Source of the DNA: Gemmataceae bacterium
GTDB taxonomy: Bacteria; Planctomycetota; Planctomycetia; Gemmatales; Gemmataceae
Direction of reading: 5' to 3'
DNA: 64,000 bases
Assembly (NCBI GenBank): GCA_009692005.1
Contig: SHZZ01000002.1
Span: 62,001-126,000, forward strand
The notes beneath the pieces are model-generated. The model saw nothing but the letters and a program-made list of their open reading frames with translations, did not search any database and had not been told where the DNA came from. The translations under genes and the position numbers were made by a program. Positions 1 through 64,000 of the stretch are shown one piece after another (within the stretch, counting starts at the first letter, position 1; each line of letters starts with the position of its first letter).

Positions 1-61
1 GGCCTTGTACGAATCCCGTGAGATAGGTTCTCCTTAGAGAAATTCCTTGGGTGGGTAAAGA

Positions 62-1417
62 ATGGATGCTCCAATTAACCAGATGATGGACCGGAATTTG
101 AAGACCTGGGAAAAATGGGGCCTGGGTTTCTTACTGGTATTCTTTCTTTTTTTCGCGGATGTGGTGTTGATCCGCTCAGCGTTCCTTTCTCGAGTCATGG
201 GGGACGCCGATGTTTTTTTTCGCGCCGGCTGGGCCGTCCGGGCCGGGAAAAACATTTACGAAGTCACCGATCCCAATGGCTGGCACTATAACTATCCGCC
301 CCTATTTGCCATATCCATGGCACCCTTGGGCGACCCGCCGACTGGGGAAAGCCGGGTTGGATTTTTACCCTACCCGGTGTCCGTGGGGATTTTGTACAAA
401 ATCAGTTTCCTGTCGCTAATATTGGCTCTATTTGCTCTTTCCCGCGCCCTGGAAGTCACTCAACACGAAGCATTCAAAGATTTGACAAAGCGGAAATGGT
501 ATTATCTTCGAGTTTTGGCCTTGGTTGCTTGCCTGGCACCTATTGCCCACACCTTGATGCGTGGTCAGGTGAATTTATTCCTCCTTTGCCTGGTTTGTTT
601 GGGTTTGTCGTGCCAGATACTGGGGCAGAGAATATCCAGCGGCTTTTTCATTGCCCTGGCCATTTGCTTGAAAATTATTCCAGCCTTCCTGCTGATCGTA
701 CCTATGTGGCGAAAGGATGCCAGGCAACTCTCTGGGTGTCTTGTTGGATTGGTGATTGGTTTGGGGCTAATTCCCGCCTCGGTTTTGGGGGTTGAAAAAA
801 CCAAGGATGCCTATTTCGACCTCTACCGGGTTCTCATTGCCCCAGCCCTGGGAATTTCCAACGATTCTTCCCGAGGAGTGGAATTAAATGACTTTAATTC
901 CACCGATAACCACAGCATCCTGGCTTTTCTCCATGGTGTGGAAAACCCAGACCTTTCCAAAAAACCTCCCAAGCCAGCCAAAGTCATTAAAATTATTTAC
1001 TTGCTCATGAGCTTGGTTCTTTTGGGCTGGTTACTGTGGACCAAGGGACAACCAGGCGCTGGAACCGCCCTGGAGGATGCCTATTTTTATTCCTTGGCTT
1101 TGCTCCTCATGGTCATGGTTTGCCCCACTAGCCACTCCTCGTATTTCCTTTTGGCAGTTCCGTTGATCATGACTACCTTGGTGTTTCATTGGCAGCAAAA
1201 CCCGGGCTCCCTTATATCCGGAGGGTTGCTACTTGGAATCCTTGCTTATGGCCTGGCGAATGCAATTCCTCTTTTGCCACAGATGGAAGTGTTAAAAAGA
1301 ATGGGTTTTTGTCTGATCCCGAATTTTGTTTTGTTCGTTTATGGCATGATCTGTCTGGGAAAAATGCGCGCTCTGGCAGCGGACCAAAATCAACCATTGT
1401 TGTCAAAGGCTGCTTGA
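62..1417 (+). CDS. GT87-like integral membrane glycosyltransferase
   Basis: Multi-pass membrane protein of 451 residues. A membrane segment near residues 18-40 is followed by the pattern of GT87/DUF2029 polyprenol-phosphate-dependent mannosyltransferases: an Asp-containing first extracytoplasmic loop (GDADVFFRAGWA), then AGKNIYE and a YNYPPLF motif around residues 77-84. About ten further hydrophobic segments follow. By family it would transfer a sugar from a lipid-linked donor on the outer face of the inner membrane; donor and acceptor cannot be read from sequence. The ATG at 62 follows a weak GGGTGGG; an in-frame ATG at 83 is an alternative. A functionally unassigned multi-pass protein at 11.9 kb has a broadly similar look. 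Confidence 0.75.
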   Translation: MDAPINQMMDRNLKTWEKWGLGFLLVFFLFFADVVLIRSAFLSRVMGDADVFFRAGWAVRAGKNIYEVTDPNGWHYNYPPLFAISMAPLGDPPTGESRVGFLPYPVSVGILYKISFLSLILALFALSRALEVTQHEAFKDLTKRKWYYLRVLALVACLAPIAHTLMRGQVNLFLLCLVCLGLSCQILGQRISSGFFIALAICLKIIPAFLLIVPMWRKDARQLSGCLVGLVIGLGLIPASVLGVEKTKDAYFDLYRVLIAPALGISNDSSRGVELNDFNSTDNHSILAFLHGVENPDLSKKPPKPAKVIKIIYLLMSLVLLGWLLWTKGQPGAGTALEDAYFYSLALLLMVMVCPTSHSSYFLLAVPLIMTTLVFHWQQNPGSLISGGLLLGILAYGLANAIPLLPQMEVLKRMGFCLIPNFVLFVYGMICLGKMRALAADQNQPLLSKAA

Positions 1418-1509
1418 TACTTTTCTTTTTCAACATTCCCTTTGCATCAGTGCATCATTGAATGCAAACTGAAAGCGTTATTACATAGAAAACCTTTGGG
1501 AGGTTTCCC

Positions 1510-2340
1510 ATGGAAATGGATCGGGTTGGAGTTTGTAGCTGGTCGCTTCAGGTAAAGTCCATCGGGGAATTACAATCCTTGATGACGCTTACCGGCGCGA
1601 CTCAAGTGCAAATCGCCTGCGGGGATCCGCATCATGCCTCCTGGGAGGAAGGGGAGGATATGCCCGCGAAAGCATTGGATGCCGGGTTGCATATGACCGG
1701 GACCATGCTGGGTTTTCCTGGAGAGGATTACACCACCCCGCAAACCATTCAAAAAACCGGGGGATTTGGCGATCCGGACACTCGGTCAGAAAGGTTGGAA
1801 CGGTTTCAATGGGCTATTAAACGCACCAAGGCGCTGGGCTTGAAGGACATGATGCTTCACGCCGGTTTTATCCCTGAGCCTGGCGACCCTGGCCGCAAAG
1901 GGTTTCTGGAAGTGCTTGCCCAAGTAGGCGGGTTAGGCGCTGCCGCTGGTTTAACCATTGCCTTCGAGACCGGGCAGGAAACGGCGCGGTTATTGAGCGC
2001 GACCTTGAAGGAACTGAATTGCTCAAACCTAAAAGTAAATTTTGACCCTGCCAATATGTTGCTTTACGACATGGGCAACCCTGTTGAAGCCGTGGAAATA
2101 TTGGCTCCTTATATCCGCAGCGTTCATTTGAAAGATGCCAACCGTCCCAAGGTGAAAGGCGCCTGGGGAGAAGAAGTTCCCCTTGGCCAAGGCCAGGTGA
2201 ATTTTCCCCTGTTTTTGAAAACCCTTAAAAAGATAGGCTTCAACGGCCCCATGTCTATTGAAAGGGAGGTTGGAGATCAGCAAGGACGGCTTGGCGATAT
2301 TCAACATGGTGTTCGTTACTTGACGAACCTGGATATTTGA
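1510..2340 (+). CDS. Sugar phosphate isomerase/epimerase-like TIM barrel
   Basis: 276-residue protein of the xylose isomerase-like TIM barrel family (AP endonuclease 2 superfamily). Putative metal ligands appear in the usual order: Glu in AFETG, Asp in NFDPAN, His in SVHLKD and a terminal Glu in SIERE. A strong GGGAGG lies 6 bases before the ATG, which fixes the start. In planctomycetes such proteins usually isomerise or epimerise sugars or polyols, but the substrate is not evident. It lies just upstream of the ABC-2 genes, probably co-transcribed but functionally separate. Confidence 0.8.
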   Translation: MEMDRVGVCSWSLQVKSIGELQSLMTLTGATQVQIACGDPHHASWEEGEDMPAKALDAGLHMTGTMLGFPGEDYTTPQTIQKTGGFGDPDTRSERLERFQWAIKRTKALGLKDMMLHAGFIPEPGDPGRKGFLEVLAQVGGLGAAAGLTIAFETGQETARLLSATLKELNCSNLKVNFDPANMLLYDMGNPVEAVEILAPYIRSVHLKDANRPKVKGAWGEEVPLGQGQVNFPLFLKTLKKIGFNGPMSIEREVGDQQGRLGDIQHGVRYLTNLDI

Positions 2341-2362
2341 TGTCCCTATTTGCTTGACAATT

Positions 2363-3373
2363 ATGCCGGTGATAAAAACGCAAAACCTGACCAAAGAGTT
2401 CAAGGTATTCGAAAAGCAACCTGGGTTAGGCGGGGCTTTTCGCAACCTGTTCAATAGGAAAGCCAAAAAAGTCCTGGCGGTGGATTCCATCAACCTGGAA
2501 ATCCAAGAAGGGGAAATAGTCGGCTTTTTGGGGCCAAATGGCGCGGGGAAAACCACGACTCTGAAAATGCTGTCGGGGTTGGTGTTTCCGACTCGGGGCA
2601 CGGCAGAGGTCCTTGGCTATACCCCATGGAAACGGCCCATTGAGTTTCGCAAGGCCTTTTCCCTGGTTATGGGGCAAAAAAATCAGTTGTGGTGGGATCT
2701 TCCGGCCTCCGATTCCTTTTTTCTTCTCCGGGAAATTTACGGGATCGATCGGAAAAAATTTGCCAGCACTGTTGATGAGTTGACCACCTTGTTTCAATGC
2801 AGGGATTTACTCGCGCAACCGGTCCGGGAATTATCCCTGGGTGAGCGCATGAAAATGGAGCTGACCGCCGCCCTCCTCCATGAACCTAAACTACTCCTGC
2901 TCGATGAGCCAACCATTGGCCTGGATGTCGTGGCCCAATCTTCCATTCACAAATTTTTGGAGGAATACAACCGATCGAGAAAAATCACGATCCTCATGAC
3001 CAGCCATTACATGCGTGATGTGGAAAGATTATGTTCGCGTGTGGTGATCATTTCCTCCGGCAAAATGGTTTATGATGGCACGCTGGATGGGATTAAAAAA
3101 CGGCACGGGAACGAAAAAACCATCCGCGTGCTTTTTCGGAAACAAGTGAGTCCGGGAATACTCCCAGGTCTGCAGGCGAGTGAAGTCCGCGGGGAAGAAC
3201 TCCAATGGCATGTTTCGCGGGAAGAGATTCCCAAATTTATCAGCCACCTGGCTGGGCGTGACGATGTGGTAGATATTTCCATTGAAGATCCTCCCATTGA
3301 GGAAGTGATTAGTAAATTTTTCCAAAGCCAAGTCATTCAGGCGCCTACTTTGCCTGCACAGGTGGAATCCTGA
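2363..3373 (+). CDS. ABC-2 type transporter ATP-binding protein
   Basis: ATPase subunit of an ABC-2 exporter. It has Walker A (GPNGAGKTT), a variant signature motif LSLGERMK in place of LSGGQ, and Walker B/D-loop LLLLDEPTIGLD, then a C-terminal regulatory extension of about 100 residues. The LSLGERMK form is typical of the uncharacterised export ATPases (COG4586 type) paired with two DUF990-family permeases, which is the arrangement here. I start at ATG 2363; a TTG at 2354 would add three residues, and neither has a clear ribosome site. The stop overlaps the next ATG (TGATG), indicating translational coupling. Confidence 0.88.
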   Translation: MPVIKTQNLTKEFKVFEKQPGLGGAFRNLFNRKAKKVLAVDSINLEIQEGEIVGFLGPNGAGKTTTLKMLSGLVFPTRGTAEVLGYTPWKRPIEFRKAFSLVMGQKNQLWWDLPASDSFFLLREIYGIDRKKFASTVDELTTLFQCRDLLAQPVRELSLGERMKMELTAALLHEPKLLLLDEPTIGLDVVAQSSIHKFLEEYNRSRKITILMTSHYMRDVERLCSRVVIISSGKMVYDGTLDGIKKRHGNEKTIRVLFRKQVSPGILPGLQASEVRGEELQWHVSREEIPKFISHLAGRDDVVDISIEDPPIEEVISKFFQSQVIQAPTLPAQVES

Positions 3374-4179
3374 TGGGAAAGTACTGGAATATTGGAAAAT
3401 TGGCGCTAAAAGAGCGGTTGGTTTACCGTGGAGACTTTTTCCTTAGCACGGTGCTGCGCTTTCTCCCCATGGTCACTTCGATTTTGCTTTGGAAGGCGGT
3501 GTTCGGTTCCGCGTCGCAGGACCAATTATCCGGTTTTTCCCTGAACCAAGTGATAGCCTACTTGCTGCTGGTCCATGTTAGCCGGATGTTCTCAAGCATG
3601 CCCGGATTGGCAGTGAATTTAGCCCGCGATATTCGTGAGGGGACGATCAAAAAATTTCTCATCCAGCCGCTTGATTTGTGCACTTTTCTGCTGTCTTCTC
3701 GTGTTGCTCACAAAATCGCCTACATCTCCACCAGCCTAATTCCTTACGCGGGGCTTTTTTTGGCATGCCTGAGTTTCTTTGACACTTTTCCCTCTGGCCT
3801 GGGATGGGTGTATTATTTCATTTCCCTGGCCCTCGGCTTTCTGGTTGGTTTTTATTTTGAGCTTTGCATTGGCATGATTGGTTTTTGGTTCCTGGAAGTC
3901 ACTTCCCTTTTGTATGTCGTAACTACCTTGAGTTTTTTCTTGTCTGGGCACCTGATTCCCTTGGATTTTCTGGACCAAACCGGCTGGGTAGAAGCGCTCA
4001 AGGCCCTGCCTTTTTCCTACATGGCATATTTTCCAGCGGCGTTGTTCTTGGGAAAAGTGCCGGAAGGGGAGATTGTAGGAAGACTCCTCCTGGGAATTTT
4101 TTGGGCCATTTTCTTTTGGGGCCTTTCCCGTGTGATTCTGCATCTGGGATTGAAACAGTACAGCGCTTTTGGGGCTTGA
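3373..4179 (+). CDS. ABC-2 permease, first subunit
   Basis: 268-residue membrane protein with about six hydrophobic segments, an N-terminal KLALKERLVYRGDFF stretch and an RDIREGTIKKFLIQPLD motif typical of the ABC2_membrane_6 (DUF990) permeases. It forms the transmembrane part of the exporter with the next gene, powered by the ATPase upstream. It starts within the stop codon of that ATPase gene and ends four bases before the next ATG. The exported substrate is unknown; relatives are annotated only as uncharacterised exporters. Confidence 0.85.
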   Translation: MGKYWNIGKLALKERLVYRGDFFLSTVLRFLPMVTSILLWKAVFGSASQDQLSGFSLNQVIAYLLLVHVSRMFSSMPGLAVNLARDIREGTIKKFLIQPLDLCTFLLSSRVAHKIAYISTSLIPYAGLFLACLSFFDTFPSGLGWVYYFISLALGFLVGFYFELCIGMIGFWFLEVTSLLYVVTTLSFFLSGHLIPLDFLDQTGWVEALKALPFSYMAYFPAALFLGKVPEGEIVGRLLLGIFWAIFFWGLSRVILHLGLKQYSAFGA

Positions 4180-4182
4180 TCC

Positions 4183-4980
4183 ATGAGATATTTGCGCCTT
4201 CTGGTTTCCTTTGCCAGAATCAGTTTGATGGGAGAGCTTTCCTTCCGGGTAAATTTCCTTCTCAAAATTCTGGTGGAAGTACTTTGGCTGGGAATTCTCC
4301 TGATTTTTTACAAAACCATTTTTTCCAAAAGTAGCTCTGTCAGCGGTTGGGATGAATATCAATACCTGTTTTTTCTCGGGGCCTATTACACCTTGGAAGG
4401 TTTTGTCGAAACCTTCTTCCTGGAAAATTGCGTGGAATTTTCAGAACTGGTTCGCTCGGGCAACCTCGATTTTTTTCTGTTGAAACCCATTGACGAGCAG
4501 TTTCTTTTAACCTTCAGGAAAATTGATTGGTCCACCGCGCCAAAAATCTTTCTGGGTCTGGGCCTCATGAGTATTGGTGCCATGGACTTGGGCATTACCT
4601 TTGAACCATTTCGGGTTTTCTGGTTCCTGGTTTTGCTTTTTATGGGGTTTTCCTTGGCTTACAGTTTCTTGTTGGTTTTAACCTCTCTGGGAGTGTGGCT
4701 GGTTCGCAACCAAAGCCTGATGGAAATCTGGTGGCTGTTTACCAATTTGATGCGCTATCCAAGGTCGATTTATCAGCCTTCTTGGGCCCTGCCAATTCGG
4801 GTGGTCTTTGGTGTGTTTATTCCCGCACTGTTGGCGGTTAGCGTTCCCGCGGAGTATTTCCTGGGCAAATCCGACTGGAGTGGAATTGCCCTTTTGTCTA
4901 TATCAACTGGGTTTTTTATTTGGTTAAGCCGTTGGTTTTTCTTTTATTCTCTCAGGCACTATCAAAGCGCCAGCAGTTAA
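4183..4980 (+). CDS. ABC-2 permease, second subunit
   Basis: 265-residue membrane protein with six predicted membrane segments, homologous in layout to the preceding permease: an N-terminal membrane-entry helix, then an ELVRSGNLDFFLLKPIDEQF motif matching the EGTIKKFLIQPLD region of its partner. This pair-plus-ATPase set (COG4586/4587/3694 type) forms a heterodimeric ABC-2 exporter. It is the last gene of the operon; the FHA gene beyond it is convergent with only a few bases between. Confidence 0.85.
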   Translation: MRYLRLLVSFARISLMGELSFRVNFLLKILVEVLWLGILLIFYKTIFSKSSSVSGWDEYQYLFFLGAYYTLEGFVETFFLENCVEFSELVRSGNLDFFLLKPIDEQFLLTFRKIDWSTAPKIFLGLGLMSIGAMDLGITFEPFRVFWFLVLLFMGFSLAYSFLLVLTSLGVWLVRNQSLMEIWWLFTNLMRYPRSIYQPSWALPIRVVFGVFIPALLAVSVPAEYFLGKSDWSGIALLSISTGFFIWLSRWFFFYSLRHYQSASS

Positions 4981-4984
4981 ATGG

Positions 4985-5302
4985 TCAGGAATGCCCATTT
5001 TTCGCGGCGGGTTCCTGAATATCCCAATGCAAAACATAGCGATGGTGGCCACCGATGCAAAGTTCCTGGCCCGGAAGAATTTTCCCTTCTATGACACTTT
5101 TGCCGTCGACTTTAACTCCATTCGTGCTGCCCAAGTCCCTCACCATGGCGTGGTCCTTGAAAAGGACTATGCAGCAGTGTTTGCGTGAAACTTTCCGGGA
5201 ATCAATGATAATGTCGCATTCTTCGTGACGGCCAATTAAAACAATAGGCTTTTCCAGGTTGAAACTGGCGCCTTCACTAAGTGCAACAAGTTGGATGGCC
5301 AT
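4985..5302 (-). CDS. FHA domain protein
   Basis: Small 105-residue protein that is essentially one forkhead-associated domain. Phosphothreonine-binding hallmarks are IGRHEECDIII, SRKHC and LGSTNG. An open frame continues upstream into carB, but that part has no FHA similarity and overlaps carB, so I start at the ATG at 5302 (MAIQLVALSEG); ATGs at 5317 and 5323 are alternatives. It lies downstream of carB on the same strand. FHA domains read Thr phosphorylation by Hanks-type kinases; the kinase at 48.4 kb is one potential partner, but that link is only inference. Confidence 0.8.
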   Translation of the reverse strand: MAIQLVALSEGASFNLEKPIVLIGRHEECDIIIDSRKVSRKHCCIVLFKDHAMVRDLGSTNGVKVDGKSVIEGKILPGQELCIGGHHRYVLHWDIQEPAAKNGHS

Positions 5303-5399
5303 GCAGGGAATCCCCATGGGCATACTAAGCCATAATGATGATAACATAACTACAGGGAAGGCGCAGGCGGGAATTACTAAATAGGGAAAAAAAACGAAG

Positions 5400-8300
5400 T
5401 TAGAAGCGGTTTTGAAGGGCAAGAACCGAACAATCGGAACTTCGCATTGCCAGGCAAGCCTCGGCTGCAGCATGGGCCGCAGCTAGGGTGGTTATGCAGG
5501 TGACTCCATGGGAGACGGCGTTTGCCCTGATTTTCCCTTCGTCCGTGCGGGACCCCCTGCCTACGGGGGTGTTGATGATCAAGGCGATTTGTCCGTTTTT
5601 CATGAGGTCAAGCAAGTTGGGCCGACCTTCCTGAATTTTGTTGATTTCGGAGACCTGAATATTTCCCTGACGCAAAATGCTGGCCGTCCCTCGGGTCGCC
5701 ACTAATTCATAACCCATGTCTTGAAACTTGCTTGCTATATGGATGATGTCACCTTTATCCCGGTCGGCCACCGAAATGAAGATTTTTCCGCTTTTCGGCA
5801 GGGCGCTGTTGGCGGCGAGTTGGCTCTTGGCAAAGGCCATGGCAAAAGTATCGTCGATCCCCATGACTTCGCCGGTCGATCGCATTTCAGGCCCAAGGAT
5901 GATATCGACACCTTGAAACTTGTTGAAAGGGAAGACGCTTTCTTTCACTGAAAAATACTTGGGTGTGATTTCCTGGGTGAAGCCCAGATCGCGCAACTTT
6001 TTCCCCACCATGACAAGCGCGGCCAGTTTTGCCAGCGATTTTCCAATCGCCTTGGATACGAAGGGGATTGTGCGGCTGGCGCGAGGATTGACCTCCAGCA
6101 CATGAATGTCCACAGGGGGCGCGATTTGTCCATCGGCTTGCGGAACCAATTTCCCTTCCGTCAATCCAGGCTTGTTGTGGTCCATGCGCAATCCGGTAAT
6201 GGCGAATTGCACATTCATCAGTCCGGACACTTTCAACTCACGGGCCATCGCGCATGTTTGTCGCTTGATCTCGTCCACGACTTCCCTGGGTAAGGAGTGC
6301 GGAGGCAATACACAGGCTGAATCACCTGAGTGGATTCCCGCTTCCTCAATATGCTGCATGACTCCGCCGACAACCGCGGTTTCTCCATCGAAGATGCAGT
6401 CGACATCTGCTTCAATGGCGGACTCAAGGAATTTATCCAGCAAGATGGGTTTTCCCGGCGAGACTGCCATGGCTTTGGTAACAGAGCGGACCAGCGTTTC
6501 CTCGTCGTAGACGATTTCCATTCCACGGCCGCCAAGCACATAGCTGGGCCGCACCAGAATCGGGTAGCCCACCTTTCTGGCAACATGAATGGCCTGTTGC
6601 AAATCGGTGGCTGTCCCGTTGGGCGGCTGAGAAAATCCCAGGCGGTTGACCATTCCTTGGAAACGCTCCCTATCCTCGGCGATGTCAATGCTATCCACGC
6701 TCGTTCCAATGATCGGCGCTCCGGCTGCTTCCAGGGCCCGGGCCAGGTTCAAGGGCGTTTGTCCGCCAAACTGCACGATCAAACCCTTGGGATTCATCCG
6801 CTCGCAGATGTTTAAAACATCTTCACAGGTCAAAGGTTCGAAAAAGAGATAGTCCGAGGTGTCGTAGTCGGTTGACACCGTTTCCGGGTTGGAGTTGACC
6901 ATGATGGTTTCGTAACCGGCTTCTTGCAGTGCAAAGGAAGCGTGGCAGCAACAATAATCAAATTCAATTCCCTGTCCGATCCGGTTGGGCCCGCCTCCCA
7001 GGATCATGATGCGGTCCTTGCCCCTGGAGGGCTCGGCTTCGTCTTCGGGTTCTAGGCGGCCATCGGGGTGGCGAAAGGGGGCTTCATAAGTGGAGTAATA
7101 GTACGGGGTGTAGGCCTCAAATTCGGCGGCGCAGGTGTCGACCCGTTTGAAGACGGGGTTGACCCCAAGGGCCTTTCTTTGCCGGCGGATTTCCATTTCG
7201 CTGGTTTGCCAAATGTGAGCTAACTGACGGTCCGAAAACCCCGACTGCTTGGCTTTAAAGAATAAGGCCTGGTCAGCCGCTGCCAGCGATTTCACTTGCC
7301 GAAGTTCCTTTTCCACTTCCAGAATTTCCTGGAGGTTCTTTAGGAACCAGGGATCGATGCGTGTGCGATCATGGATTTCTCCTATTGTCATGCCATCCAG
7401 CATGGCATAGCGGATATACCAGATGCGGTCGCAGTTTGGCGTCACCAGGTGGGAAATTATTTCCTCGCGGGAAGGCTGCCTTTGTGTTCCCCATAAGTCG
7501 CTACGGTCGCAGCCCAAGCCAAAGCTGCCGGTTTCCAATCCGCGTAGCGCCTTTTGCACCGATTCTTTAAAAGTCCGGCCGATGGCCATCGTTTCCCCGA
7601 CCGATTTCATTTGCGTGGTCAGTGTGGGATCGGCATCCGGGAATTTTTCAAAGGCCCAGCGGGGTATTTTGGTCACCACATAATCGATGGTGGGTTCAAA
7701 ACAAGCGGGGGTTTCCTTGGTGATGTCGTTACGCAATTCGTCCAGGCGGTAGCCCACGGCCAGCTTGGCAGCGATTTTGGCAATGGGAAATCCAGTCGCC
7801 TTGGAAGCAAGCGCGGAGGACCGCGAAACTCGGGGGTTCATTTCTATGGCCACCAGGTCCCCATTGGAGGGATTGACACCGAACTGAATGTTGCTTCCGC
7901 CCGTATCGACGCCGATTTCCCTGATAATCCTGATGGCGGCATCTCGCATGCGCTGATATTCCTTGTCGGTCAAGGTTTGCGCCGGCGCCACCGTAATGCT
8001 ATCGCCCGTGTGAACTCCCATGGGATCAAAATTCTCGATGCTGCAGACAATGACGACATTGTCTGCAGCATCGCGCATCACCTCGAGTTCAAATTCCTTC
8101 CAGCCAATGACTGATTGCTCAATGAGGACTTCACCAACGGGGCTCAGTTCCAATCCCCGGCTGATGAGTTCGTTGAATTCTTCGCGATTGTAAGCAATGC
8201 CTCCGCCGGTTCCCCCCATGGTGAAACTGGGCCGGAGGACGCAGGGCAAACCAACCCGGTCGCGAATTTCCTGGGCCTGGGCCAAATTTCTGGCCACTCC

Positions 8301-8738
8301 GCTGTCAGGCACATGAATGCCAATCCTAATCATGGCTTGCTTGAAAAGTGCTCGGTCTTCAGCCTTGGCAATGGCCTCGGGGCTGGCTCCGATCATCTCT
8401 ACGCCGTATTTGGCAAGGACCCCTTTTTGGTGAAGGGTCATGGCGGTGTTCAGAGCCGTTTGCCCTCCCACCGTGGGCAGAATGGAATCGGGCCTTTCAA
8501 TGGCGATGATCTTTTCAACGATTTCCCAGTGAATGGGCTCGATGTAAGTTTTGGTGGCGGTGTCGGGGTCGGTCATGATCGTGGCGGGGTTGGAATTAAC
8601 CAGGATCACCTCGTAGCCTTCTTCGCGCAGGGCCTTGCAAGCTTGCGTCCCGCTGTAATCAAATTCACACGCCTGTCCGATAATAATGGGCCCCGAGCCA
8701 ATAATTAGGATTTTTTTGATGTCAGTTCTTTTTGGCAT
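5400..8738 (-). CDS. carB: Carbamoyl-phosphate synthase large subunit
   Basis: 1112-residue CarB, close to the usual 1070-1100. It makes carbamoyl phosphate from ammonia (delivered by CarA), bicarbonate and two ATP, feeding pyrimidine and arginine synthesis. It shows the duplicated layout: N-terminal biotin-carboxylase-like half ([17 protein letters not shown]), second half ([17 protein letters not shown]), two ATP-grasp modules and a C-terminal MGS-like allosteric domain from about residue 960. The open frame runs 30 residues upstream, but family alignment places the start at [14 protein letters not shown] (8738). carA is about 15 kb away rather than adjacent. Confidence 0.97.
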
Positions 8739-8916
8739 GGTGTCTTTCGTCCGCTGCCCTTCATTTTCCCGGCAGTGATGGCACCGGTGGGATTGGCTAA
8801 CCCTTTTTTGTTTTTTAGTAATCACCATCTTAGCCCTATAGGGGTTGATTCCAAGGGATTGATCGGGAATATTAAGGCCATTGGTACTTTCCCTCTGGAA
8901 CCATTTTCAACCCTTC

Positions 8917-10044
8917 ATGAAGCATGCTTGTCTTTTTGATTCCCAGGGAAGCTTTGGCCCCAGCATTGTTCTGCCAGCAAATTTGCCCAGGCAAACAGGC
9001 GTCCTTTTCAAAAATGGGCCGGGAGGCCTAAAGCACCAGGTCCGCTATTTAATCCCAGAAAATCCTGGCATTTATGGATTGAAGGATAACAATGGCGCGC
9101 TTTTTTATGTGGGCAAGGCTAAAAACCTGCGGGCCAGGCTCCTGAGCTACTTCCGAAAAAAACCTTCCAAAGAAAAGAAACTCATCCGCAAGGCCGCCTC
9201 CTTAATTTGGGAAAACACTTTCACGGAATTCCTGGCCTTGCTGCGTGAATTAGAAGTGATCAATTTGAAACGCCCCCTGGCCAATGTCGCGGGTAAAATT
9301 TGCGCCTTCCGGCCAGGGTACTTGATTCTTACCCCTGGTCCGGCGCCCAAGTTGAAAGTCACAGCCTTTTCCCCCAAAAATACCAAAACGCGGATTGGTC
9401 CGTTTCGCAACAACCGTGCCATGAAGAATGCCGTCAAGGTATTAAACGATTACTTCCAAATGCGCGATTGCCCATCGCGCATTCCCATGGTTTTTTCTGA
9501 TTCTCCGCCCTTGGGCGGCGCATTCCCAGGTTTCGCCTGCATCCGCCAGGAAATTGGCAAATGCCTTGGCCCTTGCGGGGGCGGGTGCACGCAAGGGGAA
9601 TACGGAAAAAAAGTGAAAGCGCTCATGGGTTTTTTTTCTGGCAAGGAGCAGGAAGTACTTGAAGTGCTTGAATGTAAAAGGAAATTGGCGGCCGACCGAC
9701 TTGATTTTGAAATGGCGCAAAATTACCAGGAAAATGTGGAGGCATTGAGGTATTTGCTGGAGGTCATTCAAAAGGTAAAGCGCGGCCAGGCAATTCATGG
9801 CTTATATGAACAAAAGGTTTCTTCTGAGTTAACTTTATGGACCTCCATTTGCCATGGTGTTGTTCGCGCCACGGTTTTCTCGGGAAGTCTGCGAGCGGGG
9901 GAAGCTGGCCAGAAGGCTTTAATAAAACCCGTAACCGAAACGGAAGGCGGAGAAACTCCGGTCTGGTGGGAATTCAGTCAATATAGTTGTGGAGAGGTGG
10001 TTTCGGAAGAACCCGGAACAAGCCAAGGCACTCATTCGTCCTAA
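8917..10044 (+). CDS. Short UvrC-like GIY-YIG nuclease
   Basis: About 375 residues, resembling only the N-terminal half of UvrC. A GIY-YIG nuclease domain (PGIYGLKD then FYVGKAKNLRARL) is followed by a UvrC-like cysteine cluster (CIRQEIGKCLGPC plus a nearby Cys) and a UVR-type helical motif (LDFEMAQNYQENVEAL). The C-terminal RNase H-like endonuclease and helix-hairpin-helix domains of full UvrC (about 600 residues) are absent. It may be a Cho-like 3'-incision nuclease or a diverged structure-specific nuclease. The start is uncertain: ATG at 8917 or TTG at 8881, neither with a good ribosome site. It is divergent from carB. Confidence 0.75.
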   Translation: MKHACLFDSQGSFGPSIVLPANLPRQTGVLFKNGPGGLKHQVRYLIPENPGIYGLKDNNGALFYVGKAKNLRARLLSYFRKKPSKEKKLIRKAASLIWENTFTEFLALLRELEVINLKRPLANVAGKICAFRPGYLILTPGPAPKLKVTAFSPKNTKTRIGPFRNNRAMKNAVKVLNDYFQMRDCPSRIPMVFSDSPPLGGAFPGFACIRQEIGKCLGPCGGGCTQGEYGKKVKALMGFFSGKEQEVLEVLECKRKLAADRLDFEMAQNYQENVEALRYLLEVIQKVKRGQAIHGLYEQKVSSELTLWTSICHGVVRATVFSGSLRAGEAGQKALIKPVTETEGGETPVWWEFSQYSCGEVVSEEPGTSQGTHSS

Positions 10045-10095
10045 TTTACTACCGTCTTGTTAAACATTCCAATCGCTCCCCTTTCTCAATTGGTC

Positions 10096-10123
10096 TTGAT
10101 CGAAAAAAATAGCAAGCTATAGC
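10096..10123 (+). promoter_or_regulatory. Candidate sigma70-type promoter for the small lipoprotein gene
   Basis: TTGATC, a 16-base spacer, then TATAGC lie about 40 bases upstream of the lipoprotein start. Each hexamer matches the general consensus at four of six positions. This was found by eye only. Confidence 0.35.
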
Positions 10124-10163
10124 GCAACCATCTCGGGAGAAGTTCCCGGAAAGGTGGTTTGTC

Positions 10164-10400
10164 ATGAAAAAGATGTTGCTGGGAATTTTCGCTCTTGGAA
10201 TTCCTTTGTTTTCTGGTTGCGGGCATTTTTGCGACCGCTGGTGCGATAAACACCAGCAGTCTGATAATTCGCATTACCCGCCCCCGAATTACTATCAGCA
10301 AGCGCCCCAGTGCGTTCCTTGCTATCCAGCGCAGGGGACTTCCTACGCCCCGCCCCAGGGGAATTGGAATCAACCTCGCGGCAATTCTCCCTGCCCGTAA
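10164..10400 (+). CDS. Small proline-rich lipoprotein
   Basis: 78 residues. The N-terminus MKKMLLGIFALGIPLF plus the lipobox FSGC predicts cleavage and lipidation at Cys20. The mature part has more Cys residues and a Pro/Gln/Tyr-rich tail (PPPNYYQQAP, QGTSYAPPQ), suggesting an extended surface-exposed segment. A ribosome site (AAAGGTGG) precedes the ATG. No family is recognised; short lipoproteins like this are common in planctomycetes. It stands alone between two candidate promoters. Confidence 0.7.
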   Translation: MKKMLLGIFALGIPLFSGCGHFCDRWCDKHQQSDNSHYPPPNYYQQAPQCVPCYPAQGTSYAPPQGNWNQPRGNSPCP

Positions 10401-10455
10401 CCATCGAGCCTCTGGATTTAGAATTCTTGCCAGGGATTCCTCACTCAGGTCTGGA

Positions 10456-10483
10456 TTGAACTGCACCTTTGGATTAGCATAAT
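10456..10483 (+). promoter_or_regulatory. Candidate promoter for the TPR protein gene
   Basis: TTGAAC, a 16-base spacer and CATAAT (five of six to the -10 consensus) lie 38 bases before the chosen ATG at 10522. The stretch between the lipoprotein and TPR genes holds no other structure I can support. Confidence 0.4.
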
Positions 10484-10521
10484 CCAAGGATTGGACAGAC
10501 CTAAGGTTGAAAGGAATTCCC

Positions 10522-11811
10522 ATGTTGGAATTGAGGTTCGGGGCTATTCGAGGGATTTTTGGGATTGTTGTAATCCTGCCTTTGCTTGGGCTGTTGGCCT
10601 TTGTTCCAAGGGGAAATGCCTTTCAAGCCAACGAAGAATCGCTCAATCGGGCGATTACCGGGCTTCGATTCGTCACAGGGGAAGAACCCTCCAGGCGAAA
10701 AATCGGAGAAATCACCAAGGACAAGGCCGCCGGGAAGAAGTTAATTGAATACGCAGCAACCAAGCTGGAAAAAGACGCCAATCTTTTTAATGTCAATTCG
10801 CTGGAAATCTTGGGTCGGGCCGGGCAAATTTTAAAGGAACAGGAACAAGCGGCCCGTTTTTACAAAGCTTATATCGTCGAAGTTAAAAAACTGGGGAGCG
10901 GGAAAAAAATCGCCAGCGGATATGGTGCCTTGATTCAAATCCTTTTTGAAACCCGCAAGTACAAAGAATGTGAAAAAACCTGTGCCGAATTCTTGGATAT
11001 TACCCTGGAAGATGAGGCGGCTTTTCTTTCTATTTTGCAATTAAAGCCGGTGGTTTTTCGCCGCATGGTACTTTGCCATGCCAGGATGGGCCAGGTGGAT
11101 GTGGCCCTGGAAAAAGTTGACAAAATGCTGAAGGATCAGCCTGAAAACTGGCTTAACCTGGAATTTAAAGCCAGAATTCTCCGCGATGCTGGCCGCTACA
11201 AAGATTCTGAAAAAATCTATGGCGAAGTCCTGGAGAAAATCCAGCAAGACAAACGGTTGAAAAATGAAGAAAAAGAGGACTTCGCTGAAGAAGTCAACTA
11301 CACCCTGACCAATGTGTATGTCGAACTGAAGCAAATCGACAAGGCGGGGAAAATCCTCAAGGATCTATTGGAAAAACACCCCGACAATTCAACCTACCAC
11401 AACGACCTTGGCTACATTTGGGCAGACAATAACCAAAAGCTTGACGAGGCGGAAATGTTGATAAACAAAGCTCTGGAACTCGATCGGGAAGCGAGGAAGA
11501 AAAAAGGCGGGATTAACCCCGAATTGGATCGTGATAATCCCTCCTACTTGGATAGCCTGGCCTGGGTGTTGTTTAAGAAGAAAAAATTTGCCGAGGCCAA
11601 GAAAGTCATCCTGGAGGCCGTAAAGGATGAGGAAGAGAAAAACATTGAAATCCTTGATCACCTTGGGGACATTCATCAGGCGCTGGGGGAAAAATCCGAG
11701 GCGTTAAAAGCGTGGAAAAAGGCGCAGGAATCAGCCACGGATTCACCTCGGGATCAAGCCAAGAAAAAAGAAGTCGAACAAAAAATAAAGGCTAATTCGG
11801 AAAACAAATAG
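10522..11811 (+). CDS. Exported TPR-repeat protein
   Basis: 429-residue protein with an N-terminal hydrophobic export segment (GIVVILPLLGLLAFVPRGNAF) followed by helical tetratricopeptide repeats along the rest. Examples are the stretches around ALEKVDKMLKDQPENW, GRYKDSEKIYGEVLEK, and a late pair with NDLGYIWADN and LDSLAWVLFKKKKFAEAKK. TPRs are protein-binding scaffolds; partners are unknown. The frame extends to a TTG at 10507, but AAAGGA is best placed for the ATG at 10522. The C-terminus is strongly Lys/Glu-rich. Confidence 0.8.
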   Translation: MLELRFGAIRGIFGIVVILPLLGLLAFVPRGNAFQANEESLNRAITGLRFVTGEEPSRRKIGEITKDKAAGKKLIEYAATKLEKDANLFNVNSLEILGRAGQILKEQEQAARFYKAYIVEVKKLGSGKKIASGYGALIQILFETRKYKECEKTCAEFLDITLEDEAAFLSILQLKPVVFRRMVLCHARMGQVDVALEKVDKMLKDQPENWLNLEFKARILRDAGRYKDSEKIYGEVLEKIQQDKRLKNEEKEDFAEEVNYTLTNVYVELKQIDKAGKILKDLLEKHPDNSTYHNDLGYIWADNNQKLDEAEMLINKALELDREARKKKGGINPELDRDNPSYLDSLAWVLFKKKKFAEAKKVILEAVKDEEEKNIEILDHLGDIHQALGEKSEALKAWKKAQESATDSPRDQAKKKEVEQKIKANSENK

Positions 11812-11929
11812 GATTTTTAGCACAGGGTGCATCCGCTGACGCTTTCCGGTTTATTTGCTGGAAAAGTAGTGGTAGCATTTCCTATTAATTCTTTTCTGTT
11901 GATGGGAAAATGTCCACCTTGGTATCCAG

Positions 11930-13153
11930 ATGAATTCCAACAATTCGATTTTTTTGGATATTGCACTACCGAATGCCTCGACCTGGTTTTATTTTTCCCT
12001 GCTTTTGGCCAGCGCCCTTTTCTTTAAATTCACCCGTGTTTTCAGCATGCGGAACCTGGATATTCTGGGGATCTTTTTCTTCATGCCCGGGTTGCTTTTT
12101 CTCCTGGAAGGGAAGGCAGATGCCCGAACCAGTTTTGCCTGGCTTTTGGGGGCTTGCCTTTACTGGCTGGTGCGTTGTTTGATTGACCTGTTGCTGGAAA
12201 GGCGGCCGGCCTTTTCGCCGAACCTGAATGTTCCCGCCATGGTTTGGCTGAGTGTGGCTTTTTATTTAAGCTTGGTCGCCGTTGCCATTCGCGAGCCGGA
12301 TTCCCCGGGGGGCCGGGACCCCCGGATGCAAACCCCAATAGATAAAGTGCGCGAGAAAGGGGAAAAAATCATTGAGAACCGCGGTGGCCAAATGGTCTCT
12401 GCGGGTTCCGTTCGTTTATGGCTTGAACGAGGATTGTCGCTAATTTGCCACCTGGCGATTGGCGTAGGGTTGGTTTTGTTTTTTTGGCTGCATTACGAGA
12501 ATTACCACCTGGGATTTGGCGCCGCCACTTTGTATTTCCTGCTTCCTTACACCTATCTGTTAATGCCGTATGCCGGCTTGAAAGTGGGCCGTTGGGACCA
12601 TTCATTTTTGATGGCGCTCATGATTTGGGCCTTGGTGTTTCATAAGAGACCCATGGTTGCCGCAGCCTTTATGGGAGTGGCCTTTGGCGGTTTGTTTTTT
12701 CCCTTGGTTTTACTGCCCCTTTGGACTTCGTATTTCCATGGCCGTGCCCGTTGGCGGTTCCTGGCAATGGCCTTGGGGGTCTTTGTGATTTCCGCCGGCG
12801 CCTTTGTTTCTTTCTACGGCGGGTCGGCTGAATCCCTGGCTTCCACCTGGATGGTGTCGGATTGGATTCCCTGGAAAGAGCCCCTGGCCGATACGCAAAG
12901 TTTTTGGCACGGGATTCATTGGGCATACCGCTTGCCAGTTTCATTAGTCTTTCTCGCTTTTGCAGTTTCGGTTTTCTTTTGGCCTAATCCCAAAAACCTG
13001 GGGGAATTAGTGGCTCTTTCCGCTGCTTTGCTAATTGGCATTCAATTCTGGTATTCCCACTTGGGCGGGATTTATATCTTGTGGTACTTGCCTCTTTTGT
13101 TAATGGTGATTTTTCGCCCCAGCCTGGGCATCAACCAGGTAAAACCCGCCTAG
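11930..13153 (+). CDS. Multi-pass membrane protein, function unknown
   Basis: 407 residues with roughly ten hydrophobic segments. A polar loop (about residues 120-160) is rich in charge and encoded partly by an unusually GC-rich inverted repeat at 12305-12325. It resembles membrane glycosyltransferases in general look (aromatic-rich helices, a late QFWYSHLGGIYILWYLP segment) but lacks a motif that would assign a family. It lies between the TPR gene and a phosphatase gene on the same strand. Confidence 0.65.
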   Translation: MNSNNSIFLDIALPNASTWFYFSLLLASALFFKFTRVFSMRNLDILGIFFFMPGLLFLLEGKADARTSFAWLLGACLYWLVRCLIDLLLERRPAFSPNLNVPAMVWLSVAFYLSLVAVAIREPDSPGGRDPRMQTPIDKVREKGEKIIENRGGQMVSAGSVRLWLERGLSLICHLAIGVGLVLFFWLHYENYHLGFGAATLYFLLPYTYLLMPYAGLKVGRWDHSFLMALMIWALVFHKRPMVAAAFMGVAFGGLFFPLVLLPLWTSYFHGRARWRFLAMALGVFVISAGAFVSFYGGSAESLASTWMVSDWIPWKEPLADTQSFWHGIHWAYRLPVSLVFLAFAVSVFFWPNPKNLGELVALSAALLIGIQFWYSHLGGIYILWYLPLLLMVIFRPSLGINQVKPA

Positions 13154-13204
13154 CCCGGTTTTCCATTTTTTCTTTTAATGGAAGACAAGGAGTGCGTTTC
13201 AAGG

Positions 13205-13792
13205 ATGATAAAGCGCAAAGCGATAATTGGCGTTCTGGCAATTGGGTTGGCTTTAACCCTGCCCTTTTTGATTGCCCGGTATCAACAAAAGCAATTTCGT
13301 AACTTCCGGGTTGTCAAGAATGGGGTTTTATACCGCAGCGGGCAAATGACCCTGGCTGGGGTGAAAAAAGTGGTCAAGGATTTGCAAATCAAAACCATTA
13401 TTTCCCTGCGTGATTCCCACGATACTTCCCGCCCGGCTCCTGACGCTCAAGAAGAAGAATTTTCCCGAAGCCAGGGGATTCGGTTTTTGCGCTTATCGCC
13501 AAAAAGGTGGGAGGCGGAGGTTGGCGAACCACCGGTCATGGAGAATGTTCGCCGATTTGTTGATACTTTGAATGACCCGAAATGCCATCCAGTCTTGGTG
13601 CATTGCTTCGCGGGCATTCACCGGACCGGTTCTTATTGCGCCATCTACCGCATGGAATTCGAAGGCTGGTCGAATTCTCAGGCAATTGAGGAATTAAAAA
13701 AATTGGGTTACCACGATTTGGAAAAGGAGCCGGATGTTTTTGGTTTCCTCAAGAACTACCGGCCGACCCATGGGAGTGGTAAAAACCCTTAA
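13205..13792 (+). CDS. Membrane-anchored tyrosine/dual-specificity phosphatase
   Basis: 195 residues. An N-terminal signal-anchor (AIIGVLAIGLALTLPFLIA) precedes a cysteine phosphatase domain with the CX5R loop HCFAGIHRTG and an upstream general-acid region. The pattern fits DSP/SIW14-type phosphatases found widely in planctomycetes. It probably removes phosphate from tyrosine or from a small molecule such as an inositol phosphate, outside the cytoplasm if the anchor is N-in. I prefer ATG 13205; an ATG at 13178 would add nine residues. Its 3' end overlaps that of convergent glpK by 44 bases. Confidence 0.78.
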   Translation: MIKRKAIIGVLAIGLALTLPFLIARYQQKQFRNFRVVKNGVLYRSGQMTLAGVKKVVKDLQIKTIISLRDSHDTSRPAPDAQEEEFSRSQGIRFLRLSPKRWEAEVGEPPVMENVRRFVDTLNDPKCHPVLVHCFAGIHRTGSYCAIYRMEFEGWSNSQAIEELKKLGYHDLEKEPDVFGFLKNYRPTHGSGKNP

Positions 13793-15254
13793 GGGCAATC
13801 AGGGCGGCTTTCCACTTATCTCTTCGACGAAGAAATTTATCCCGCCCCGGGCCTGGAATGGTGCTCGCGTTTCCTTTTTGGCTGGGAAAATCTCCCGCAG
13901 ATATCTCCGCGCCTACCGCGGCGAGTTTTCCTGCTCCAATGGAAGTAATCTCTGGGCTCGCCGCCGGTTCCACAGCCAGGCCTGTAATATCCGCCAAAAT
14001 CTGGTTAAAAACGGGATTGGCGACCATGCCGCCATCCACTTTCAAGGAATTGAGCTTCCCTGGAATGTCCGCCGAGGTGGCTTCCAGTAAATCCGCGACT
14101 TGGTGGGCAACGCCTTCCAGGGTTGCAAGCACCAGGTCGGCCTTGGAGGTTTTCCGAGTTATCCCAAGGATGGTCCCTTGAAAATCGCTATCCCAATGCG
14201 GGCACCCTAAACCTGCAAGCGCGGGAATGAAAAATGGGGTATCGAGAGAATCCGCAGCCAAAGCAAGTTCCTGTGTGTCACTGGCTTTTTCAATGATTTT
14301 CAGATTATCGCGCAGCCATTGGACGGCGGAACCGGCGACAAAAACACTTCCCTCTAGGGCGTATTCCAAAGTCTTTCCCTGGTTTGCCGCCAGAGTGGTT
14401 AACAAGCCGGATTTGGAAGGGAAAGGAACTTTTCCTGTATGCACCAGAAAAAAGGCGCCAGTTCCAAAAGTGCATTTGGCCTGGAATGGTTTTGTGCATC
14501 CATGTCCAAAAAGTGCAGCTTGTTGGTCTCCCGCGACCCCAAGGATGGGAATGCCATCGGGGAGGAAACCCAGGCCCTTGCTTTTGCCATGTAAAGCAAT
14601 GCTTGCTTTGGGTGCTGGCAAGAGATTTTTGGGAACATTAAAAAACCGCAAAAGCTCATCATCCCAGAAGCCAGTATTCAAGTTCATTAGCAAAGAGCGG
14701 GAAGCGTTTGTAAGATCGGTGGAAAAACTTTCTCCACCGGAAATTTTCCAGATCAGGTAGGTGTCGATTGTTCCCGCGAGTAGATCCCCGTTTTTCGCGC
14801 GTGTTCGTTGCGGGTCCAGGGCATCAAGAATCCATTTTATTTTGGTGGCTGAAAAATAGGGGTACAAAACCAACCCAGTTTTTTCACGGATCACCGGCGC
14901 AAAGGAGGCATTGGCTTTGCAAAAATCCGAGGTTCTGGTGTCCTGCCAGACAATCGCGTTATGAATGGGTCTGCCTGTGGCTTTTTCCCACACCACGGTA
15001 GTTTCCCTCTGGTTGGTTATGCCAATCCCAGCCAGAAGTCTGATTTTATCTGGATTGCGCTGGGCAATTTGGCTGATTAAATTTCCCACCGATTTCCAAA
15101 TCTCTTCGGGTTTATGCTCCACCCATCCGGCCCTGGGAAAGACTTGCTCCACTGCTTCCGATGACTGATCGAGGATAACCGCGTTAGCGTCCATCAAGGA
15201 CACGCGGGTGGATGTTGTTCCCTGGTCAATGGCAAGTATGATTCCTTGGTTCAC
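13749..15254 (-). CDS. glpK: Glycerol kinase
   Basis: 501-residue FGGY kinase converting glycerol to glycerol 3-phosphate with ATP. It has the N-terminal phosphate-binding loop ILAIDQGTTSTR, the substrate segment with GITNQRETTVVWEK and QDTRT, and the second signature around VAGDQQAALFGHGC; the length matches GlpK (about 500). There is no GlpF or GlpD next to it; the divergent neighbour is an MFS transporter. Other FGGY kinases are possible, but the QDTRT and GDQQAALFG motifs favour glycerol. Confidence 0.93.
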   Translation of the reverse strand: MNQGIILAIDQGTTSTRVSLMDANAVILDQSSEAVEQVFPRAGWVEHKPEEIWKSVGNLISQIAQRNPDKIRLLAGIGITNQRETTVVWEKATGRPIHNAIVWQDTRTSDFCKANASFAPVIREKTGLVLYPYFSATKIKWILDALDPQRTRAKNGDLLAGTIDTYLIWKISGGESFSTDLTNASRSLLMNLNTGFWDDELLRFFNVPKNLLPAPKASIALHGKSKGLGFLPDGIPILGVAGDQQAALFGHGCTKPFQAKCTFGTGAFFLVHTGKVPFPSKSGLLTTLAANQGKTLEYALEGSVFVAGSAVQWLRDNLKIIEKASDTQELALAADSLDTPFFIPALAGLGCPHWDSDFQGTILGITRKTSKADLVLATLEGVAHQVADLLEATSADIPGKLNSLKVDGGMVANPVFNQILADITGLAVEPAASPEITSIGAGKLAAVGAEISAGDFPSQKGNASTIPGPGRDKFLRRRDKWKAALIALKGFYHSHGSAGSS

Positions 15255-15339
15255 AAGTAAGCTCCCAAGTAATTGGCCTTCAAGTTTTTACCAGGGCATT
15301 TTAAACTCTTGGTTCGACCACAGGGGAAAATAAGTAGTG

Positions 15340-16497
15340 ATGGCAGAAAAAAACCAAAGTGGCGACTTCACCCGGTTGTTCCGGATTCTGGGTTTTTTTT
15401 GGGCCTTTGGATTTGGAATCTTTGCCACGGTGGCTTCCCTGACCTTGGAAAGCGCGGGCCTTAGCCATTGGGAAATTGGCCTTCAGTCTTCTGCCTATTA
15501 CCTTTGTATTGGGCTAAGTTCGTTGTTTGTTCCTTGGATCATTTCCCTATTTGGAAAAAGGTGCGTGTTTTTCGGAATGGTCATGGCCGGGTTGACCTGC
15601 TTGGTGTTTCCACTGGCGGGAGATTGGTATTCCTGGATGTTGTTGCGGGGGGGCAATGGCCTTGCCGCGGCAATGTCTCTGGTGCCATTGGAAACCATGG
15701 TGATTCAACAATCGCCCGTGGAGAAAAAAAACCGTTTTTTTGGGTATTTTGAATTATCTTTGGCATTGGGATTCGGCGCTGGGGGGGCCTTGGGTCCGGC
15801 GTTGGAAACCGTAAAGCCTGGTTTAAGTTATCTCTTGGGTGGGACCGTGATCCTTCTCGGCGCCGTCCTGGCGCTGCCCATTCCGACATCCCTGGCCCAG
15901 GAGCAGAGATTAGAAGGGCCCAGCCCTTCGCGAGTTTTAAAATGCTGGGTTTGGTTTTCAACCGCATTCACTCAAGGCTTTCTCGAAGGAGGCCTGCTGA
16001 CTTTCGCGGGATTGCAAATTATTGGTTTGGGGTACGGAAACCGGGAAGTCGCGTTTGTTTTTGCTTCGATGTTTTTTGGGGTCGTAGTTTCGATGCTTGG
16101 GGTTGCCCGGCTTGCCGACCGCTTTGGTGGTATTCGAATCCTGGCACTGACCCACGGCATTTCCCTTCTCCTTCTGATGGGCTTGAGTTTTTCCAATTCC
16201 ATTAATTGGATCATAACTTTGGTCTGGGGGGTGGGGCTGGCTTATGGATGCCAGTACGCAATTGCCTTGGTGGCTTTGGAAAAGGAATTTCCCAAATCGC
16301 AGCAGCCAGGGGCAAACGCCCTTTACCTGGCGCTCAATTGTCTTGGCAGCGTATTGGGCCCAGTTCTTATTAGCTTATTTCCCTTTGGGATGGGCTTGAA
16401 TTCCCTGTGGCAAGCGGGAGCCTTCCCTATTTTAGTCCTTATCCTGGCTTGGCTGGGAATGGCCTGTTTAAGGCCAGGGCGAACGGGGAATTGGTAA
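15340..16497 (+). CDS. MFS transporter
   Basis: 385-residue major facilitator with about twelve hydrophobic segments and an A-motif-like turn in the second half (ARLADRFGGIR). Substrate is not predictable. It is divergent from glpK with 85 bases between. A role in glycerol or glycerophosphate uptake is conceivable from position only. A GTG directly before the ATG is an alternative start. Confidence 0.75.
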   Translation: MAEKNQSGDFTRLFRILGFFWAFGFGIFATVASLTLESAGLSHWEIGLQSSAYYLCIGLSSLFVPWIISLFGKRCVFFGMVMAGLTCLVFPLAGDWYSWMLLRGGNGLAAAMSLVPLETMVIQQSPVEKKNRFFGYFELSLALGFGAGGALGPALETVKPGLSYLLGGTVILLGAVLALPIPTSLAQEQRLEGPSPSRVLKCWVWFSTAFTQGFLEGGLLTFAGLQIIGLGYGNREVAFVFASMFFGVVVSMLGVARLADRFGGIRILALTHGISLLLLMGLSFSNSINWIITLVWGVGLAYGCQYAIALVALEKEFPKSQQPGANALYLALNCLGSVLGPVLISLFPFGMGLNSLWQAGAFPILVLILAWLGMACLRPGRTGNW

Positions 16498-16536
16498 ACT
16501 AACTCTGGACTCTCGGCGGGAAGGACTCAAAGAAAA

Positions 16537-17820
16537 ATGCAACCCGGTTTTGAAAAAGTCAGCTTGCCGCTGTTGCAGAATTGGGATTGCCACACTTGCG
16601 GAACCTGCTGCAAGGAGTATTTGGTTCAACTCAGCAAGGATGAGGTTGAAAAGATTCAGGGCCAGGGTTGGGATAGGGAAAAGGATCTGGGGGGGTATTC
16701 TCCTTTTAAGCGGACGGGAATTTTCTGGAAAAAAACGCACTTGAATCATCGGCCTGATGGGAGCTGTGTGTTCTTGGATGAAAAGGGGCTATGCAAAATC
16801 CACGGACGATTTGGCTTGAGCGAAAAGCCGCTTCCATGCCAGGTTTTTCCTTATGTGCTGATCCCTGCGGGGGACCAGTGGCAAGTTGGGGTGCGGTTTG
16901 CCTGTCCGTCAGCTGCTAAAAACTTAGGCACTCCAGTAGTCCAACAGGAAAAGGATATTCGCGATTTTATTTCCCACCTTAAAATAAGAGAAAATCTCGC
17001 TGTCTCGCTGACTGACAATAAGAACAAGCCTCAGCTTTTGCCGGGAAAGCCAAGCACCTGGGAAACGCTTTACCTTTTTCGCGATGTCCTATTGGAACTG
17101 ATGTCCAAGGAATCCGTTAGCGTGGAATTGTGCTTGCGGCGGTGCCTGGCATTCGCCCGGGAAATGAAAAAAATGAATTTTGACCTTCTTTCGCCTATCC
17201 AGGTGAAAGAACTGGCGGAAATTTTATCTCGGCTAGTGGAAAACGAGATTCCCCTGGACCCCTACTCGGTTCTTAAACCGACTTGGATAGGCCGGGTTTT
17301 ATTTCGCCAAGCTTGCGCGATTTATACCAGGAAAGACCATGGCCCCAACCGGGGTTTGGTGAAGAAAGGGCGGCTGGCCCTTTTTGGGGCGGCCTTGAGT
17401 TTCGCCAGGGGCCAGGGAAAGGTTCCCAGGGTCAATTCCTTTACCACCGATATCACTTTTGACGAGGTTGAACAAAAGCGAGAACCGCTCGAAAAAGAAA
17501 CCAGCGATTTTTTGCGCCGCTATTATCTGACCAAGATTGGTTCCTTGCAATTTGTCGGCGCGACGAATTTCCAAATGCCTTTTTGGGAAGGGCTTCATTC
17601 CCTTATCCTTACTTTTCCGGTAGTGGCCTGGACTGCTTTTACTTTGAAAGAAGGGGAAAATCAATTAACCCGGTTCCAAACCGCAGTCAGCCTTGCGGAT
17701 GACCATTTCGGTTTCAACAAAATCCTGGGGACGGCTCGCCAGCGGTTTAGCTTGGGGATTTTGCAATTTCGCCAGGAAACCCACAGGTTGGTGGCCTGGT
17801 ATGCCCGGGGCAAACCTTAA
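16537..17820 (+). CDS. YkgJ-type CxxCxxCC cluster protein
   Basis: 427 residues. The N-terminus has the signature CHTCGTCCKEY followed by CVFLDEKGLCKIH, a PCQVFPY motif and a further FACPS, the metal-binding cysteine set of the YkgJ/FliB-like family (PF03692). The rest is helical and resembles no other domain I know. The family probably coordinates an Fe-S cluster or zinc; some members are linked to protein lysine methylation. It is convergent with lexA, nine bases away. Confidence 0.78.
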   Translation: MQPGFEKVSLPLLQNWDCHTCGTCCKEYLVQLSKDEVEKIQGQGWDREKDLGGYSPFKRTGIFWKKTHLNHRPDGSCVFLDEKGLCKIHGRFGLSEKPLPCQVFPYVLIPAGDQWQVGVRFACPSAAKNLGTPVVQQEKDIRDFISHLKIRENLAVSLTDNKNKPQLLPGKPSTWETLYLFRDVLLELMSKESVSVELCLRRCLAFAREMKKMNFDLLSPIQVKELAEILSRLVENEIPLDPYSVLKPTWIGRVLFRQACAIYTRKDHGPNRGLVKKGRLALFGAALSFARGQGKVPRVNSFTTDITFDEVEQKREPLEKETSDFLRRYYLTKIGSLQFVGATNFQMPFWEGLHSLILTFPVVAWTAFTLKEGENQLTRFQTAVSLADDHFGFNKILGTARQRFSLGILQFRQETHRLVAWYARGKP

Positions 17821-17829
17821 TTGGCGGAA

Positions 17830-18438
17830 CTAACATTTGCGTAAAACTCCGGCCAAGACCCCCAATATCTTTGTTTCGCTTCCCGGTTGAATGATGATGG
17901 GGTGCATGGTGCTATTGCAAGGTTCCAGGCGAACCTGATTGCGGTCTTGAATGAATCTTTTTAGCGTGACTTCATTATCAATCATTGCCACCACCCGTTC
18001 CCCATTGGCAGCAATTTCTTGCTTCCTGACCACGATGTAATCCCCATCCTGAATGTTGTCTTCAATCATGGAATACCCGCGGACCTGCAAGACATAATGG
18101 TTGTCGCCGGAAAAGAGGCTTTCCAAATCGAGGGTATCTTCTTGGGCAACCGAGGCTATTGGGGACCCAGCGGCCACCGCACCCAAATAAGGCAAGCCTT
18201 TCTTGCCTTTACGCGGGTTGATGATTTGAATTGCGCGGGCGGAAAAGCTTTCCCGCAGGATTAAGCCCTTCTTTTCAAGGGCTTTCAGGTGGCACATTAC
18301 CCCGTTTGGCGATTTTATCCCAAATGCTAGGCCTATTTCCCTTACAGTGGGGCCATAGCCTCGCGTTTCGATTTTATCGCGAATGAAGATGAATATCTCC
18401 TTTTGCCTTTGGGTTGTTTGCCCAAATTCCTGGTTCAT
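17830..18438 (-). CDS. lexA: LexA repressor
   Basis: 202-residue SOS repressor. N-terminal winged helix (RQKEIFIFIRDKIETRGYGP, TVREIGLAFG) and C-terminal S24 autoprotease with cleavage site Ala90-Gly91 (AVAAGSPI), nucleophile Ser123 (GYSMIED) and general base Lys160 (VTLKRF). On DNA damage RecA-ssDNA triggers self-cleavage and derepression. The recognition helix sequence differs from the E. coli form, so a different operator is expected. AGGAGGC precedes the ATG. A tandem dyad overlaps the promoter and ribosome site, implying autoregulation. Confidence 0.96.
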   Translation of the reverse strand: MNQEFGQTTQRQKEIFIFIRDKIETRGYGPTVREIGLAFGIKSPNGVMCHLKALEKKGLILRESFSARAIQIINPRKGKKGLPYLGAVAAGSPIASVAQEDTLDLESLFSGDNHYVLQVRGYSMIEDNIQDGDYIVVRKQEIAANGERVVAMIDNEVTLKRFIQDRNQVRLEPCNSTMHPIIIQPGSETKILGVLAGVLRKC

Positions 18439-18448
18439 GGCTGCCTCC

Positions 18449-18477
18449 TGTACTTCAGTACAATGTACATAGGTATA
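18449..18477 (-). promoter_or_regulatory. Tandem LexA operator over the lexA promoter
   Basis: Two adjacent dyads: a perfect TGTAC-TTCA-GTACA at 18449-18462 and an imperfect TGTAC-ATAG-GTATA at 18464-18477. On the minus strand a -35-like TTGAAA (18489-18494) is 17 bases from TATGTA (18466-18471), so the distal box covers the -10, and the proximal box abuts the AGGAGGC ribosome site. Placement fits lexA autorepression. I did not see the same dyad elsewhere in this window. Confidence 0.7.
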
Positions 18478-18558
18478 TGTAATTTGATTTTCAAAAAAAA
18501 CAAGGTTAAATTACCTGCAACTGTTTTTTTTCACTTACCCCGCTGATTCGAGGTCATT

Positions 18559-19578
18559 TTGGATTCCAGCTTTCCCACACAGTTTCAGACACTTTTCGAT
18601 TCTCACCCACTGAATATCGAAAAAACTGTTTCCCTTTTTAAAGATTTGCTGGAGGGTAAACTTTCGGAGATTCACCAAGCCGCGTTGCTAACTCTCTTGG
18701 CGGATCGGGAACCTGATTCCAGCGTCCTGGCATCTTTGGCCCGAGTGGTTGCGGCAAGGGGAGAGGTATTCCCTGGACAAGAAGCGCCCGGGGCAATTGA
18801 TACATGCGGTACAGGAGGGGATTACTCTGGAACTTTTAATATCAGTTCTGCAACGGCCTTGGTCTTGGCCGGTTGTGGGGTGAAAGTCATCAAGCATGGG
18901 AACCGGTCAGCATCCGGCAACTCGGGAAGCGCGGATGTATTCCAGGCCTTGGGGGTTAAAATCGATTGTACTCCTGAAATCAGCGCAACGGCTTTGCGCG
19001 AGGGAAATATTTGTTTCTGTTTTGCTCCAATTTATTATCCCTTTTTAGGGAACTTTGCAGGGCTTAGAAAAAAACTTGGTTTTCGAACTGTTTTCAATTT
19101 TATTGGTCCTTTGGTCAACCCGGGCCATGTCCGCTTTCAATTATTAGGCGTGAGCCACCCACGCTACCTGGAGGTTTATGCCCAGGCATTTCAAACCTTA
19201 AACAAGGAAGGAATTATTGTTTCTGGAGAAACGGGGGGTGATGAAATACTCCTGGATCGAAAAACCGGGTATTGTTCCATTAAGGGCGGGGTCATTGAAA
19301 AGGGAATGTGGGATTGTGCTTCCTTCGGTTTGGAAAGGCGTCCAAGTCATTTGATTCAAGCCAAGGACCCGTTGGAGAGCGCTGCTCTGATTCAGGAGGT
19401 CATGCAGGGAAAAGCCGGCCCGGCGCTGGATACCGTATTGGCCAACAGTGCCGCAGGGTTATTGGCTTGCGGTTGGGTTTCAAATATTTTAGCTGGAGTG
19501 GTAATGGCCAGAAATGCCATTCAAGCTGGAAAAGCAGCGCAAGCGCTTGAGACTCTGGTTAAAATAACCAAGGGGTAG
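18559..19578 (+). CDS. trpD: Anthranilate phosphoribosyltransferase
   Basis: 339-residue TrpD, which joins anthranilate and PRPP in tryptophan synthesis. Diagnostic motifs are DTCGTGGDYSGTFNIS (PRPP/diphosphate binding), KHGNRSASGNSGSADVF and a later GPLVNPG. Length is standard. The only plausible start is TTG at 18559, with an AGG-containing ribosome site (CGAGGT) about 5 bases before it. No other trp genes are nearby; the neighbours are lexA (divergent) and a nucleoside hydrolase. Confidence 0.93.
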   Translation: MDSSFPTQFQTLFDSHPLNIEKTVSLFKDLLEGKLSEIHQAALLTLLADREPDSSVLASLARVVAARGEVFPGQEAPGAIDTCGTGGDYSGTFNISSATALVLAGCGVKVIKHGNRSASGNSGSADVFQALGVKIDCTPEISATALREGNICFCFAPIYYPFLGNFAGLRKKLGFRTVFNFIGPLVNPGHVRFQLLGVSHPRYLEVYAQAFQTLNKEGIIVSGETGGDEILLDRKTGYCSIKGGVIEKGMWDCASFGLERRPSHLIQAKDPLESAALIQEVMQGKAGPALDTVLANSAAGLLACGWVSNILAGVVMARNAIQAGKAAQALETLVKITKG

Positions 19579-19608
19579 TGGATCAATGATTGTTTGACTC
19601 GAGATTAG

Positions 19609-20532
19609 ATGGCAAAAAAAATCATCATTGTTGGCGATCCAGGAATTGACGGAGCCTTTGCCGCCTCCTTGGCAATGCAATGCCCTAATCTCGATCTGGT
19701 GGGTTTCCTTCCCACGGGTGGAAATGTGACCCCCGAGCAGGCAACAACCAACACCCACCTTATAGTGGAGTATAATGATCCCCAAAAATGGCCTCGCATG
19801 GGATCGGCTTTGCAGGTCGAGTATGAAAGCGATGGCACCCGATTGCATGGGGCCAACGGATTGGGTGGCGTGGAGTTTCCCTCCGTCCGCCTACACCATC
19901 TCCATCCGGCTGACAAGGTGCTTTCTGAGTTAATCCGCGAATACCGACACGATGTAACGGTGATCCTAATGGGGCCGTGCACTTTGTTTGCCAGGATGTT
20001 GGAAAGGGATGCGGAAGCGGCGCGCATGGTGGACAAACTTGTCGTGCTGGGTGGGACCTGGCACGAACCAGGGAACGCTGGGCCGGTGACGGAGTTCCAT
20101 TTTCATTGCGATCCAGTCAGCGCTCGGGCCACCCTGGCCTGTGGCGCCCCGGTTTACCTTGTGCCTTTGGATGTGAGCAGGCGGCTGGCCTTCTCACCAA
20201 GTGAACTTTTACAGTTGCCTTCGCAAAAATCCCGCATCTCCAAGTTTCTCCGGCAAATTGTTGCCTATGGCATTGGCGCCACCGCTTCCTTGTATGGCAT
20301 CGAGGGGTTTCACCTGAAGGATGTACTTGGTTTATTCCCGGTCCTGGCGCCTGATTTGTTAAAAAGCCGGCAGGTGTCCGTGGATGTGGAAGTTTCGGGG
20401 GAATTGACCCGAGGGATGAGTGTGATCGATGTCCGCTGGGGGCCCAAAAGCGGCAAGCCGGTGGAAATGGTGGTGGATATTGACGAAGAGCCTATAAGGC
20501 AGGTCATCCACGGAATTTTGGAAAAAATTTAA
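19609..20532 (+). CDS. Nucleoside hydrolase family protein, atypical metal site
   Basis: 307 residues, fold of the inosine-uridine preferring nucleoside hydrolases. The N-terminal motif reads VGDPGIDGAFA where the family normally has a DxDPGxDDA pattern, so the first and last Asp of the calcium/ribose site are replaced by Val and Gly. Other family features persist: NGLGGVE, ILMGPCTLFA, a VVLGGTWHEPGN turn and a late HLKDVLGLFP segment with the expected Asp. It may hydrolyse N-ribosides with altered metal binding, or act only as a binding protein. It overlaps the convergent phosphatase gene by four bases. Confidence 0.75.
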   Translation: MAKKIIIVGDPGIDGAFAASLAMQCPNLDLVGFLPTGGNVTPEQATTNTHLIVEYNDPQKWPRMGSALQVEYESDGTRLHGANGLGGVEFPSVRLHHLHPADKVLSELIREYRHDVTVILMGPCTLFARMLERDAEAARMVDKLVVLGGTWHEPGNAGPVTEFHFHCDPVSARATLACGAPVYLVPLDVSRRLAFSPSELLQLPSQKSRISKFLRQIVAYGIGATASLYGIEGFHLKDVLGLFPVLAPDLLKSRQVSVDVEVSGELTRGMSVIDVRWGPKSGKPVEMVVDIDEEPIRQVIHGILEKI

Positions 20533-21023
20533 CCTCGGGCCTTCCATTGAGGAGTAATTAGCCACTCCAGCCTGCCATCTCCCGGCGAAACTTGGCCGGG
20601 AAAATCCAGCAAGGCCGCCCCGGCCTTATCCAAATGAATTGTTCCTTCTTTCAACCCGGTGAAATAACAAACCAGGCTGGCCATATCTGGCATATGGCCA
20701 AATAACGCCGCCAGAGTAAAGTTTCTCCCAGCCAAAAACCCGGATACTTCCGGGAAATTTCCCCCCGGAGAAAGGCAATCCAAAAGGATATGACATTCGC
20801 TTTTTTCGCTGATGGCAGGCACCGCCAGATGAGCGGTTTCTTTGGCCCTGGCCAGGGGGCTGGAAATCACCAGGTCGACCTTTAAGTCGAGGTTTTTCAG
20901 GCTTTTTCGCAGGCGTTTTCCCTGCTTCTTCCCCATTGCGGTTAGTGGGCGATCATGGTCGTTTAGGATTGTAATCCCGTTGACACCTTTAGCTTCCGCG
21001 TGTCGGACAAGGAGAATTTTCAT
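20529..21023 (-). CDS. SixA-like phosphohistidine phosphatase
   Basis: 164-residue histidine phosphatase superfamily protein. The RHAEA motif near the N-terminus (LLVRHAEAKG), SPLARAKETA and a later GHMPDMASL give the catalytic His/Arg set. Short members starting like this are SixA-type, removing phosphate from phosphohistidine in phosphorelay proteins, though some act on small molecules. It stands alone, convergent with the nucleoside hydrolase. Confidence 0.82.
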   Translation of the reverse strand: MKILLVRHAEAKGVNGITILNDHDRPLTAMGKKQGKRLRKSLKNLDLKVDLVISSPLARAKETAHLAVPAISEKSECHILLDCLSPGGNFPEVSGFLAGRNFTLAALFGHMPDMASLVCYFTGLKEGTIHLDKAGAALLDFPGQVSPGDGRLEWLITPQWKARG

Positions 21024-21166
21024 AGATCAACCTCAGCCTGGGTGGAATGTTTCCCTGGGAGAAAAAGCCAGGAAGGTTAACCCGATTATGGGCGTTACCT
21101 TTCTTCCTTACATATAATTCCAGTTTCTTTTGACGATTTCCACTTGGAATTGGCGGACAGCTTTAA

Positions 21167-22984
21167 ATGCAACGAAACGATATCAGAAATATTGCCATTA
21201 TTGCCCATGTCGATCATGGTAAAACCACCTTGGTGGACCAAATGATGAGGCAGTCGGGATTGTTCCGTGAAAGCGAATTGCGCGGGGAAAGAATTCTCGA
21301 TTCCAATGATTTGGAAAGAGAGCGTGGCATTACCATCCTGGCCAAAAATATTGCCTTGAAAATTGCCGGAACAAAAATCAATTTGATCGATACCCCGGGT
21401 CACGCGGATTTCGGCGGGGAAGTTGAGCGGGTATTAAAAATGGCCGATGGCGCGCTGCTGCTCGTGGATGCCGCCGAAGGGGTCATGCCGCAGACTAGGT
21501 TCGTCCTCCGCAAGGCCTTTGCCTGCGGCTTGCGGCCCATCGTGGTAATCAACAAAATCGACCGGCCGGACGCCCGGGTTACCGAAGTGCTTAATGGCGT
21601 GTTCGACTTGTTTGTCGAATTGGAGGCGGACGAAAAGACGCTGGATTTTCCAACTATCTACGCCTCGGGGCGAGAAGGGATCTCCACCGATGACTTGTCC
21701 AAGCCGGCAAAAGATTTAGTACCTTTGTTCGATGCCATAATGAAATATGTGCCAGGGCCAGAGGGGAATACCAATTTGCCCTTGCAAATGCTGGTGGTGA
21801 CGCTCGGATTCAGCGAGTTTCTTGGGCGAATTGCCATCGGCCGGGTTTTTGCCGGGAAAATTAAAAAGAACCAGCGGATTTCCCACATGCGCCACGATGG
21901 CACCCGCACCGCAGAAAACATTTCGCAACTGTTTTCCTTCGACCGGCTTGGCCGGGTGGAAACTAATGAAGTTGAGGCCGGGGATATCTGCGCCGTTGTT
22001 GGGTTGGAAAAAGTGGAAATTGGCGATACCCTGGCTGATTTGGATAATCCCGTGGCTCTGCCCCCGATTAAGGTGGATGAGCCAACTTTGAGCATGGTTT
22101 TTCGCATCAATGATTCCCCCTTTGTGGGCCAAGCGGGGTCGTATGTAACCAGCCGGCAGTTGCGTGAAAGGTTGAACAAGGAACTCGAATCCAATGTGGC
22201 GCTGCGAGTTACTCCTGATGAAAAAAAGAAAGATGAATTTCATGTCTCTGGCCGGGGATTATTGCACCTTTCGGTCCTCTTGGAAAATATGCGGCGCGAA
22301 GGGTTTGAGCTGTCCGTGGGCAAGCCCCGGGTGGTTTCTCGCCTTGTGAATGGCCAGGTAATGGAACCGGTTGAATATTTGGTGATTGAAACACCGCCCA
22401 GTTCGGTCGGCGCCGTCATGGAGCTGGTGGGCAACCGCCGTGGGGAATGCACCAAAATGGATGGCCGGGGCACCATGACTCACATGGAGTTTTTGATCCC
22501 GGCGCGCGGGTTAATTGGTCTGCGCACTCGCCTCATGAACGCGACCAGCGGCGAGGCCATTGTTCATCACAACTTTTACGATTACCAACCAATCAAGGGT
22601 GGAATCCCGCATCGGTTAAATGGCGTCCTGATTTCCGTTGATACTGGACGAGCCACACCCTTTGCCATGGACAACCTCCAAAACCGCGGCACCTTATTTA
22701 TTCCCATTGGGGAAGAGGTTTATGAGGGGCAAATTATCGGGGAACATTGCCGCGATAATGATTTGCCCGTCAATGTCTGTCGGGAAAAGAAGCTGACCAA
22801 TGTCCGTGCCGCCGGGTCCGATAAGTCGATCATTATCAAGCCACCCAGGACATTAACCCTGGAATTGGCGTTGGAATATATTGAGGACGATGAGCTGGTG
22901 GAAGTCACCCCTAAAGCAATCCGCTTGCGGAAGCTTTACCTCAAGGAAAATGACCGGAAAAAGCAGGCCCGCCTGGCCCAATAA
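21167..22984 (+). CDS. typA: Ribosome-binding GTPase TypA/BipA
   Basis: 605-residue translational GTPase. G1 AHVDHGKTTLVD, G2 region with RERGITILAKN, G3 DTPGHADFGGE, G4 NKIDRPDA, followed by EF-G-like domains and the BipA-specific C-terminal region (e.g. VNVCREKKLTNVRAAGSDK). TypA binds the 70S ribosome and helps 50S assembly and growth at low temperature or under stress. Length and motifs are typical. It is the only gene of its transcription unit. Confidence 0.96.
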   Translation: MQRNDIRNIAIIAHVDHGKTTLVDQMMRQSGLFRESELRGERILDSNDLERERGITILAKNIALKIAGTKINLIDTPGHADFGGEVERVLKMADGALLLVDAAEGVMPQTRFVLRKAFACGLRPIVVINKIDRPDARVTEVLNGVFDLFVELEADEKTLDFPTIYASGREGISTDDLSKPAKDLVPLFDAIMKYVPGPEGNTNLPLQMLVVTLGFSEFLGRIAIGRVFAGKIKKNQRISHMRHDGTRTAENISQLFSFDRLGRVETNEVEAGDICAVVGLEKVEIGDTLADLDNPVALPPIKVDEPTLSMVFRINDSPFVGQAGSYVTSRQLRERLNKELESNVALRVTPDEKKKDEFHVSGRGLLHLSVLLENMRREGFELSVGKPRVVSRLVNGQVMEPVEYLVIETPPSSVGAVMELVGNRRGECTKMDGRGTMTHMEFLIPARGLIGLRTRLMNATSGEAIVHHNFYDYQPIKGGIPHRLNGVLISVDTGRATPFAMDNLQNRGTLFIPIGEEVYEGQIIGEHCRDNDLPVNVCREKKLTNVRAAGSDKSIIIKPPRTLTLELALEYIEDDELVEVTPKAIRLRKLYLKENDRKKQARLAQ

Positions 22985-23012
22985 TGCGGCGGCCTAGTCT
23001 GAAGTGTTGACC

Positions 23013-23035
23013 CCACCCTGGCAATTTCAGGGTGG
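23013..23035. terminator. Hairpin between typA and the convergent hydrolase gene
   Basis: Perfect 8-bp stem CCACCCTG/CAGGGTGG with a 7-base loop, 28 bases after typA. No T-run follows directly. A second short stem (CCCCT-GCA-AGGGG, 23074-23086) precedes TTATTTTT, so termination of typA could use either. It may also serve the opposite strand. Confidence 0.4.
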
Positions 23036-23090
23036 AATGCCCAATAAGAGTTCCTGAATTCAAATATTTGATGCCCCTGCAAGGGGGCCC

Positions 23091-24083
23091 TTATTTTTCT
23101 GGCGGCGCTTTCTTCATGTGGTCGGCAATGTGGTTGACCACCTCGAGGAAATACCAGGCAGCGGTATAGTGGCCGCAATTATACCAGTGGATTTCTTGCT
23201 TCCCCGCAGCTTCCCAAAGCGCTTCAGCCATCGAAGCTGGCACGATATCATCCTTGCGCCCGGCGAATTGCAAAAGTTGTTTGCCTTTCAAATTTTCCGC
23301 CCGGGTCAAGGGATCCACCGGCGATAGCATTTGTTTGACCTGGTTTCTCGATCCGCCGAACAGGACAAACGCTCCGCTCAATGCCTTGGCATAGGGATGG
23401 TCGAAATAACCATCGACCAGGCCAGCGCCGCCCAACAGCACAACGACTTTGGAAACCTTCGGTTCCATTTCCGCCGATAGAGCCCCTATCATGCTTCCCA
23501 GGCTGGTTCCTGTTATGCCAAGCCGGGTGGGGTCGACTTCCTTTCGTTGCTCAAGCCAGGCCACTGCGGCGCGAACATCCAAAACCGTTTGGCGGATTGC
23601 CAGGAAGGTGTGGTTCAAGTCCGGTGAGAGAAGCCGCAGCTTGGAGTTAGGGGGCCGACGGGGCCCATAATAGGCCATTTGAATGAAGAGCGCGGCTACT
23701 CCACGAGACGCAAGGTGGGTGGCCACCATGCGTGATAAGGCTTGATTTCCCCCGGTGATGTCGAGAACGACCGTGGCGGGCGCGTTTTTTGCCCCAGGTG
23801 GAAGGTAGTATTCCCCGTGAACCAAGTTGTTTACTTCATGTTTGCTTTTGAAAGGTGATTGGAATTGCAAGTGGTAGACCTCCACCTGGGAAACTTCCAA
23901 TTTATATTTCGGAAAGAGTTTGTAATTGAGAGTTTGCGGGTCAAGGTGATATTGCTTTGGAATTCCCGGTTCGGGATTGGCATTTCCTACCTTGAAAATG
24001 CCCTCGGAGGAAAGGTCTTTTCCTGGCGCTTGAACCGGGGCTAGTAAAAACACGAACAAGGCCGCAAAGAGAGATCCTCGAAG
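23091..24083 (-). CDS. Secreted alpha/beta hydrolase
   Basis: About 330 residues with a signal peptide (MLRGSLFAALFVFLLAPVQA) and an alpha/beta hydrolase fold. The nucleophile elbow is GTSLGS, a GGNQALSRM oxyanion-like segment precedes it, and an Asp and a late His (YNCGHYTAA) can complete the triad. It looks like the acetyl-xylan-esterase/dienelactone-hydrolase-like exported hydrolases common in planctomycetes. I use ATG 24083, which has GAGGTG upstream and begins the signal peptide; a TTG at 24116 overlaps the end of carA. It is probably co-transcribed after carA. Confidence 0.78.
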   Translation of the reverse strand, partial: LRGSLFAALFVFLLAPVQAPGKDLSSEGIFKVGNANPEPGIPKQYHLDPQTLNYKLFPKYKLEVSQVEVYHLQFQSPFKSKHEVNNLVHGEYYLPPGAKNAPATVVLDITGGNQALSRMVATHLASRGVAALFIQMAYYGPRRPPNSKLRLLSPDLNHTFLAIRQTVLDVRAAVAWLEQRKEVDPTRLGITGTSLGSMIGALSAEMEPKVSKVVVLLGGAGLVDGYFDHPYAKALSGAFVLFGGSRNQVKQMLSPVDPLTRAENLKGKQLLQFAGRKDDIVPASMAEALWEAAGKQEIHWYNCGHYTAAWYFLEVVNHIADHMKKAPPEK

Positions 24084-24112
24084 CATGGGGAGGCACCTCA
24101 ATGGGAAATAAT

Positions 24113-25219
24113 TCAACCCATCATATCACGGAATTGTTCAAAAAGGTATCCACTATCATGAGGGCCTGCGGAGGATTCCGGATGGTACTGAACGCTAATG
24201 ACTGGTTTTTTCCGGTGCCGCATCCCTTCCAGCGTGTTGTCGTTCAAATTCACATGGGTTGGTTCCAGGTCGGTCGGCAGGTCCTGGGTGGCGACTGCAA
24301 AACCGTGGTTTTGTGTGGTGATTTCCACTTTTTTGGTCTTAATGTTTAAAACCGGGTGGTTCGCTCCCCGGTGGCCGAATTTCAATTTGAAGGTGCTGGC
24401 GCCACACGCCAGACCAAGCAACTGGTGCCCAAGGCAAATGCCGAAGATCGGTTTTTTTTCAATCAATTCTTTTAGAGTTTGAATCCCATAGGTGACGGCG
24501 GCCGGGTCGCCTGGCCCATTGGAAATAAAAATCCCATCCGGATTTTGCGCCAGGATTTCGCTCGCACTGGCATTTCCAGGCATCACTGTCACCTTGCATC
24601 CGATCCTCACCAGGCAGCGCAGGATGTTTTGTTTCATCCCGAAATCCAGCGCTACCACATGGTGGGTTGGCTTCTTTTCCGGAATGTAGTGAACCAGTTC
24701 ATTAGTGAATCCAAGGTCCCAGGCATACATCTTTACGGGCATGACGGCCTTGGCCAGATCCAAGCCTTCCATCGATGGCGAGTCGAGGGCTTGCCGTATT
24801 AGCTTTTGATCATCACATTCGCCGCAGGCAAGGGTTCCACGCATGGCCCCACGAATTCGTAAACGGCGAACCAAGGCCCGAGTATCGATCCCTTCAATAC
24901 CGGGAATTCCCGCTTTTTCCAAATAGTGATTTAAATCCCCGGTGGCCCGGAAGTTGCTACTCAATTGCGACAATTCTCGGACAATAAACCCCTCAACCTG
25001 CGGCTTGTCGGATTCCGCATCATCCTGGTTAATTCCATAATTGCCTATCTGGGGATAAGTCATGGCGACGATTTGACCCTTGTAGGAGGGGTCGGTGAGG
25101 ATTTCCTGGTATCCGGTCATGCTGGTGTTAAAAACGACTTCACCCTGGGAAACCACCTTAGCGCCAAAGGCCTTGCCGGTGAAAACTGTTCCGTCTTCCA
25201 GAGCTAATTTTGCCAGCAT
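24113..25219 (-). CDS. carA: Carbamoyl-phosphate synthase small subunit
   Basis: 368-residue CarA, the glutaminase that feeds ammonia to CarB. The N-terminal domain has GEVVFNTSMTGYQE; the C-terminal class I amidotransferase has FISNGPGDP, nucleophile GICLGHQLLG, and the His/Glu pair in QYHPESSAGP. The open frame extends 31 residues further, but AAAGGA precedes the ATG at 25219 and family alignment begins there. It lies apart from carB. Confidence 0.96.
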   Translation of the reverse strand: MLAKLALEDGTVFTGKAFGAKVVSQGEVVFNTSMTGYQEILTDPSYKGQIVAMTYPQIGNYGINQDDAESDKPQVEGFIVRELSQLSSNFRATGDLNHYLEKAGIPGIEGIDTRALVRRLRIRGAMRGTLACGECDDQKLIRQALDSPSMEGLDLAKAVMPVKMYAWDLGFTNELVHYIPEKKPTHHVVALDFGMKQNILRCLVRIGCKVTVMPGNASASEILAQNPDGIFISNGPGDPAAVTYGIQTLKELIEKKPIFGICLGHQLLGLACGASTFKLKFGHRGANHPVLNIKTKKVEITTQNHGFAVATQDLPTDLEPTHVNLNDNTLEGMRHRKKPVISVQYHPESSAGPHDSGYLFEQFRDMMG

Positions 25220-25318
25220 GAAAATTCCTTTTCTCCAGAACCAAGGTCGACGAATTATTTTTATGGTATGCAGGCGCGGGAATAAAGGGGGGAAATTCCC
25301 AACTTCAGCCATTCCGTA

Positions 25319-25927
25319 TTAATATTTCTTTCCCGAAATATCGTTCGTCAGCGGAATATCCAAAAGCTCCAAGTTTTGCCGCAAACTTTCCAAGGGCAAT
25401 CCGATTACATTGGTCAAACTCCCCTGGACCAAGCGCACATAAGGATCATTCTTTTCCTGAATTGCGTAAGAACCGGAGTGGTTTTTCCATTCCCTGGTGG
25501 CGAGATATTCCTCGATATCCCCCGCCGAGAGGGCCCGGAATTCGACAATGGACTGTTCTTGCCAACATAATTGGAGGCCGTTGGGTTGCTTCCATAAGAC
25601 GATTCCGGTCCAAAGTTCATGGCGCCGGCCAGCCATTGTTTCCAGCATGGCAAAGGCATCTTGCCGGGATTTGGGTTTTAAAAGCGGGGATCCATTCAGC
25701 CATCCAATGGTGTCAGCGGCTATGATCAACCCCTGGGTTACTCTATTGGCCACTTCCCGGGCTTTAAGCCAGGAAGCCAGGGAAACCAAATCACGCGGGT
25801 GGCTAAACCCTTCCTCAGGTTCCTTGGCATTGGAAGGCACGATTTCAAAATCAGCCAGGATCCGCCGAAGTAATTCCGCTCTGGCAGGCGAGGCGCTGGC
25901 CAGGATTATTGGGTTTTTGATTTCCAT
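25319..25927 (-). CDS. maf: Maf-like nucleotide pyrophosphatase
   Basis: About 202 residues. Family hallmarks are the N-terminal LASASPARAELLRR, the central AADTIGWLNG and the later GSYAIQEKNDPYV and NVIGLPL segments. Maf proteins hydrolyse non-canonical or bulk NTPs to NMPs (dTTP/UTP or modified bases) and are linked to septum control and house-cleaning. The first gene position is inside the 3' end of the heptosyltransferase gene (22-base overlap), indicating coupling. Confidence 0.9.
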   Translation of the reverse strand: MEIKNPIILASASPARAELLRRILADFEIVPSNAKEPEEGFSHPRDLVSLASWLKAREVANRVTQGLIIAADTIGWLNGSPLLKPKSRQDAFAMLETMAGRRHELWTGIVLWKQPNGLQLCWQEQSIVEFRALSAGDIEEYLATREWKNHSGSYAIQEKNDPYVRLVQGSLTNVIGLPLESLRQNLELLDIPLTNDISGKKY

Positions 25928-26979
25928 TGGTTCAATTCGTTTTCCAGGGTGGGCCAAAGGCGATCGGGAACCAGTTCATCCAGACAAATCATTTTTGGGC
26001 ATGTTTTCAAATAACTCCCACGGCAGGAAACAGTGGTTTGTATCGCATTTTTCAATTGTCCAAAGGGGCCATTCCATTCCGGCCGGGTGCAAAGAAAGGG
26101 GGAGATAACTGGAATATGCTGGCAGACGGCGATGTGCATCGGCCCGGTGTCATTGGAAACCAGGAGGTCTAACTGGGATACCCAGGCGACTAAATCACCC
26201 AGCGAAGTTTTGCCGGTCATATCTGCGCAAGGCGCTTCTTTGGGCAAATTCTTTTGAATTTCCCCGGCGATTTCCGAATCTTCTTTGCCGCCTAGAAAAA
26301 CTACTGTCCCTCCGTGAGTCTGCATGGCTTTTGTAAACAGTGAGGAAAAATAATTCGGCGGCCATCGTTTGGTATGCCAGCGGGCCCCAGGGGCGCAGCC
26401 CATCCAGGGCTTGGGAAATGCTCCAAGTTGCTGGCGTACTCTTGCCAGAGAATCATCCGCCGGTTGCATTGGGGCGTCGGGGATGATTTCGCCGCAACCA
26501 AAAAACCTTGCAACTTCCCAGTATCTTTCCACGGCGTGCATTTTACCCGGCCTGAGGTACTTGACGCGGTGGGAATAAAAATAACGCGATCCCTCCCGGC
26601 AATCTTCCAGGCCAACGCGGAATTTTGCCCCGGATAATCCAGCCATTAAGCCAGTCCTAAATAGGCCCTGCAAATCAATGGTCAAGCACGGTTTGAATTT
26701 CCGGATCTGGCCAATCAGGAAAAAAAAGGTTTTCAATCCCCCGAGTTTGGTCTGATGCCATTCACCTCGGTCGAAGGGGATTAGCTGGTCGATATCCGGG
26801 TGTTGTTCCAGCAGCGGTTGATAGGCTTTGTTGATGACCCAGGCGATTTTGGCGTGGGGGAAACGATGCCGTATTCCTTTGAGAAAAGGGAGGCTATTGA
26901 CAATATCGCCAATGGCGCTGGGTTTAATTATCAGAATTCTATCAGGGCTATTCTGGCCAGGCGGAAATAGATTTGCCAT
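25906..26979 (-). CDS. GT9 heptosyltransferase-like glycosyltransferase
   Basis: 357-residue glycosyltransferase family 9 protein. ILIIKPSAIGDIVNSLPFLK at the N-terminus and the donor-binding region with GCAPGARWHTKRWP, FLGGKEDSEIA, and DLLVSNDTGPMHIA are diagnostic. GT9 enzymes add heptose to lipid A-core in Gram-negative bacteria; in a planctomycete it would support LPS core synthesis or another glycan. It overlaps maf downstream. Exact acceptor is not predictable. Confidence 0.87.
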   Translation of the reverse strand: MANLFPPGQNSPDRILIIKPSAIGDIVNSLPFLKGIRHRFPHAKIAWVINKAYQPLLEQHPDIDQLIPFDRGEWHQTKLGGLKTFFFLIGQIRKFKPCLTIDLQGLFRTGLMAGLSGAKFRVGLEDCREGSRYFYSHRVKYLRPGKMHAVERYWEVARFFGCGEIIPDAPMQPADDSLARVRQQLGAFPKPWMGCAPGARWHTKRWPPNYFSSLFTKAMQTHGGTVVFLGGKEDSEIAGEIQKNLPKEAPCADMTGKTSLGDLVAWVSQLDLLVSNDTGPMHIAVCQHIPVISPFLCTRPEWNGPFGQLKNAIQTTVSCRGSYLKTCPKMICLDELVPDRLWPTLENELNQWKSKTQ

Positions 26980-27024
26980 CGAGGGAACCAGAGAATTCCA
27001 TTTCTTGTTAATACCCAGCTTGTT

Positions 27025-28827
27025 TTATTCCTTTTTAATTTCCAATTCAAAGAATTTTTGCACCCGTTGGATTTGCGTGTCCAGGATATCCAAAGCTTTT
27101 TGCTTGACTTCGCTGGTGGCTTTTTCCCCCGTTCCCGTGTCATTCTCCCATTTGAGCAGTAATTCCCTGGCGTTCCGCAGGAAAATCGCAGGCCCGGCCA
27201 AATCCTTTTCCTGAACGCAAGTGTCAAGATGGGAAATCAGCATGGAAGAGTTTTCCCCCAGGCGGGCCATGCTGGTATTTTTGAATTGCTCCAAAAAAAA
27301 CTGACGGGCCAATTGAACCTGGGCGCTCTTTCCTTCCCAGATATTCCGGTAATTGGCCAGGTTCTTTTTAACCAACGCATCTGGCTGGCTGAGAGCGGCA
27401 AGGATGGCAATGGCCTTGGGAAATTCTCCTTCACGGGCAAGCTGTCTCGCCTCTGCCAGTTTCAAGGTGTTATCTTCTTGAATAGTTTCCGAAATTTCCA
27501 ACTCTCCGACATGCAAAACAAAGCGGTGGAGTTCTTCCAGAAACAGGTTGGCGTTTTGGATTTTTTTCAAGCCGGTCAGGCATTCCGCCGAAGTTTGAAC
27601 TTCAGGGAATTGCTCCTTTAACAGGCTTATTTCTTGTGATAACCGGTTGCGTCGGTCGGTGGAAAACTGATGGAATTTCTTGGCTTTTCGGGCCTTGGCA
27701 ATTAGTTCATCCCGAGTCAGGGCCGGTTGGTTGATTTCTCTAAAGGCGGCGCGCAAAAAACCAAGATGATCATCCAATTCGGCTTTCCATGTCGCCAGTT
27801 GATTTTCATAAGCCGGCGCCGGGGTCCAACGCAGGGCAATTGTGTCCTTCTTTTCATTCAGGGCGAAAAAAGGGAATTGTCCCAGCACCCGGTTTTCCTT
27901 GGAAACTTCGACAAAAACTACTCCCTGGGTTTCGCGAGTGAATTTGGATTCCGCAGTGAATGCCCCTGTGGGGCTGGTTTGTCCGTGAAATAACAAAGGC
28001 CCTTCAAAGCCCTTTTTATGGAGTCTGATTTCCATCGGGAAATAGGTTCCCGCGCCTTGGCTGTTTCCATCGCGAATATCCAACTGGAAATTGATGGGAA
28101 ATCCCCCTCTGGGAATCCTCATAACTTCGAGTTCGTCCAGGGCAGGAACGGCAATCCCCGCTAAGAGTTTGCCGCTAAATTTCCAGGAACCTTCCTGGAA
28201 AGCGATTTCTCCCACTTCGACCACAAGTTTCTTGTAAACGGGAATTGCCGACTCACGGGACCGACGGAATACCAGTAAATAATCGCCAGGGTTCACCAGT
28301 ACTTTTTCTTGTCTGGCGGCCAATCCGGCTTTCAAGACCCCTTTAACCTTCTCCCCTTCCCCTTTTTCCAAGATTTTCCCCCGGGTACCAAACATATCAA
28401 CTATCAGTCTGGTGGCTTCAGGAACTATTTGTTCCGGAGTTGCAACCTTGGCCGATTGCGGGAGAAAGAGAATTCCCCCCACCTGGTCGGCAACCTGAAT
28501 AGTTAAGGAAAATCCCCTGGCTTCCGATTGAATTGAAATGAAAAACACTTTATCAAAGGTAGCGCCCGGTTTTTGAATTCTTGTGGCAAATTCCGTCGCC
28601 AATAGGATTTCATGTTGTTTTACCTGGACAAGTCCGTCCAACCCTTCTTGAAGCTGGCTTTCCAAAGACTTTGAAAGTAAATCCTGGCGTAAGGCGGAAA
28701 GTGGCGGTTGGCCGGAAAAAGTGCATACCAGGGAAACCGAATAAGGATTCCGGTCCGTCAACGATGAGGCGGTTGCGCTTGACCCCGGCAAGAGAAATAA
28801 ACTGAAAGCAAGTATCGCATTGCGCAT
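27025..28827 (-). CDS. Large secreted protein of unknown function
   Basis: 600 residues starting with a signal peptide (MRNAILAFSLFLLPGSSATA). The middle part looks beta-rich (about residues 60-330, with several Gly/Phe-bearing strands); the C-terminal 260 residues are mostly amphipathic helix with Lys/Glu/Leu repeats. No enzyme motif is visible. It lies between the heptosyltransferase and aroA genes, all on the minus strand, with 28 bases to aroA, so it may be part of their transcript. Family not recognised. Confidence 0.7.
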   Translation of the reverse strand: MRNAILAFSLFLLPGSSATASSLTDRNPYSVSLVCTFSGQPPLSALRQDLLSKSLESQLQEGLDGLVQVKQHEILLATEFATRIQKPGATFDKVFFISIQSEARGFSLTIQVADQVGGILFLPQSAKVATPEQIVPEATRLIVDMFGTRGKILEKGEGEKVKGVLKAGLAARQEKVLVNPGDYLLVFRRSRESAIPVYKKLVVEVGEIAFQEGSWKFSGKLLAGIAVPALDELEVMRIPRGGFPINFQLDIRDGNSQGAGTYFPMEIRLHKKGFEGPLLFHGQTSPTGAFTAESKFTRETQGVVFVEVSKENRVLGQFPFFALNEKKDTIALRWTPAPAYENQLATWKAELDDHLGFLRAAFREINQPALTRDELIAKARKAKKFHQFSTDRRNRLSQEISLLKEQFPEVQTSAECLTGLKKIQNANLFLEELHRFVLHVGELEISETIQEDNTLKLAEARQLAREGEFPKAIAILAALSQPDALVKKNLANYRNIWEGKSAQVQLARQFFLEQFKNTSMARLGENSSMLISHLDTCVQEKDLAGPAIFLRNARELLLKWENDTGTGEKATSEVKQKALDILDTQIQRVQKFFELEIKKE

Positions 28828-28855
28828 GGCAATTTAACCCCAGGGTTCATGCCGA

Positions 28856-30175
28856 TCAACCGATGGCTTTTTCAAAATCCTCAAAGAAATCCGGATAAGT
28901 TTTGCGGACACAGCCCGGATCTTTGATGACCATTCCAGGGATCTTCAAAGATGCCAGGGCGAAACTCATGGCTATCCGATGATCATTATAAGTGTCAATG
29001 GCGGCGCCGCGGAGATTGCCGGGGTGAATTTGCAAACCATCGCCAAATTCCACCACCCTGGCTCCTAGCTTTCCAAGTTCAACTGCCATAGCCCGAATCC
29101 GGTCCGTTTCCTTATGGCGGATATGCGCCACATTTCTAATGCGAGTCTGGCCCTCGGCAAAGCAGGCGGTCACTCCCAAGGTCATGACTGTGTCGCTGAT
29201 GGCATTCATATCCACATCAATTCCCTTTAGATTCCCGCCGATTACTGTCGTTTGATTTTGCTCCATCTCCACCTGACACCCCATTTGACCCAATAAACTT
29301 GCAAAGTGAATGTCGCCTTGCAAGGAGTTTTTTCCCAGACCGGGAACCGTAACTTTTCCTCCGGTGATGGCGGCAGCGGCAAAAAAGTAACTTGCAGCCG
29401 AGGCATCCGGTTCAATGGTGTATTCCCGGATCCTCCCTTCTTGCCCCCCCTGGATCAGAAATTGCCTTGAGTTGGCCTGGTGAATTTGAAATCCCCAATC
29501 CCGAAGCATGGCCAGGGTAATGTCAATGTAGGGTTGGGAAACGACCTGCCCTTCCAGGTTGATTTCGACATTCAATCCCGCAAAAGGCGCGGCCATTAAC
29601 AGCCCGCTAAGAAACTGACTGCTGGTTTCCGCTTTAATACTGGCAATGGCGCTTTTCCACCCCTGGGAAGTAATAATCACGGGTGGACAGCCGTTTGATT
29701 TTTCGCAATCGGCTTGAACGCCCAGTTGTTTCAAAGCATCCAGCAAATCTGCCACGGGCCTTTCCCGCATTCTTTCAATGCCATCAAGACGGAAGTTGCC
29801 CTGGCCCAGCGATACCATGGCGGTTAAAAAACGCAGTGTCGTACCGGAATTGGCCGTGAACAGGTTGGCCTTGGCAGCGGGTATTTTCCCGGGAGCAAGT
29901 GGGGATTGAATAATCACTTCACTCGCTGTCCAGTTGACATTCAAGGAAAACCCGAGATCGCGCAAACATTGAATCATGACCTCGGTGTCTTCACTTTGCA
30001 AAACTCCCTTCAAGATAATGGGGTTGTTGCCTGAATTGAGCGCCGCCAAAACCAAGGCCCTATTGGTGATGCTTTTCGATCCGGGCACCGGGCAAACAGC
30101 GAGGAGCGGTTTTGCCACAGGCTGGCAGGCCCATTCCTTGGGGTAAACTTTTTCGTCCTGGTGTTTCATGTTCAT
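28856..30175 (-). CDS. aroA: EPSP synthase (3-phosphoshikimate 1-carboxyvinyltransferase)
   Basis: 439 residues. Key motifs: PGSKSITNRALVLAAL (shikimate-3-phosphate binding), NSGTTLRFLTA (PEP and inhibitor site), RMRERPVADLL, and the late RHKETDRIRAMA and YNDHRIAMSFA. It makes 5-enolpyruvylshikimate 3-phosphate for aromatic amino acids. Its ATG overlaps the truA stop by one base (TAATG), so it is coupled to truA; asd lies one gene further upstream. Confidence 0.95.
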   Translation of the reverse strand: MNMKHQDEKVYPKEWACQPVAKPLLAVCPVPGSKSITNRALVLAALNSGNNPIILKGVLQSEDTEVMIQCLRDLGFSLNVNWTASEVIIQSPLAPGKIPAAKANLFTANSGTTLRFLTAMVSLGQGNFRLDGIERMRERPVADLLDALKQLGVQADCEKSNGCPPVIITSQGWKSAIASIKAETSSQFLSGLLMAAPFAGLNVEINLEGQVVSQPYIDITLAMLRDWGFQIHQANSRQFLIQGGQEGRIREYTIEPDASAASYFFAAAAITGGKVTVPGLGKNSLQGDIHFASLLGQMGCQVEMEQNQTTVIGGNLKGIDVDMNAISDTVMTLGVTACFAEGQTRIRNVAHIRHKETDRIRAMAVELGKLGARVVEFGDGLQIHPGNLRGAAIDTYNDHRIAMSFALASLKIPGMVIKDPGCVRKTYPDFFEDFEKAIG

Positions 30176-30909
30176 TAATAGGTGACTCGAACCAAATACA
30201 AACCATGAGGCGGCACGGTGGGCCCAGCGAGTTTCCGGTCTTGGCCATCCACAATTTCCCGCATGCGTTCTCGAGGCCAGAACCCGCGTCCGATTTCAAG
30301 CAAGGTACCCATGATAGCTCTGACCATATTGTAAAGGAACCCATCCCCTTCAATATCCAGCCAGATCCAGGGGCCCATGCGGCTCAGGCTCACATGATTC
30401 ATGGTGCGCACGCTCGATTCACGGTTAGGCCAATCCGTTTCGAAACAGCGGAAGTCATGAGTGCCAAGGAGGACAGTAGCGGCGGCTTTCATCTCCTCTA
30501 GATTGAGTTCCTGCCTCACCTGGTAGGTGTGACTTCTTGAAAATGGATCGGGGATTCGCGATTGATAAAGCGAGTACCGGTAAAGTTTTCGCCTGGCATC
30601 GCGGTTGGCGTCGAAATCTACCGAGACTTCTTCCGCTTGGCGAATGGCTATTTCCTCTGGCAGGAAGGCATTGGTCCCAGAAAGAATCTTTTCAATGGGC
30701 AAGGGATTTGGCGTGCGGAAATTCGCCACTTGGCCCAAGGCATGCACTCCGGCATCGGTGCGACTGCTGGCACGCAAATTTATTTCATGCCCAAGGAGTT
30801 TGGCCAATGCTTCCTGGGTGGTCTCTTGGACGGTCCTTTTTCCTGGTTGAGTTTGCCACCCGAAAAAATTCGTGCCCTCATAGCTCAGAGTGATCTTGAT
30901 GTTACGCAT
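30175..30909 (-). CDS. truA: tRNA pseudouridine synthase A
   Basis: About 244 residues. The catalytic segment SSRTDAGVHALGQVANF holds the invariant Asp, and GDGFLYNMVRAIMGTL is the second conserved block. TruA converts U38-40 of the tRNA anticodon arm to pseudouridine. The preferred start is ATG 30909; a TTG at 30924 would add five residues. It sits between asd and aroA in one operon. Confidence 0.94.
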   Translation of the reverse strand: MRNIKITLSYEGTNFFGWQTQPGKRTVQETTQEALAKLLGHEINLRASSRTDAGVHALGQVANFRTPNPLPIEKILSGTNAFLPEEIAIRQAEEVSVDFDANRDARRKLYRYSLYQSRIPDPFSRSHTYQVRQELNLEEMKAAATVLLGTHDFRCFETDWPNRESSVRTMNHVSLSRMGPWIWLDIEGDGFLYNMVRAIMGTLLEIGRGFWPRERMREIVDGQDRKLAGPTVPPHGLYLVRVTY

Positions 30910-30927
30910 GGCCCGCTTTTGCAAACT

Positions 30928-31953
30928 CTATTTGGCTTTTGGAATTCCCATCCGCAGCAGCTCTTGGGCAATTTGAACAGCGTTGGTTGCCGCGCCCTTC
31001 CTCAAGTTATCCGCCACTACCCAAAGGGCCAACCCGTGCTGAACGGTCGGGTCTGTGCGGATTCTGCCAACAAAAACCTCGTCCTTCCCTTCGCAATCGA
31101 GCGCCAGAGGAACATTCTTCCCATGGGGATCATCCTGAACAATAATCCCGGGGGATTTGATCAGGATTTCTTTGGCTTGCGCTGGTGAAATAGGGGAGTA
31201 AAACTCGACAACCAATGATTCGCTGTGGCAGACTCGCACTGGCACCCGCACAGTGGTTGGACATATCTGCAAGTCGGGCACTCCCATGATCTTCCTGGTT
31301 TCCAAGATCATTTTCCATTCTTCTTCGCTGTACCCATCCTCGCCTGGTTTCCAGTCATGGGGCAAAACATTCCCAAAGAGCCTGTCGGCGTGTACCGTTG
31401 CTTGAGGAATAGTTCCCGACCGGGAATATTCCTTGATTTGCGATTCCAATTCCTGGACGGCCTTGGCTCCCTTGCCGGACGAGGCCTGGTAGGTGGATAC
31501 CACAACTCGTTTGATTTTTGCAAAAGCATGCAAAGGTTGCAGGGCCACCACCATTTGGATGGTGGAGCAATTGGGGTTGGCGATAATGCCTTTAGGAATG
31601 GAACGGAGGGCATGGGCATTGACCTCGGGAACCACCAGGGGCACATCCGGGTCCATGCGCCAGGCGCTGGAATTATCGATGACAATTGCGCCCTTGGCCG
31701 CCGCCATGGGGCTGATTTCCTTGCTGACGGAAGCAGGGGTGCTGGATAAGGCGATGTCAACGCCGATGAAGGCTTCCGGCCGGATGAGTTCCACCCGGTA
31801 TTCTTTTCCAAGGAAGGAGATGGGCTTGCCAGCGCTTTTTTCTGAAGCCAGGAACTTGATGCTGGTGAAGGGAATTTTGCGTTCCGCAACCACTTGGCGC
31901 ATGATTTCCCCCACCGCTCCGGTGGCGCCCACAATGGCTAGATTTGGCCTCAT
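30928..31953 (-). CDS. asd: Aspartate-semialdehyde dehydrogenase
   Basis: 341 residues. NADP-binding GATGAVGEIMRQVV at the N-terminus, catalytic Cys in NPNCSTIQM, followed by TYQASSGKGA and a late His-containing region (RVCHSESL) in the Asd family. It reduces aspartyl phosphate to the semialdehyde for lysine, threonine, methionine and cell-wall synthesis. It is first in an asd-truA-aroA operon; 104 bases separate it from divergent ribD, where both promoters must lie. Confidence 0.95.
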   Translation of the reverse strand: MRPNLAIVGATGAVGEIMRQVVAERKIPFTSIKFLASEKSAGKPISFLGKEYRVELIRPEAFIGVDIALSSTPASVSKEISPMAAAKGAIVIDNSSAWRMDPDVPLVVPEVNAHALRSIPKGIIANPNCSTIQMVVALQPLHAFAKIKRVVVSTYQASSGKGAKAVQELESQIKEYSRSGTIPQATVHADRLFGNVLPHDWKPGEDGYSEEEWKMILETRKIMGVPDLQICPTTVRVPVRVCHSESLVVEFYSPISPAQAKEILIKSPGIIVQDDPHGKNVPLALDCEGKDEVFVGRIRTDPTVQHGLALWVVADNLRKGAATNAVQIAQELLRMGIPKAK

Positions 31954-32057
31954 GTATAATACTCCTGTATTGCAAAGCCGATTGTTAGGGCTAGTATTTT
32001 TTCAGGCCCTGACAAGTACGATAAAAAGAACGAGAAATGAAGTAAAGGTGGGGCTGG

Positions 32058-33176
32058 GTGGACGAAAACCAGAATAAGTGGATGGCCTTGGCCCTGGAAT
32101 TAGCCAGGCGTGGTGAAGGTTGGGTGGAACCCAACCCCATGGTCGGTGCTGTGGTGGTCAAGCATGGGTCCATTGTTGGCGCCGGCTGGCACAGGAAATT
32201 TGGCGGTCCCCACGCGGAAGTCGAGGCCCTTAGCAACGCTGGGGAGAATGCCCAAGGCGCCACTTTGTATGTCACGCTTGAGCCTTGCTGTCATCAAGGC
32301 AAGACTCCGCCCTGTACGGAGGCGATTCTTCAAGCGGGTATTGCCAAGGTTGTGGCCCCCTGTGCCGACCCGAATCCAAAGGTCAGCACAAAAGGGTTTG
32401 AGATTTTGAAATCCCGCCAGGTTGAAGTGGTCACCGGGGTCCTCGAGGAAGAGGCGAGGAATCTACTCCGGCCTTTTATCAAATTCATTACCCAAGGGAA
32501 ACCTTTTGTCTTGGCCAAATGGGCCATGTCGGTCGATGGGAAGATCGCCACCGCCTCTGGCGAATCGCGCTGGATCAGCAATGACCTTTCCAGGCAAAAG
32601 GTTCATCAGTTGCGCGGGAGGATGGATGCCATCGTGGTTGGCGCGGGTACGGTGGAAAAGGATGATCCGGAACTCACCGTTAGGCCGTCCGGGATTCGCA
32701 CGCCCATTCGAGTGGTCCTCGACACGCATGGAAGAATCAACCTGGAAAGCAAGTTAGTCCAGACGGCGCAGGAAACACCCACCTTAATCGTTTTGGGGAA
32801 TGAATCGCCGACATTGAAACAACAGTCATTGATTTCTCGCGGCTGTCGAGTCTTGCTGAACCCTTTGGAAAAAGGGAGAATTGCGCCTGGCCCCCTACTC
32901 AAGGAACTTGCTGGCATGGGCTTGCAAAATATTTTGATCGAAGGGGGCAATCAGGTTTTAGGCGCCTTTTTTGACGCCGGTGAAGTAGATGAAATTCATG
33001 TGTTCTTGGCGCCGTTTGTCATTGGCGGGGCGGCCGCACTCTCCCCTGTCGGAGGTAGTGGCATTTCCTCCCTTTTGCACAAACACTCGGTGAATTCTTT
33101 TGCCTGTGACCAATTGGGGGATAATCTCTATTTTCGTGGTAGACTGAAAGCCAGGGAAAACCCCAGTTGCGCTTGA
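32058..33176 (+). CDS. ribD: Riboflavin biosynthesis deaminase/reductase RibD
   Basis: 372-residue bifunctional enzyme. The N-terminal cytidine-deaminase-like domain has HAEVEAL and PCCHQGKTPPC zinc motifs; the C-terminal reductase has the KWAMSVDGKIA start and GAGTVEKDDPELTVR. It deaminates then reduces the pyrimidine intermediate of riboflavin synthesis. The start is GTG 32058; no ATG is better placed. No other rib gene or FMN riboswitch was seen upstream. Confidence 0.93.
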   Translation: MDENQNKWMALALELARRGEGWVEPNPMVGAVVVKHGSIVGAGWHRKFGGPHAEVEALSNAGENAQGATLYVTLEPCCHQGKTPPCTEAILQAGIAKVVAPCADPNPKVSTKGFEILKSRQVEVVTGVLEEEARNLLRPFIKFITQGKPFVLAKWAMSVDGKIATASGESRWISNDLSRQKVHQLRGRMDAIVVGAGTVEKDDPELTVRPSGIRTPIRVVLDTHGRINLESKLVQTAQETPTLIVLGNESPTLKQQSLISRGCRVLLNPLEKGRIAPGPLLKELAGMGLQNILIEGGNQVLGAFFDAGEVDEIHVFLAPFVIGGAAALSPVGGSGISSLLHKHSVNSFACDQLGDNLYFRGRLKARENPSCA

Positions 33177-33188
33177 GGAATTTCGTTG

Positions 33189-34109
33189 ATGTCAAGCCAG
33201 GGCGAATTCTGGAAAAAAGTTTCCCCAAACCATGAATCGTTGGTTTCCTTCTTTCTTTCTGCCGCTGCCCACATCTTGATCCTGGGAGTGATTGCCTTAT
33301 TTACCTGGGAAGGGTTGCGCCGGGCGGTCATTGGCAATGCCAACCGTCGGTTGGGAGTGTCTACGGTCCAATTGGAAGGAGGATCTCCCTCGGGAAAATC
33401 GGCGAAAGCAACCGAAGAAGATGTGGTGGTTAACCCCTCCGAAGGGAAAAAAAAGGATAACAAGGACGATCCCTTGGAGCCACCGCCGAAACTTGATAAG
33501 GCCAACCTTCCCAATCCCAAAGTAAAAGATAAGGGTGAGATGAAGGCCAGCTTGCAGGAAGATTTTTCCAATCAGGCCCAGGCATTGGCCAAACTCAACC
33601 AAGGTATCCGGAAAAAGCTTTTTGATGGGGTAGGAAAAGGCAGCGGTTCGGGAGTTGGACCCGGCGGTGCCCGCGATCAACGCATGGTCCGCTGGGTTCT
33701 TGCCTTGAATAAGGTGAATGGCTCGGATTACCTGGCTCAATTGCTGGACTTGGGCGCCCGCTTGGGGATTCAGGATCCCGAGCGCAACGGTAAATTTCTG
33801 GTATTAAGCGACTTGACCCGCCGCCCTGCCGTTTGGTCCGACCTTGACTTGGAAAAAACCAATGAGATTTTCTGGATTGATGATAAAACCCGGTCAGTTG
33901 GGGACTTGGCGTTTGCCCTGGGAATGAAAATCGCCCCGCCTTTCTTTGTCGTTTTCCTGCCAATTGGAACCGAGGAAAAATTGGCGCGGCTAGAACTGCA
34001 AGCCCTGCAAGGCCGCAAGGAAGAGGATATTTTTGAGACGAGGTTTACCATTCAAAAAACTGGCAACAAATACGAGCCGGCAGAAGCCGTCATCAAGTTT
34101 AAGAAGTAA
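33189..34109 (+). CDS. TonB-like single-span protein beside ExbB/ExbD genes
   Basis: About 306 residues: a short cytoplasmic start, one membrane span (FFLSAAAHILILGVIALF), then a Lys/Pro/Asp-rich linker (KKKDNKDDPLEPPPK), a Gly-rich hinge and a C-terminal folded region. This topology is TonB/TolA-like, but the C-terminus matches no domain I recognise. It ends exactly where the convergent ExbD-like gene ends, with no base between, so it may function with that cluster though it is on the other strand. Confidence 0.6.
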   Translation: MSSQGEFWKKVSPNHESLVSFFLSAAAHILILGVIALFTWEGLRRAVIGNANRRLGVSTVQLEGGSPSGKSAKATEEDVVVNPSEGKKKDNKDDPLEPPPKLDKANLPNPKVKDKGEMKASLQEDFSNQAQALAKLNQGIRKKLFDGVGKGSGSGVGPGGARDQRMVRWVLALNKVNGSDYLAQLLDLGARLGIQDPERNGKFLVLSDLTRRPAVWSDLDLEKTNEIFWIDDKTRSVGDLAFALGMKIAPPFFVVFLPIGTEEKLARLELQALQGRKEEDIFETRFTIQKTGNKYEPAEAVIKFKK

Positions 34110-34718
34110 TCACGGTTTTTCCCCGGGAACGACTTGCAAGATCTGTTGGAAGTCGGCCCCCCGGGCAGCGTCTTGGACCTTGATTACCGATTCATAAGGA
34201 ACTTCGTCAGGGTATTCCAATAGCAGGTCTTTTTTTTCAGCAATCTTGCCTGCCTGGCGCAGGCTCTCAACCAAGTTAGCTACTTGCACCGGGGCGCCAT
34301 TCAAAAAGTACTGGACTTCCTGGCCGTTTTTTTCGATGCGCACTCGCACGAGTTTTTCAACCTGACTGGCCTGCAATACCGGGGTAGCCTGGTTGCCTTG
34401 GTTTTTGGCCGCCTCCAGGTGCTGAATCAATCTGGCATAAGAGGTCACAATTAAAAAGAAAACTAATAGGACCAGGCAAACATCGATCAGGGCGTTCATG
34501 TCGATATGGTCATCTTCGTTGGAATCCCGCTTGGGAATGGGAGAGAAGTGGGGCGCGAGTTCCGGGTACTCCCAGCCTTTTTTCCAGAGAGTTTCTTCGC
34601 CCCGCTTAATGTCATCATCGGGAGTAATTATGCCGGAGTGGATCAGGTCTAAAAACACCTCTGCGGGCATGGCCTCGCCTGCTGAATCATTCTTTCCAAC
34701 TCGGTAGAACCAATTCAT
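34110..34718 (-). CDS. ExbD/TolR-like protein with GYF-like head
   Basis: 202 residues. Residues 1-60 form a small domain resembling GYF_2 (FYRVGKNDSAGEAMPAEVF, ending KKGWEYPEL). This is followed by the ExbD signature DMNALIDVCLVLLVFFLI as the single membrane span, then a periplasmic ExbD domain. ExbD with ExbB forms the proton-driven motor energising outer membrane transport or motility. Its start overlaps the upstream ExbD-like gene by four bases. Confidence 0.8.
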   Translation of the reverse strand: MNWFYRVGKNDSAGEAMPAEVFLDLIHSGIITPDDDIKRGEETLWKKGWEYPELAPHFSPIPKRDSNEDDHIDMNALIDVCLVLLVFFLIVTSYARLIQHLEAAKNQGNQATPVLQASQVEKLVRVRIEKNGQEVQYFLNGAPVQVANLVESLRQAGKIAEKKDLLLEYPDEVPYESVIKVQDAARGADFQQILQVVPGEKP

Positions 34719-35404
34719 TCTTTTTTCCCCGCCACCCCAAGGTGAATTTTTAGTTCCTTGCCTTTACCCAAGGTGGTTTCCAACGCTGTGCATAGGTTGC
34801 GAATCTCACCTGCTGGAATTTGGGGCGGGGCGTAAATGGTCAGTTCGGATATTCCCCCGCCGTTAGGCGCCTGGCCTTTAAGATGCTGGATGAGTTGCGG
34901 CACATCCTGGAATGGAGTTCCTTTTCCTCCCTCGCCAACTCCAAAACGGATCTTCCCTCCGGGGGAATCCCCGCTGGGCAGAATTTCCACCCAGGCTGGA
35001 TTGGTGATTTGGGCCAATGTCGCGTAATTGGCTTGAGGCAAGGGAAGCGTTGGACCGCCACCTCCCGCTGATGTCGCCATAAGGTAATAAACCAACAGAA
35101 CCAGGCTGACATCGATCAAAGGGATCATGTCCACCTCGTCACCAGGGTCGGAAGTTTTTTTAGGGACAGGGAAAAAATCGAGCGCGCCCATTTCTTTAAT
35201 GTTGGGTGGGGTTGATTTGGCTGGCAAGGGGTCCTGAGTTTCCCGGATAAGAATCCAATCCTGGGTTCCCGAAGGGCGGATTTTGTCGATTGATGCCAGT
35301 CGGTGTTCCCGAATCCAAACCTCTAGCCGGTCCTTGGGAACCTCGCGGATAATTTCGTTGTTCCGCGTGAACCAAATATCAAAGAAATTCCCTTCAGGTA
35401 ACAT
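34715..35404 (-). CDS. Second ExbD/TolR-like protein with GYF-like head
   Basis: About 229 residues with the same design as its downstream neighbour: an N-terminal GYF_2-like domain (IWFTRNNEIIREVPKDRL through GTQDWILI), then DEVDMIPLIDVSLVLLVYYLM (Asp in the membrane span is the proton-carrying residue of the family) and a periplasmic domain. The open frame extends upstream into the ExbB gene, but ATG 35404 begins the folded region. The two ExbD-like proteins differ enough not to be a recent duplication. Confidence 0.8.
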   Translation of the reverse strand: MLPEGNFFDIWFTRNNEIIREVPKDRLEVWIREHRLASIDKIRPSGTQDWILIRETQDPLPAKSTPPNIKEMGALDFFPVPKKTSDPGDEVDMIPLIDVSLVLLVYYLMATSAGGGGPTLPLPQANYATLAQITNPAWVEILPSGDSPGGKIRFGVGEGGKGTPFQDVPQLIQHLKGQAPNGGGISELTIYAPPQIPAGEIRNLCTALETTLGKGKELKIHLGVAGKKE

Positions 35405-35414
35405 GGCGACAGTC

Positions 35415-36047
35415 CTAATTCTTGACGGGTGATTTGAACCCCGAAACCAGATCCAAAAACCTTTGAATAACCTGCTTGAGGCGCAACTCCATGTTAGCGA
35501 TATGGGCTTTGAATAAGACATGGGCAAAAACCAAAGGAATGGCAGTGATCAACCCCAGAGCCGTGGCGTAAAGGGCCAGGCCGATGGAACCTGCTTGTTC
35601 CGATACCCCGCCCTTGGCTTCTTGGATTTTGTTGAAAGTTCCGATCATGCTGATGACCGTTCCCAAAAGGCCCACCATGGTGGCGATTTTGGCAATGGCC
35701 AGCATGGTAGGCAGGAGAAAATTCAAACTGGGCAGGATTTCAAATTCCATGGCATGGAAAAGATCCTTCCTGGCCCCAAGCGCCCCCTGGGCCAGCCCCC
35801 GCACTCCGGCTTGAAATAGAGTTTGCGATACCTGATCGTCCTTTGCTTGGCACGCGGCCAACGAGGTTTTTATCCCATCGCGGGGAAGCGTTTCCTTCAA
35901 GCGAGCTAGCATCCGGTCTGCCTCTGCCAAGCTGCCACGATTCAACAGAATCCGCCAAATGATCAAAGTTATGCCGGTAAACGACATAACGATCATGGGT
36001 ATGGCGAAAATCCAATCCGTTTTGACAAAAGTCCAAAATGATGACAT
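35415..36047 (-). CDS. MotA/TolQ/ExbB proton channel family protein
   Basis: 210-residue membrane protein with three spans: one N-terminal, then a pair in the conserved region (KIATMVGLLGTVISMIGTF and GLALYATALGLITAIP). It forms the pentameric channel around the ExbD dimer. It is first of the three-gene operon ExbB-ExbD-ExbD, with the amidase gene ending just upstream. Whether it energises TonB-like transport or a Tol-like envelope process cannot be told. Confidence 0.88.
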   Translation of the reverse strand: MSSFWTFVKTDWIFAIPMIVMSFTGITLIIWRILLNRGSLAEADRMLARLKETLPRDGIKTSLAACQAKDDQVSQTLFQAGVRGLAQGALGARKDLFHAMEFEILPSLNFLLPTMLAIAKIATMVGLLGTVISMIGTFNKIQEAKGGVSEQAGSIGLALYATALGLITAIPLVFAHVLFKAHIANMELRLKQVIQRFLDLVSGFKSPVKN

Positions 36048-36058
36048 GGATGAATCCT

Positions 36059-37366
36059 TTAACTTTTAAGCAATGGCGGGACCAAAGGTACGATGTTCAA
36101 GGCGTTTTCGCACCATTTTCCCAGTTGAAGCAGGGCGGGTTCCTCCCAATAATCCCCAACGATTTGAAACCCCAGAGGCAACTTTTCCTCCGAACATCCG
36201 GATGTCAAGGAGAGCGACGGCATTCCGGTGTAACTCCACGGGGAATTGAATATCGGGTTCCCTGTCGTGGCGCTTTCTGGCGCGGGAGTCGAGGTTGCTG
36301 GAACCAGCAAGGCATCGCAATCCCCTTTCAAGTTGACCATTTGGCTGCGCCAAAAACTTCTGGCCTCTAGCGCTGACTGATATTCCTGATTGGAATATTG
36401 TACCCCCTCTTGAATTAGAGAAGTGATGCAAGGAGGGTAATCCCGAGGTCTGCGTGACATCCAGTAGGCATGAACCGCCGCGGCTTCCTTGGCCATGATT
36501 ACCCGGTGGCGCTGAATGACCTGGGAAAACTCCGGTGGCGTGGAAAGCCTTGATACCGTGGCTCCGGACTGTTCCAAACGCTGGGCCAATTCTCTCATGT
36601 GCTGATTCACCTGCGGACTTGCTTCCTCCTCAAAGAACCCACCCAAAATCCCGAAGTGCGGCAAAGTAATTTTTTCTGGTGTGTGGGCGGGCCTGGAGGA
36701 ATTGCGCAAGGCATTCCAAAGGATTTCCAAATCGGCAGTGTCCTGGGCGAGCATTCCCACATGATCCATGGAAGGCGCCAGGGGGAGAATTCCCTCCAGG
36801 CTGGTCCAGCCATAGGTGGGTTTGAACCCAGCCACACCGCAATAGGTTGCAGGCCGTGTAACCGATCCTCCAGTTTGGGATCCCAGGGCTGCGGGAACCA
36901 TGCGCATGGCAATTGCCGCCGCGGAACCACTGCTTGATCCACCTGGGGTCCGCTGTAAATTCCATGGGTTCTTGGTGGGGGGCGGATCGAAACTGGCATA
37001 AGCAGTGGTCACAGTTTTTCCTGGAAAATTGGCTCCTGCCTGGCGCAATTTCGCAACCACCCCGGCATCGCTTCGGCAAAGGTTTTTTTCCCAAGACGGG
37101 CATCCTGCCGCCGTGGGCCAATCGTTGACATCCATGATATCCTTGATGCCAATCGGAATGCCATGCAACGGGCCTTTATCAAGGCCGGCTTTTAATTCGC
37201 GCTCGGCGTTGGCCGCGTCTTTCATCGCCTGGTTGGGATCTAAAAAGGCCCAAGCCCGCACAGTGGGCTCCCACTTCTTGATGGATTCCAAGCAGAGTTC
37301 CATCAGTTGAGTAGGTGTAATTAGTCCTTGCCGTATACTGGTGGATAGGGTCGCTATAGAATTCAT
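36059..37366 (-). CDS. Amidase signature family hydrolase
   Basis: 435 residues with the Ser-cisSer-Lys triad: Lys in GIPIGIKDIMD, cis-Ser in GSQTGGSV and nucleophile in the GGSSSGSA segment. It resembles GatA but there is no gatB/gatC nearby and the C-terminus differs, so a free amide or ester hydrolase is more likely than tRNA transamidation. It precedes the ExbB gene on the same strand. Confidence 0.85.
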   Translation of the reverse strand: MNSIATLSTSIRQGLITPTQLMELCLESIKKWEPTVRAWAFLDPNQAMKDAANAERELKAGLDKGPLHGIPIGIKDIMDVNDWPTAAGCPSWEKNLCRSDAGVVAKLRQAGANFPGKTVTTAYASFDPPPTKNPWNLQRTPGGSSSGSAAAIAMRMVPAALGSQTGGSVTRPATYCGVAGFKPTYGWTSLEGILPLAPSMDHVGMLAQDTADLEILWNALRNSSRPAHTPEKITLPHFGILGGFFEEEASPQVNQHMRELAQRLEQSGATVSRLSTPPEFSQVIQRHRVIMAKEAAAVHAYWMSRRPRDYPPCITSLIQEGVQYSNQEYQSALEARSFWRSQMVNLKGDCDALLVPATSTPAPESATTGNPIFNSPWSYTGMPSLSLTSGCSEEKLPLGFQIVGDYWEEPALLQLGKWCENALNIVPLVPPLLKS

Positions 37367-37431
37367 TCAAAAAGTGCCCTTGAGTGAATGGGAACCTGCC
37401 AAAAACCAATTAGAGAAGGCATTAAATTATC

Positions 37432-38442
37432 ATGGTTAAAGTTGCAGTTCTAGGGGCATCTGGTTATGCGGCGTTGGAGGCAATCAAGATTTTACTCCGG
37501 CACCCGCAAGCTGAGTTGGTCGCCTGTGTTTCAAGAAAGGAAGGAGCGCCGCCATTGCACGAAGTTCACCCCTCGCTGTATCAACGGACATCGCTGACCT
37601 GTGAAGAATTGGATGCGATGCAGTTGCGATCCCGAGGCGTGAGTTGTGTTTTCAGTTGTCTGCCCCACGGGGCCAGCAGGGAGGTGGTAGGAAAGCTCCT
37701 CGCATGCCAAATCCGCGTTATTGATCTCTCCGCCGATTACCGCCTTGAAGACATTGCCCTATTCAAAAAATGGTATGGTGAGGAACATGGTGATGCAGTC
37801 AACTTGGCACATGCGGTTTATGGGCTTCCTGAATTAAACAAAAAGGCCATTGCCGCCGCACGCCTTGTGGCCAACCCGGGTTGCTATTCACAAACGGGAA
37901 TCTTAGGCCTGGCCCCCTTGCTGGCAAAAAAGCTCATCGACCCTAAAAACATCATCATGGATAGCAAAAGCGGAGTATCTGGCGCCGGCAGGGACCCAAA
38001 ACCCCATACCCATTTTCCTGAATGCAATGAATCGGTTAGCGCCTATCAGGTAGGCATGCACCGCCACACCCCTGAAATGGAACAAGCATTATCCAAAGTC
38101 GCCGGTGAGAGCGTACATATTCTTTTTTCTCCGCACCTCATTCCCATGGACCGGGGGATTTTTTCCACGATTTATGCCCGGCCTCTTCGGCAGGTTTCCC
38201 AAACAGGGCTTAATGCATTGGCCAAAGAATTTTACCAGGGACATCCCTTTGTCAGAATTGTAGACCGTTTGCCTTCCACCAAGGATGTGACTGGCACCAA
38301 TTACCTGGACCTTCATTACCTACTGGCTGGGGGACATGTGGTGGTATTGGCTGTTTTGGATAATTTAATTCGCGGGGCCAGTGGCGTGGCAGTTCAAAAT
38401 TTTAACCTCATGCATGGTTTTCCCGAAACCGAGGGCTTGTAG
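37432..38442 (+). CDS. argC: N-acetyl-gamma-glutamyl-phosphate reductase
   Basis: 336 residues. NADP fold start VAVLGASGYAALEAIK, then LSADYRLED, catalytic Cys in NPGCYSQTG, GVSGAGRDP and the late PHLIPMDRGIFSTIYA. It reduces N-acetylglutamyl phosphate in arginine synthesis. No other arg gene adjoins it. It is divergent from the amidase gene, 65 bases apart. Confidence 0.95.
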   Translation: MVKVAVLGASGYAALEAIKILLRHPQAELVACVSRKEGAPPLHEVHPSLYQRTSLTCEELDAMQLRSRGVSCVFSCLPHGASREVVGKLLACQIRVIDLSADYRLEDIALFKKWYGEEHGDAVNLAHAVYGLPELNKKAIAAARLVANPGCYSQTGILGLAPLLAKKLIDPKNIIMDSKSGVSGAGRDPKPHTHFPECNESVSAYQVGMHRHTPEMEQALSKVAGESVHILFSPHLIPMDRGIFSTIYARPLRQVSQTGLNALAKEFYQGHPFVRIVDRLPSTKDVTGTNYLDLHYLLAGGHVVVLAVLDNLIRGASGVAVQNFNLMHGFPETEGL

Positions 38443-38551
38443 GGGTAGGTTTTTTTGAGTTGCCGGTTTTCAAAACAGGAGGAATAGGCGAAGCGGGGGC
38501 TGGCGTTTTTCCTTTCGAGTTTTCCGACTAAACCAATTGTAAAAAAGTTAA

Positions 38552-38579
38552 TTGACATACCTTGGTTTCCGGGTATCAG
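38552..38579 (+). promoter_or_regulatory. Candidate promoter for the small exported protein
   Basis: Perfect TTGACA, a 16-base spacer and TATCAG (four of six). Expected transcription would begin near 38586, with the GGAGG ribosome site at 38609 and ATG at 38619. The rest of the argC-to-small-gene gap shows no structure I can support. Confidence 0.5.
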
Positions 38580-38618
38580 CCTCTCCAATTACTTTGGGCC
38601 AAAGTCTTGGAGGATGCC

Positions 38619-38948
38619 ATGAATTTCAAGTTATGTTTGTGCCTTTTTGTTGTTCTAACCTCAATGTCAATATCCTCTGGGCAAACCCCGTTGCTTCCAA
38701 ATCAGAAGGCGGGTTCAAGCTGGAACCCACTTGGCTGGTTTAATAACCAGCCGCAAAAACGCTCTCCCCCTTTGGCCCAGCCGATGACAATGTTTCCACG
38801 CAGTAATTCCATCCTGGATTATTTCCCCAAACTGCCAACCATTACCAACCAAAAAACCAAAGGTTACAGTATTTATCCCACCCGGGAGCAACTCCCCGGG
38901 AGAGAATACTTGAAAGCCTTTGGCTACCGGCATGGCGGTCAACAGTAA
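38619..38948 (+). CDS. Small exported protein, unknown family
   Basis: 109 residues with a signal peptide (MNFKLCLCLFVVLTSMSISSGQ). The mature part is rich in Pro, Gln, Asn and aromatic residues with no recognised domain. GGAGG six bases before the ATG and a good upstream promoter support expression. The open frame extends upstream without a ribosome site, so I reject that. Neighbouring genes are argC and another exported protein. Confidence 0.65.
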   Translation: MNFKLCLCLFVVLTSMSISSGQTPLLPNQKAGSSWNPLGWFNNQPQKRSPPLAQPMTMFPRSNSILDYFPKLPTITNQKTKGYSIYPTREQLPGREYLKAFGYRHGGQQ

Positions 38949-39033
38949 ATTTGTCAGTTATTTTTTTCCTGCCTCCGTATTCCATAATCCGTGAATTCCA
39001 GGTATAAACAATTGTACCCTGGGAGAAGTTATT

Positions 39034-39768
39034 ATGGGCGTTTTTAGATTTTGCTCATGGATGGTAGTTGTCCTAATTCTTTTCTCCACCCCGCTGTGGA
39101 GCCAAGATAAAGACAAGGACAATAAAGGCAAAACAGAAGATAAGAAAAAAGACGAGGCCAAAAAAGACGAAAAGAAAGACGAGAAGAAAGCAGAAAAAAA
39201 GACCGCCGAAAAAACTCCCAGTGAAAAGTGGATCCCTGCAGGCCAATGGACTGGAATAATCCGGGAAGTGCGGGAAAGCGACCGCTCCATGGTCCTGACC
39301 ATTACCGAAAAGGCCCTCAATCCGGCGGCTGTACAGCAGTTGCAATCCGCCATGATGACCGCTCGCATGGCGCAAAGTCCTCAGGCCAGGGTTCAGGCGC
39401 AAAGAGGAATTATGCGCGCCCAGCAAACTCTTTTTCAGGATAAGGCCACCGATGTGGAGTATTTACTGAAAGACGATGTGAAAATTCGGCAGGCCAACCC
39501 CCCCGAAGCGTTCGACGACAAAGGGCGGCTCAAAAAATACACTGCTAAGGAACTGCAGGAATTAAAGGGTTCGGAAAAAGGGCTTAAAGGCTTTCCTGCG
39601 GATTTCGGTTCCCTAACCGCCCAACAGTTGGTGACTGTTAGTTTGGCCTACAAGGCCGAGAAAAAAGCGCCTCCGCCTAAAAAAGACGCAGACCCCATCG
39701 TTGCCAGGGAACTACGCCCTCGCGTGGCCATGGTAATGATCCTTGGCGCCATTGAAAATAAAAAGTAA
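39034..39768 (+). CDS. Exported Lys/Asp/Glu-rich protein
   Basis: 244 residues: a signal peptide (residues 1-23, ending LWSQ), a low-complexity Lys/Asp/Glu stretch of about 35 residues, then a folded region with EKWIPAGQWTGIIREV, VLTITEKAL, and a helical stretch, ending near PRVAMVMILGAIE. The tract and domain look like the family of small secreted planctomycete proteins with charged linkers. Function unknown. GGGAGAAG lies before the ATG. Confidence 0.65.
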   Translation: MGVFRFCSWMVVVLILFSTPLWSQDKDKDNKGKTEDKKKDEAKKDEKKDEKKAEKKTAEKTPSEKWIPAGQWTGIIREVRESDRSMVLTITEKALNPAAVQQLQSAMMTARMAQSPQARVQAQRGIMRAQQTLFQDKATDVEYLLKDDVKIRQANPPEAFDDKGRLKKYTAKELQELKGSEKGLKGFPADFGSLTAQQLVTVSLAYKAEKKAPPPKKDADPIVARELRPRVAMVMILGAIENKK

Positions 39769-39897
39769 GCGGTATTTGCCCTCTAAAAATCATTACCTTC
39801 CGGGGTAAGTTGAGTTTTGTTGCCAATAAAGGCGATTTCACCAACGCCGGCAAAAATGTGGCAAAGCTTTTTCGGGCGTCAAGCGATCATTATTTTT

Positions 39898-40695
39898 CTA
39901 GTATTTGGCTGATTCCGCTGTGCTGGTTGAGTAATCAATTTCCTTCAAGGTATTGGCAACCCCTTCCATCATCATTTTCAATTCGCTGTTGATGGCGATA
40001 AATTGCCAGCCTTCTTGAATTCTGGTTTTGGCCTCAAGCGGATTCATGCAATGAATACCCGCGGCAACCCCGTGCCGCTTGCAAGCAGCCAAGATGTCTG
40101 CCAAAGCGGCGGAGAACTCCTCCGCCCCCGGTGGTTTGCCATCCGCACTGCGCATGCTGGCTGCCAAGTCGTTTGGACCTACAAATATGGCGTCAATTCC
40201 CTTGACGGAAAAAATTTGATCGGCGTCGCGGACCGCCTGGATGTGTTCGCACTGCAAAACCACCAGGAGTTCGCCGTTGGCATTTTTGAAATACTCGGCC
40301 GGGGTTCCCGCGAAATTCAAGGCATGCAGATTGCCTCCGACACTTCGGGTTCCCGTTGGCGGATAAAGCATGGCGGAAACCGCTTGTTCAGCTTCTTCCC
40401 GACTGTTCACCATGGGAACCACCACGCCGAACGCCCCGTTATCCAGGGCCCTTTTAATATGGTCGTGACGGTTGGCAGGCACCCGCACCAGTGGAACGCA
40501 GCCGGCATCCGCAATTGCCCCAATCATATGGGCCGTGGTTTCCCAGCTTACCAGCGTGTGTTCCACATCCACGGTTAGCCAGGAAAAACCGGCCCGTGCC
40601 ATAAACCTTGAGCCGATGATGCTTCCCAGCGATAACCAAGTTCCAACTGATACTTTTCCCTCTTTTAACGCCTTTTTCACCGGGTTGATTTTCAT
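39898..40695 (-). CDS. HpcH/HpaI-type aldolase
   Basis: 265-residue TIM-barrel class II aldolase of the HpcH/HpaI family: GTWLSLGS, TVDVEHTLVSW, RVPANRHDHIKRALDNGAFG, the metal-site segment VLQCEHIQAV and VGPNDLAASM. Related enzymes cleave 2-keto-3-deoxy sugar acids (e.g. dehydrodeoxyglucarate) or hydroxy-keto acids to pyruvate and an aldehyde. GGAGAGG precedes the ATG. Substrate unknown; sugar-acid breakdown is the family's commonest role. Confidence 0.87.
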   Translation of the reverse strand: MKINPVKKALKEGKVSVGTWLSLGSIIGSRFMARAGFSWLTVDVEHTLVSWETTAHMIGAIADAGCVPLVRVPANRHDHIKRALDNGAFGVVVPMVNSREEAEQAVSAMLYPPTGTRSVGGNLHALNFAGTPAEYFKNANGELLVVLQCEHIQAVRDADQIFSVKGIDAIFVGPNDLAASMRSADGKPPGAEEFSAALADILAACKRHGVAAGIHCMNPLEAKTRIQEGWQFIAINSELKMMMEGVANTLKEIDYSTSTAESAKY

Positions 40696-40750
40696 CTGCC
40701 TCTCCGGGTGGGTGTTTTCTTTGGCCTGGGCCTAACCGATAAAGTAGGAG

Positions 40751-41155
40751 TTAATCCTGGAAAGGGTTGGGGGTGTTGTCAAATTTTTCCAAATCCCGGT
40801 CGGTGAAACCAAAATGGTGCGCCAGTTCGTGAATGACTGTTTTGCGAATTTCAATTTTTAGTTGCTGGAGACTGGGGAATTCCTCTTCCAAGGGGCCTTT
40901 GAAAATCGTCAGCCGGTGCAGCATACTTTCCGTATCGACCGCGTCGGACCCAAACATACTGGTCAGTTCAAGGGGCTCGAAAAGTCCGAGAAGAGATTCG
41001 CCTTCATCGATTTCCTCTTCGGTGAAACCAGCGCTGAGCAATTTTTCCCGGTCGGGATAGTTCTCTACCTCAACCACAACATTGTCCAGGTAGGGATGGA
41101 ATTCTTTTGGCAGGGTCGACATCACCCGTTGAACTTCCTGGCAAAAATCACTCAT
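40751..41155 (-). CDS. Zincin-like metallopeptidase family protein
   Basis: About 134 residues (PF06262, formerly DUF1025). It begins FCQEVQRVMSTLPKEF, then LDNVVVEVENYP and a late zinc motif HELAHHFGFTD (HExxH). Families of this kind are small predicted zinc proteases without a known substrate. I start at ATG 41155 because the family's conserved block begins there; in-frame ATGs at 41161 and 41170 are possible. Confidence 0.82.
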   Translation of the reverse strand: MSDFCQEVQRVMSTLPKEFHPYLDNVVVEVENYPDREKLLSAGFTEEEIDEGESLLGLFEPLELTSMFGSDAVDTESMLHRLTIFKGPLEEEFPSLQQLKIEIRKTVIHELAHHFGFTDRDLEKFDNTPNPFQD

Positions 41156-41255
41156 GGACATTAGCGGCATGGCAGCTTTCATGGCAGAATGGAACAAGCA
41201 ATAAAGCCCCAGTTAATAAATTAAGTGAACAACCGGGCAGGGAAAAGGGGAACGA

Positions 41256-42241
<986 letters not shown>

Positions 42242-42245
<4 letters not shown>

Positions 42246-43204
42246 GCGATTTTTTCAATTCCCAGAGAATGGTTCTGAATGAATTGATGACATTCTTCTT
42301 GGGTGAAAACGAATTCAGTGGTTCCCGTCCCGCGCACGCAACTGGCGCCGGCCGCGCTTCCCAGGGTCAAACATTCCAGGTGATTTTTTCCCTCGAGGAG
42401 ACCGGAAATAAACCCTGCAGCAAAGGCATCGCCGCTGCCCGAGCCATCCACGAATTGCACGGGAAAAATACCCGCCCTCCAGGAGCCTTCCTGGGAGCAG
42501 AGGATTGTCCCTTTGCTTCCCAGGGTAATAATGGCGTTCCTTGCGCCCATTTTTCGGAAGGCTTTTCCCTGTTCTAAAGGGTCGCGTATCCCGGTGATCA
42601 ATTGCCCTTCATCCTCGTTTGGAAAGAAGTAATCAACATAGGGAAGGACCGGTTGGAGAAGGGGAAGGTAATCCCCTGGCCCCGGGGTAACGACATCCAA
42701 AACGGTGATTCCTCCCCGTTTTTGCACCCGGTGCAAGATGCTGGCCAAGTGATCTGAGGATAACTTTTTCATCAGCAAATAGCCGCCCAGGTAAAACAGG
42801 TCGGCTTGTTCCGCTATTTCATGCGTCAAATCCTTGTCGGAAAATTCCGCGTTGGCGCCGACCGAGTGGACGAACCGCCTGTCCTGCCCTTTGACATTTA
42901 TGATCAAAGTTTGGCTGGTTTCCAAACCTGGCTGGCAAATAACCTGGGAAGATTCCACCTTGCGGCTTTTCAGTAGAGAGAGGACCAGGTGCCCCAGGGC
43001 ATCATCCCCAACTTTGCCCAGGGGGGTGGCATTGACCCCCAATTTCACCAGATCGACCGCGACATTGGCGGCGCATCCCCCAAGGGTGAGGAACATACTT
43101 TCCGCAGGCACGAGTTCCCCTTCCGCAGGGACATGGGAAATTGGGGAGCAGACATGGTCCGCCACGATGATTCCCGCGCAAATGACTTGCTTTTTCCCCG
43201 GCAT
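42242..43204 (-). CDS. PfkB-family carbohydrate kinase
   Basis: About 320 residues with the two PfkB signatures: an N-terminal GGCAANVAVDLVKLG and a C-terminal DGSGSGDAFAAGFISGLLEG (catalytic Asp and anion hole). Members phosphorylate sugars or nucleosides. Substrate cannot be read. The AGGAG site supports ATG 43204. Its end overlaps moxR by four bases. It is divergent from the JAB-E2-E1 operon. Confidence 0.87.
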
Positions 43205-43287
43205 GAATGCGGTCTCCTGAAAGTGAGGCGAAGGTACCAAACGAAGGGGGGTGCTTCCAAGGGAATTCCCCTGATGGAAAAGGAGTT

Positions 43288-43316
43288 TTGAAAATTTTCC
43301 CCAAGTAGGCTAATAT
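43288..43316 (+). promoter_or_regulatory. Near-consensus promoter for the JAB-E2-E1 operon
   Basis: TTGAAA, exactly 17 bases, then TATAAT-like TAATAT, upstream of the JAB gene and facing it. Transcription would begin near 43323, leaving a leader of about 53 bases. No other promoter-like element is visible between this gene and the divergent kinase. Confidence 0.55.
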
Positions 43317-43375
43317 GGTGTTGAGTTCGGCGAATAAGAAATTAAAGGCTTTGCCATGGCTGGGAATATTAGCAA

Positions 43376-44353
43376 ATGATCTACACCGATAAAGAACAGA
43401 GCATGGAAAAAGAATCCGCCTCCGGATGGATCATGAAAAAGGTCCGTGGGTTGGTTCAAGAATTAAACCGGTTGGTTGCCTCCACTGGCGGGCAAACAGC
43501 CATTCAAGGGCCGATTCCCGTCTATTTGCCCCTGAAAAAAGCCCTGCTGAGTTCTGGCGTTGGTGAAACCCTGGTGAATGGTTTCAAAAATCACCTGTCG
43601 CAAGAACGGGGTGAAGAAGAAACCGGCTGGGTTCTTCTGGGGTACCGTGAAAGTACCAAGGCTGTGGTCTTGGCGGCGTTGCCGGCGGGGGAATTCCGCG
43701 AATCCAGTTCCACCCATGTTCGTTTTAACTCTCAGGCTCAGGAAATTGCCGCCCGGCTAGTTCGACAAAAAGACCAGCGCCTTGTTGTCCTTGGAGTTGT
43801 TCACACGCACCCCGGTTCCATGCGGCATCCTTCCTCGGGCGATTATCGGGGCGATATTAGTTGGGTGGAACATCTGGCTGGGAAGGAAGGCATCTTTGCC
43901 ATAGGCACCGCCGACGGTCCTGTTAATTGTTCCCCCTTTGCCAGCAAAACTGGGCAAAATGCTTTCGTCATGGGCGGGGTCCGTTTCACCTGGTATTCGC
44001 TGGCATCGAAGGAGTCAAATTACAAACCGCTGCCTTTTGTTTGGTCGCTGGCCCCGGACTTGGCTCAACCCTGGCATGCGGCCTGGGGCTTGCTGGAAAA
44101 AAACTCCAAGGAAATCAACCGGATTTTATCGGGTCAAAATGGCGCCCGGTGTTTTTCCTCAGTGTTCCAGGGAGAGCCCGTGATAACTCTTGAGGTTCCC
44201 GCTGGCGATGCGGACACAAAGATTCAAGCGGTACTGGGGGCAGGAAATATCCGGTTCTTCGTTTCTCGGCGCGGGGAAATGATGGCAGTCGATTTGCAAG
44301 AAAACAAGCTGGATCGGGGCTTGTTCATGGTCTTGGCAGAATTGTCCAAGTAA
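43376..44353 (+). CDS. JAMM/JAB domain isopeptidase-like protein
   Basis: 325 residues. The JAMM metalloprotease motif is intact: Glu82 (EEETGW), then VVHTHPGS with His143 and His145, and Asp156 in SSGD, giving HxHx10D with 10 residues between. N-terminal 70 residues and the C-terminal 115 residues (from about 210) are extra; the latter has no recognised fold. JAB proteins of prokaryotic ubiquitin-like systems remove or process the modifier. Start: ATG 43376, with an in-frame alternative at 43403. First gene of a tight operon with E2- and E1-like genes. Confidence 0.85.
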   Translation: MIYTDKEQSMEKESASGWIMKKVRGLVQELNRLVASTGGQTAIQGPIPVYLPLKKALLSSGVGETLVNGFKNHLSQERGEEETGWVLLGYRESTKAVVLAALPAGEFRESSSTHVRFNSQAQEIAARLVRQKDQRLVVLGVVHTHPGSMRHPSSGDYRGDISWVEHLAGKEGIFAIGTADGPVNCSPFASKTGQNAFVMGGVRFTWYSLASKESNYKPLPFVWSLAPDLAQPWHAAWGLLEKNSKEINRILSGQNGARCFSSVFQGEPVITLEVPAGDADTKIQAVLGAGNIRFFVSRRGEMMAVDLQENKLDRGLFMVLAELSK

Positions 44354-44372
44354 CTTTTTTAGGGAGGCTGGC

Positions 44373-44561
44373 ATGGACTTCAGACCTTTAAACGACGAAG
44401 AGCGTAAAAACCTGTACGAAGCGATCCGGAATAATTCCGAGTCGGGCACCCCGATCGGAATCAACCCCAAGGATACTTCCTTCACCAATAAAGCCCCTGC
44501 CGATACCGAGCAAGGGGTTATTGATGCTATTCGCTCGGTTCCTTGCCATTACGGGCGATAA
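44373..44561 (+). CDS. 62-residue protein ending in Gly-Arg, candidate partner or modifier
   Basis: A real gene by its AGGGAGG ribosome site (7 bases before ATG) and its one-base overlap with the E2 gene (TAATG). It starts MDFRPLNDEERKNLYEAI, likely helical, has a flexible middle (about residues 22-45, with Pro/Asn/Thr) and ends AIRSVPCHYGR. The terminal Gly-Arg would fit a precursor needing one residue removed, but the sequence does not look clearly like a ubiquitin-fold beta-grasp. Function unassigned; position in the operon suggests it belongs to the pathway. Confidence 0.7.
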   Translation: MDFRPLNDEERKNLYEAIRNNSESGTPIGINPKDTSFTNKAPADTEQGVIDAIRSVPCHYGR

Positions 44562-45004
44562 TGGGCCAGGTCATTCCCGCACTGCTTCGGGATGAGAGAA
44601 CGAAGCAGCGTCTGTTGCGTGTTGAGATCCCAATAATTGAGCAATACAATCGGGATCGCGACAAGGAATACAAGATCCGGGTGGAAACTACCCGTCAAGG
44701 TCTTTCCCTGAACTACCTCCTCAAACCGGGACACAATGATTATCAGGTGCGAACCGATTTGCTGGAAGGGTACCCATTAATCCCGCCGGAAACCCGGGTC
44801 CAGACGCCCTTGGATTTTCCATGCCCGCACCTCTTGCCCGGTCAACTGGTTTGCCTTTGGAGGCAAGGGAGTGACCGCCAGGCAAACCGCTGGGACCCCT
44901 CTACCTTCACTTGCATATTTGCAGTTCTTGCGGCATGGCGCTGGCTGGCTTGTTACGAACTATGGAAACAAACTGGGGAATGGCCGCTGCCGGAGGCCCG
45001 ATAA
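44561..45004 (+). CDS. E2-like ubiquitin-conjugating-type protein
   Basis: 147 residues. The UBC fold's core is readable: YPLIPPE (residues 71-77) matches the YPxxPP strand of E2s, CPH at 88-90 precedes LPGQLVCLW, where Cys98 is at the catalytic cysteine position, and RWDPS near 110-114 with a helical end (FAVLAAWRWLACYELW) matches the conserved Trp-Pro and following helix. The classical HPN triad is not kept, as usual in bacterial E2s. Start: the ATG overlapping the previous stop; a TTG at 44543 would extend it. It would carry a modifier as a thioester. Confidence 0.83.
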   Translation: MGQVIPALLRDERTKQRLLRVEIPIIEQYNRDRDKEYKIRVETTRQGLSLNYLLKPGHNDYQVRTDLLEGYPLIPPETRVQTPLDFPCPHLLPGQLVCLWRQGSDRQANRWDPSTFTCIFAVLAAWRWLACYELWKQTGEWPLPEAR

Positions 45005-45007
45005 ACC

Positions 45008-45802
45008 ATGGCGAAAGTGATTCAAATCGGTCTGGGTAGCGGAGGAATGGCAGTCCTGGATATGCTTTTGCGGTTTCCGGGCCTGGATTCTCTGGCCTTG
45101 ATTGAACCGGATATTCTGGAAACCCATAACCTGGAAAGGCATTTATTCACCTCACAAGCCGTGGGGAAACCAAAACTGGATACTGCCCTGGAATGGGTTC
45201 GCACCCGCCGAAAGGATATTGAAGTTCAAGGATTTCCCTGCTGGTTGGAAGATGCGAATTATCGGAATGACCTGGAAAAGGTTATGGATGGATGCGCAGC
45301 CGGAATTTGCGCCGTGGACAACGACAATGCCAAGTACCTCTGGTGCTCCATGATGCGGAAACACAAGATTCCCTGGACTCTGGGTGAAGTGTTGAGCGGT
45401 GGCATCGGGGGTTTTGTCCATGTGGTGTCTCCTGACGGCCCGTGTTATGGCTGTATTTCCTCGTATTTGAAAAGGGAAAACACAGCATCGGCCAACAAAA
45501 AACCGGATTACAGCAATCCAGAAGGAATGGTTAAGGAAGCGCGGATTCCAGCCTCCTTTGCGGCCATCAACACCATTGCCTCCTTGCATGCACTGGGCAC
45601 CTTGGAACTCCTGCAAGGTCGGCCCGATTACGGGAGCTTTTTATTTCCCATGGAGAAAATCGACGGAGTCTTTCGAGAGAAATGGCAGGCCACCCGGTTG
45701 GGGGTTGCCAAGAACCCTGGGTGCCTGTTCTGCGGAATTCCTCCTGGTGATATTCCCGATGCGGATGCCCAATTACAGAGAAAACTGGCAGAGCTTTCCT
45801 GA
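45008..45802 (+). CDS. ThiF/E1-like adenylating enzyme
   Basis: 264 residues with a Rossmann-type nucleotide loop GLGSGG (8-13), the D/N/R block LIEPDILETHNLERHLF (Arg44 as adenylation finger), GKPKLD, Asp104 in AVDNDNA and a four-Cys zinc site (CYGC 146-149, CLFC 239-242). The segment that carries the catalytic Cys in MoeB/ThiF (as SCAEAG) reads ARIPASFAAINT, so no Cys is there. It would adenylate the C-terminus of a modifier. Three bases separate it from the E2 gene. Confidence 0.88.
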   Translation: MAKVIQIGLGSGGMAVLDMLLRFPGLDSLALIEPDILETHNLERHLFTSQAVGKPKLDTALEWVRTRRKDIEVQGFPCWLEDANYRNDLEKVMDGCAAGICAVDNDNAKYLWCSMMRKHKIPWTLGEVLSGGIGGFVHVVSPDGPCYGCISSYLKRENTASANKKPDYSNPEGMVKEARIPASFAAINTIASLHALGTLELLQGRPDYGSFLFPMEKIDGVFREKWQATRLGVAKNPGCLFCGIPPGDIPDADAQLQRKLAELS

Positions 45803-45813
45803 GTGAATTCCGC

Positions 45814-46977
45814 ATGAATAACAAACAGTCCATTACCATTGGTTATGAGATCCAGGGCTTGCGGATTGACCGGGCCCTGATTCCCTGGAATGCGGATTCT
45901 CTCTTGGTTGAAATGCTGATCCGTTTTCCGCCAAAAAGCCCATGCGCTCCCAAGGATTTCTTGATCACCATGGGCGATGACGACCCCTTGATTGGCAATG
46001 AGATTCAAATCACTTCCGAAGGGGAATTTAATTCAGGGAAAGTCCTCTTCCGTGCGGATCCTCCCGTGAAAAATGTCACTGCCAAGGTGTACATCAAAAA
46101 GAAGTTGCGCCATGAAATGGCCATTCCTTTCCTGTCTCGCGAGAAATTCCTGAAAGGGCTGAGCTTTAATCAGGCTTCATTGTCATGCCTTTACGACCAA
46201 GGGGCGGTTGCCTGCAAGAGTTATTACCCCGCCGGGATTAGAAATATGTCCATTGGCGGAATAATTAAATCTGTCCATGGTTTTGAGCCCTTGCTCGGCA
46301 CTACTCTGGCCTTGGCCCTCACCATGGGGAAAAACAAAAAAATCCTGCCATGGACACCCAACATACCTCAGGCCGGCGAGGCGATGATTCCACTAACCAT
46401 TCCTCTGGGAACTTTTCCCAGAAAAATGGGGGTGCTCGAGTCTTCCCTTCTGGTGGATGGGGAAGAGATTGGCGGCGGAAAATTCCAGGGCTTATCCACT
46501 CCGGAGTTTCTGCGAACCATCGAAATTCTGCGGGCTGGGTTTGTCGTGTGGAATGAAAATAATATGCCTCACCTTTGGGACAACCTTGATTCCTTGAAAG
46601 CAGGCCACCGCTTTGGCCCAACCTTCTGGTTGCACAGCGACCTACAGGATTGCGTGGGGCTTGCGGATGGCAAGATAAATGGTTATTTGCACGGGTCTGT
46701 CCAGCCAATGACCCTTTGGGAAGGGAAAATACCCATCACACATGTCCCCAGGCTATTTTCCCCTCTTAGCATGGCATCCACCCATTTTCAGGAATTGAAG
46801 CTTTTTGAATTAGTAATCGCCCGCCATCCCGTTAGCAGGATTTCCCTCGCTTCCAAACCCAAGGCAATATTTACCAACGAAGGAACCATTGCCTCCCCTG
46901 TATCCATGGACAGCGAATCTCCCATCAGTAACAAGGATTTGCTGAAAAAATTAAACAGCCTGGCCAATCCCAATTAG
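45814..46977 (+). CDS. Uncharacterised protein of the JAB-E2-E1 operon
   Basis: 387 residues, no signal peptide and no family I recognise. Residues 1-110 look beta-rich (ITIGYEIQGL, LLVEMLIRFPP, KVLFRADPPVKNVTAKVYI); the middle contains alternating small/hydrophobic runs (LGTTLALALTMG) and a Trp/Asn-rich stretch (VVWNENNMPHLWDNL). It starts 11 bases after the E1 gene, so it is in the same transcript. It could be the target, the adapter or an unusual modifier carrier. It converges on the M50 protease gene. Confidence 0.75.
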   Translation: MNNKQSITIGYEIQGLRIDRALIPWNADSLLVEMLIRFPPKSPCAPKDFLITMGDDDPLIGNEIQITSEGEFNSGKVLFRADPPVKNVTAKVYIKKKLRHEMAIPFLSREKFLKGLSFNQASLSCLYDQGAVACKSYYPAGIRNMSIGGIIKSVHGFEPLLGTTLALALTMGKNKKILPWTPNIPQAGEAMIPLTIPLGTFPRKMGVLESSLLVDGEEIGGGKFQGLSTPEFLRTIEILRAGFVVWNENNMPHLWDNLDSLKAGHRFGPTFWLHSDLQDCVGLADGKINGYLHGSVQPMTLWEGKIPITHVPRLFSPLSMASTHFQELKLFELVIARHPVSRISLASKPKAIFTNEGTIASPVSMDSESPISNKDLLKKLNSLANPN

Positions 46978-47000
46978 GACCTGCCCAGGCAAAGTCAGGC

Positions 47001-47660
47001 CTACCTGACCAGTTCCAGATTTTGCATGATTAATAGCACGAAAAGAAAAACCAAAAAGAGCTGACCCGAGTTGCCGAAATAAATGGCCGCGCCTATCCCC
47101 GCAGCCACGGAAATTCCAAAAGCTTGCTTTCGGCCGTTGGCGCTGAAATAAGTCAGGGAATCCAGCAAGACTTGGCCCCCATCCAAGGGGTAGACCGGAA
47201 TCAAATTCAACAAGGGCCAGAAAAGATTGATGTTGGAAAGCATAAGGATGAAAATCCTGATTTTAGGATTATCCGGGACCAAGCTGGCATGAATAATTCC
47301 CTGGAGAATCCCCCACAAAACCAACTGGATTCCGGGGCCGGCCAAAGTGACCGCGATCCTTTTCCAGCGGTTGGAAAGGTCCGAACTTCCCACCGCCAAG
47401 CCGCCAAATCCATGCAGAATAATAAACCCAGAGGAGCCAAAAAATTGGCCCATTAAAACATGTCCGAATTCGTGCAACAAAATGGAAAGAAAAACCGCCA
47501 GCACCCACAGAGCCAGCACTGCCAGGTCATTGGTGGCTTTAAAATAACTCCAGCCAAGCAACACCGAAACCAACCAGAACATCGGCTGGATCCGCACGAG
47601 AACCCCAAATAGGTGAAAGTGAAGGTCTAACTGGGTTTCTTGTCTGTAGTCGAAGAACAT
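47001..47660 (-). CDS. M50-family site-2-type metalloprotease
   Basis: 219 residues with five to six membrane spans. The zinc motif is HEFGH (HExxH) in LLHEFGHVLMG, and a third ligand region NLIPVYPLDGGQVL carries the conserved NPxxPLDGG-type loop. Site-2 proteases cut membrane-embedded regulators, often to release sigma factors; this short form is close to the minimal SREBP-like core. No partner anti-sigma factor is nearby. It is convergent to the JAB operon. Confidence 0.87.
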   Translation of the reverse strand: MFFDYRQETQLDLHFHLFGVLVRIQPMFWLVSVLLGWSYFKATNDLAVLALWVLAVFLSILLHEFGHVLMGQFFGSSGFIILHGFGGLAVGSSDLSNRWKRIAVTLAGPGIQLVLWGILQGIIHASLVPDNPKIRIFILMLSNINLFWPLLNLIPVYPLDGGQVLLDSLTYFSANGRKQAFGISVAAGIGAAIYFGNSGQLFLVFLFVLLIMQNLELVR

Positions 47661-47756
47661 GGCTTGCCAAGGGGAGGAAAATGCATCCTAATGATAATTA
47701 CCGTCGTATCATGAGTTGTATTTATCCTGTTCCCAGGGAAAAAAGAAAGGGGAAAC

Positions 47757-48260
47757 TTGCAAAAGAACAAAGCACCAGGCATTGCGGTTTACCCAGGGAC
47801 ATTTGACCCTGTTCATTTCGGGCACTTGGATTTAATCGAGCGTGCCGCCAGGGTGTTCGACACCTTACTGGTGGGAGTGGGCATCAACCCCGATAAGAAA
47901 ACCTTATTTTCCCTGAAAGAGCGGGTGGATTTGATTCGCAAAACCACCGCGCATCTTTCCAATGTAAAGGTTCTCCCCTTCACGAATTTGGTGGTTCATT
48001 TTGTCAGGGATTCCGGAGCAAACATTATCCTTAGAGGAATGCGGACCACCAGCGATTTGGATTATGAATTCACCATGTCGCTGGCTAACATGGCCTTGGA
48101 CCCAGGCATTGAAACAGTGTTTTTACTCGCCCGTGATATTTATTCACATTTAAGCAGTTCCCTATTGAAACAAGTGGCTTGCCTGGGGGGCGACCTGAGC
48201 AAATTTCTGCCTGATACGGTTTGCCAGGCTATGCTGAAGAAAACGGCCAGGTTGAAATAG
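47757..48260 (+). CDS. coaD: Phosphopantetheine adenylyltransferase
   Basis: 167 residues. Nucleotidyl transferase motif YPGTFDPVHFGHLDLIERAA, the later VLPFTNLVVHFVRDSGANIILRGMRT and SSSLLKQVACLGG match CoaD, which makes dephospho-CoA from phosphopantetheine and ATP. The start is TTG 47757 with AAAGGGG before it; no ATG is near. It is divergent from the M50 gene. Confidence 0.94.
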   Translation: MQKNKAPGIAVYPGTFDPVHFGHLDLIERAARVFDTLLVGVGINPDKKTLFSLKERVDLIRKTTAHLSNVKVLPFTNLVVHFVRDSGANIILRGMRTTSDLDYEFTMSLANMALDPGIETVFLLARDIYSHLSSSLLKQVACLGGDLSKFLPDTVCQAMLKKTARLK

Positions 48261-48377
48261 CGGTTTTGCCAGCCCAGGAATGTTGACTCTTAAAGTCCCC
48301 AATCGCATGGAATACATTAAAGGTAATTCCCCTTCAACGCCGATGGATAACAATCCTTTCTTCTCACGGACATTGTC

Positions 48378-49220
48378 ATGGGAATATTCCCCGATTTGGG
48401 GCATTTCAAAGCTGTAACGCTACTTCACGCTGGCCCTTTGACCCGGGTTTTCCGGGGCGTCGACCTCAGGAACCGCCTCCCCTGCGTGATCAAAGTCGTG
48501 CGTTGTCAGGAAGAAAATAGCGCCTTGGAAAAGTTGGCGCTGGGCAACGAAATAAACATTCTTCAAAGGGCTCTGCATCCGGCCTTTCCCAAATTGTTGG
48601 GGTTTCAATTGGAAAGCCGCCCTTGCTTTATTGCCCTTGAAATGATTCCCGGGGCAAATTTAAGAGATGTGCTTCGGAGTGAATTCCGCTTGGCTGAATC
48701 CCAAGTCGCCACCATAATCCGACAAATTCTCGATGCCTTGATTCCCCTCCACAGGACCGGGAGAACGCATGGCGATATTAAGCCAGATAACATCTTGTTG
48801 GAGCATGGCAATCGTGTTCGCTTAATTGATTTCGGTTATTCGACTCCCCTGGGGGACATTCCTTTTCCCGGTGTTTCCCTACCGGGAACGCCCAACTACA
48901 TGGCGCCGGAAATTTGTGCCGGGAATTCCCCTCTGAGCTTTGCTGCCGATTTGTTTAGCTTGGGGGTGACCGCTTTTGAAATGTTGACCGGTTACCTGCC
49001 CTATCCTTCAGGAACCTTGGGCCAAACCTTGGAACGGCATCAAAGTGACCCCCTGGCAGGCCGCCTTAATTGGCGGGGCTTGTCTTTTTCCGGCCTGGAC
49101 AAGTTGGTAGAAAAAATGCTCTCCTTCCCGGCAAAAGGGCGAGGTTCCCCGGTGGAATTGTTGGACCAAATAATTGGCCTGGAAATCCAATTGTTGGGGA
49201 AAAAGCCAATCGCCGTTTAG
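48378..49220 (+). CDS. Compact Hanks-type protein kinase
   Basis: 280 residues, just a kinase domain: an atypical glycine loop (LHAGPLTRVFRG), VIKVV Lys, a helix Glu, HGDIKPDNILL as catalytic loop (HGD in place of HRD, so a non-RD kinase), DFG (LIDFGYS), then GTPNYMAPE and FSLGVTAFEMLTG. No sensor, PASTA or transmembrane region follows. By family it phosphorylates Ser/Thr; the non-RD loop implies activation without activation-loop phosphorylation. A phosphothreonine-binding FHA protein lies elsewhere in the window. Confidence 0.85.
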   Translation: MGIFPDLGHFKAVTLLHAGPLTRVFRGVDLRNRLPCVIKVVRCQEENSALEKLALGNEINILQRALHPAFPKLLGFQLESRPCFIALEMIPGANLRDVLRSEFRLAESQVATIIRQILDALIPLHRTGRTHGDIKPDNILLEHGNRVRLIDFGYSTPLGDIPFPGVSLPGTPNYMAPEICAGNSPLSFAADLFSLGVTAFEMLTGYLPYPSGTLGQTLERHQSDPLAGRLNWRGLSFSGLDKLVEKMLSFPAKGRGSPVELLDQIIGLEIQLLGKKPIAV

Positions 49221-49226
49221 GCCCGA

Positions 49227-49730
49227 TTATTCTTCCTGATTCAAATCTTTTTCGGAATAAATGACATGGCCCTTGGCACGAAGGGTATTTACCGCCGCTT
49301 CGTGGTCATCCACATGCAGAGCCAACGAGGCATACCCCGATGGCCCAACCAGCAAGGGGTAGGCATAATGAATGTTGACTTCCGCTTCCAGCAGCGCTTT
49401 GCAAATGTGCAAAATGGGTTGGGAATGGTCAGGGAGCTTGACCACCAGCAAATCGCTTTCAGTGTAAGGCAGATGAGCTTGCTCAAAAATCCCGATCGCT
49501 CTTTCCGGATCGCTTAAAACCAGACGGATGATGGCGCAATCAGCGGAATCGACCACCATGATGGAAACGATGCGGATGTCTGTCATTTCAAACCAGCGAA
49601 CAACCCGCATGAGTCCGCCAACTCGATTGGCGACAAAAACATTAAATTGCCGCACACTGGGCCAGTCCCTTCCCCTTGCGGTTTGAAATCCCGTTCCGAT
49701 GGAACCGCCTTCACCATTTTGTGCCGTCAT
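49227..49730 (-). CDS. ACT-domain protein (two ACT-like repeats)
   Basis: About 167 residues. It has two ACT-like modules: residues about 25-95 (FVANRVGGLMRVVRWFEMTDIRI onward) and 100-160 (ILHICKALLEAEVNIHYAYPL). Such proteins sense amino acids or regulate partner enzymes. No catalytic domain is present. The start is ATG 49730 (MTAQNG); the open frame extends upstream by 13 residues without support. It is convergent with the kinase gene. Confidence 0.75.
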   Translation of the reverse strand: MTAQNGEGGSIGTGFQTARGRDWPSVRQFNVFVANRVGGLMRVVRWFEMTDIRIVSIMVVDSADCAIIRLVLSDPERAIGIFEQAHLPYTESDLLVVKLPDHSQPILHICKALLEAEVNIHYAYPLLVGPSGYASLALHVDDHEAAVNTLRAKGHVIYSEKDLNQEE

Positions 49731-49828
49731 TTGTCCCTTCCTCAAATTTCCTTCTTCCCTTATGTGCATAGGCTACCCCGAAGGGATCCCCTGGGGAAAG
49801 AGGACTATGGAAACCTCCAGGCCAAGTT

Positions 49829-50005
49829 ATGAATTTCAGAACCGCTGCGATGTTTTGGTTGATGGTCTTGGGCGCATTAGCTGGGAAGTGCAATTTGCAA
49901 GGCAACCATGTCCCTTTGGCCCAAATCCTCGGAAGTTGGGCAAAAGAAAATGGGCGCTTGGGATTTTGCCATGATTATCTGGAAGGGAAAAACTTTTCGG
50001 CCTGA
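49829..50005 (+). CDS. Possible 58-residue exported peptide
   Basis: ATG 49829 opens a 58-codon frame starting MNFRTAAMFWLMVLGALAG, a plausible signal peptide with an ALA cleavage site, then a short polar tail rich in Asn, Gly and Leu. It lies in the otherwise gene-free stretch between the ACT gene and the convergent symporter gene and overlaps the 3' end of the latter by 31 bases. There is no strong ribosome site. It may be chance. Confidence 0.25.
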   Translation: MNFRTAAMFWLMVLGALAGKCNLQGNHVPLAQILGSWAKENGRLGFCHDYLEGKNFSA

Positions 50006-51906
50006 GTTTCATCATGCCTGGTTAACAAACTGCCGCCCCAAGTTAATGCCAGCGAGGCCAGTAAGCCCCAAACTACGGGATCCAATCCGCATAAAAAAAG
50101 CGGAGCGAAAGAATCGTGGCGCATTTCCCCCCAACCCGGAATCCAGCCCAGGCAGGTTTGTAAAGTACTGGCCAGTGAACTTCCCCCTTGGCTCATTCCA
50201 AGTTGTACCTGCGTCCAGTTGTCCATCCAGCCGAGCAGGTAAAGCGACACCAAGGAGAGAAACCCGCCGGCCATTCCAGCGAGAACTCCCATTCGGGTGG
50301 CTCGTTTCCAATAAAGAACGGCAGTCATGGGGAATAAAAATGCCGCTCCCTGACCGCTGCCGGTAAACACGATGATATATTGCAGAAAATCAGGGGGTCT
50401 CAAGGCCCCAAGCATAACGATCAAGCCAACCGAAAAGGTCACGGAATAACTCATCCATTTGAGCGTTTTCTCGGAGGCCTGGGGGTAGAGGGTCCGTTGA
50501 AAAAGATCGCGCACCAAGCTGGAACTTATGATTAACAAAAATGCCGCCACGGTTGACATTATCGCCGCATAAGGGGCCGCCAGAAGAACCCCGGCAATCA
50601 TGGGGTGTGCCAGGTGCCTTATCAGCGCCGGCATAATACTATCGGGAACCCCTTCACTGCCAATTTCCCTCAAGTATTGCGTGGGAAAAATCGACCGGGC
50701 GCAAATGAAAATCACGAGCAGGCTGAAGTAAGTTAACAAATAGTAGGACGATACCAGGACCAGGGCCCGACGGAGACTGGGTGTGTCCTTGAAGGACATT
50801 AACCGCACCATGGCGGAGGGCTGCCCCGCCGATGCCAGGGGCCACAAGCAGAAAAAAGAAAACGCCAATCCGATTGTCAGGAAATGCCCGGGCCCCGGGC
50901 CATAGACCAAAGCCCCAGGTTCGCTACCGGGAGAGGACATGTTTTTCAAATGTTCAGTTGCGGCGGCTAATCCCGTTTTTTCCCCCAGAGCAGGCACAGC
51001 GTTCCAGGCAAGAAAGGCAAGAATTACCACACCGACAAGCATGACAATTCCTTCCAACACATCCGTCCAGGTAACGGCCCAGAAACCCCCAAAGGTCGTG
51101 TAACTAATAACTGTCAGGGAAAAAATAATGAGTCCAAGGAAGTACCCAAGATCAATGGGGATTTGTAAAAAGGGGATTTGAATCTTGGACAGGGGGAAAT
51201 TCACTGTTTTTGTGTACCGTTTGCCTTCCAGGAGAAAAACCAGTTCTACCTTTTTGAGTTTCTCGTCTACGCTGGAAGACTCCAAGGACAGAGTCGACCC
51301 AACTTGGGGCTTTTGCACGGAAAGGGTTTCCCGCCGGTTGTCGCCATACTTGAATTCGATTTCAATGGCGCCTTTGTCGATATCCCGCATGGCCTCCACC
51401 CCGGCCTGTGCGGGCATTATCCTGAGCGCTTCCTTCATCAAGAGCCCGCCTGCCTTGAACTGAGCTACCAAATTGAAAATCAAAAAAAACAAAATGAAAA
51501 GGGAGGCGCAGATTCCCAAAATTGGGCTGTTGAATCGGTCGCGAAAAATATCGGGAACAGTAACCGATCCAGAAATTCTTGCGAAATGATTGATCCTTCG
51601 ACCCAGAAAAATCATTCCGGTCATAGGGACCACCATGTAGCCAGCAATCCACAAGGCCATGATCCAGCCGTTGGAATAAATCAAGGAGGGAAATCCCATG
51701 AAGGTCCCGCCGCTGATGGCAGTGGCCGCCACGCTCAGGGCCAAAACCCAAGGCCCGAGGCCGCGGTTGCCGAGAAAGTAATCACTGATGAAGTTGTCTT
51801 TTTTCAAATAGGAATGGGAAAACCAGGCCAAGTACCCCACTCCAAAAAGGTAAAGTCCAAAGGCGGCCAGCACTTGCCAGCTTTCCCAGGTGATTTCAAT
51901 TCCCAT
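49975..51906 (-). CDS. Sodium:solute symporter (SSS family) with periplasmic insertion
   Basis: 643-residue membrane protein of the SSS family (PanF/proline-type), larger than the usual 480-530. Early helices contain SVAATAISGGTFMGFPS and SYTTFGGFWAVTWTDVLEG, the family's sodium and substrate signature region. About 80 residues (165-248; with GAIEIEFKYGDNRRET, KYTKTV-like strands) are inserted between membrane spans and look like a soluble beta-rich domain. A small DUF997/YhdT-like gene directly upstream supports a pantothenate- or similar uptake pair, but the substrate is not proven. Confidence 0.85.
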   Translation of the reverse strand: MGIEITWESWQVLAAFGLYLFGVGYLAWFSHSYLKKDNFISDYFLGNRGLGPWVLALSVAATAISGGTFMGFPSLIYSNGWIMALWIAGYMVVPMTGMIFLGRRINHFARISGSVTVPDIFRDRFNSPILGICASLFILFFLIFNLVAQFKAGGLLMKEALRIMPAQAGVEAMRDIDKGAIEIEFKYGDNRRETLSVQKPQVGSTLSLESSSVDEKLKKVELVFLLEGKRYTKTVNFPLSKIQIPFLQIPIDLGYFLGLIIFSLTVISYTTFGGFWAVTWTDVLEGIVMLVGVVILAFLAWNAVPALGEKTGLAAATEHLKNMSSPGSEPGALVYGPGPGHFLTIGLAFSFFCLWPLASAGQPSAMVRLMSFKDTPSLRRALVLVSSYYLLTYFSLLVIFICARSIFPTQYLREIGSEGVPDSIMPALIRHLAHPMIAGVLLAAPYAAIMSTVAAFLLIISSSLVRDLFQRTLYPQASEKTLKWMSYSVTFSVGLIVMLGALRPPDFLQYIIVFTGSGQGAAFLFPMTAVLYWKRATRMGVLAGMAGGFLSLVSLYLLGWMDNWTQVQLGMSQGGSSLASTLQTCLGWIPGWGEMRHDSFAPLFLCGLDPVVWGLLASLALTWGGSLLTRHDETQAEKFFPSR

Positions 51907-51918
51907 GTCACTCCAGAA

Positions 51919-52206
51919 TTATTGATCAGGTTCCGGCGGGTCGTCGCGCATCAGGCACAAACCATACAGGGCGGTAAAAATGGCGCATAAAACCCAAGGG
52001 GAAAAAATTCCCCAGAATGCCCACGAAGGCATTCCCAGGATTGTTTCCAACACAACCTGCCCTTGGGGATCCTTTCGGATCAAGTATCCGTACTGCCAGC
52101 AATAACCGATCGACCAAAAAAGGCTAATGGCCCAAAACCAGGCAACGATGGTGGCATCGCGAATGCCGTTTTTTAGTTTTCTTTTTTGGTTTGATTCAGG
52201 TTCCAT
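51919..52206 (-). CDS. DUF997/YhdT-like small membrane protein
   Basis: 95 residues with two membrane spans (IVAWFWAISLFWSIGYCW and AFWGIFSPWVLCAIFTALYGL). This small family is often found directly upstream of PanF-type symporters, as it is here with only 12 bases between. It probably supports assembly or activity of the symporter. Confidence 0.72.
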   Translation of the reverse strand: MEPESNQKRKLKNGIRDATIVAWFWAISLFWSIGYCWQYGYLIRKDPQGQVVLETILGMPSWAFWGIFSPWVLCAIFTALYGLCLMRDDPPEPDQ

Positions 52207-52337
52207 GTTGAATCGAGGAAAAATAGCTTGGCCATTTCTCCCGCTTTCCTTTTCATGTTTGCCGGGTTTTGCATTATTCTGTTTTTAACTACTGGCCTTC
52301 CCAAAGCCATGACCTGAAAGGAGGCAATCCCAACATC

Positions 52338-53261
52338 ATGAAGTACCAGGTTCCGAAAATCCAATTGATTCCCGGCGCCGATGAGTATCTTTCATTTCAA
52401 CTTGAGGGTAGGGAGGTTTTGGGTTGGAATGCCTCCGGCCGTTTTCCCCGTCCTTTTTTCTACCCCGTGAATGGGCCCTGCGGCAAAAGCTTAACCAGGA
52501 TGGGGCATCCCGCGGCGGCCAACCATGGACACCATAAATCCCTTTGGTGGGGGCACAACTCCGTGGCCGGAGTTGACTTCTGGTCTGAAAAAAAATCCCC
52601 AGGCAACCAACCAAAAATCATCCAGGAAACCTGGCATCATTTTCAATCCGGAAATACCGAAGCTGGCTTCGCTGGGCAGATTGGCTGGTTCGATTCCCAC
52701 CTGGCCAAATTAATGACACAAGACCTAATCGCCTTTTACACACCCCTGGAGGGGGGTGAATCGTGGTTGGAAATCCAGACTCGGTTTTCAACTCCATTGG
52801 CCCAACTAACCCTTGGCAAAACCAATTTTGGATTTATTGGCATGCGCATGGCCCAAACCATTAGCGCCCAATTTGGCGGTGGCATTTTGACCAACAGCAA
52901 CGGGGAAAAAACTGAAAAGGCCGTCTTTGCCAAAACCGCACACTGGATGGATTACTCCGGCCCGGTTTCCAATTCTTCCTGGGAAGGCGCCACCTGGATG
53001 GATCACCCTGACAACCCCCGGCATCCTGTTTCTTGGCATGTTCGCGATGATGGGTGGATGTCCCCTGCCTTTTGCCTCACGGACGGATTAACTCTGGCGA
53101 AAAACGATTCCCTGTCCCTGCGCTATGGAATCTGGGTCCATGCCGGCGAAGTTGCTCCAGAGAAAGCTGATGAATATTTCAAGAAATTCGCCATTTCCAA
53201 ACCTTATGTTTTGGAGAAATCCAAAGGCCCGTGGCCCATGGTTTTGACACGAAAAAATTAA
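52338..53261 (+). CDS. DUF6807 (PmoA-like) protein
   Basis: About 307 residues with the His/Trp-rich look of the DUF6807 family: HPAAANHGHHKSLWWGHNSV, WFDSHLAKLM and HPVSWHVRDDGWMS. Members were annotated as methane oxygenase PmoA by name only; they are common in planctomycetes with carbohydrate-use genes and have no known reaction. AAAGGAGG lies upstream of ATG 52338; an upstream extension is possible. It is the first of four plus-strand genes (DUF6807, POT, DUF4432, DUF1080). Confidence 0.78.
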   Translation: MKYQVPKIQLIPGADEYLSFQLEGREVLGWNASGRFPRPFFYPVNGPCGKSLTRMGHPAAANHGHHKSLWWGHNSVAGVDFWSEKKSPGNQPKIIQETWHHFQSGNTEAGFAGQIGWFDSHLAKLMTQDLIAFYTPLEGGESWLEIQTRFSTPLAQLTLGKTNFGFIGMRMAQTISAQFGGGILTNSNGEKTEKAVFAKTAHWMDYSGPVSNSSWEGATWMDHPDNPRHPVSWHVRDDGWMSPAFCLTDGLTLAKNDSLSLRYGIWVHAGEVAPEKADEYFKKFAISKPYVLEKSKGPWPMVLTRKN

Positions 53262-53277
53262 TCAGGAGCTGGTATTC

Positions 53278-55413
53278 ATGAGCGCGGCGAATCAAACCCA
53301 ACCTGAAGGAAAAACCTTTCTGGGTCACCCGGTTGGCCTTTATGTTTTGTTTTTTACGGAAATGTGGGAAAGGTTCAGCTATTACGGCATGCGGGCTCTC
53401 CTCGTCATTTACATGGTGAAATATTTTCGTTGGGTACAAGAGGACGCCTCGTCAATTTACAAATGGTACACCTCCCTGGTTTATGTCACTCCCATCCTGG
53501 GCGGCTTTCTTGCTGACCGCTATTTGGGGAACCGTTTGGCTGTGATTATTGGCGCCACACTCATGGCCATTGGCCATTTCCTCATGGCTTTTGAACCGAA
53601 GGGAATCTTTTTTACTGCTTTGGTTTTCCTCATCATTGGCAACGGTTTTTTTAAACCCAATATGTCCACGCAGGTCGGCAGGCTTTATCCGGCCAACGAT
53701 CCACGGCGTGACGGCGCCTACACCATCTTTTACATGGGCATCAATCTTGGCGCTGCCTTGGCGCCTTTGGCTTGCGGGTGGGTTCAGGAAAACACCGTTG
53801 GGGGCTTTCATTCAGGATTCGCGCTGGCAGGTATAGGCATGGTGCTGGGCCTGGTGATTTACCTGTTAGGGATGCCCTTTGTCAAGGAAATCCAGTTGAA
53901 CGATCAACCGGTGGGAAATCCTCTTGAAGCCATAAATGCGGACAATCGGGTCCTTTCGGAAAAGGAAGCCGAAAACACTCCGTCCAAGATTGGCTGGCTA
54001 TCCACTTTTTCCGTCAAAGCCTTGTTTGCCCTGGCCTGCTTCCTCCTAGGCTTGGCAGTTTGGAAAGGGTTCCACAGTTTGCTCGCCGGGGCGACTCCTT
54101 TGCTCTGCAGCCTTTCGCTCTTTGTAGTCGTCTGGGTTATCAACCAAATTCACAATGCCATGCGCGACCGCGTGTTGACCATTGTGGCCTTGGGATTTTT
54201 TGGGATTTTCTTTTGGGCGGCGTTTGAACAAGCCGGCAATGCCCTGAATTTGTGGGCGGATAATACCACCAATCGTTATTTGCTGAAACCGATGCCGGAT
54301 GTGCAAATATTCCCCGATCCACCAGCAGTTTCACAGGCCAACGGCGCCAATGGAACCAGCGCTGCCGCGGGTTTCTGGCAAATGTTTAAACTCAAGGAAA
54401 ACCGCCAAACCGGCGCCTTGGGAGTCGATCCGGTCCCCACCGCATGGTTCCAATCGATCAATGCTGTTGCCATTTTTATCATGGCTCCGTTTTTTGCCTT
54501 GCTTTGGCTGCGCTGGCAAATCTCCATTCCCATGAAAATGACCCTTGGCATTTTTCTCATGTCCCTATCTTTTGTGGTCATGATCGCCTCCGCTTATTTT
54601 GAAAATCAGCCTGTTTCGGTGGAATTCAAGGGGAAAGAACTGCCCAAATCCATTCAAAAATCCCCCCAAGGTCACCTCCTATTAATGGAGAAGGGTAGCA
54701 AGGAAGGCCATCCGCTTCAGGGGGGAAGGATGTATTTTGACGCGGCCAATAAAACCTTTCACATGCGCGGTGTTTTGGCCGATATCGACCGCGACCGGGT
54801 GGCCTGGTCCACCGCGCCTCCGGACTATGCCAAATTGCTTGCGCAAGCAAAGGAAACTCTCGAAGAGCAGCAAAAGGGCAAAAATGAGAAATTGAACCAC
54901 AAGTTTCGGCTTCCCGAATCGGTCCGCGGGTTTGACATCCGTTATGCTGGTATGTCAGAAACTACGGTCAAATACCAGGAAAACGAGCGGACCTTGGTTT
55001 TTTCCAATTCCTTGGACGACAAGGGGGTCAAGGCCCTCTTGCTCGCTGGCGCGGACCCGGAATTTCGCGGCAGCATGGATGAGTTGATGGTGAAATCCTC
55101 CCGTTCGCGTGTCAGCCCCTGGTGGCTATTATGGAGCTATATTTTTGCCACCTTGGGGGAATTGTGCTTGTCGCCGGTGGGCCTTTCCATGGCGAACAAA
55201 CTCGCCCCGGCGAAATTTGCCACGATGCTCATGGGTCTTTGGTTGTTAGTAAGCGCCTTTGGAAATTTCGCCGCCGGCGCCTTGGGAGAAACCTATGGCA
55301 GTATTCCCCCCCTGCAATATTTTTCTATCACCACCCTGGCCCTGGCTGCCGCCGCCGTTGTACTCTTGCTAATAAGCCGAAAGTTAACCTCCATGATGCA
55401 CGGTGTTTCTTAA
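53278..55413 (+). CDS. POT-family peptide transporter with large TM9-TM10 insertion
   Basis: 711 residues, against about 480-500 in typical bacterial POT transporters. ExxER motif in TM1 (EMWERFSYYG), FGGFLADRYLGNR-like loop, FWAAFEQAGNALNLW in TM7, WFQSINAVAIFIMAPFFALLW in TM8, and ELCLSPVGLSMANKLAP in TM10 identify the proton:oligopeptide fold. About 170 residues (442-612) sit between TM9 and TM10, beta-rich with coiled helix (LLAQAKETLEEQQKGK); the TM7-TM8 loop (333-385) is also long. Substrates are probably di- and tripeptides. It follows the DUF6807 gene by 16 bases. Confidence 0.87.
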   Translation: MSAANQTQPEGKTFLGHPVGLYVLFFTEMWERFSYYGMRALLVIYMVKYFRWVQEDASSIYKWYTSLVYVTPILGGFLADRYLGNRLAVIIGATLMAIGHFLMAFEPKGIFFTALVFLIIGNGFFKPNMSTQVGRLYPANDPRRDGAYTIFYMGINLGAALAPLACGWVQENTVGGFHSGFALAGIGMVLGLVIYLLGMPFVKEIQLNDQPVGNPLEAINADNRVLSEKEAENTPSKIGWLSTFSVKALFALACFLLGLAVWKGFHSLLAGATPLLCSLSLFVVVWVINQIHNAMRDRVLTIVALGFFGIFFWAAFEQAGNALNLWADNTTNRYLLKPMPDVQIFPDPPAVSQANGANGTSAAAGFWQMFKLKENRQTGALGVDPVPTAWFQSINAVAIFIMAPFFALLWLRWQISIPMKMTLGIFLMSLSFVVMIASAYFENQPVSVEFKGKELPKSIQKSPQGHLLLMEKGSKEGHPLQGGRMYFDAANKTFHMRGVLADIDRDRVAWSTAPPDYAKLLAQAKETLEEQQKGKNEKLNHKFRLPESVRGFDIRYAGMSETTVKYQENERTLVFSNSLDDKGVKALLLAGADPEFRGSMDELMVKSSRSRVSPWWLLWSYIFATLGELCLSPVGLSMANKLAPAKFATMLMGLWLLVSAFGNFAAGALGETYGSIPPLQYFSITTLALAAAAVVLLLISRKLTSMMHGVS

Positions 55414-55434
55414 TCCAAGCGGGGCAGTGCAATC

Positions 55435-56577
55435 ATGAAGCCGGTGGAAATGATCCAGGGAGAAAACTGGCCCGGAGATTTTGAGCTTACAGGGGCTGCC
55501 GCCCATAATTGGCATGTCCGCAAGCGTACCCTTCAGGGCGGGTTTTCCCAAGGATTGGAGGTTATTCAAGTCTGCAACGGCCCGTGGGATGTCACTATCC
55601 TCACAGGAAAAGGCATGAGCCTTTGGCGCGGGAGTTGGAACGGCAACTTCCTGGGCTGGAAATCACCGGTAAAAGGGCCGGTCAATCCACACTGGGTGGA
55701 GTTGGAACGGCGTGGCGGGTTGGGCTGGCTCGACGGATTCGATGAATGGTTCTGCCGTTGCGGCCTGGTTTCCAATGGCCCCCCTGGTGTTGGCGCCAAC
55801 GGCCAGCGCTACACCCTGCATGGCCGGATTGCTAATTTGCCCTCCCGGTATGTGAAGGTTGAGACCCCGGAAAACACCCCGGGAATGATCAGGGTCACTG
55901 GAATTATTGAAGAAACTTCCTTGTTTTCCCCCAAGCTGCGCTTGACCACCGTTTATGAATTCCCGTTAGGGCAGGATTCTTTTCGCGTGCAAGACCAGGT
56001 GGAAAACCTGGGCGATTCTCCCGCGGAATTTCAGTTGCTTTACCATTGCAACTTGGGCAAACCCTTGCTCGGGCCCAATTCCATTTGGTCCGCGCCCCTG
56101 ACCGAGTTGGCTCCGCAAACCCCCAATGCGGCAAAAGGAATTGACCGGTTTCCCCAGTATGGCCCGAGCCAACCTGGTTACAAGGAACAGGTTTTCCTTT
56201 GCAAGCCCAAGGCAGATATCAACCGCTGGTCCATGGCATCCCTGTATAACCCGGATAACAAACTTGGTTTCGTTATTCGTTTTGACACCTCTACCTTGCC
56301 CTATTTTACCTGTTGGAAGAACTTGGGCGCAGCAGAGGAAGGCTTTGTTACTGGCCTGGAGCCGGCCACCAATTTCCCGAATTTTATCGACTTTGAGCGG
56401 GCTAACGGGCGGGTTCAAGTCCTGCCTCCCAAGTCAGCCTGGGTGGGGAATCTATCCTTAGGGGCTTTCCAAGGGGAAACGGAATACTCCAAAACACTGG
56501 CCGAAATTCAAAAGATCCAACCGGAAATGCCTTTGGTTCATAAAAACCCAACAATGCCTTTTTCCCCGGTTACTTAA
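55435..56577 (+). CDS. DUF4432 aldose-epimerase-like protein
   Basis: 380 residues, galactose-mutarotase-like fold. Features include WDVTILTGKGMSLWRGSW, GWLDGFDEWFCRCGL, TLHGRIANLP, YHCNLGKPLLG and late EPATNFPNF. Such proteins (DUF4432) sit with sugar catabolic genes and likely act on an unusual sugar or oligosaccharide anomer. It is a short distance downstream of the POT gene and upstream of the DUF1080 gene in one operon. Confidence 0.82.
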   Translation: MKPVEMIQGENWPGDFELTGAAAHNWHVRKRTLQGGFSQGLEVIQVCNGPWDVTILTGKGMSLWRGSWNGNFLGWKSPVKGPVNPHWVELERRGGLGWLDGFDEWFCRCGLVSNGPPGVGANGQRYTLHGRIANLPSRYVKVETPENTPGMIRVTGIIEETSLFSPKLRLTTVYEFPLGQDSFRVQDQVENLGDSPAEFQLLYHCNLGKPLLGPNSIWSAPLTELAPQTPNAAKGIDRFPQYGPSQPGYKEQVFLCKPKADINRWSMASLYNPDNKLGFVIRFDTSTLPYFTCWKNLGAAEEGFVTGLEPATNFPNFIDFERANGRVQVLPPKSAWVGNLSLGAFQGETEYSKTLAEIQKIQPEMPLVHKNPTMPFSPVT

Positions 56578-56599
56578 CTTTTCCCTTGCGGAGTCACCC

Positions 56600-57634
56600 A
56601 TGAAATCCTTGGCTTTCACATTTCCCTTGGTATTTTTGTTCCTTGGTTTTCAGGAAATTCAACCTCGGGATTCGCAATGGATTGATCTGTTTGATGGGAA
56701 AACGCTTTTTGGCTGGAAAGAGGGAGCTGCGAAAAGTTGTAGCGTGGAAAAAGGAGTTTTGAAGTTTCCCTCCGAGGATACTGGGAACTTAATTTCCTCC
56801 TCCGCATTCGGAAACTTTCAAGCGGAATTGACTTATGAATATTTGAAAGGCGCCAAGGATGGCGCGGTTTTCTTTGTCCCCAAAGAAAGCCTCAAGAAAG
56901 ATTGGAATTCTATTCCACTCCCGGTGGCCAATGGGAAAAGTAAATTCCTTTTTCAGGTGCAAGGAGGGAGAATTTTCACTTCCACCAAGGGAGAAAAAGC
57001 GACTGGAGTTTGGGGGTGTCTGGGGGTTCAAGGGAAAGGATTGCTGGTCCATTCCCTGAAAGTTAAGCCTCTCCTCCCTGAAAGCATTTTTAGTGGAAAG
57101 GACTTTTCGGGCTGGCGAATTTTCCCGGGCAAAAAATCCAAGTTCACCGTTTCAGAAGAAGAATTTCGCGTTCAAGATGGGCCCGGCGATTTGCAAACCA
57201 TCAAATCTTTTGGCAACTTCATTCTGCAGTTTGATGTGAAAAGCAATGGCAAACATTTGAACAGCGGCTTGTTTTTCCGCTGTATTCCCGACGAATACCA
57301 GAAGGGTTACGAAGTGCAGATCCGCAACCAATGGGAAGGGGAAAATAAAAGTAAACCGGTGGATTTTGGCACCGGGGCCATTTACCGTCGGCAACCCGCC
57401 AGGCTGGTCAACGCCGAGGATGGCCAATGGGCCACCATTACCCTGGTTGCGGTGGATAACCATTTTTGCACCTGGGTAAATGGAATCCAGGTTACGGATT
57501 GGAGTGATCCCCGCCCGGCCAACAAGAATGCTCGTGAAGGATTCCGCAAGGAACCCGGTTGCCTGAGCATTCAAGGGCACGACCCAACCACCAATTTATC
57601 CTTCAGGCAATTCCGGATCTGGCCAGGGGATTAA
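56600..57634 (+). CDS. Secreted DUF1080 protein, two domains
   Basis: 344 residues with a signal peptide (MKSLAFTFPLVFLFLGFQ). Two DUF1080 (3-keto-disaccharide hydrolase family) jelly-roll domains: residues about 25-155 (WIDLFDGKTLFGWKEG), degraded, and 160-342 (FSGKDFSGWRIFPG, FDVKSNGKHLNSGLFFRC, YEVQIRNQWEG) more complete. The family binds or hydrolyses keto-sugars outside the cell. Convergent with the Gfo/Idh gene. The first domain may serve only as binding. Confidence 0.85.
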   Translation: MKSLAFTFPLVFLFLGFQEIQPRDSQWIDLFDGKTLFGWKEGAAKSCSVEKGVLKFPSEDTGNLISSSAFGNFQAELTYEYLKGAKDGAVFFVPKESLKKDWNSIPLPVANGKSKFLFQVQGGRIFTSTKGEKATGVWGCLGVQGKGLLVHSLKVKPLLPESIFSGKDFSGWRIFPGKKSKFTVSEEEFRVQDGPGDLQTIKSFGNFILQFDVKSNGKHLNSGLFFRCIPDEYQKGYEVQIRNQWEGENKSKPVDFGTGAIYRRQPARLVNAEDGQWATITLVAVDNHFCTWVNGIQVTDWSDPRPANKNAREGFRKEPGCLSIQGHDPTTNLSFRQFRIWPGD

Positions 57635-57649
57635 TTTGCCTTACCCGAA

Positions 57650-59275
57650 TTAAACCACTGGGGTGCGCGGGATGGAATCCCCGTCGGGAACATCTGGGGA
57701 AGTCGGGTCAAACCACGATTCTTTGAACTCGATCCTCTGCTTTTTCTTCATGGCCAGGTTGGCGGTCAAGGCAATGATGGCATCGGCCATGGCCACACGC
57801 CCATGGCAACGGGGCATATCCACTTCGGCCTTTGATGACTTTTCCCAAACCCTGATTTTATAGGCGAAGTCTTCCATTTCTTCCTTGTATCCGCGGCTGA
57901 CCGCCGCCCCGGCCCCGGGCCCTGCTGGCCCGCTGCCCACTGCTGTTGCGCCCCCGCCAGGGCCCCAAGTGGAACTTGCTTCCAAGGCCGGTTTATTGGC
58001 AGCGGTTGTGGTCACGCTGACATTTGTACTGCGTGGATCCCCCTGTTTTTTCGCTGGATCCTTCTCGTTGTAAAGCATCACGGTTTGTTCTGCCTCAACG
58101 ATCATGGTTCCCCTTGAACCCATCACGCATTCGCCATACTGCTCGAACCCGTTGGTGTTCATGGAGGAGTAGGTTACCACCACGATATCGCTGCGGTCGG
58201 GGCCCTTCTTCAACCCTTGCGGATGATTGGGGCCGGGAAATTCAAAAGTCACAAAGATGCTGTCGTCGGAGTCGCGGTCATTGCGCTCCGGGCCATAGAA
58301 ATATTTCCCGCCCACGCCGCTGACCGCCAGGGGGTGAACCTTGCCCAGAAAGATGCTGCAGGCATCGAGTTGATGGCTGCCTAATTCGGCCATCAGGCCG
58401 CCACCGGTTTCGTTGTACAGGCGCCAGCGCACCAGTTCTTCAACGCTTTTGAACCCGTGGGCCTGCACTTTATCTTTCAGGGCGTCTTGGTCGATTTGAT
58501 AGATAGGGGGGTACCAGCCATCGCGGAATTTCGGCGCCGGGTATTCCTTGGCCAAGGGGAATTTCGGCGCCGCGTCGGGAATGAACGGCCAGGAATTATT
58601 GCGGTGCCAAAGCGCTCTAATATGCTTGATGTCGCCAAGAACCCCCGAGTTAAGCACTTCTGCTGCGTGGGCGTAAAGCATGCTGTAATGGCGCTGATGC
58701 CCAATTGAAAGTATTTTCCCCTGGGCCTTGGCTACGCGGATCATTTCCTTGCCTTGGGAAACATTCCAGGCCATCAGTTTTTCGCACAGGACATGCTTCC
58801 CAGCTTTTATCGCGTCGATGGAGATTTTGGCATGAGTACTTAGAGGGGTGGCGATAACCACGGCTTCAATGGTTTTGTCTTCAAGAACCTGTTTGTAATC
58901 GGTATAGGATTTGATTCCCTTGGCTTCGGGGCCGTAAAGCTTGTTGAAGCCCGGCCGCAAGGGAACCTTGGGATCGCCGGCCATGATCCGGTCCAGGTTG
59001 TACGGGCGGATATCGCAAACCGACACGAATTTGAGGTATTCCGGATTATGCGCGCCCACCAAGATGCCACCTTCATCTCCGCATCCGATGAGGGCTGCCC
59101 GAACAGGGTTCCCTTCCATGGCCTTGTAACCGAAATAAACCGCTGGGGTTAAGGCTGCTGCCCCCGCGCCCGCAGATAATCCCTTGAGGAAACCTCGCCG
59201 GGAAAGATCCTGCGTGACATTCTGGAAATTCGATTTCCCAGCTTCCCGCTGGTCAGGAGTTAAATTTAAAGCCAT
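57650..59275 (-). CDS. Tat-exported Gfo/Idh/MocA oxidoreductase
   Basis: 541 residues. The N-terminus holds a twin-arginine signal (LSRRGFLKG then a hydrophobic run) after MALNLTPDQREAGKS; then NAD-binding ALIGCGDEG, EKLMAWNVSQGKEMI (catalytic Lys) and GHQRHYSMLYAHAAEVL. Such periplasmic oxidoreductases oxidise sugars or sugar polymers at C3 in planctomycetes and often pair with DUF1080. A Gly/Ala/Pro-rich low-complexity insertion occurs late (around GPGGGATAVGSGPAGPG). GGAGGG precedes ATG 59275. Member of the apbE-DoxX-Gfo/Idh minus-strand operon. Confidence 0.88.
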   Translation of the reverse strand: MALNLTPDQREAGKSNFQNVTQDLSRRGFLKGLSAGAGAAALTPAVYFGYKAMEGNPVRAALIGCGDEGGILVGAHNPEYLKFVSVCDIRPYNLDRIMAGDPKVPLRPGFNKLYGPEAKGIKSYTDYKQVLEDKTIEAVVIATPLSTHAKISIDAIKAGKHVLCEKLMAWNVSQGKEMIRVAKAQGKILSIGHQRHYSMLYAHAAEVLNSGVLGDIKHIRALWHRNNSWPFIPDAAPKFPLAKEYPAPKFRDGWYPPIYQIDQDALKDKVQAHGFKSVEELVRWRLYNETGGGLMAELGSHQLDACSIFLGKVHPLAVSGVGGKYFYGPERNDRDSDDSIFVTFEFPGPNHPQGLKKGPDRSDIVVVTYSSMNTNGFEQYGECVMGSRGTMIVEAEQTVMLYNEKDPAKKQGDPRSTNVSVTTTAANKPALEASSTWGPGGGATAVGSGPAGPGAGAAVSRGYKEEMEDFAYKIRVWEKSSKAEVDMPRCHGRVAMADAIIALTANLAMKKKQRIEFKESWFDPTSPDVPDGDSIPRTPVV

Positions 59276-59313
59276 GATTCGTCCCTCCATCCAATAAGCC
59301 GAAAAAGCTACCA

Positions 59314-60309
59314 TTAGGGTGGCGGATTGGTTGGTTTTCCGCAACAGGGGAAAAAGTGTGCAATCAGCCCATCCAAGCCAACGATTTTGCCCGTGTTGGT
59401 GGTTGCAATGACCGCCATGGCTAGCATTTCCACCACATTCTTATTAATGAAAACATAATTCCCCTCGTTGATCGGGGGAACTGGGAGCCAAGGAAAAGGC
59501 GGCACAGTAAAATAAGTCATGGCCAAAAAAACAATCCCGCCCCAGGCAGCCAGGCGGGTAAAAGCGCCCAAAAAGAGGCCCGCGCCAATGGCGGTAATTC
59601 CCCAAATGGTCATGCGGTCGATCCAATAAATGGGGCCTGGGTTTTTGGCCTTTTCAGTAATAGCCTTGTTTTTTTGATCCGCGGTCAGGTTTTTTTGGAT
59701 TTCATTTGCCAGAGCAGATTTTTGGGTTTCGAGTTCTTCCTGTAGGACCCTGCGGGTTTTAACGATCTCGCTTTTCAAGGCGGCCAGGCGAGCTTTATCC
59801 AGGTCCTTGCCCAGGGCCCAACCGCGATTCTCCCCGCGGACCTTTTCCACTTCCGCCAGCTTCTCACGGTAATATTCCACCCATTTCGGGATCGTATACT
59901 CCGTTTTCAATGTTCCCGCGGCCAGGCCGTCCGGTGAAGAAAACTCAATTTCTTTCTTCCCACTTTTAAACCATTCCAGCGTTTTGGCTTTCTGCTTTTC
60001 CAATGCCGCTTCCACTTGTTTCCCTTGCTCAGGCGTTAGATCCATTGATTCCTTGATGCGGGAATAATAGTTGTCCATTTCCCCCGCCAGAGAATTCTCG
60101 TTTAATTGGGTTAAAAGAGACTGATCCGGGTCCGCGAGATAGGACCTCATGGTTTTTCCAAGTGGACCGGCAGATTCCCGGAAATAAATTTCGCTGCTAA
60201 AGGGTTTGGGGGTGTTCAGGGAATGGAGCTTGTGGAATCCCTCGAAAAGAAAATGCCATCCAATGGCCAGCCGAAGCAAGACGAGAGCGATCGAAGTGTA
60301 TTGATTCAT
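59314..60309 (-). CDS. DoxX-like membrane protein with long helical insertion
   Basis: About 331 residues. TM1 is LRLAIGWHFLFEGFHKL, typical of DoxX proteins. The next 200 residues (from about 30) form a soluble, helical, Lys/Glu-rich region (SRIKESMDLTPEQGKQVEAAL, KARLAALKSEIVKTRRVLQE) before the remaining three spans near the C-terminus (MTIWGITAIGAGLFLGAFTR, GGIVFLAMTYFTVPPF). Typical DoxX proteins are 130-180 residues. ATG 60309 or 60342 are possible starts; earlier frame is inside apbE. It precedes the Gfo/Idh gene by 38 bases. Confidence 0.75.
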   Translation of the reverse strand: MNQYTSIALVLLRLAIGWHFLFEGFHKLHSLNTPKPFSSEIYFRESAGPLGKTMRSYLADPDQSLLTQLNENSLAGEMDNYYSRIKESMDLTPEQGKQVEAALEKQKAKTLEWFKSGKKEIEFSSPDGLAAGTLKTEYTIPKWVEYYREKLAEVEKVRGENRGWALGKDLDKARLAALKSEIVKTRRVLQEELETQKSALANEIQKNLTADQKNKAITEKAKNPGPIYWIDRMTIWGITAIGAGLFLGAFTRLAAWGGIVFLAMTYFTVPPFPWLPVPPINEGNYVFINKNVVEMLAMAVIATTNTGKIVGLDGLIAHFFPCCGKPTNPPP

Positions 60310-60343
60310 TGAAAACCCGTTGGCAGGCAAAATCAAAACCATT

Positions 60344-61381
60344 TTAGTTGAGTAAGCCAGTGTTTCCAATGGCCTGGCAACTTCCGGTTCCCGGTTCGGA
60401 CAGAAGCAATACGCCGATTCCCGGGTGTTTCGAACAATACTTTTCCGCAGCTTCCACGCCTCGTACGAAGAAAGCCGTGGACAAGGCGTCCGCACTGGCA
60501 CAATCCGGAGCAAGCACCGCGCAGCAGGCCACACCCTGGCAGGGATATCCGGTTTTTGCGTCAAGCACATGGCCGTACTTGACACCGTTTGCTTCGAAGT
60601 AATTATAGGTGGCGGCGGAAATTCCCAAAGCCCGGTTTTCCAATTCCAAGACTGCCAAAGTTTTTTCCTGTTCCCAGGGATGGCAAATCCGCACCCGCCA
60701 GCTTCGTTCAGCGCCCACCGGTTTATCCCCCGCCAAGATGCTACTGCGCCCGCCTTGTAGCAGAAAGGATTTCCAGCCAAACCGTCCACGGATCATTTGC
60801 CCGACCCGGTCGAGTGCATATCCCTTGCCAATGGCGCCCAAATTGATTTCCATCCCTGGTTGTTTAAAACGCATTGAAAAATCTTTGGCTTGAAGGTCCA
60901 AGTTTTCTATCCCTGTTTTTTCCAAAACCCGTTCGATTTCTTCTGCCGAGGGAACCCGCTTTGGCCCACTGTGAAAACCCCACAAACGAATCAAAGGGCC
61001 GGTGGTAGGGTCGAAACCGTACTCCGTTTCCCGGGCGATTGTTTGCGATTTTTCCAACAGCTTCCACAAGGATAATTCAGGATGGACCCAGTTCGCATAG
61101 GCCGTGCGATTGATATGTGAAATCTCGCTGGATTCCCGGTAAACCGTCAGTTGCGACTCCAGGTCATCCACAAGATCCAAAGCGGCGTCAGCGAGGGAAT
61201 GGGCCATGGGACAGGCCAAGGGAAGCAAAACCTCAAACTCCGTGGCCATGGCGCGGCGCGAAAAACGGAAAAAGGAAGAGTCTTTTTCCGACTGGGGTTG
61301 CCCCGTCTCCATGAGGAGGGAAAGGGCCTCGCAAATAGGTTGAGCCAAATGCAGCGGGTTCAACCAATCCCTTCGTTCCAT
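60344..61381 (-). CDS. apbE: ApbE-type FMN transferase
   Basis: 345 residues. Family segments: MATEFEVLLPLACP, FDPTTGPLIRLWGFHSGP, NLGAIGKGYALDRVGQMI, LLQGGRSSILA and GHVLDAKTGYPCQGV, with the late DALSTAFFVRG. ApbE attaches FMN to flavoproteins (NqrB/C, RnfG and others) outside the cytoplasm. It lacks an obvious signal peptide at the annotated start, which is unusual for an exported flavin transferase. It ends a single base before the DoxX gene's alternative start. Confidence 0.88.
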   Translation of the reverse strand: MERRDWLNPLHLAQPICEALSLLMETGQPQSEKDSSFFRFSRRAMATEFEVLLPLACPMAHSLADAALDLVDDLESQLTVYRESSEISHINRTAYANWVHPELSLWKLLEKSQTIARETEYGFDPTTGPLIRLWGFHSGPKRVPSAEEIERVLEKTGIENLDLQAKDFSMRFKQPGMEINLGAIGKGYALDRVGQMIRGRFGWKSFLLQGGRSSILAGDKPVGAERSWRVRICHPWEQEKTLAVLELENRALGISAATYNYFEANGVKYGHVLDAKTGYPCQGVACCAVLAPDCASADALSTAFFVRGVEAAEKYCSKHPGIGVLLLSEPGTGSCQAIGNTGLLN

Positions 61382-61433
61382 TTTTCTAATTACCGAAGGG
61401 GTGCGCGGGTGTTAATTTTGGCGGTCAAGAAAA

Positions 61434-62492
61434 TTAGTCATCCTCATCACGCACCAGGGGTTCTAACTGCTTGGTGTTTCGCTCAATAGCAAGAATAATG
61501 GTCCGCTCTTCAACCCCATCCGGTGATATTGCGACGGCAGGAATAATTTGCCGGCTATTGGGAAGGCTGAAGCGCATGGTAAAAGTTCCATCTGGGCGAA
61601 GCTTGACAGGCTCGCCTTGCAAAGTCATGCGGGAATTGGGTTCCGTGGAACCGTAAACGATTAATTCGGCATCAATGTGGAAATCGAACTTTCGCGTTTT
61701 TCCCACTACCATCCCCGCGGAACCAAAGCTGGTGATTGAGGAAGAACCCAAAGGGCGGCGCAGTCTTTCCTCGAAAATTTGCCGCAATTCCAGGCTGTTG
61801 GCGTTGGGATCGAAACCACCTGACATGGCAAACAATTTGTCAGCTTTGTCTTGGTTGATATCGGCCCAGTTTTCATCGATGACATCGCTAATCCCAGCCC
61901 GCGGCGTGGTAACCACATTGGAACGGGCTAAAACATAAAACTTTCCCGTGCCAGAAAGATAACCGATGTCAATTCGGTAGGATTTCGGCGGTTCCTTGAC
62001 ATTGATGTACCAGCTATTGCAACCCCCATGGATTTCAATGTCCTGCATAATCGTCTCCGTGGAACTGGTAGTTTCCATGGAGGTTACATCAAGGAGGCGC
62101 AGAATCGGCTTGGAGTTATGCCACTCGTGGATCAGGGCGGCTTCGGCCCGTTGAATTGCCTGGCGGGTGATTTCCCAATAGGCGTGGAGCCAATAGGGGT
62201 CCCTGACCATGACCACAACTCGGTCTTTGCCATACCCTTTGGGCAAATCTTTGGGGGCCTTGCAAGAAAGATCCCTGGTGGGCACCCCTGCCATGTATTT
62301 TGAAGTTGCAACGGCTTGCTCGGAACCAGTTTCTCTTGACACGCTGCGCTTTTTTGCGAGTGGCGCTTTTTTGGCCGCGAGGGTGGCATTTTTCCCAGGA
62401 TTGGACTTTGGCTTCGACAACCGGGGAACCGAAATGGCAACTGGTTGGTTTTTCTTGGGCTTGGTCATTGGGAAGGGTTTTTTAAATGACAT
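61434..62492 (-). CDS. DUF4912 protein
   Basis: 352 residues. A basic, Lys/Pro-rich N-terminal tail of about 60 residues (KPKKNQPVAISVPRLSKPK) is followed by DUF4912 with VVMVRDPYWLHAYWEITRQAI and the later strands RIDIGYLSGTGKFYVLARSN. The last portion (FDFHIDAELIVYGSTEPNS to PDGTFTMRFSLPN) is a second beta-rich region. Members are DNA- or sensor-associated in some phyla, with unknown role. GGAGTG precedes the ATG. Alone on its strand, divergent to the ATP synthase operon. Confidence 0.78.
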   Translation of the reverse strand: MSFKKPFPMTKPKKNQPVAISVPRLSKPKSNPGKNATLAAKKAPLAKKRSVSRETGSEQAVATSKYMAGVPTRDLSCKAPKDLPKGYGKDRVVVMVRDPYWLHAYWEITRQAIQRAEAALIHEWHNSKPILRLLDVTSMETTSSTETIMQDIEIHGGCNSWYINVKEPPKSYRIDIGYLSGTGKFYVLARSNVVTTPRAGISDVIDENWADINQDKADKLFAMSGGFDPNANSLELRQIFEERLRRPLGSSSITSFGSAGMVVGKTRKFDFHIDAELIVYGSTEPNSRMTLQGEPVKLRPDGTFTMRFSLPNSRQIIPAVAISPDGVEERTIILAIERNTKQLEPLVRDEDD

Positions 62493-62838
62493 AGGTAGGA
62501 CACTCCAGTTGCCTTTAATTCAAGGCAAGCGATGCAAAAGACATCCTTGTCATTTTAGGGGGTGAAACCAATCCTTTGGATTTCGTAAACTCAAATCCCA
62601 ATTACCCTTACGCTGAAATTTGGCTACCAAAAAATGTTTCTTTTAGCCTTTTACCAAATTCAGCAAACCTCTTGGAGAAATCGGAGATTAGGTGGTTTCC
62701 ATAAAATAAATTTATCAAGGGTGAAAGTCAAACGAAAAGTGGTGATTTCCTGGATTTCCCTTGAAAAATGTAAAACCGTACCGGTTTAGTAATTTTGACT
62801 TGGAAATATTTTACAAATGGAAAATAATGGGAGCCGAG
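62493..62838. other. Intergenic leader between DUF4912 and ATP synthase genes
   Basis: 346 bases, AT-rich, no gene I can support. It must hold the promoters of the divergent DUF4912 gene and of the atp operon, but no -35/-10 pair meets a reasonable standard. A dyad AAACCG-TAC-CGGTTT lies at 62773-62787, 51 bases before the atpZ-like start; its role is unknown. The open frame upstream of the atpZ-like start runs through this dyad, without a ribosome site. Confidence 0.5.
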
Positions 62839-63036
62839 ATGGTGTTCAAGGATAATTCTACAGGCTTCAGAACTTACATCGAACTCGCTTCGATCGGCCT
62901 GGAACTTTTTATCCCCATTGGGCTTGGAGCGTTTCTCGACACCATGTGGAATGTAAAACCATGGCTGACCTTGGTGGGAATAGTTCTAGGCTGCACGGCG
63001 GCGACTCTGCATATTGTGAAAAGGATCAATTCTTGA
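62839..63036 (+). CDS. AtpZ/AtpI-like small ATP synthase-associated protein
   Basis: About 65 residues with two membrane spans (SIGLELFIPIGLGAFLDTMW and LTLVGIVLGCTAATLHIV), matching the AtpZ-type (F0F1-ATPase subunit) proteins that precede atpB. GGGAG is placed 5 bases before ATG 62839; a longer reading from 62761 is possible. It lies at the head of the ATP synthase operon, and may affect Mg2+ or assembly of the c-ring. Confidence 0.75.
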   Translation: MVFKDNSTGFRTYIELASIGLELFIPIGLGAFLDTMWNVKPWLTLVGIVLGCTAATLHIVKRINS

Positions 63037-63461
63037 TTCAGGAAAACCCATTAACCCAAAGCCCTTGTAAGCCGACCCTGGCAAGCCAAATTTGTGCATT
63101 CCATGAATTAATTATGCTCCTCCTTTTCTTGTTGGCCTGGGGGGGGGTAATGGCGTTGCGCTGTTCCAATCCCATGCTTTTCGCCATTCCCTATGCGGGG
63201 GTTTGGATTTTTTCCTGCATGGCACTGGCAAAGGGGATTGGGGCCTGGATGGAAAAACTTGGCCCTTTGAAAAACAACCCTTTATTGTTCATCTCGCTTT
63301 CCATGGCGCGTCTTCTTTTCGTCCTGGTTGTTTTTGCCTTCCTCCGCGAAAATGTGCAAGCCGATATTCTTCGGCCCATGGTGTTGATCGGAGTCGGTTT
63401 TTTTATTTTTTCAAGTTTGGCCGGGGCTGTCTTGAAGTTGAACTCGCAGTCCCTTAAATGA
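63033..63461 (+). CDS. AtpI-like membrane protein
   Basis: About 142 residues with four hydrophobic segments (HELIMLLLFLLAWGGVMAL, MLFAIPYAGVWIFSCMALAKG, LLFVLVVFAFL, MVLIGVGFFIFSSLAGAVL). Position between atpZ-like and atpB genes and four-span topology suggest an AtpI role (c-ring assembly). The start is TTG 63033, which overlaps the preceding stop (TTGA) and has AAAGGAT before it. Sequence is diverged from classical AtpI. Confidence 0.65.
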   Translation: MIQENPLTQSPCKPTLASQICAFHELIMLLLFLLAWGGVMALRCSNPMLFAIPYAGVWIFSCMALAKGIGAWMEKLGPLKNNPLLFISLSMARLLFVLVVFAFLRENVQADILRPMVLIGVGFFIFSSLAGAVLKLNSQSLK

Positions 63462-63518
63462 TTTCAATGAATTAATCCTTGGGAAATCCCCTCAAGCTGG
63501 CGATGACCGGGAGACTTG

Positions 63519-64000
63519 ATGTTCTCTGGACCGAAGACGATTCAACCGATGGATGAAGTCCAAGACCAGGTGGGTCATTGGCACTTTTTCGATGAGGGCG
63601 GAATTTTCCAAGACGGGTTATCCTTTCACCTCCCATTTCAGAATATCGATTTAGGGTTCATGGTTTTCTCGCTTAGCAAATTCAAAATATTAATGCTGCT
63701 GACGGCCATCCTGATCGCTGCTATTTACATTCCCCTTTGCCGGAAAGTTGCCAAGGGAGAAATCCTTCGCGGCCCATTCTGGAATGCTTTTGAAAGCCTT
63801 TTAACCTACATTCGCAATGAGGTCGCCAAGCCATGCTTGGGCGATCTGGCAGACAAGTATGTTCCTTATTTGTGGACGATTTTCCTCTTTGTTTTGTTCG
63901 CAAACTTATTTGGCTTGTTTCCCTTCTTGGGTTCGTCTACCGCCAATATGTCGGTCACTGGGGCCTTGGCCTTGATCAGTTGTTTCATGATTAACTACAC
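63519..64000 (+). CDS. atpB: ATP synthase subunit a (AtpB), cut by window end
   Basis: Partial: 160 residues are readable, beginning MFSGPKTIQPMDEVQDQVGHWHFF. The a-subunit features are visible: the FESLLTYIRNEVAKP segment, DKYVPYLWTIFLFVLFANLFGLFPF, and TANMSVTGALAL. It conducts protons against the c-ring. GGGAG lies just before ATG 63519; a later in-frame ATG (63549) is less well placed. The conserved Arg and later helices lie beyond the window. Confidence 0.92.
   Translation, partial: MFSGPKTIQPMDEVQDQVGHWHFFDEGGIFQDGLSFHLPFQNIDLGFMVFSLSKFKILMLLTAILIAAIYIPLCRKVAKGEILRGPFWNAFESLLTYIRNEVAKPCLGDLADKYVPYLWTIFLFVLFANLFGLFPFLGSSTANMSVTGALALISCFMINY

Follow-up and report, generated by a model that had tools for sequence, protein, structure and literature searches.

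A conserved Gemmatales operon proposed to encode a ubiquitin-like conjugation pathway, with a small protein as its leading modifier candidate

A five-gene operon of Gemmatales encodes, as judged from the protein sequences, activation, carriage and removal parts for a protein tag, all of which are present and conserved. We propose, with a probability of about one half, that it specifies a vertically inherited ubiquitin-like conjugation pathway that uses a small non-beta-grasp protein, S62, as its modifier. The operon lies in a 64,000-nucleotide stretch of DNA from a Gemmataceae bacterium (GenBank assembly GCA_009692005.1, contig SHZZ01000002.1, positions 62,001 to 126,000), which is referred to here as the window. 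It occupies positions 43376-46977 of the plus strand, in the order JAB-S62-E2-E1-P387.

43288..43316, plus strand: promoter-like TTGAAA-N17-TAATAT, weak (9/12 matches)
43376..44353, plus strand: JAB, a JAMM/Prok-JAB metalloprotease of 325 aa with a conserved C-terminal region (Pfam PF14464, E = 2e-7)
44373..44561, plus strand: S62, a conserved small protein of 62 aa with the tail SVPCHY-GR; AGGGAGG lies upstream of its ATG
44561..45004, plus strand: E2-like (UBC) protein of 147 aa with Cys98 and His90 (PADLOC E2 models to 2e-7)
45008..45802, plus strand: ThiF-type E1 of 264 aa (Pfam ThiF, E = 7e-21; nearest PDB chains MccB and MoeB)
45814..46977, plus strand: P387, the fifth gene, 387 aa, with three predicted Ig/FN3-like beta-sandwich domains and a C-terminal helix

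Operon organization and inheritance

The genes are separated by gaps of 19, -1, 3 and 11 bases; these gaps, the five genes, their strand and their coordinates all agree with the original prediction made from the sequence alone. The E2 gene starts at ATG 44561, a position supported by homologues, which favour it over the TTG at 44543. The promoter that had been assigned to the operon exists as a site, but such matches occur at chance frequency (3 found versus 3.0 expected from shuffled sequence). The neighbouring genes, encoding PfkB, an M50 peptidase, CoaD and a kinase, are ordinary and common to few loci only. Besides the operon genes themselves, no gene, beta-grasp or other, is conserved across loci within 16 kb around the operon. 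Biosynthetic or export genes were not found near it, and the earlier statement that defence genes are absent nearby holds for the region beside the operon.

A scan of GTDB species contigs found the operon to recur across Gemmatales, at 64 loci in many genera, with its order conserved. Nearly all of these loci are labelled Planctomycetota, and they include Gemmata sp. IIL30, Limnoglobus roseus and Zavarzinella formosa. S62 adjoins E2 at every one of the 64 loci. A search with E2 matched 71 of 149 relatives, in 33 of 77 genera, with one copy each; the match in one genome (G006), which has no S62, is marginal (28% identity). Apart from one marginal E2 match, S62 and E2 occur in the same 67 of the 95 family genomes surveyed, as compared by hand, with three of the 67 picked up by the S62 search but not by the E2 search. 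E1 or JAB is located elsewhere in the genome in some genera, and the S62-E2 pairing persists even there.

In a tree of E2 and S62, all multi-member genera are monophyletic, except that g8 is nested in g17, which fits vertical descent. The system is housekeeping-like, being chromosomal, inherited by descent, present in single copy and free of adjacent defence genes. The suggestion that it represents a separate variant is upheld, and the variant is conserved in one order. Its description as possibly a housekeeping system of planctomycetes proved too broad in one respect: the housekeeping-like character stands, but close homologues are confined to Gemmatales, with few scattered relatives elsewhere in the phylum.

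The enzymes of the operon

JAB belongs to the Prok-JAB/JAMM family. Its PF14464 match lies above the curated cut-off, and its metal site, a glutamate plus HxHx7Sx2D (E81/E82, H143-x-H145-x7-S153-x2-D156), is complete and invariant or nearly so across homologues, in line with the intact Glu/HxHx10D read from the sequence at the outset. By its sequence, it is a candidate deconjugase or tail-processing enzyme. Within Gemmatales, 52 of 102 genomes have JAB. It is dispensable, since Gemmata and some other lineages have lost it while retaining S62, E2 and E1. The JAB-less genomes still encode a different Prok-JAB protein elsewhere.

E2 of the window has no Pfam match, though the PADLOC E2 models match it over the segment with the active-site Cys, and its assignment as an E2 with YPxxPP and Cys98 is further supported by conservation. 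An alignment shows that YP71-72, P76, H90, C98 and W111 are kept in very distant homologues, and H90 and C98 are present in every family compared. With its active-site Cys, upstream His, YPxxPP and HMM matches, the protein is assigned to the E2/UBC family. A distant homologue from another planctomycete (L099) matches PF00179 at 1e-4, below that model's cut-off. No convincing match came from a PDB profile search with E2. Finding an E2 in planctomycetes is not in itself new, since E2-like proteins in this phylum were reported in 2013 by Arcas et al., as cited in PMC8567305 and PMC5493775.

Scans of viral, phage and plasmid sequences with the E2 proteins gave no close relative, with the exception of a Mesorhizobium plasmid system, matched by the L099-type E2, and weak CBASS-type matches. 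Four other E2 matches (L139-L142) were rejected as members of the same system; they adjoin a nucleotidyltransferase gene, in two cases also patatin genes, and are CBASS-like.

E1 carries GxGxxG, the adenylation residues R44, K56 and D104, and a GGIGG motif. Together with the family HMM, these place it among the ThiF/E1 adenylating enzymes, as had been proposed from GxGxxG, Arg44, Asp104 and the CxxC pairs. Its four zinc cysteines (146, 149, 239 and 242, the last two forming the C-terminal pair) are all invariant. E1 departs from MoeB/ThiF in the GGIGG region and in the crossover loop. The crossover-loop cysteine that forms the thioester in MoeB/Uba-type enzymes is absent from E1 and from every homologue examined; the segment matching the MoeB cysteine position reads V-x-E-A/T-x-I-P-A-S. 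Bub E1s are likewise not known to carry a catalytic cysteine.

The small protein S62

S62 has no family match in Pfam, NCBIfam, PADLOC or PHROGs. It is under strong purifying selection, with dN/dS of 0.014-0.107 in 11 of 12 informative pairs, the exception being one near-identical pair. Conservation extends over the full length, unlike in most precursor peptides, and is as strong at the N-terminus (MDFRPL) as at the C-terminus; the C-terminus of E2 is as fixed as either end.

The AF2 model of S62, of moderate confidence (pLDDT 74, pTM 0.43), consists of a helix (residues 8-24), a small hairpin, a second helix (residues 46-55) and a tail. S62 is thus predicted not to be a beta-grasp protein. 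The model has no structural match with Foldseek, and no PDB or ubiquitin-fold match was found, which bears out the original remark that the 62-residue protein lacks a clear ubiquitin fold. The operon had also been described as being without an obvious modifier. S62 is indeed not predicted to have a ubiquitin fold, but this description undersold the small reading frame, whose linkage to E2 is the tightest of any gene and which is strongly conserved. We regard S62 as the leading modifier candidate.

The tail, an invariant SVP(C/V/S/T)HY that is sometimes extended, is among the most conserved parts of S62. In 51 of 61 distinct homologues the stop follows exactly after Tyr60 (SVPCHY, SVPVHY, SVPSHY or SVPTHY). 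The others are extended by GR (in the window), KL, A, G, AG, AGI, AGV or AVVSGQ, so that Gemmatales extensions past HY (HYGR, HYG, HYA, HYAG, HYAGI, HYAGV, HYAVVSGQ) start with G or A, KL being the sole exception. In 58 of the 61, the 16 residues that end with HY include no Gly. Set against the exposed, conjugated C-terminal Gly that would define a modifier, the window protein has the tail HYGR, while most relatives end in HY.

All 12 mapped genomes with an extended tail have JAB, which in three of them (G024, G096 and G097) lies away from the S62 locus, and all 13 mapped JAB-less genomes have an S62 ending at Tyr. This link is weak (Fisher p = 0.05, uncorrected for shared ancestry and drawn from few independent events). 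JAB loss and tail length require 4 and 3 parsimony changes on the tree, respectively, and the association is no more than suggestive.

The fifth protein, P387

P387 has no family match in Pfam, NCBIfam, PADLOC or PHROGs, and a PDB profile search with it gave nothing convincing. Its AF2 model (pLDDT 88) shows consecutive beta-sandwich domains followed by the C-terminal helix. Foldseek and VIA matches of the model are tandem Ig/FN3 proteins, although the nearest VIA-align matches (Z about 9, rmsd 12-15) have only the tandem Ig/FN3-like layout in common with it. Downstream of E1, 48 of the 64 loci encode a homologue, 17-35% identical to the window protein in the alignment. Among the remainder, several contigs stop short of this point, and at some loci E1 lies away from the operon. 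P387 is a candidate for a subunit that recruits targets or assembles the complex.

Relatives outside Gemmatales

A planctomycete of another family (L098) has the same order, JAB-small protein-E2-E1, with E2 at positions 1381-1797. Its small protein, of 65 aa and ending in HYAGR, is detectably homologous to S62 by sequence, with none of 2000 shuffles scoring as high against the S62 profile. Small proteins occupy the equivalent place at three further loci: one of 74 aa ending in RHGG before E2/E1 (L102), one of 60 aa ending in LGGEYYIEG in the planctomycete L099, and one of 57 aa ending in LGGEY on the Mesorhizobium plasmid. Compared with 2000 shuffles, these proteins resemble S62 at or close to chance level, and they serve as contextual support only. 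In the E2 of L102 (positions 484-978), about 20 extra residues are inserted immediately ahead of the catalytic Cys.

The plasmid locus (L130; Mesorhizobium sp. AR10, NZ_CP080523.1, positions 3819-8378) encodes, one after another, the 57-aa protein, E2, a Phd-type protein, ThiF, JAB, a ComEC-type MBL protein and a patatin phospholipase; the Phd-type protein corresponds to an E2-like relative in L099. We consider the locus defence-like and related to the 6A-MBL type; the small gene ahead of its E2 is undescribed. Like the Gemmatales operon, it and L099 have a protein of about 60 aa directly before E2. In both, a second E2-like or Phd-type protein and ThiF come next, with JAB in L130. L130 differs in its additional MBL-fold protein and patatin phospholipase.

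Further arrangements were seen in other planctomycetes. In two (L137, positions 1108-1821; L138, positions 1486-2139), an E2-domain protein directly follows a Cas2-like gene and has an N-terminal extension with a helix and an NGEL/DGEL hairpin. This stretch resembles the helix-hairpin of the small proteins from L099 and Mesorhizobium, with 7-11 of 2000 shuffles reaching its score, and shows no similarity to S62 itself. A 69-aa protein ending in WVFG, in which similarity to S62 was not detected, directly precedes E2 and a JAB-containing protein in another planctomycete (L143, positions 1164-2774). Unlike the S62 operon, a locus in a planctomycete of the same class (L145, positions 1047-2241) pairs a likely genuine beta-grasp ubiquitin-like protein with a neighbouring E2 and a zinc-finger protein.

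Comparison with known systems

The operon does not fit the definitions of Bil, CBASS type II, Iyer type 6d or Pup. Bil had been cited correctly as a bacterial E1-E2-JAB set, and BilABCD has the same four parts, a small modifier gene, E2, JAB and E1 (PMC11354881). However, Bil has a double beta-grasp protein as BilA, one inactive and one active adenylation domain together with a Cys domain in BilD, and a CEHH motif in BilB (PMC11354881), whereas S62 is 62 aa long, the 264-aa E1 has a single adenylation domain without that Cys, and no Glu/His stands at the required spacing after Cys98 of E2.

In CBASS type II, E1, E2 and JAB activities also have a non-beta-grasp protein as their substrate and work at its C-terminus, as proposed here: Cap2 conjugates cGAS through a C-terminal Gly/Ala, and conjugation was lost when cGAS ended in Trp, Val, Arg or Ser (PMC10097602). 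In Cap2, E1 and E2 are fused, and a CD-NTase with a C-terminal Gly/Ala is needed; in Gemmatales E1 and E2 are separate genes, no cyclase gene is among the conserved neighbours, and the operon is without effector and mobile context.

The types 6a-6e of Iyer 2006 are likewise E1-E2-JAB neighbourhoods with extra conserved proteins, and type 6d also has a small protein beside E1-E2-JAB (PMC1779556). That protein is a beta-grasp with a C-terminal Gly, accompanied by an E2 without the conserved His and a JAB-N domain (PMC1779556), whereas S62 is modelled as non-beta-grasp and its E2 keeps His90. Neither P387 nor S62 matches any protein described there. Pup/UBact resembles S62 as a small (about 60 aa) non-beta-grasp candidate modifier in bacteria, but Pup uses PafA/Dop rather than E1/E2/JAB (PMC7947786). 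No earlier description of an S62/P387 operon was found in the literature covered, which included the papers cited here by PMC number.

Putative function

Being the only other universal component, S62 should be either the tag or an adaptor needed by E1/E2. In the pathway that we propose, JAB would trim residues beyond the tail where these are present, with the window S62 probably cut as PCHYG/R or PCHY/GR (slash, cleavage). E1 would adenylate the S62 C-terminus and pass S62 directly to Cys98 of E2, without a catalytic cysteine of its own. E2 would attach S62 to target amines, P387 may recruit targets or assemble the complex, and JAB would remove S62.

The modifier reading is favoured by the position of S62, which directly precedes E2, adjoins it at every locus and co-occurs with it also in genomes that lack JAB or carry E1 at another place, as well as by its strong purifying selection and the conservation of its tail. 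It is also favoured by Gly/Ala-led tails in many lineages including the window, with JAB in all 12 mapped genomes that have extended tails, by the HYAGR end and shared order of L098, by the RHGG end of L102 and by the precedent of CBASS, whose substrate is not beta-grasp (PMC10097602). Several observations count against it. Most S62 proteins end in Tyr, and Trp, Val, Arg or Ser ends abolished cGAS conjugation (PMC10097602); the stretch up to HY mostly lacks Gly; the tail-JAB link is weak; homology of the L102, L099 and Mesorhizobium proteins to S62 is statistically unsupported; the conserved N-terminus is also expected of an adaptor, and the E2 C-terminus is equally fixed; and the S62 model is of moderate confidence only.

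Some of these observations lend weight to an explanation that we consider less likely, though it is the strongest of the alternatives, namely that S62 is an obligatory adaptor or activator, not itself conjugated, which links E1 with E2 or holds the true substrate in place while another protein is conjugated. Conservation at both ends and the Tyr ends without Gly would suit such a role, as would the N-terminal stretch of the L137/L138 E2 proteins, which looks as if it acted in cis with E2. However, that stretch is not similar to S62 itself, and the recurring Gly/Ala-led tails and the GG end of L102 would be left unexplained.

It is quite improbable that the modifier is a separate beta-grasp protein, such as a ThiS/MoaD paralogue, encoded elsewhere, with S62 in another role. 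E1 is ThiF/MoeB-like, and ThiS/MoaD-type beta-grasp proteins exist in most genomes, which favours this explanation; S62 is nevertheless universal, no other gene is conserved across the loci in the 16 kb around the operon, and E1 differs from MoeB/ThiF in the two regions noted above. An MccB-like peptide or metabolite modification, in which E1 would adenylate the S62 C-terminus to yield a small product and E2 would be a non-canonical transferase, has very little chance of being correct: by sequence, E1 matches MccB best among PDB entries, and S62 is a small conserved precursor-like gene, but Cys98 and the JAMM residues are invariant, biosynthetic and export genes are absent nearby and S62 is conserved over its full length.

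S62 may be the first of a new kind of modifier, a claim that we make tentatively and at slightly less than even odds. It would be a non-beta-grasp protein of about 60 residues that an E1 lacking a catalytic cysteine activates, an E2 carries and a JAMM protease takes off again, a housekeeping tag of one order whose ancestral H-Y-(A)-G tail would have been cut to a C-terminal Tyr in crown lineages.

Implications

E1-E2 pathways are known to act on beta-grasp proteins, cGAS in CBASS being a striking exception. A small non-beta-grasp partner inseparable from E2 would, if the proposal is true, mean that the ubiquitin enzyme relay can form around an unrelated tag. The setting is chromosomal and apparently non-defence, in bacteria often discussed for their eukaryote-like features. 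Cultured hosts exist (Limnoglobus roseus, Zavarzinella formosa and Gemmata strains), and the pathway is directly testable with three small proteins and ATP.
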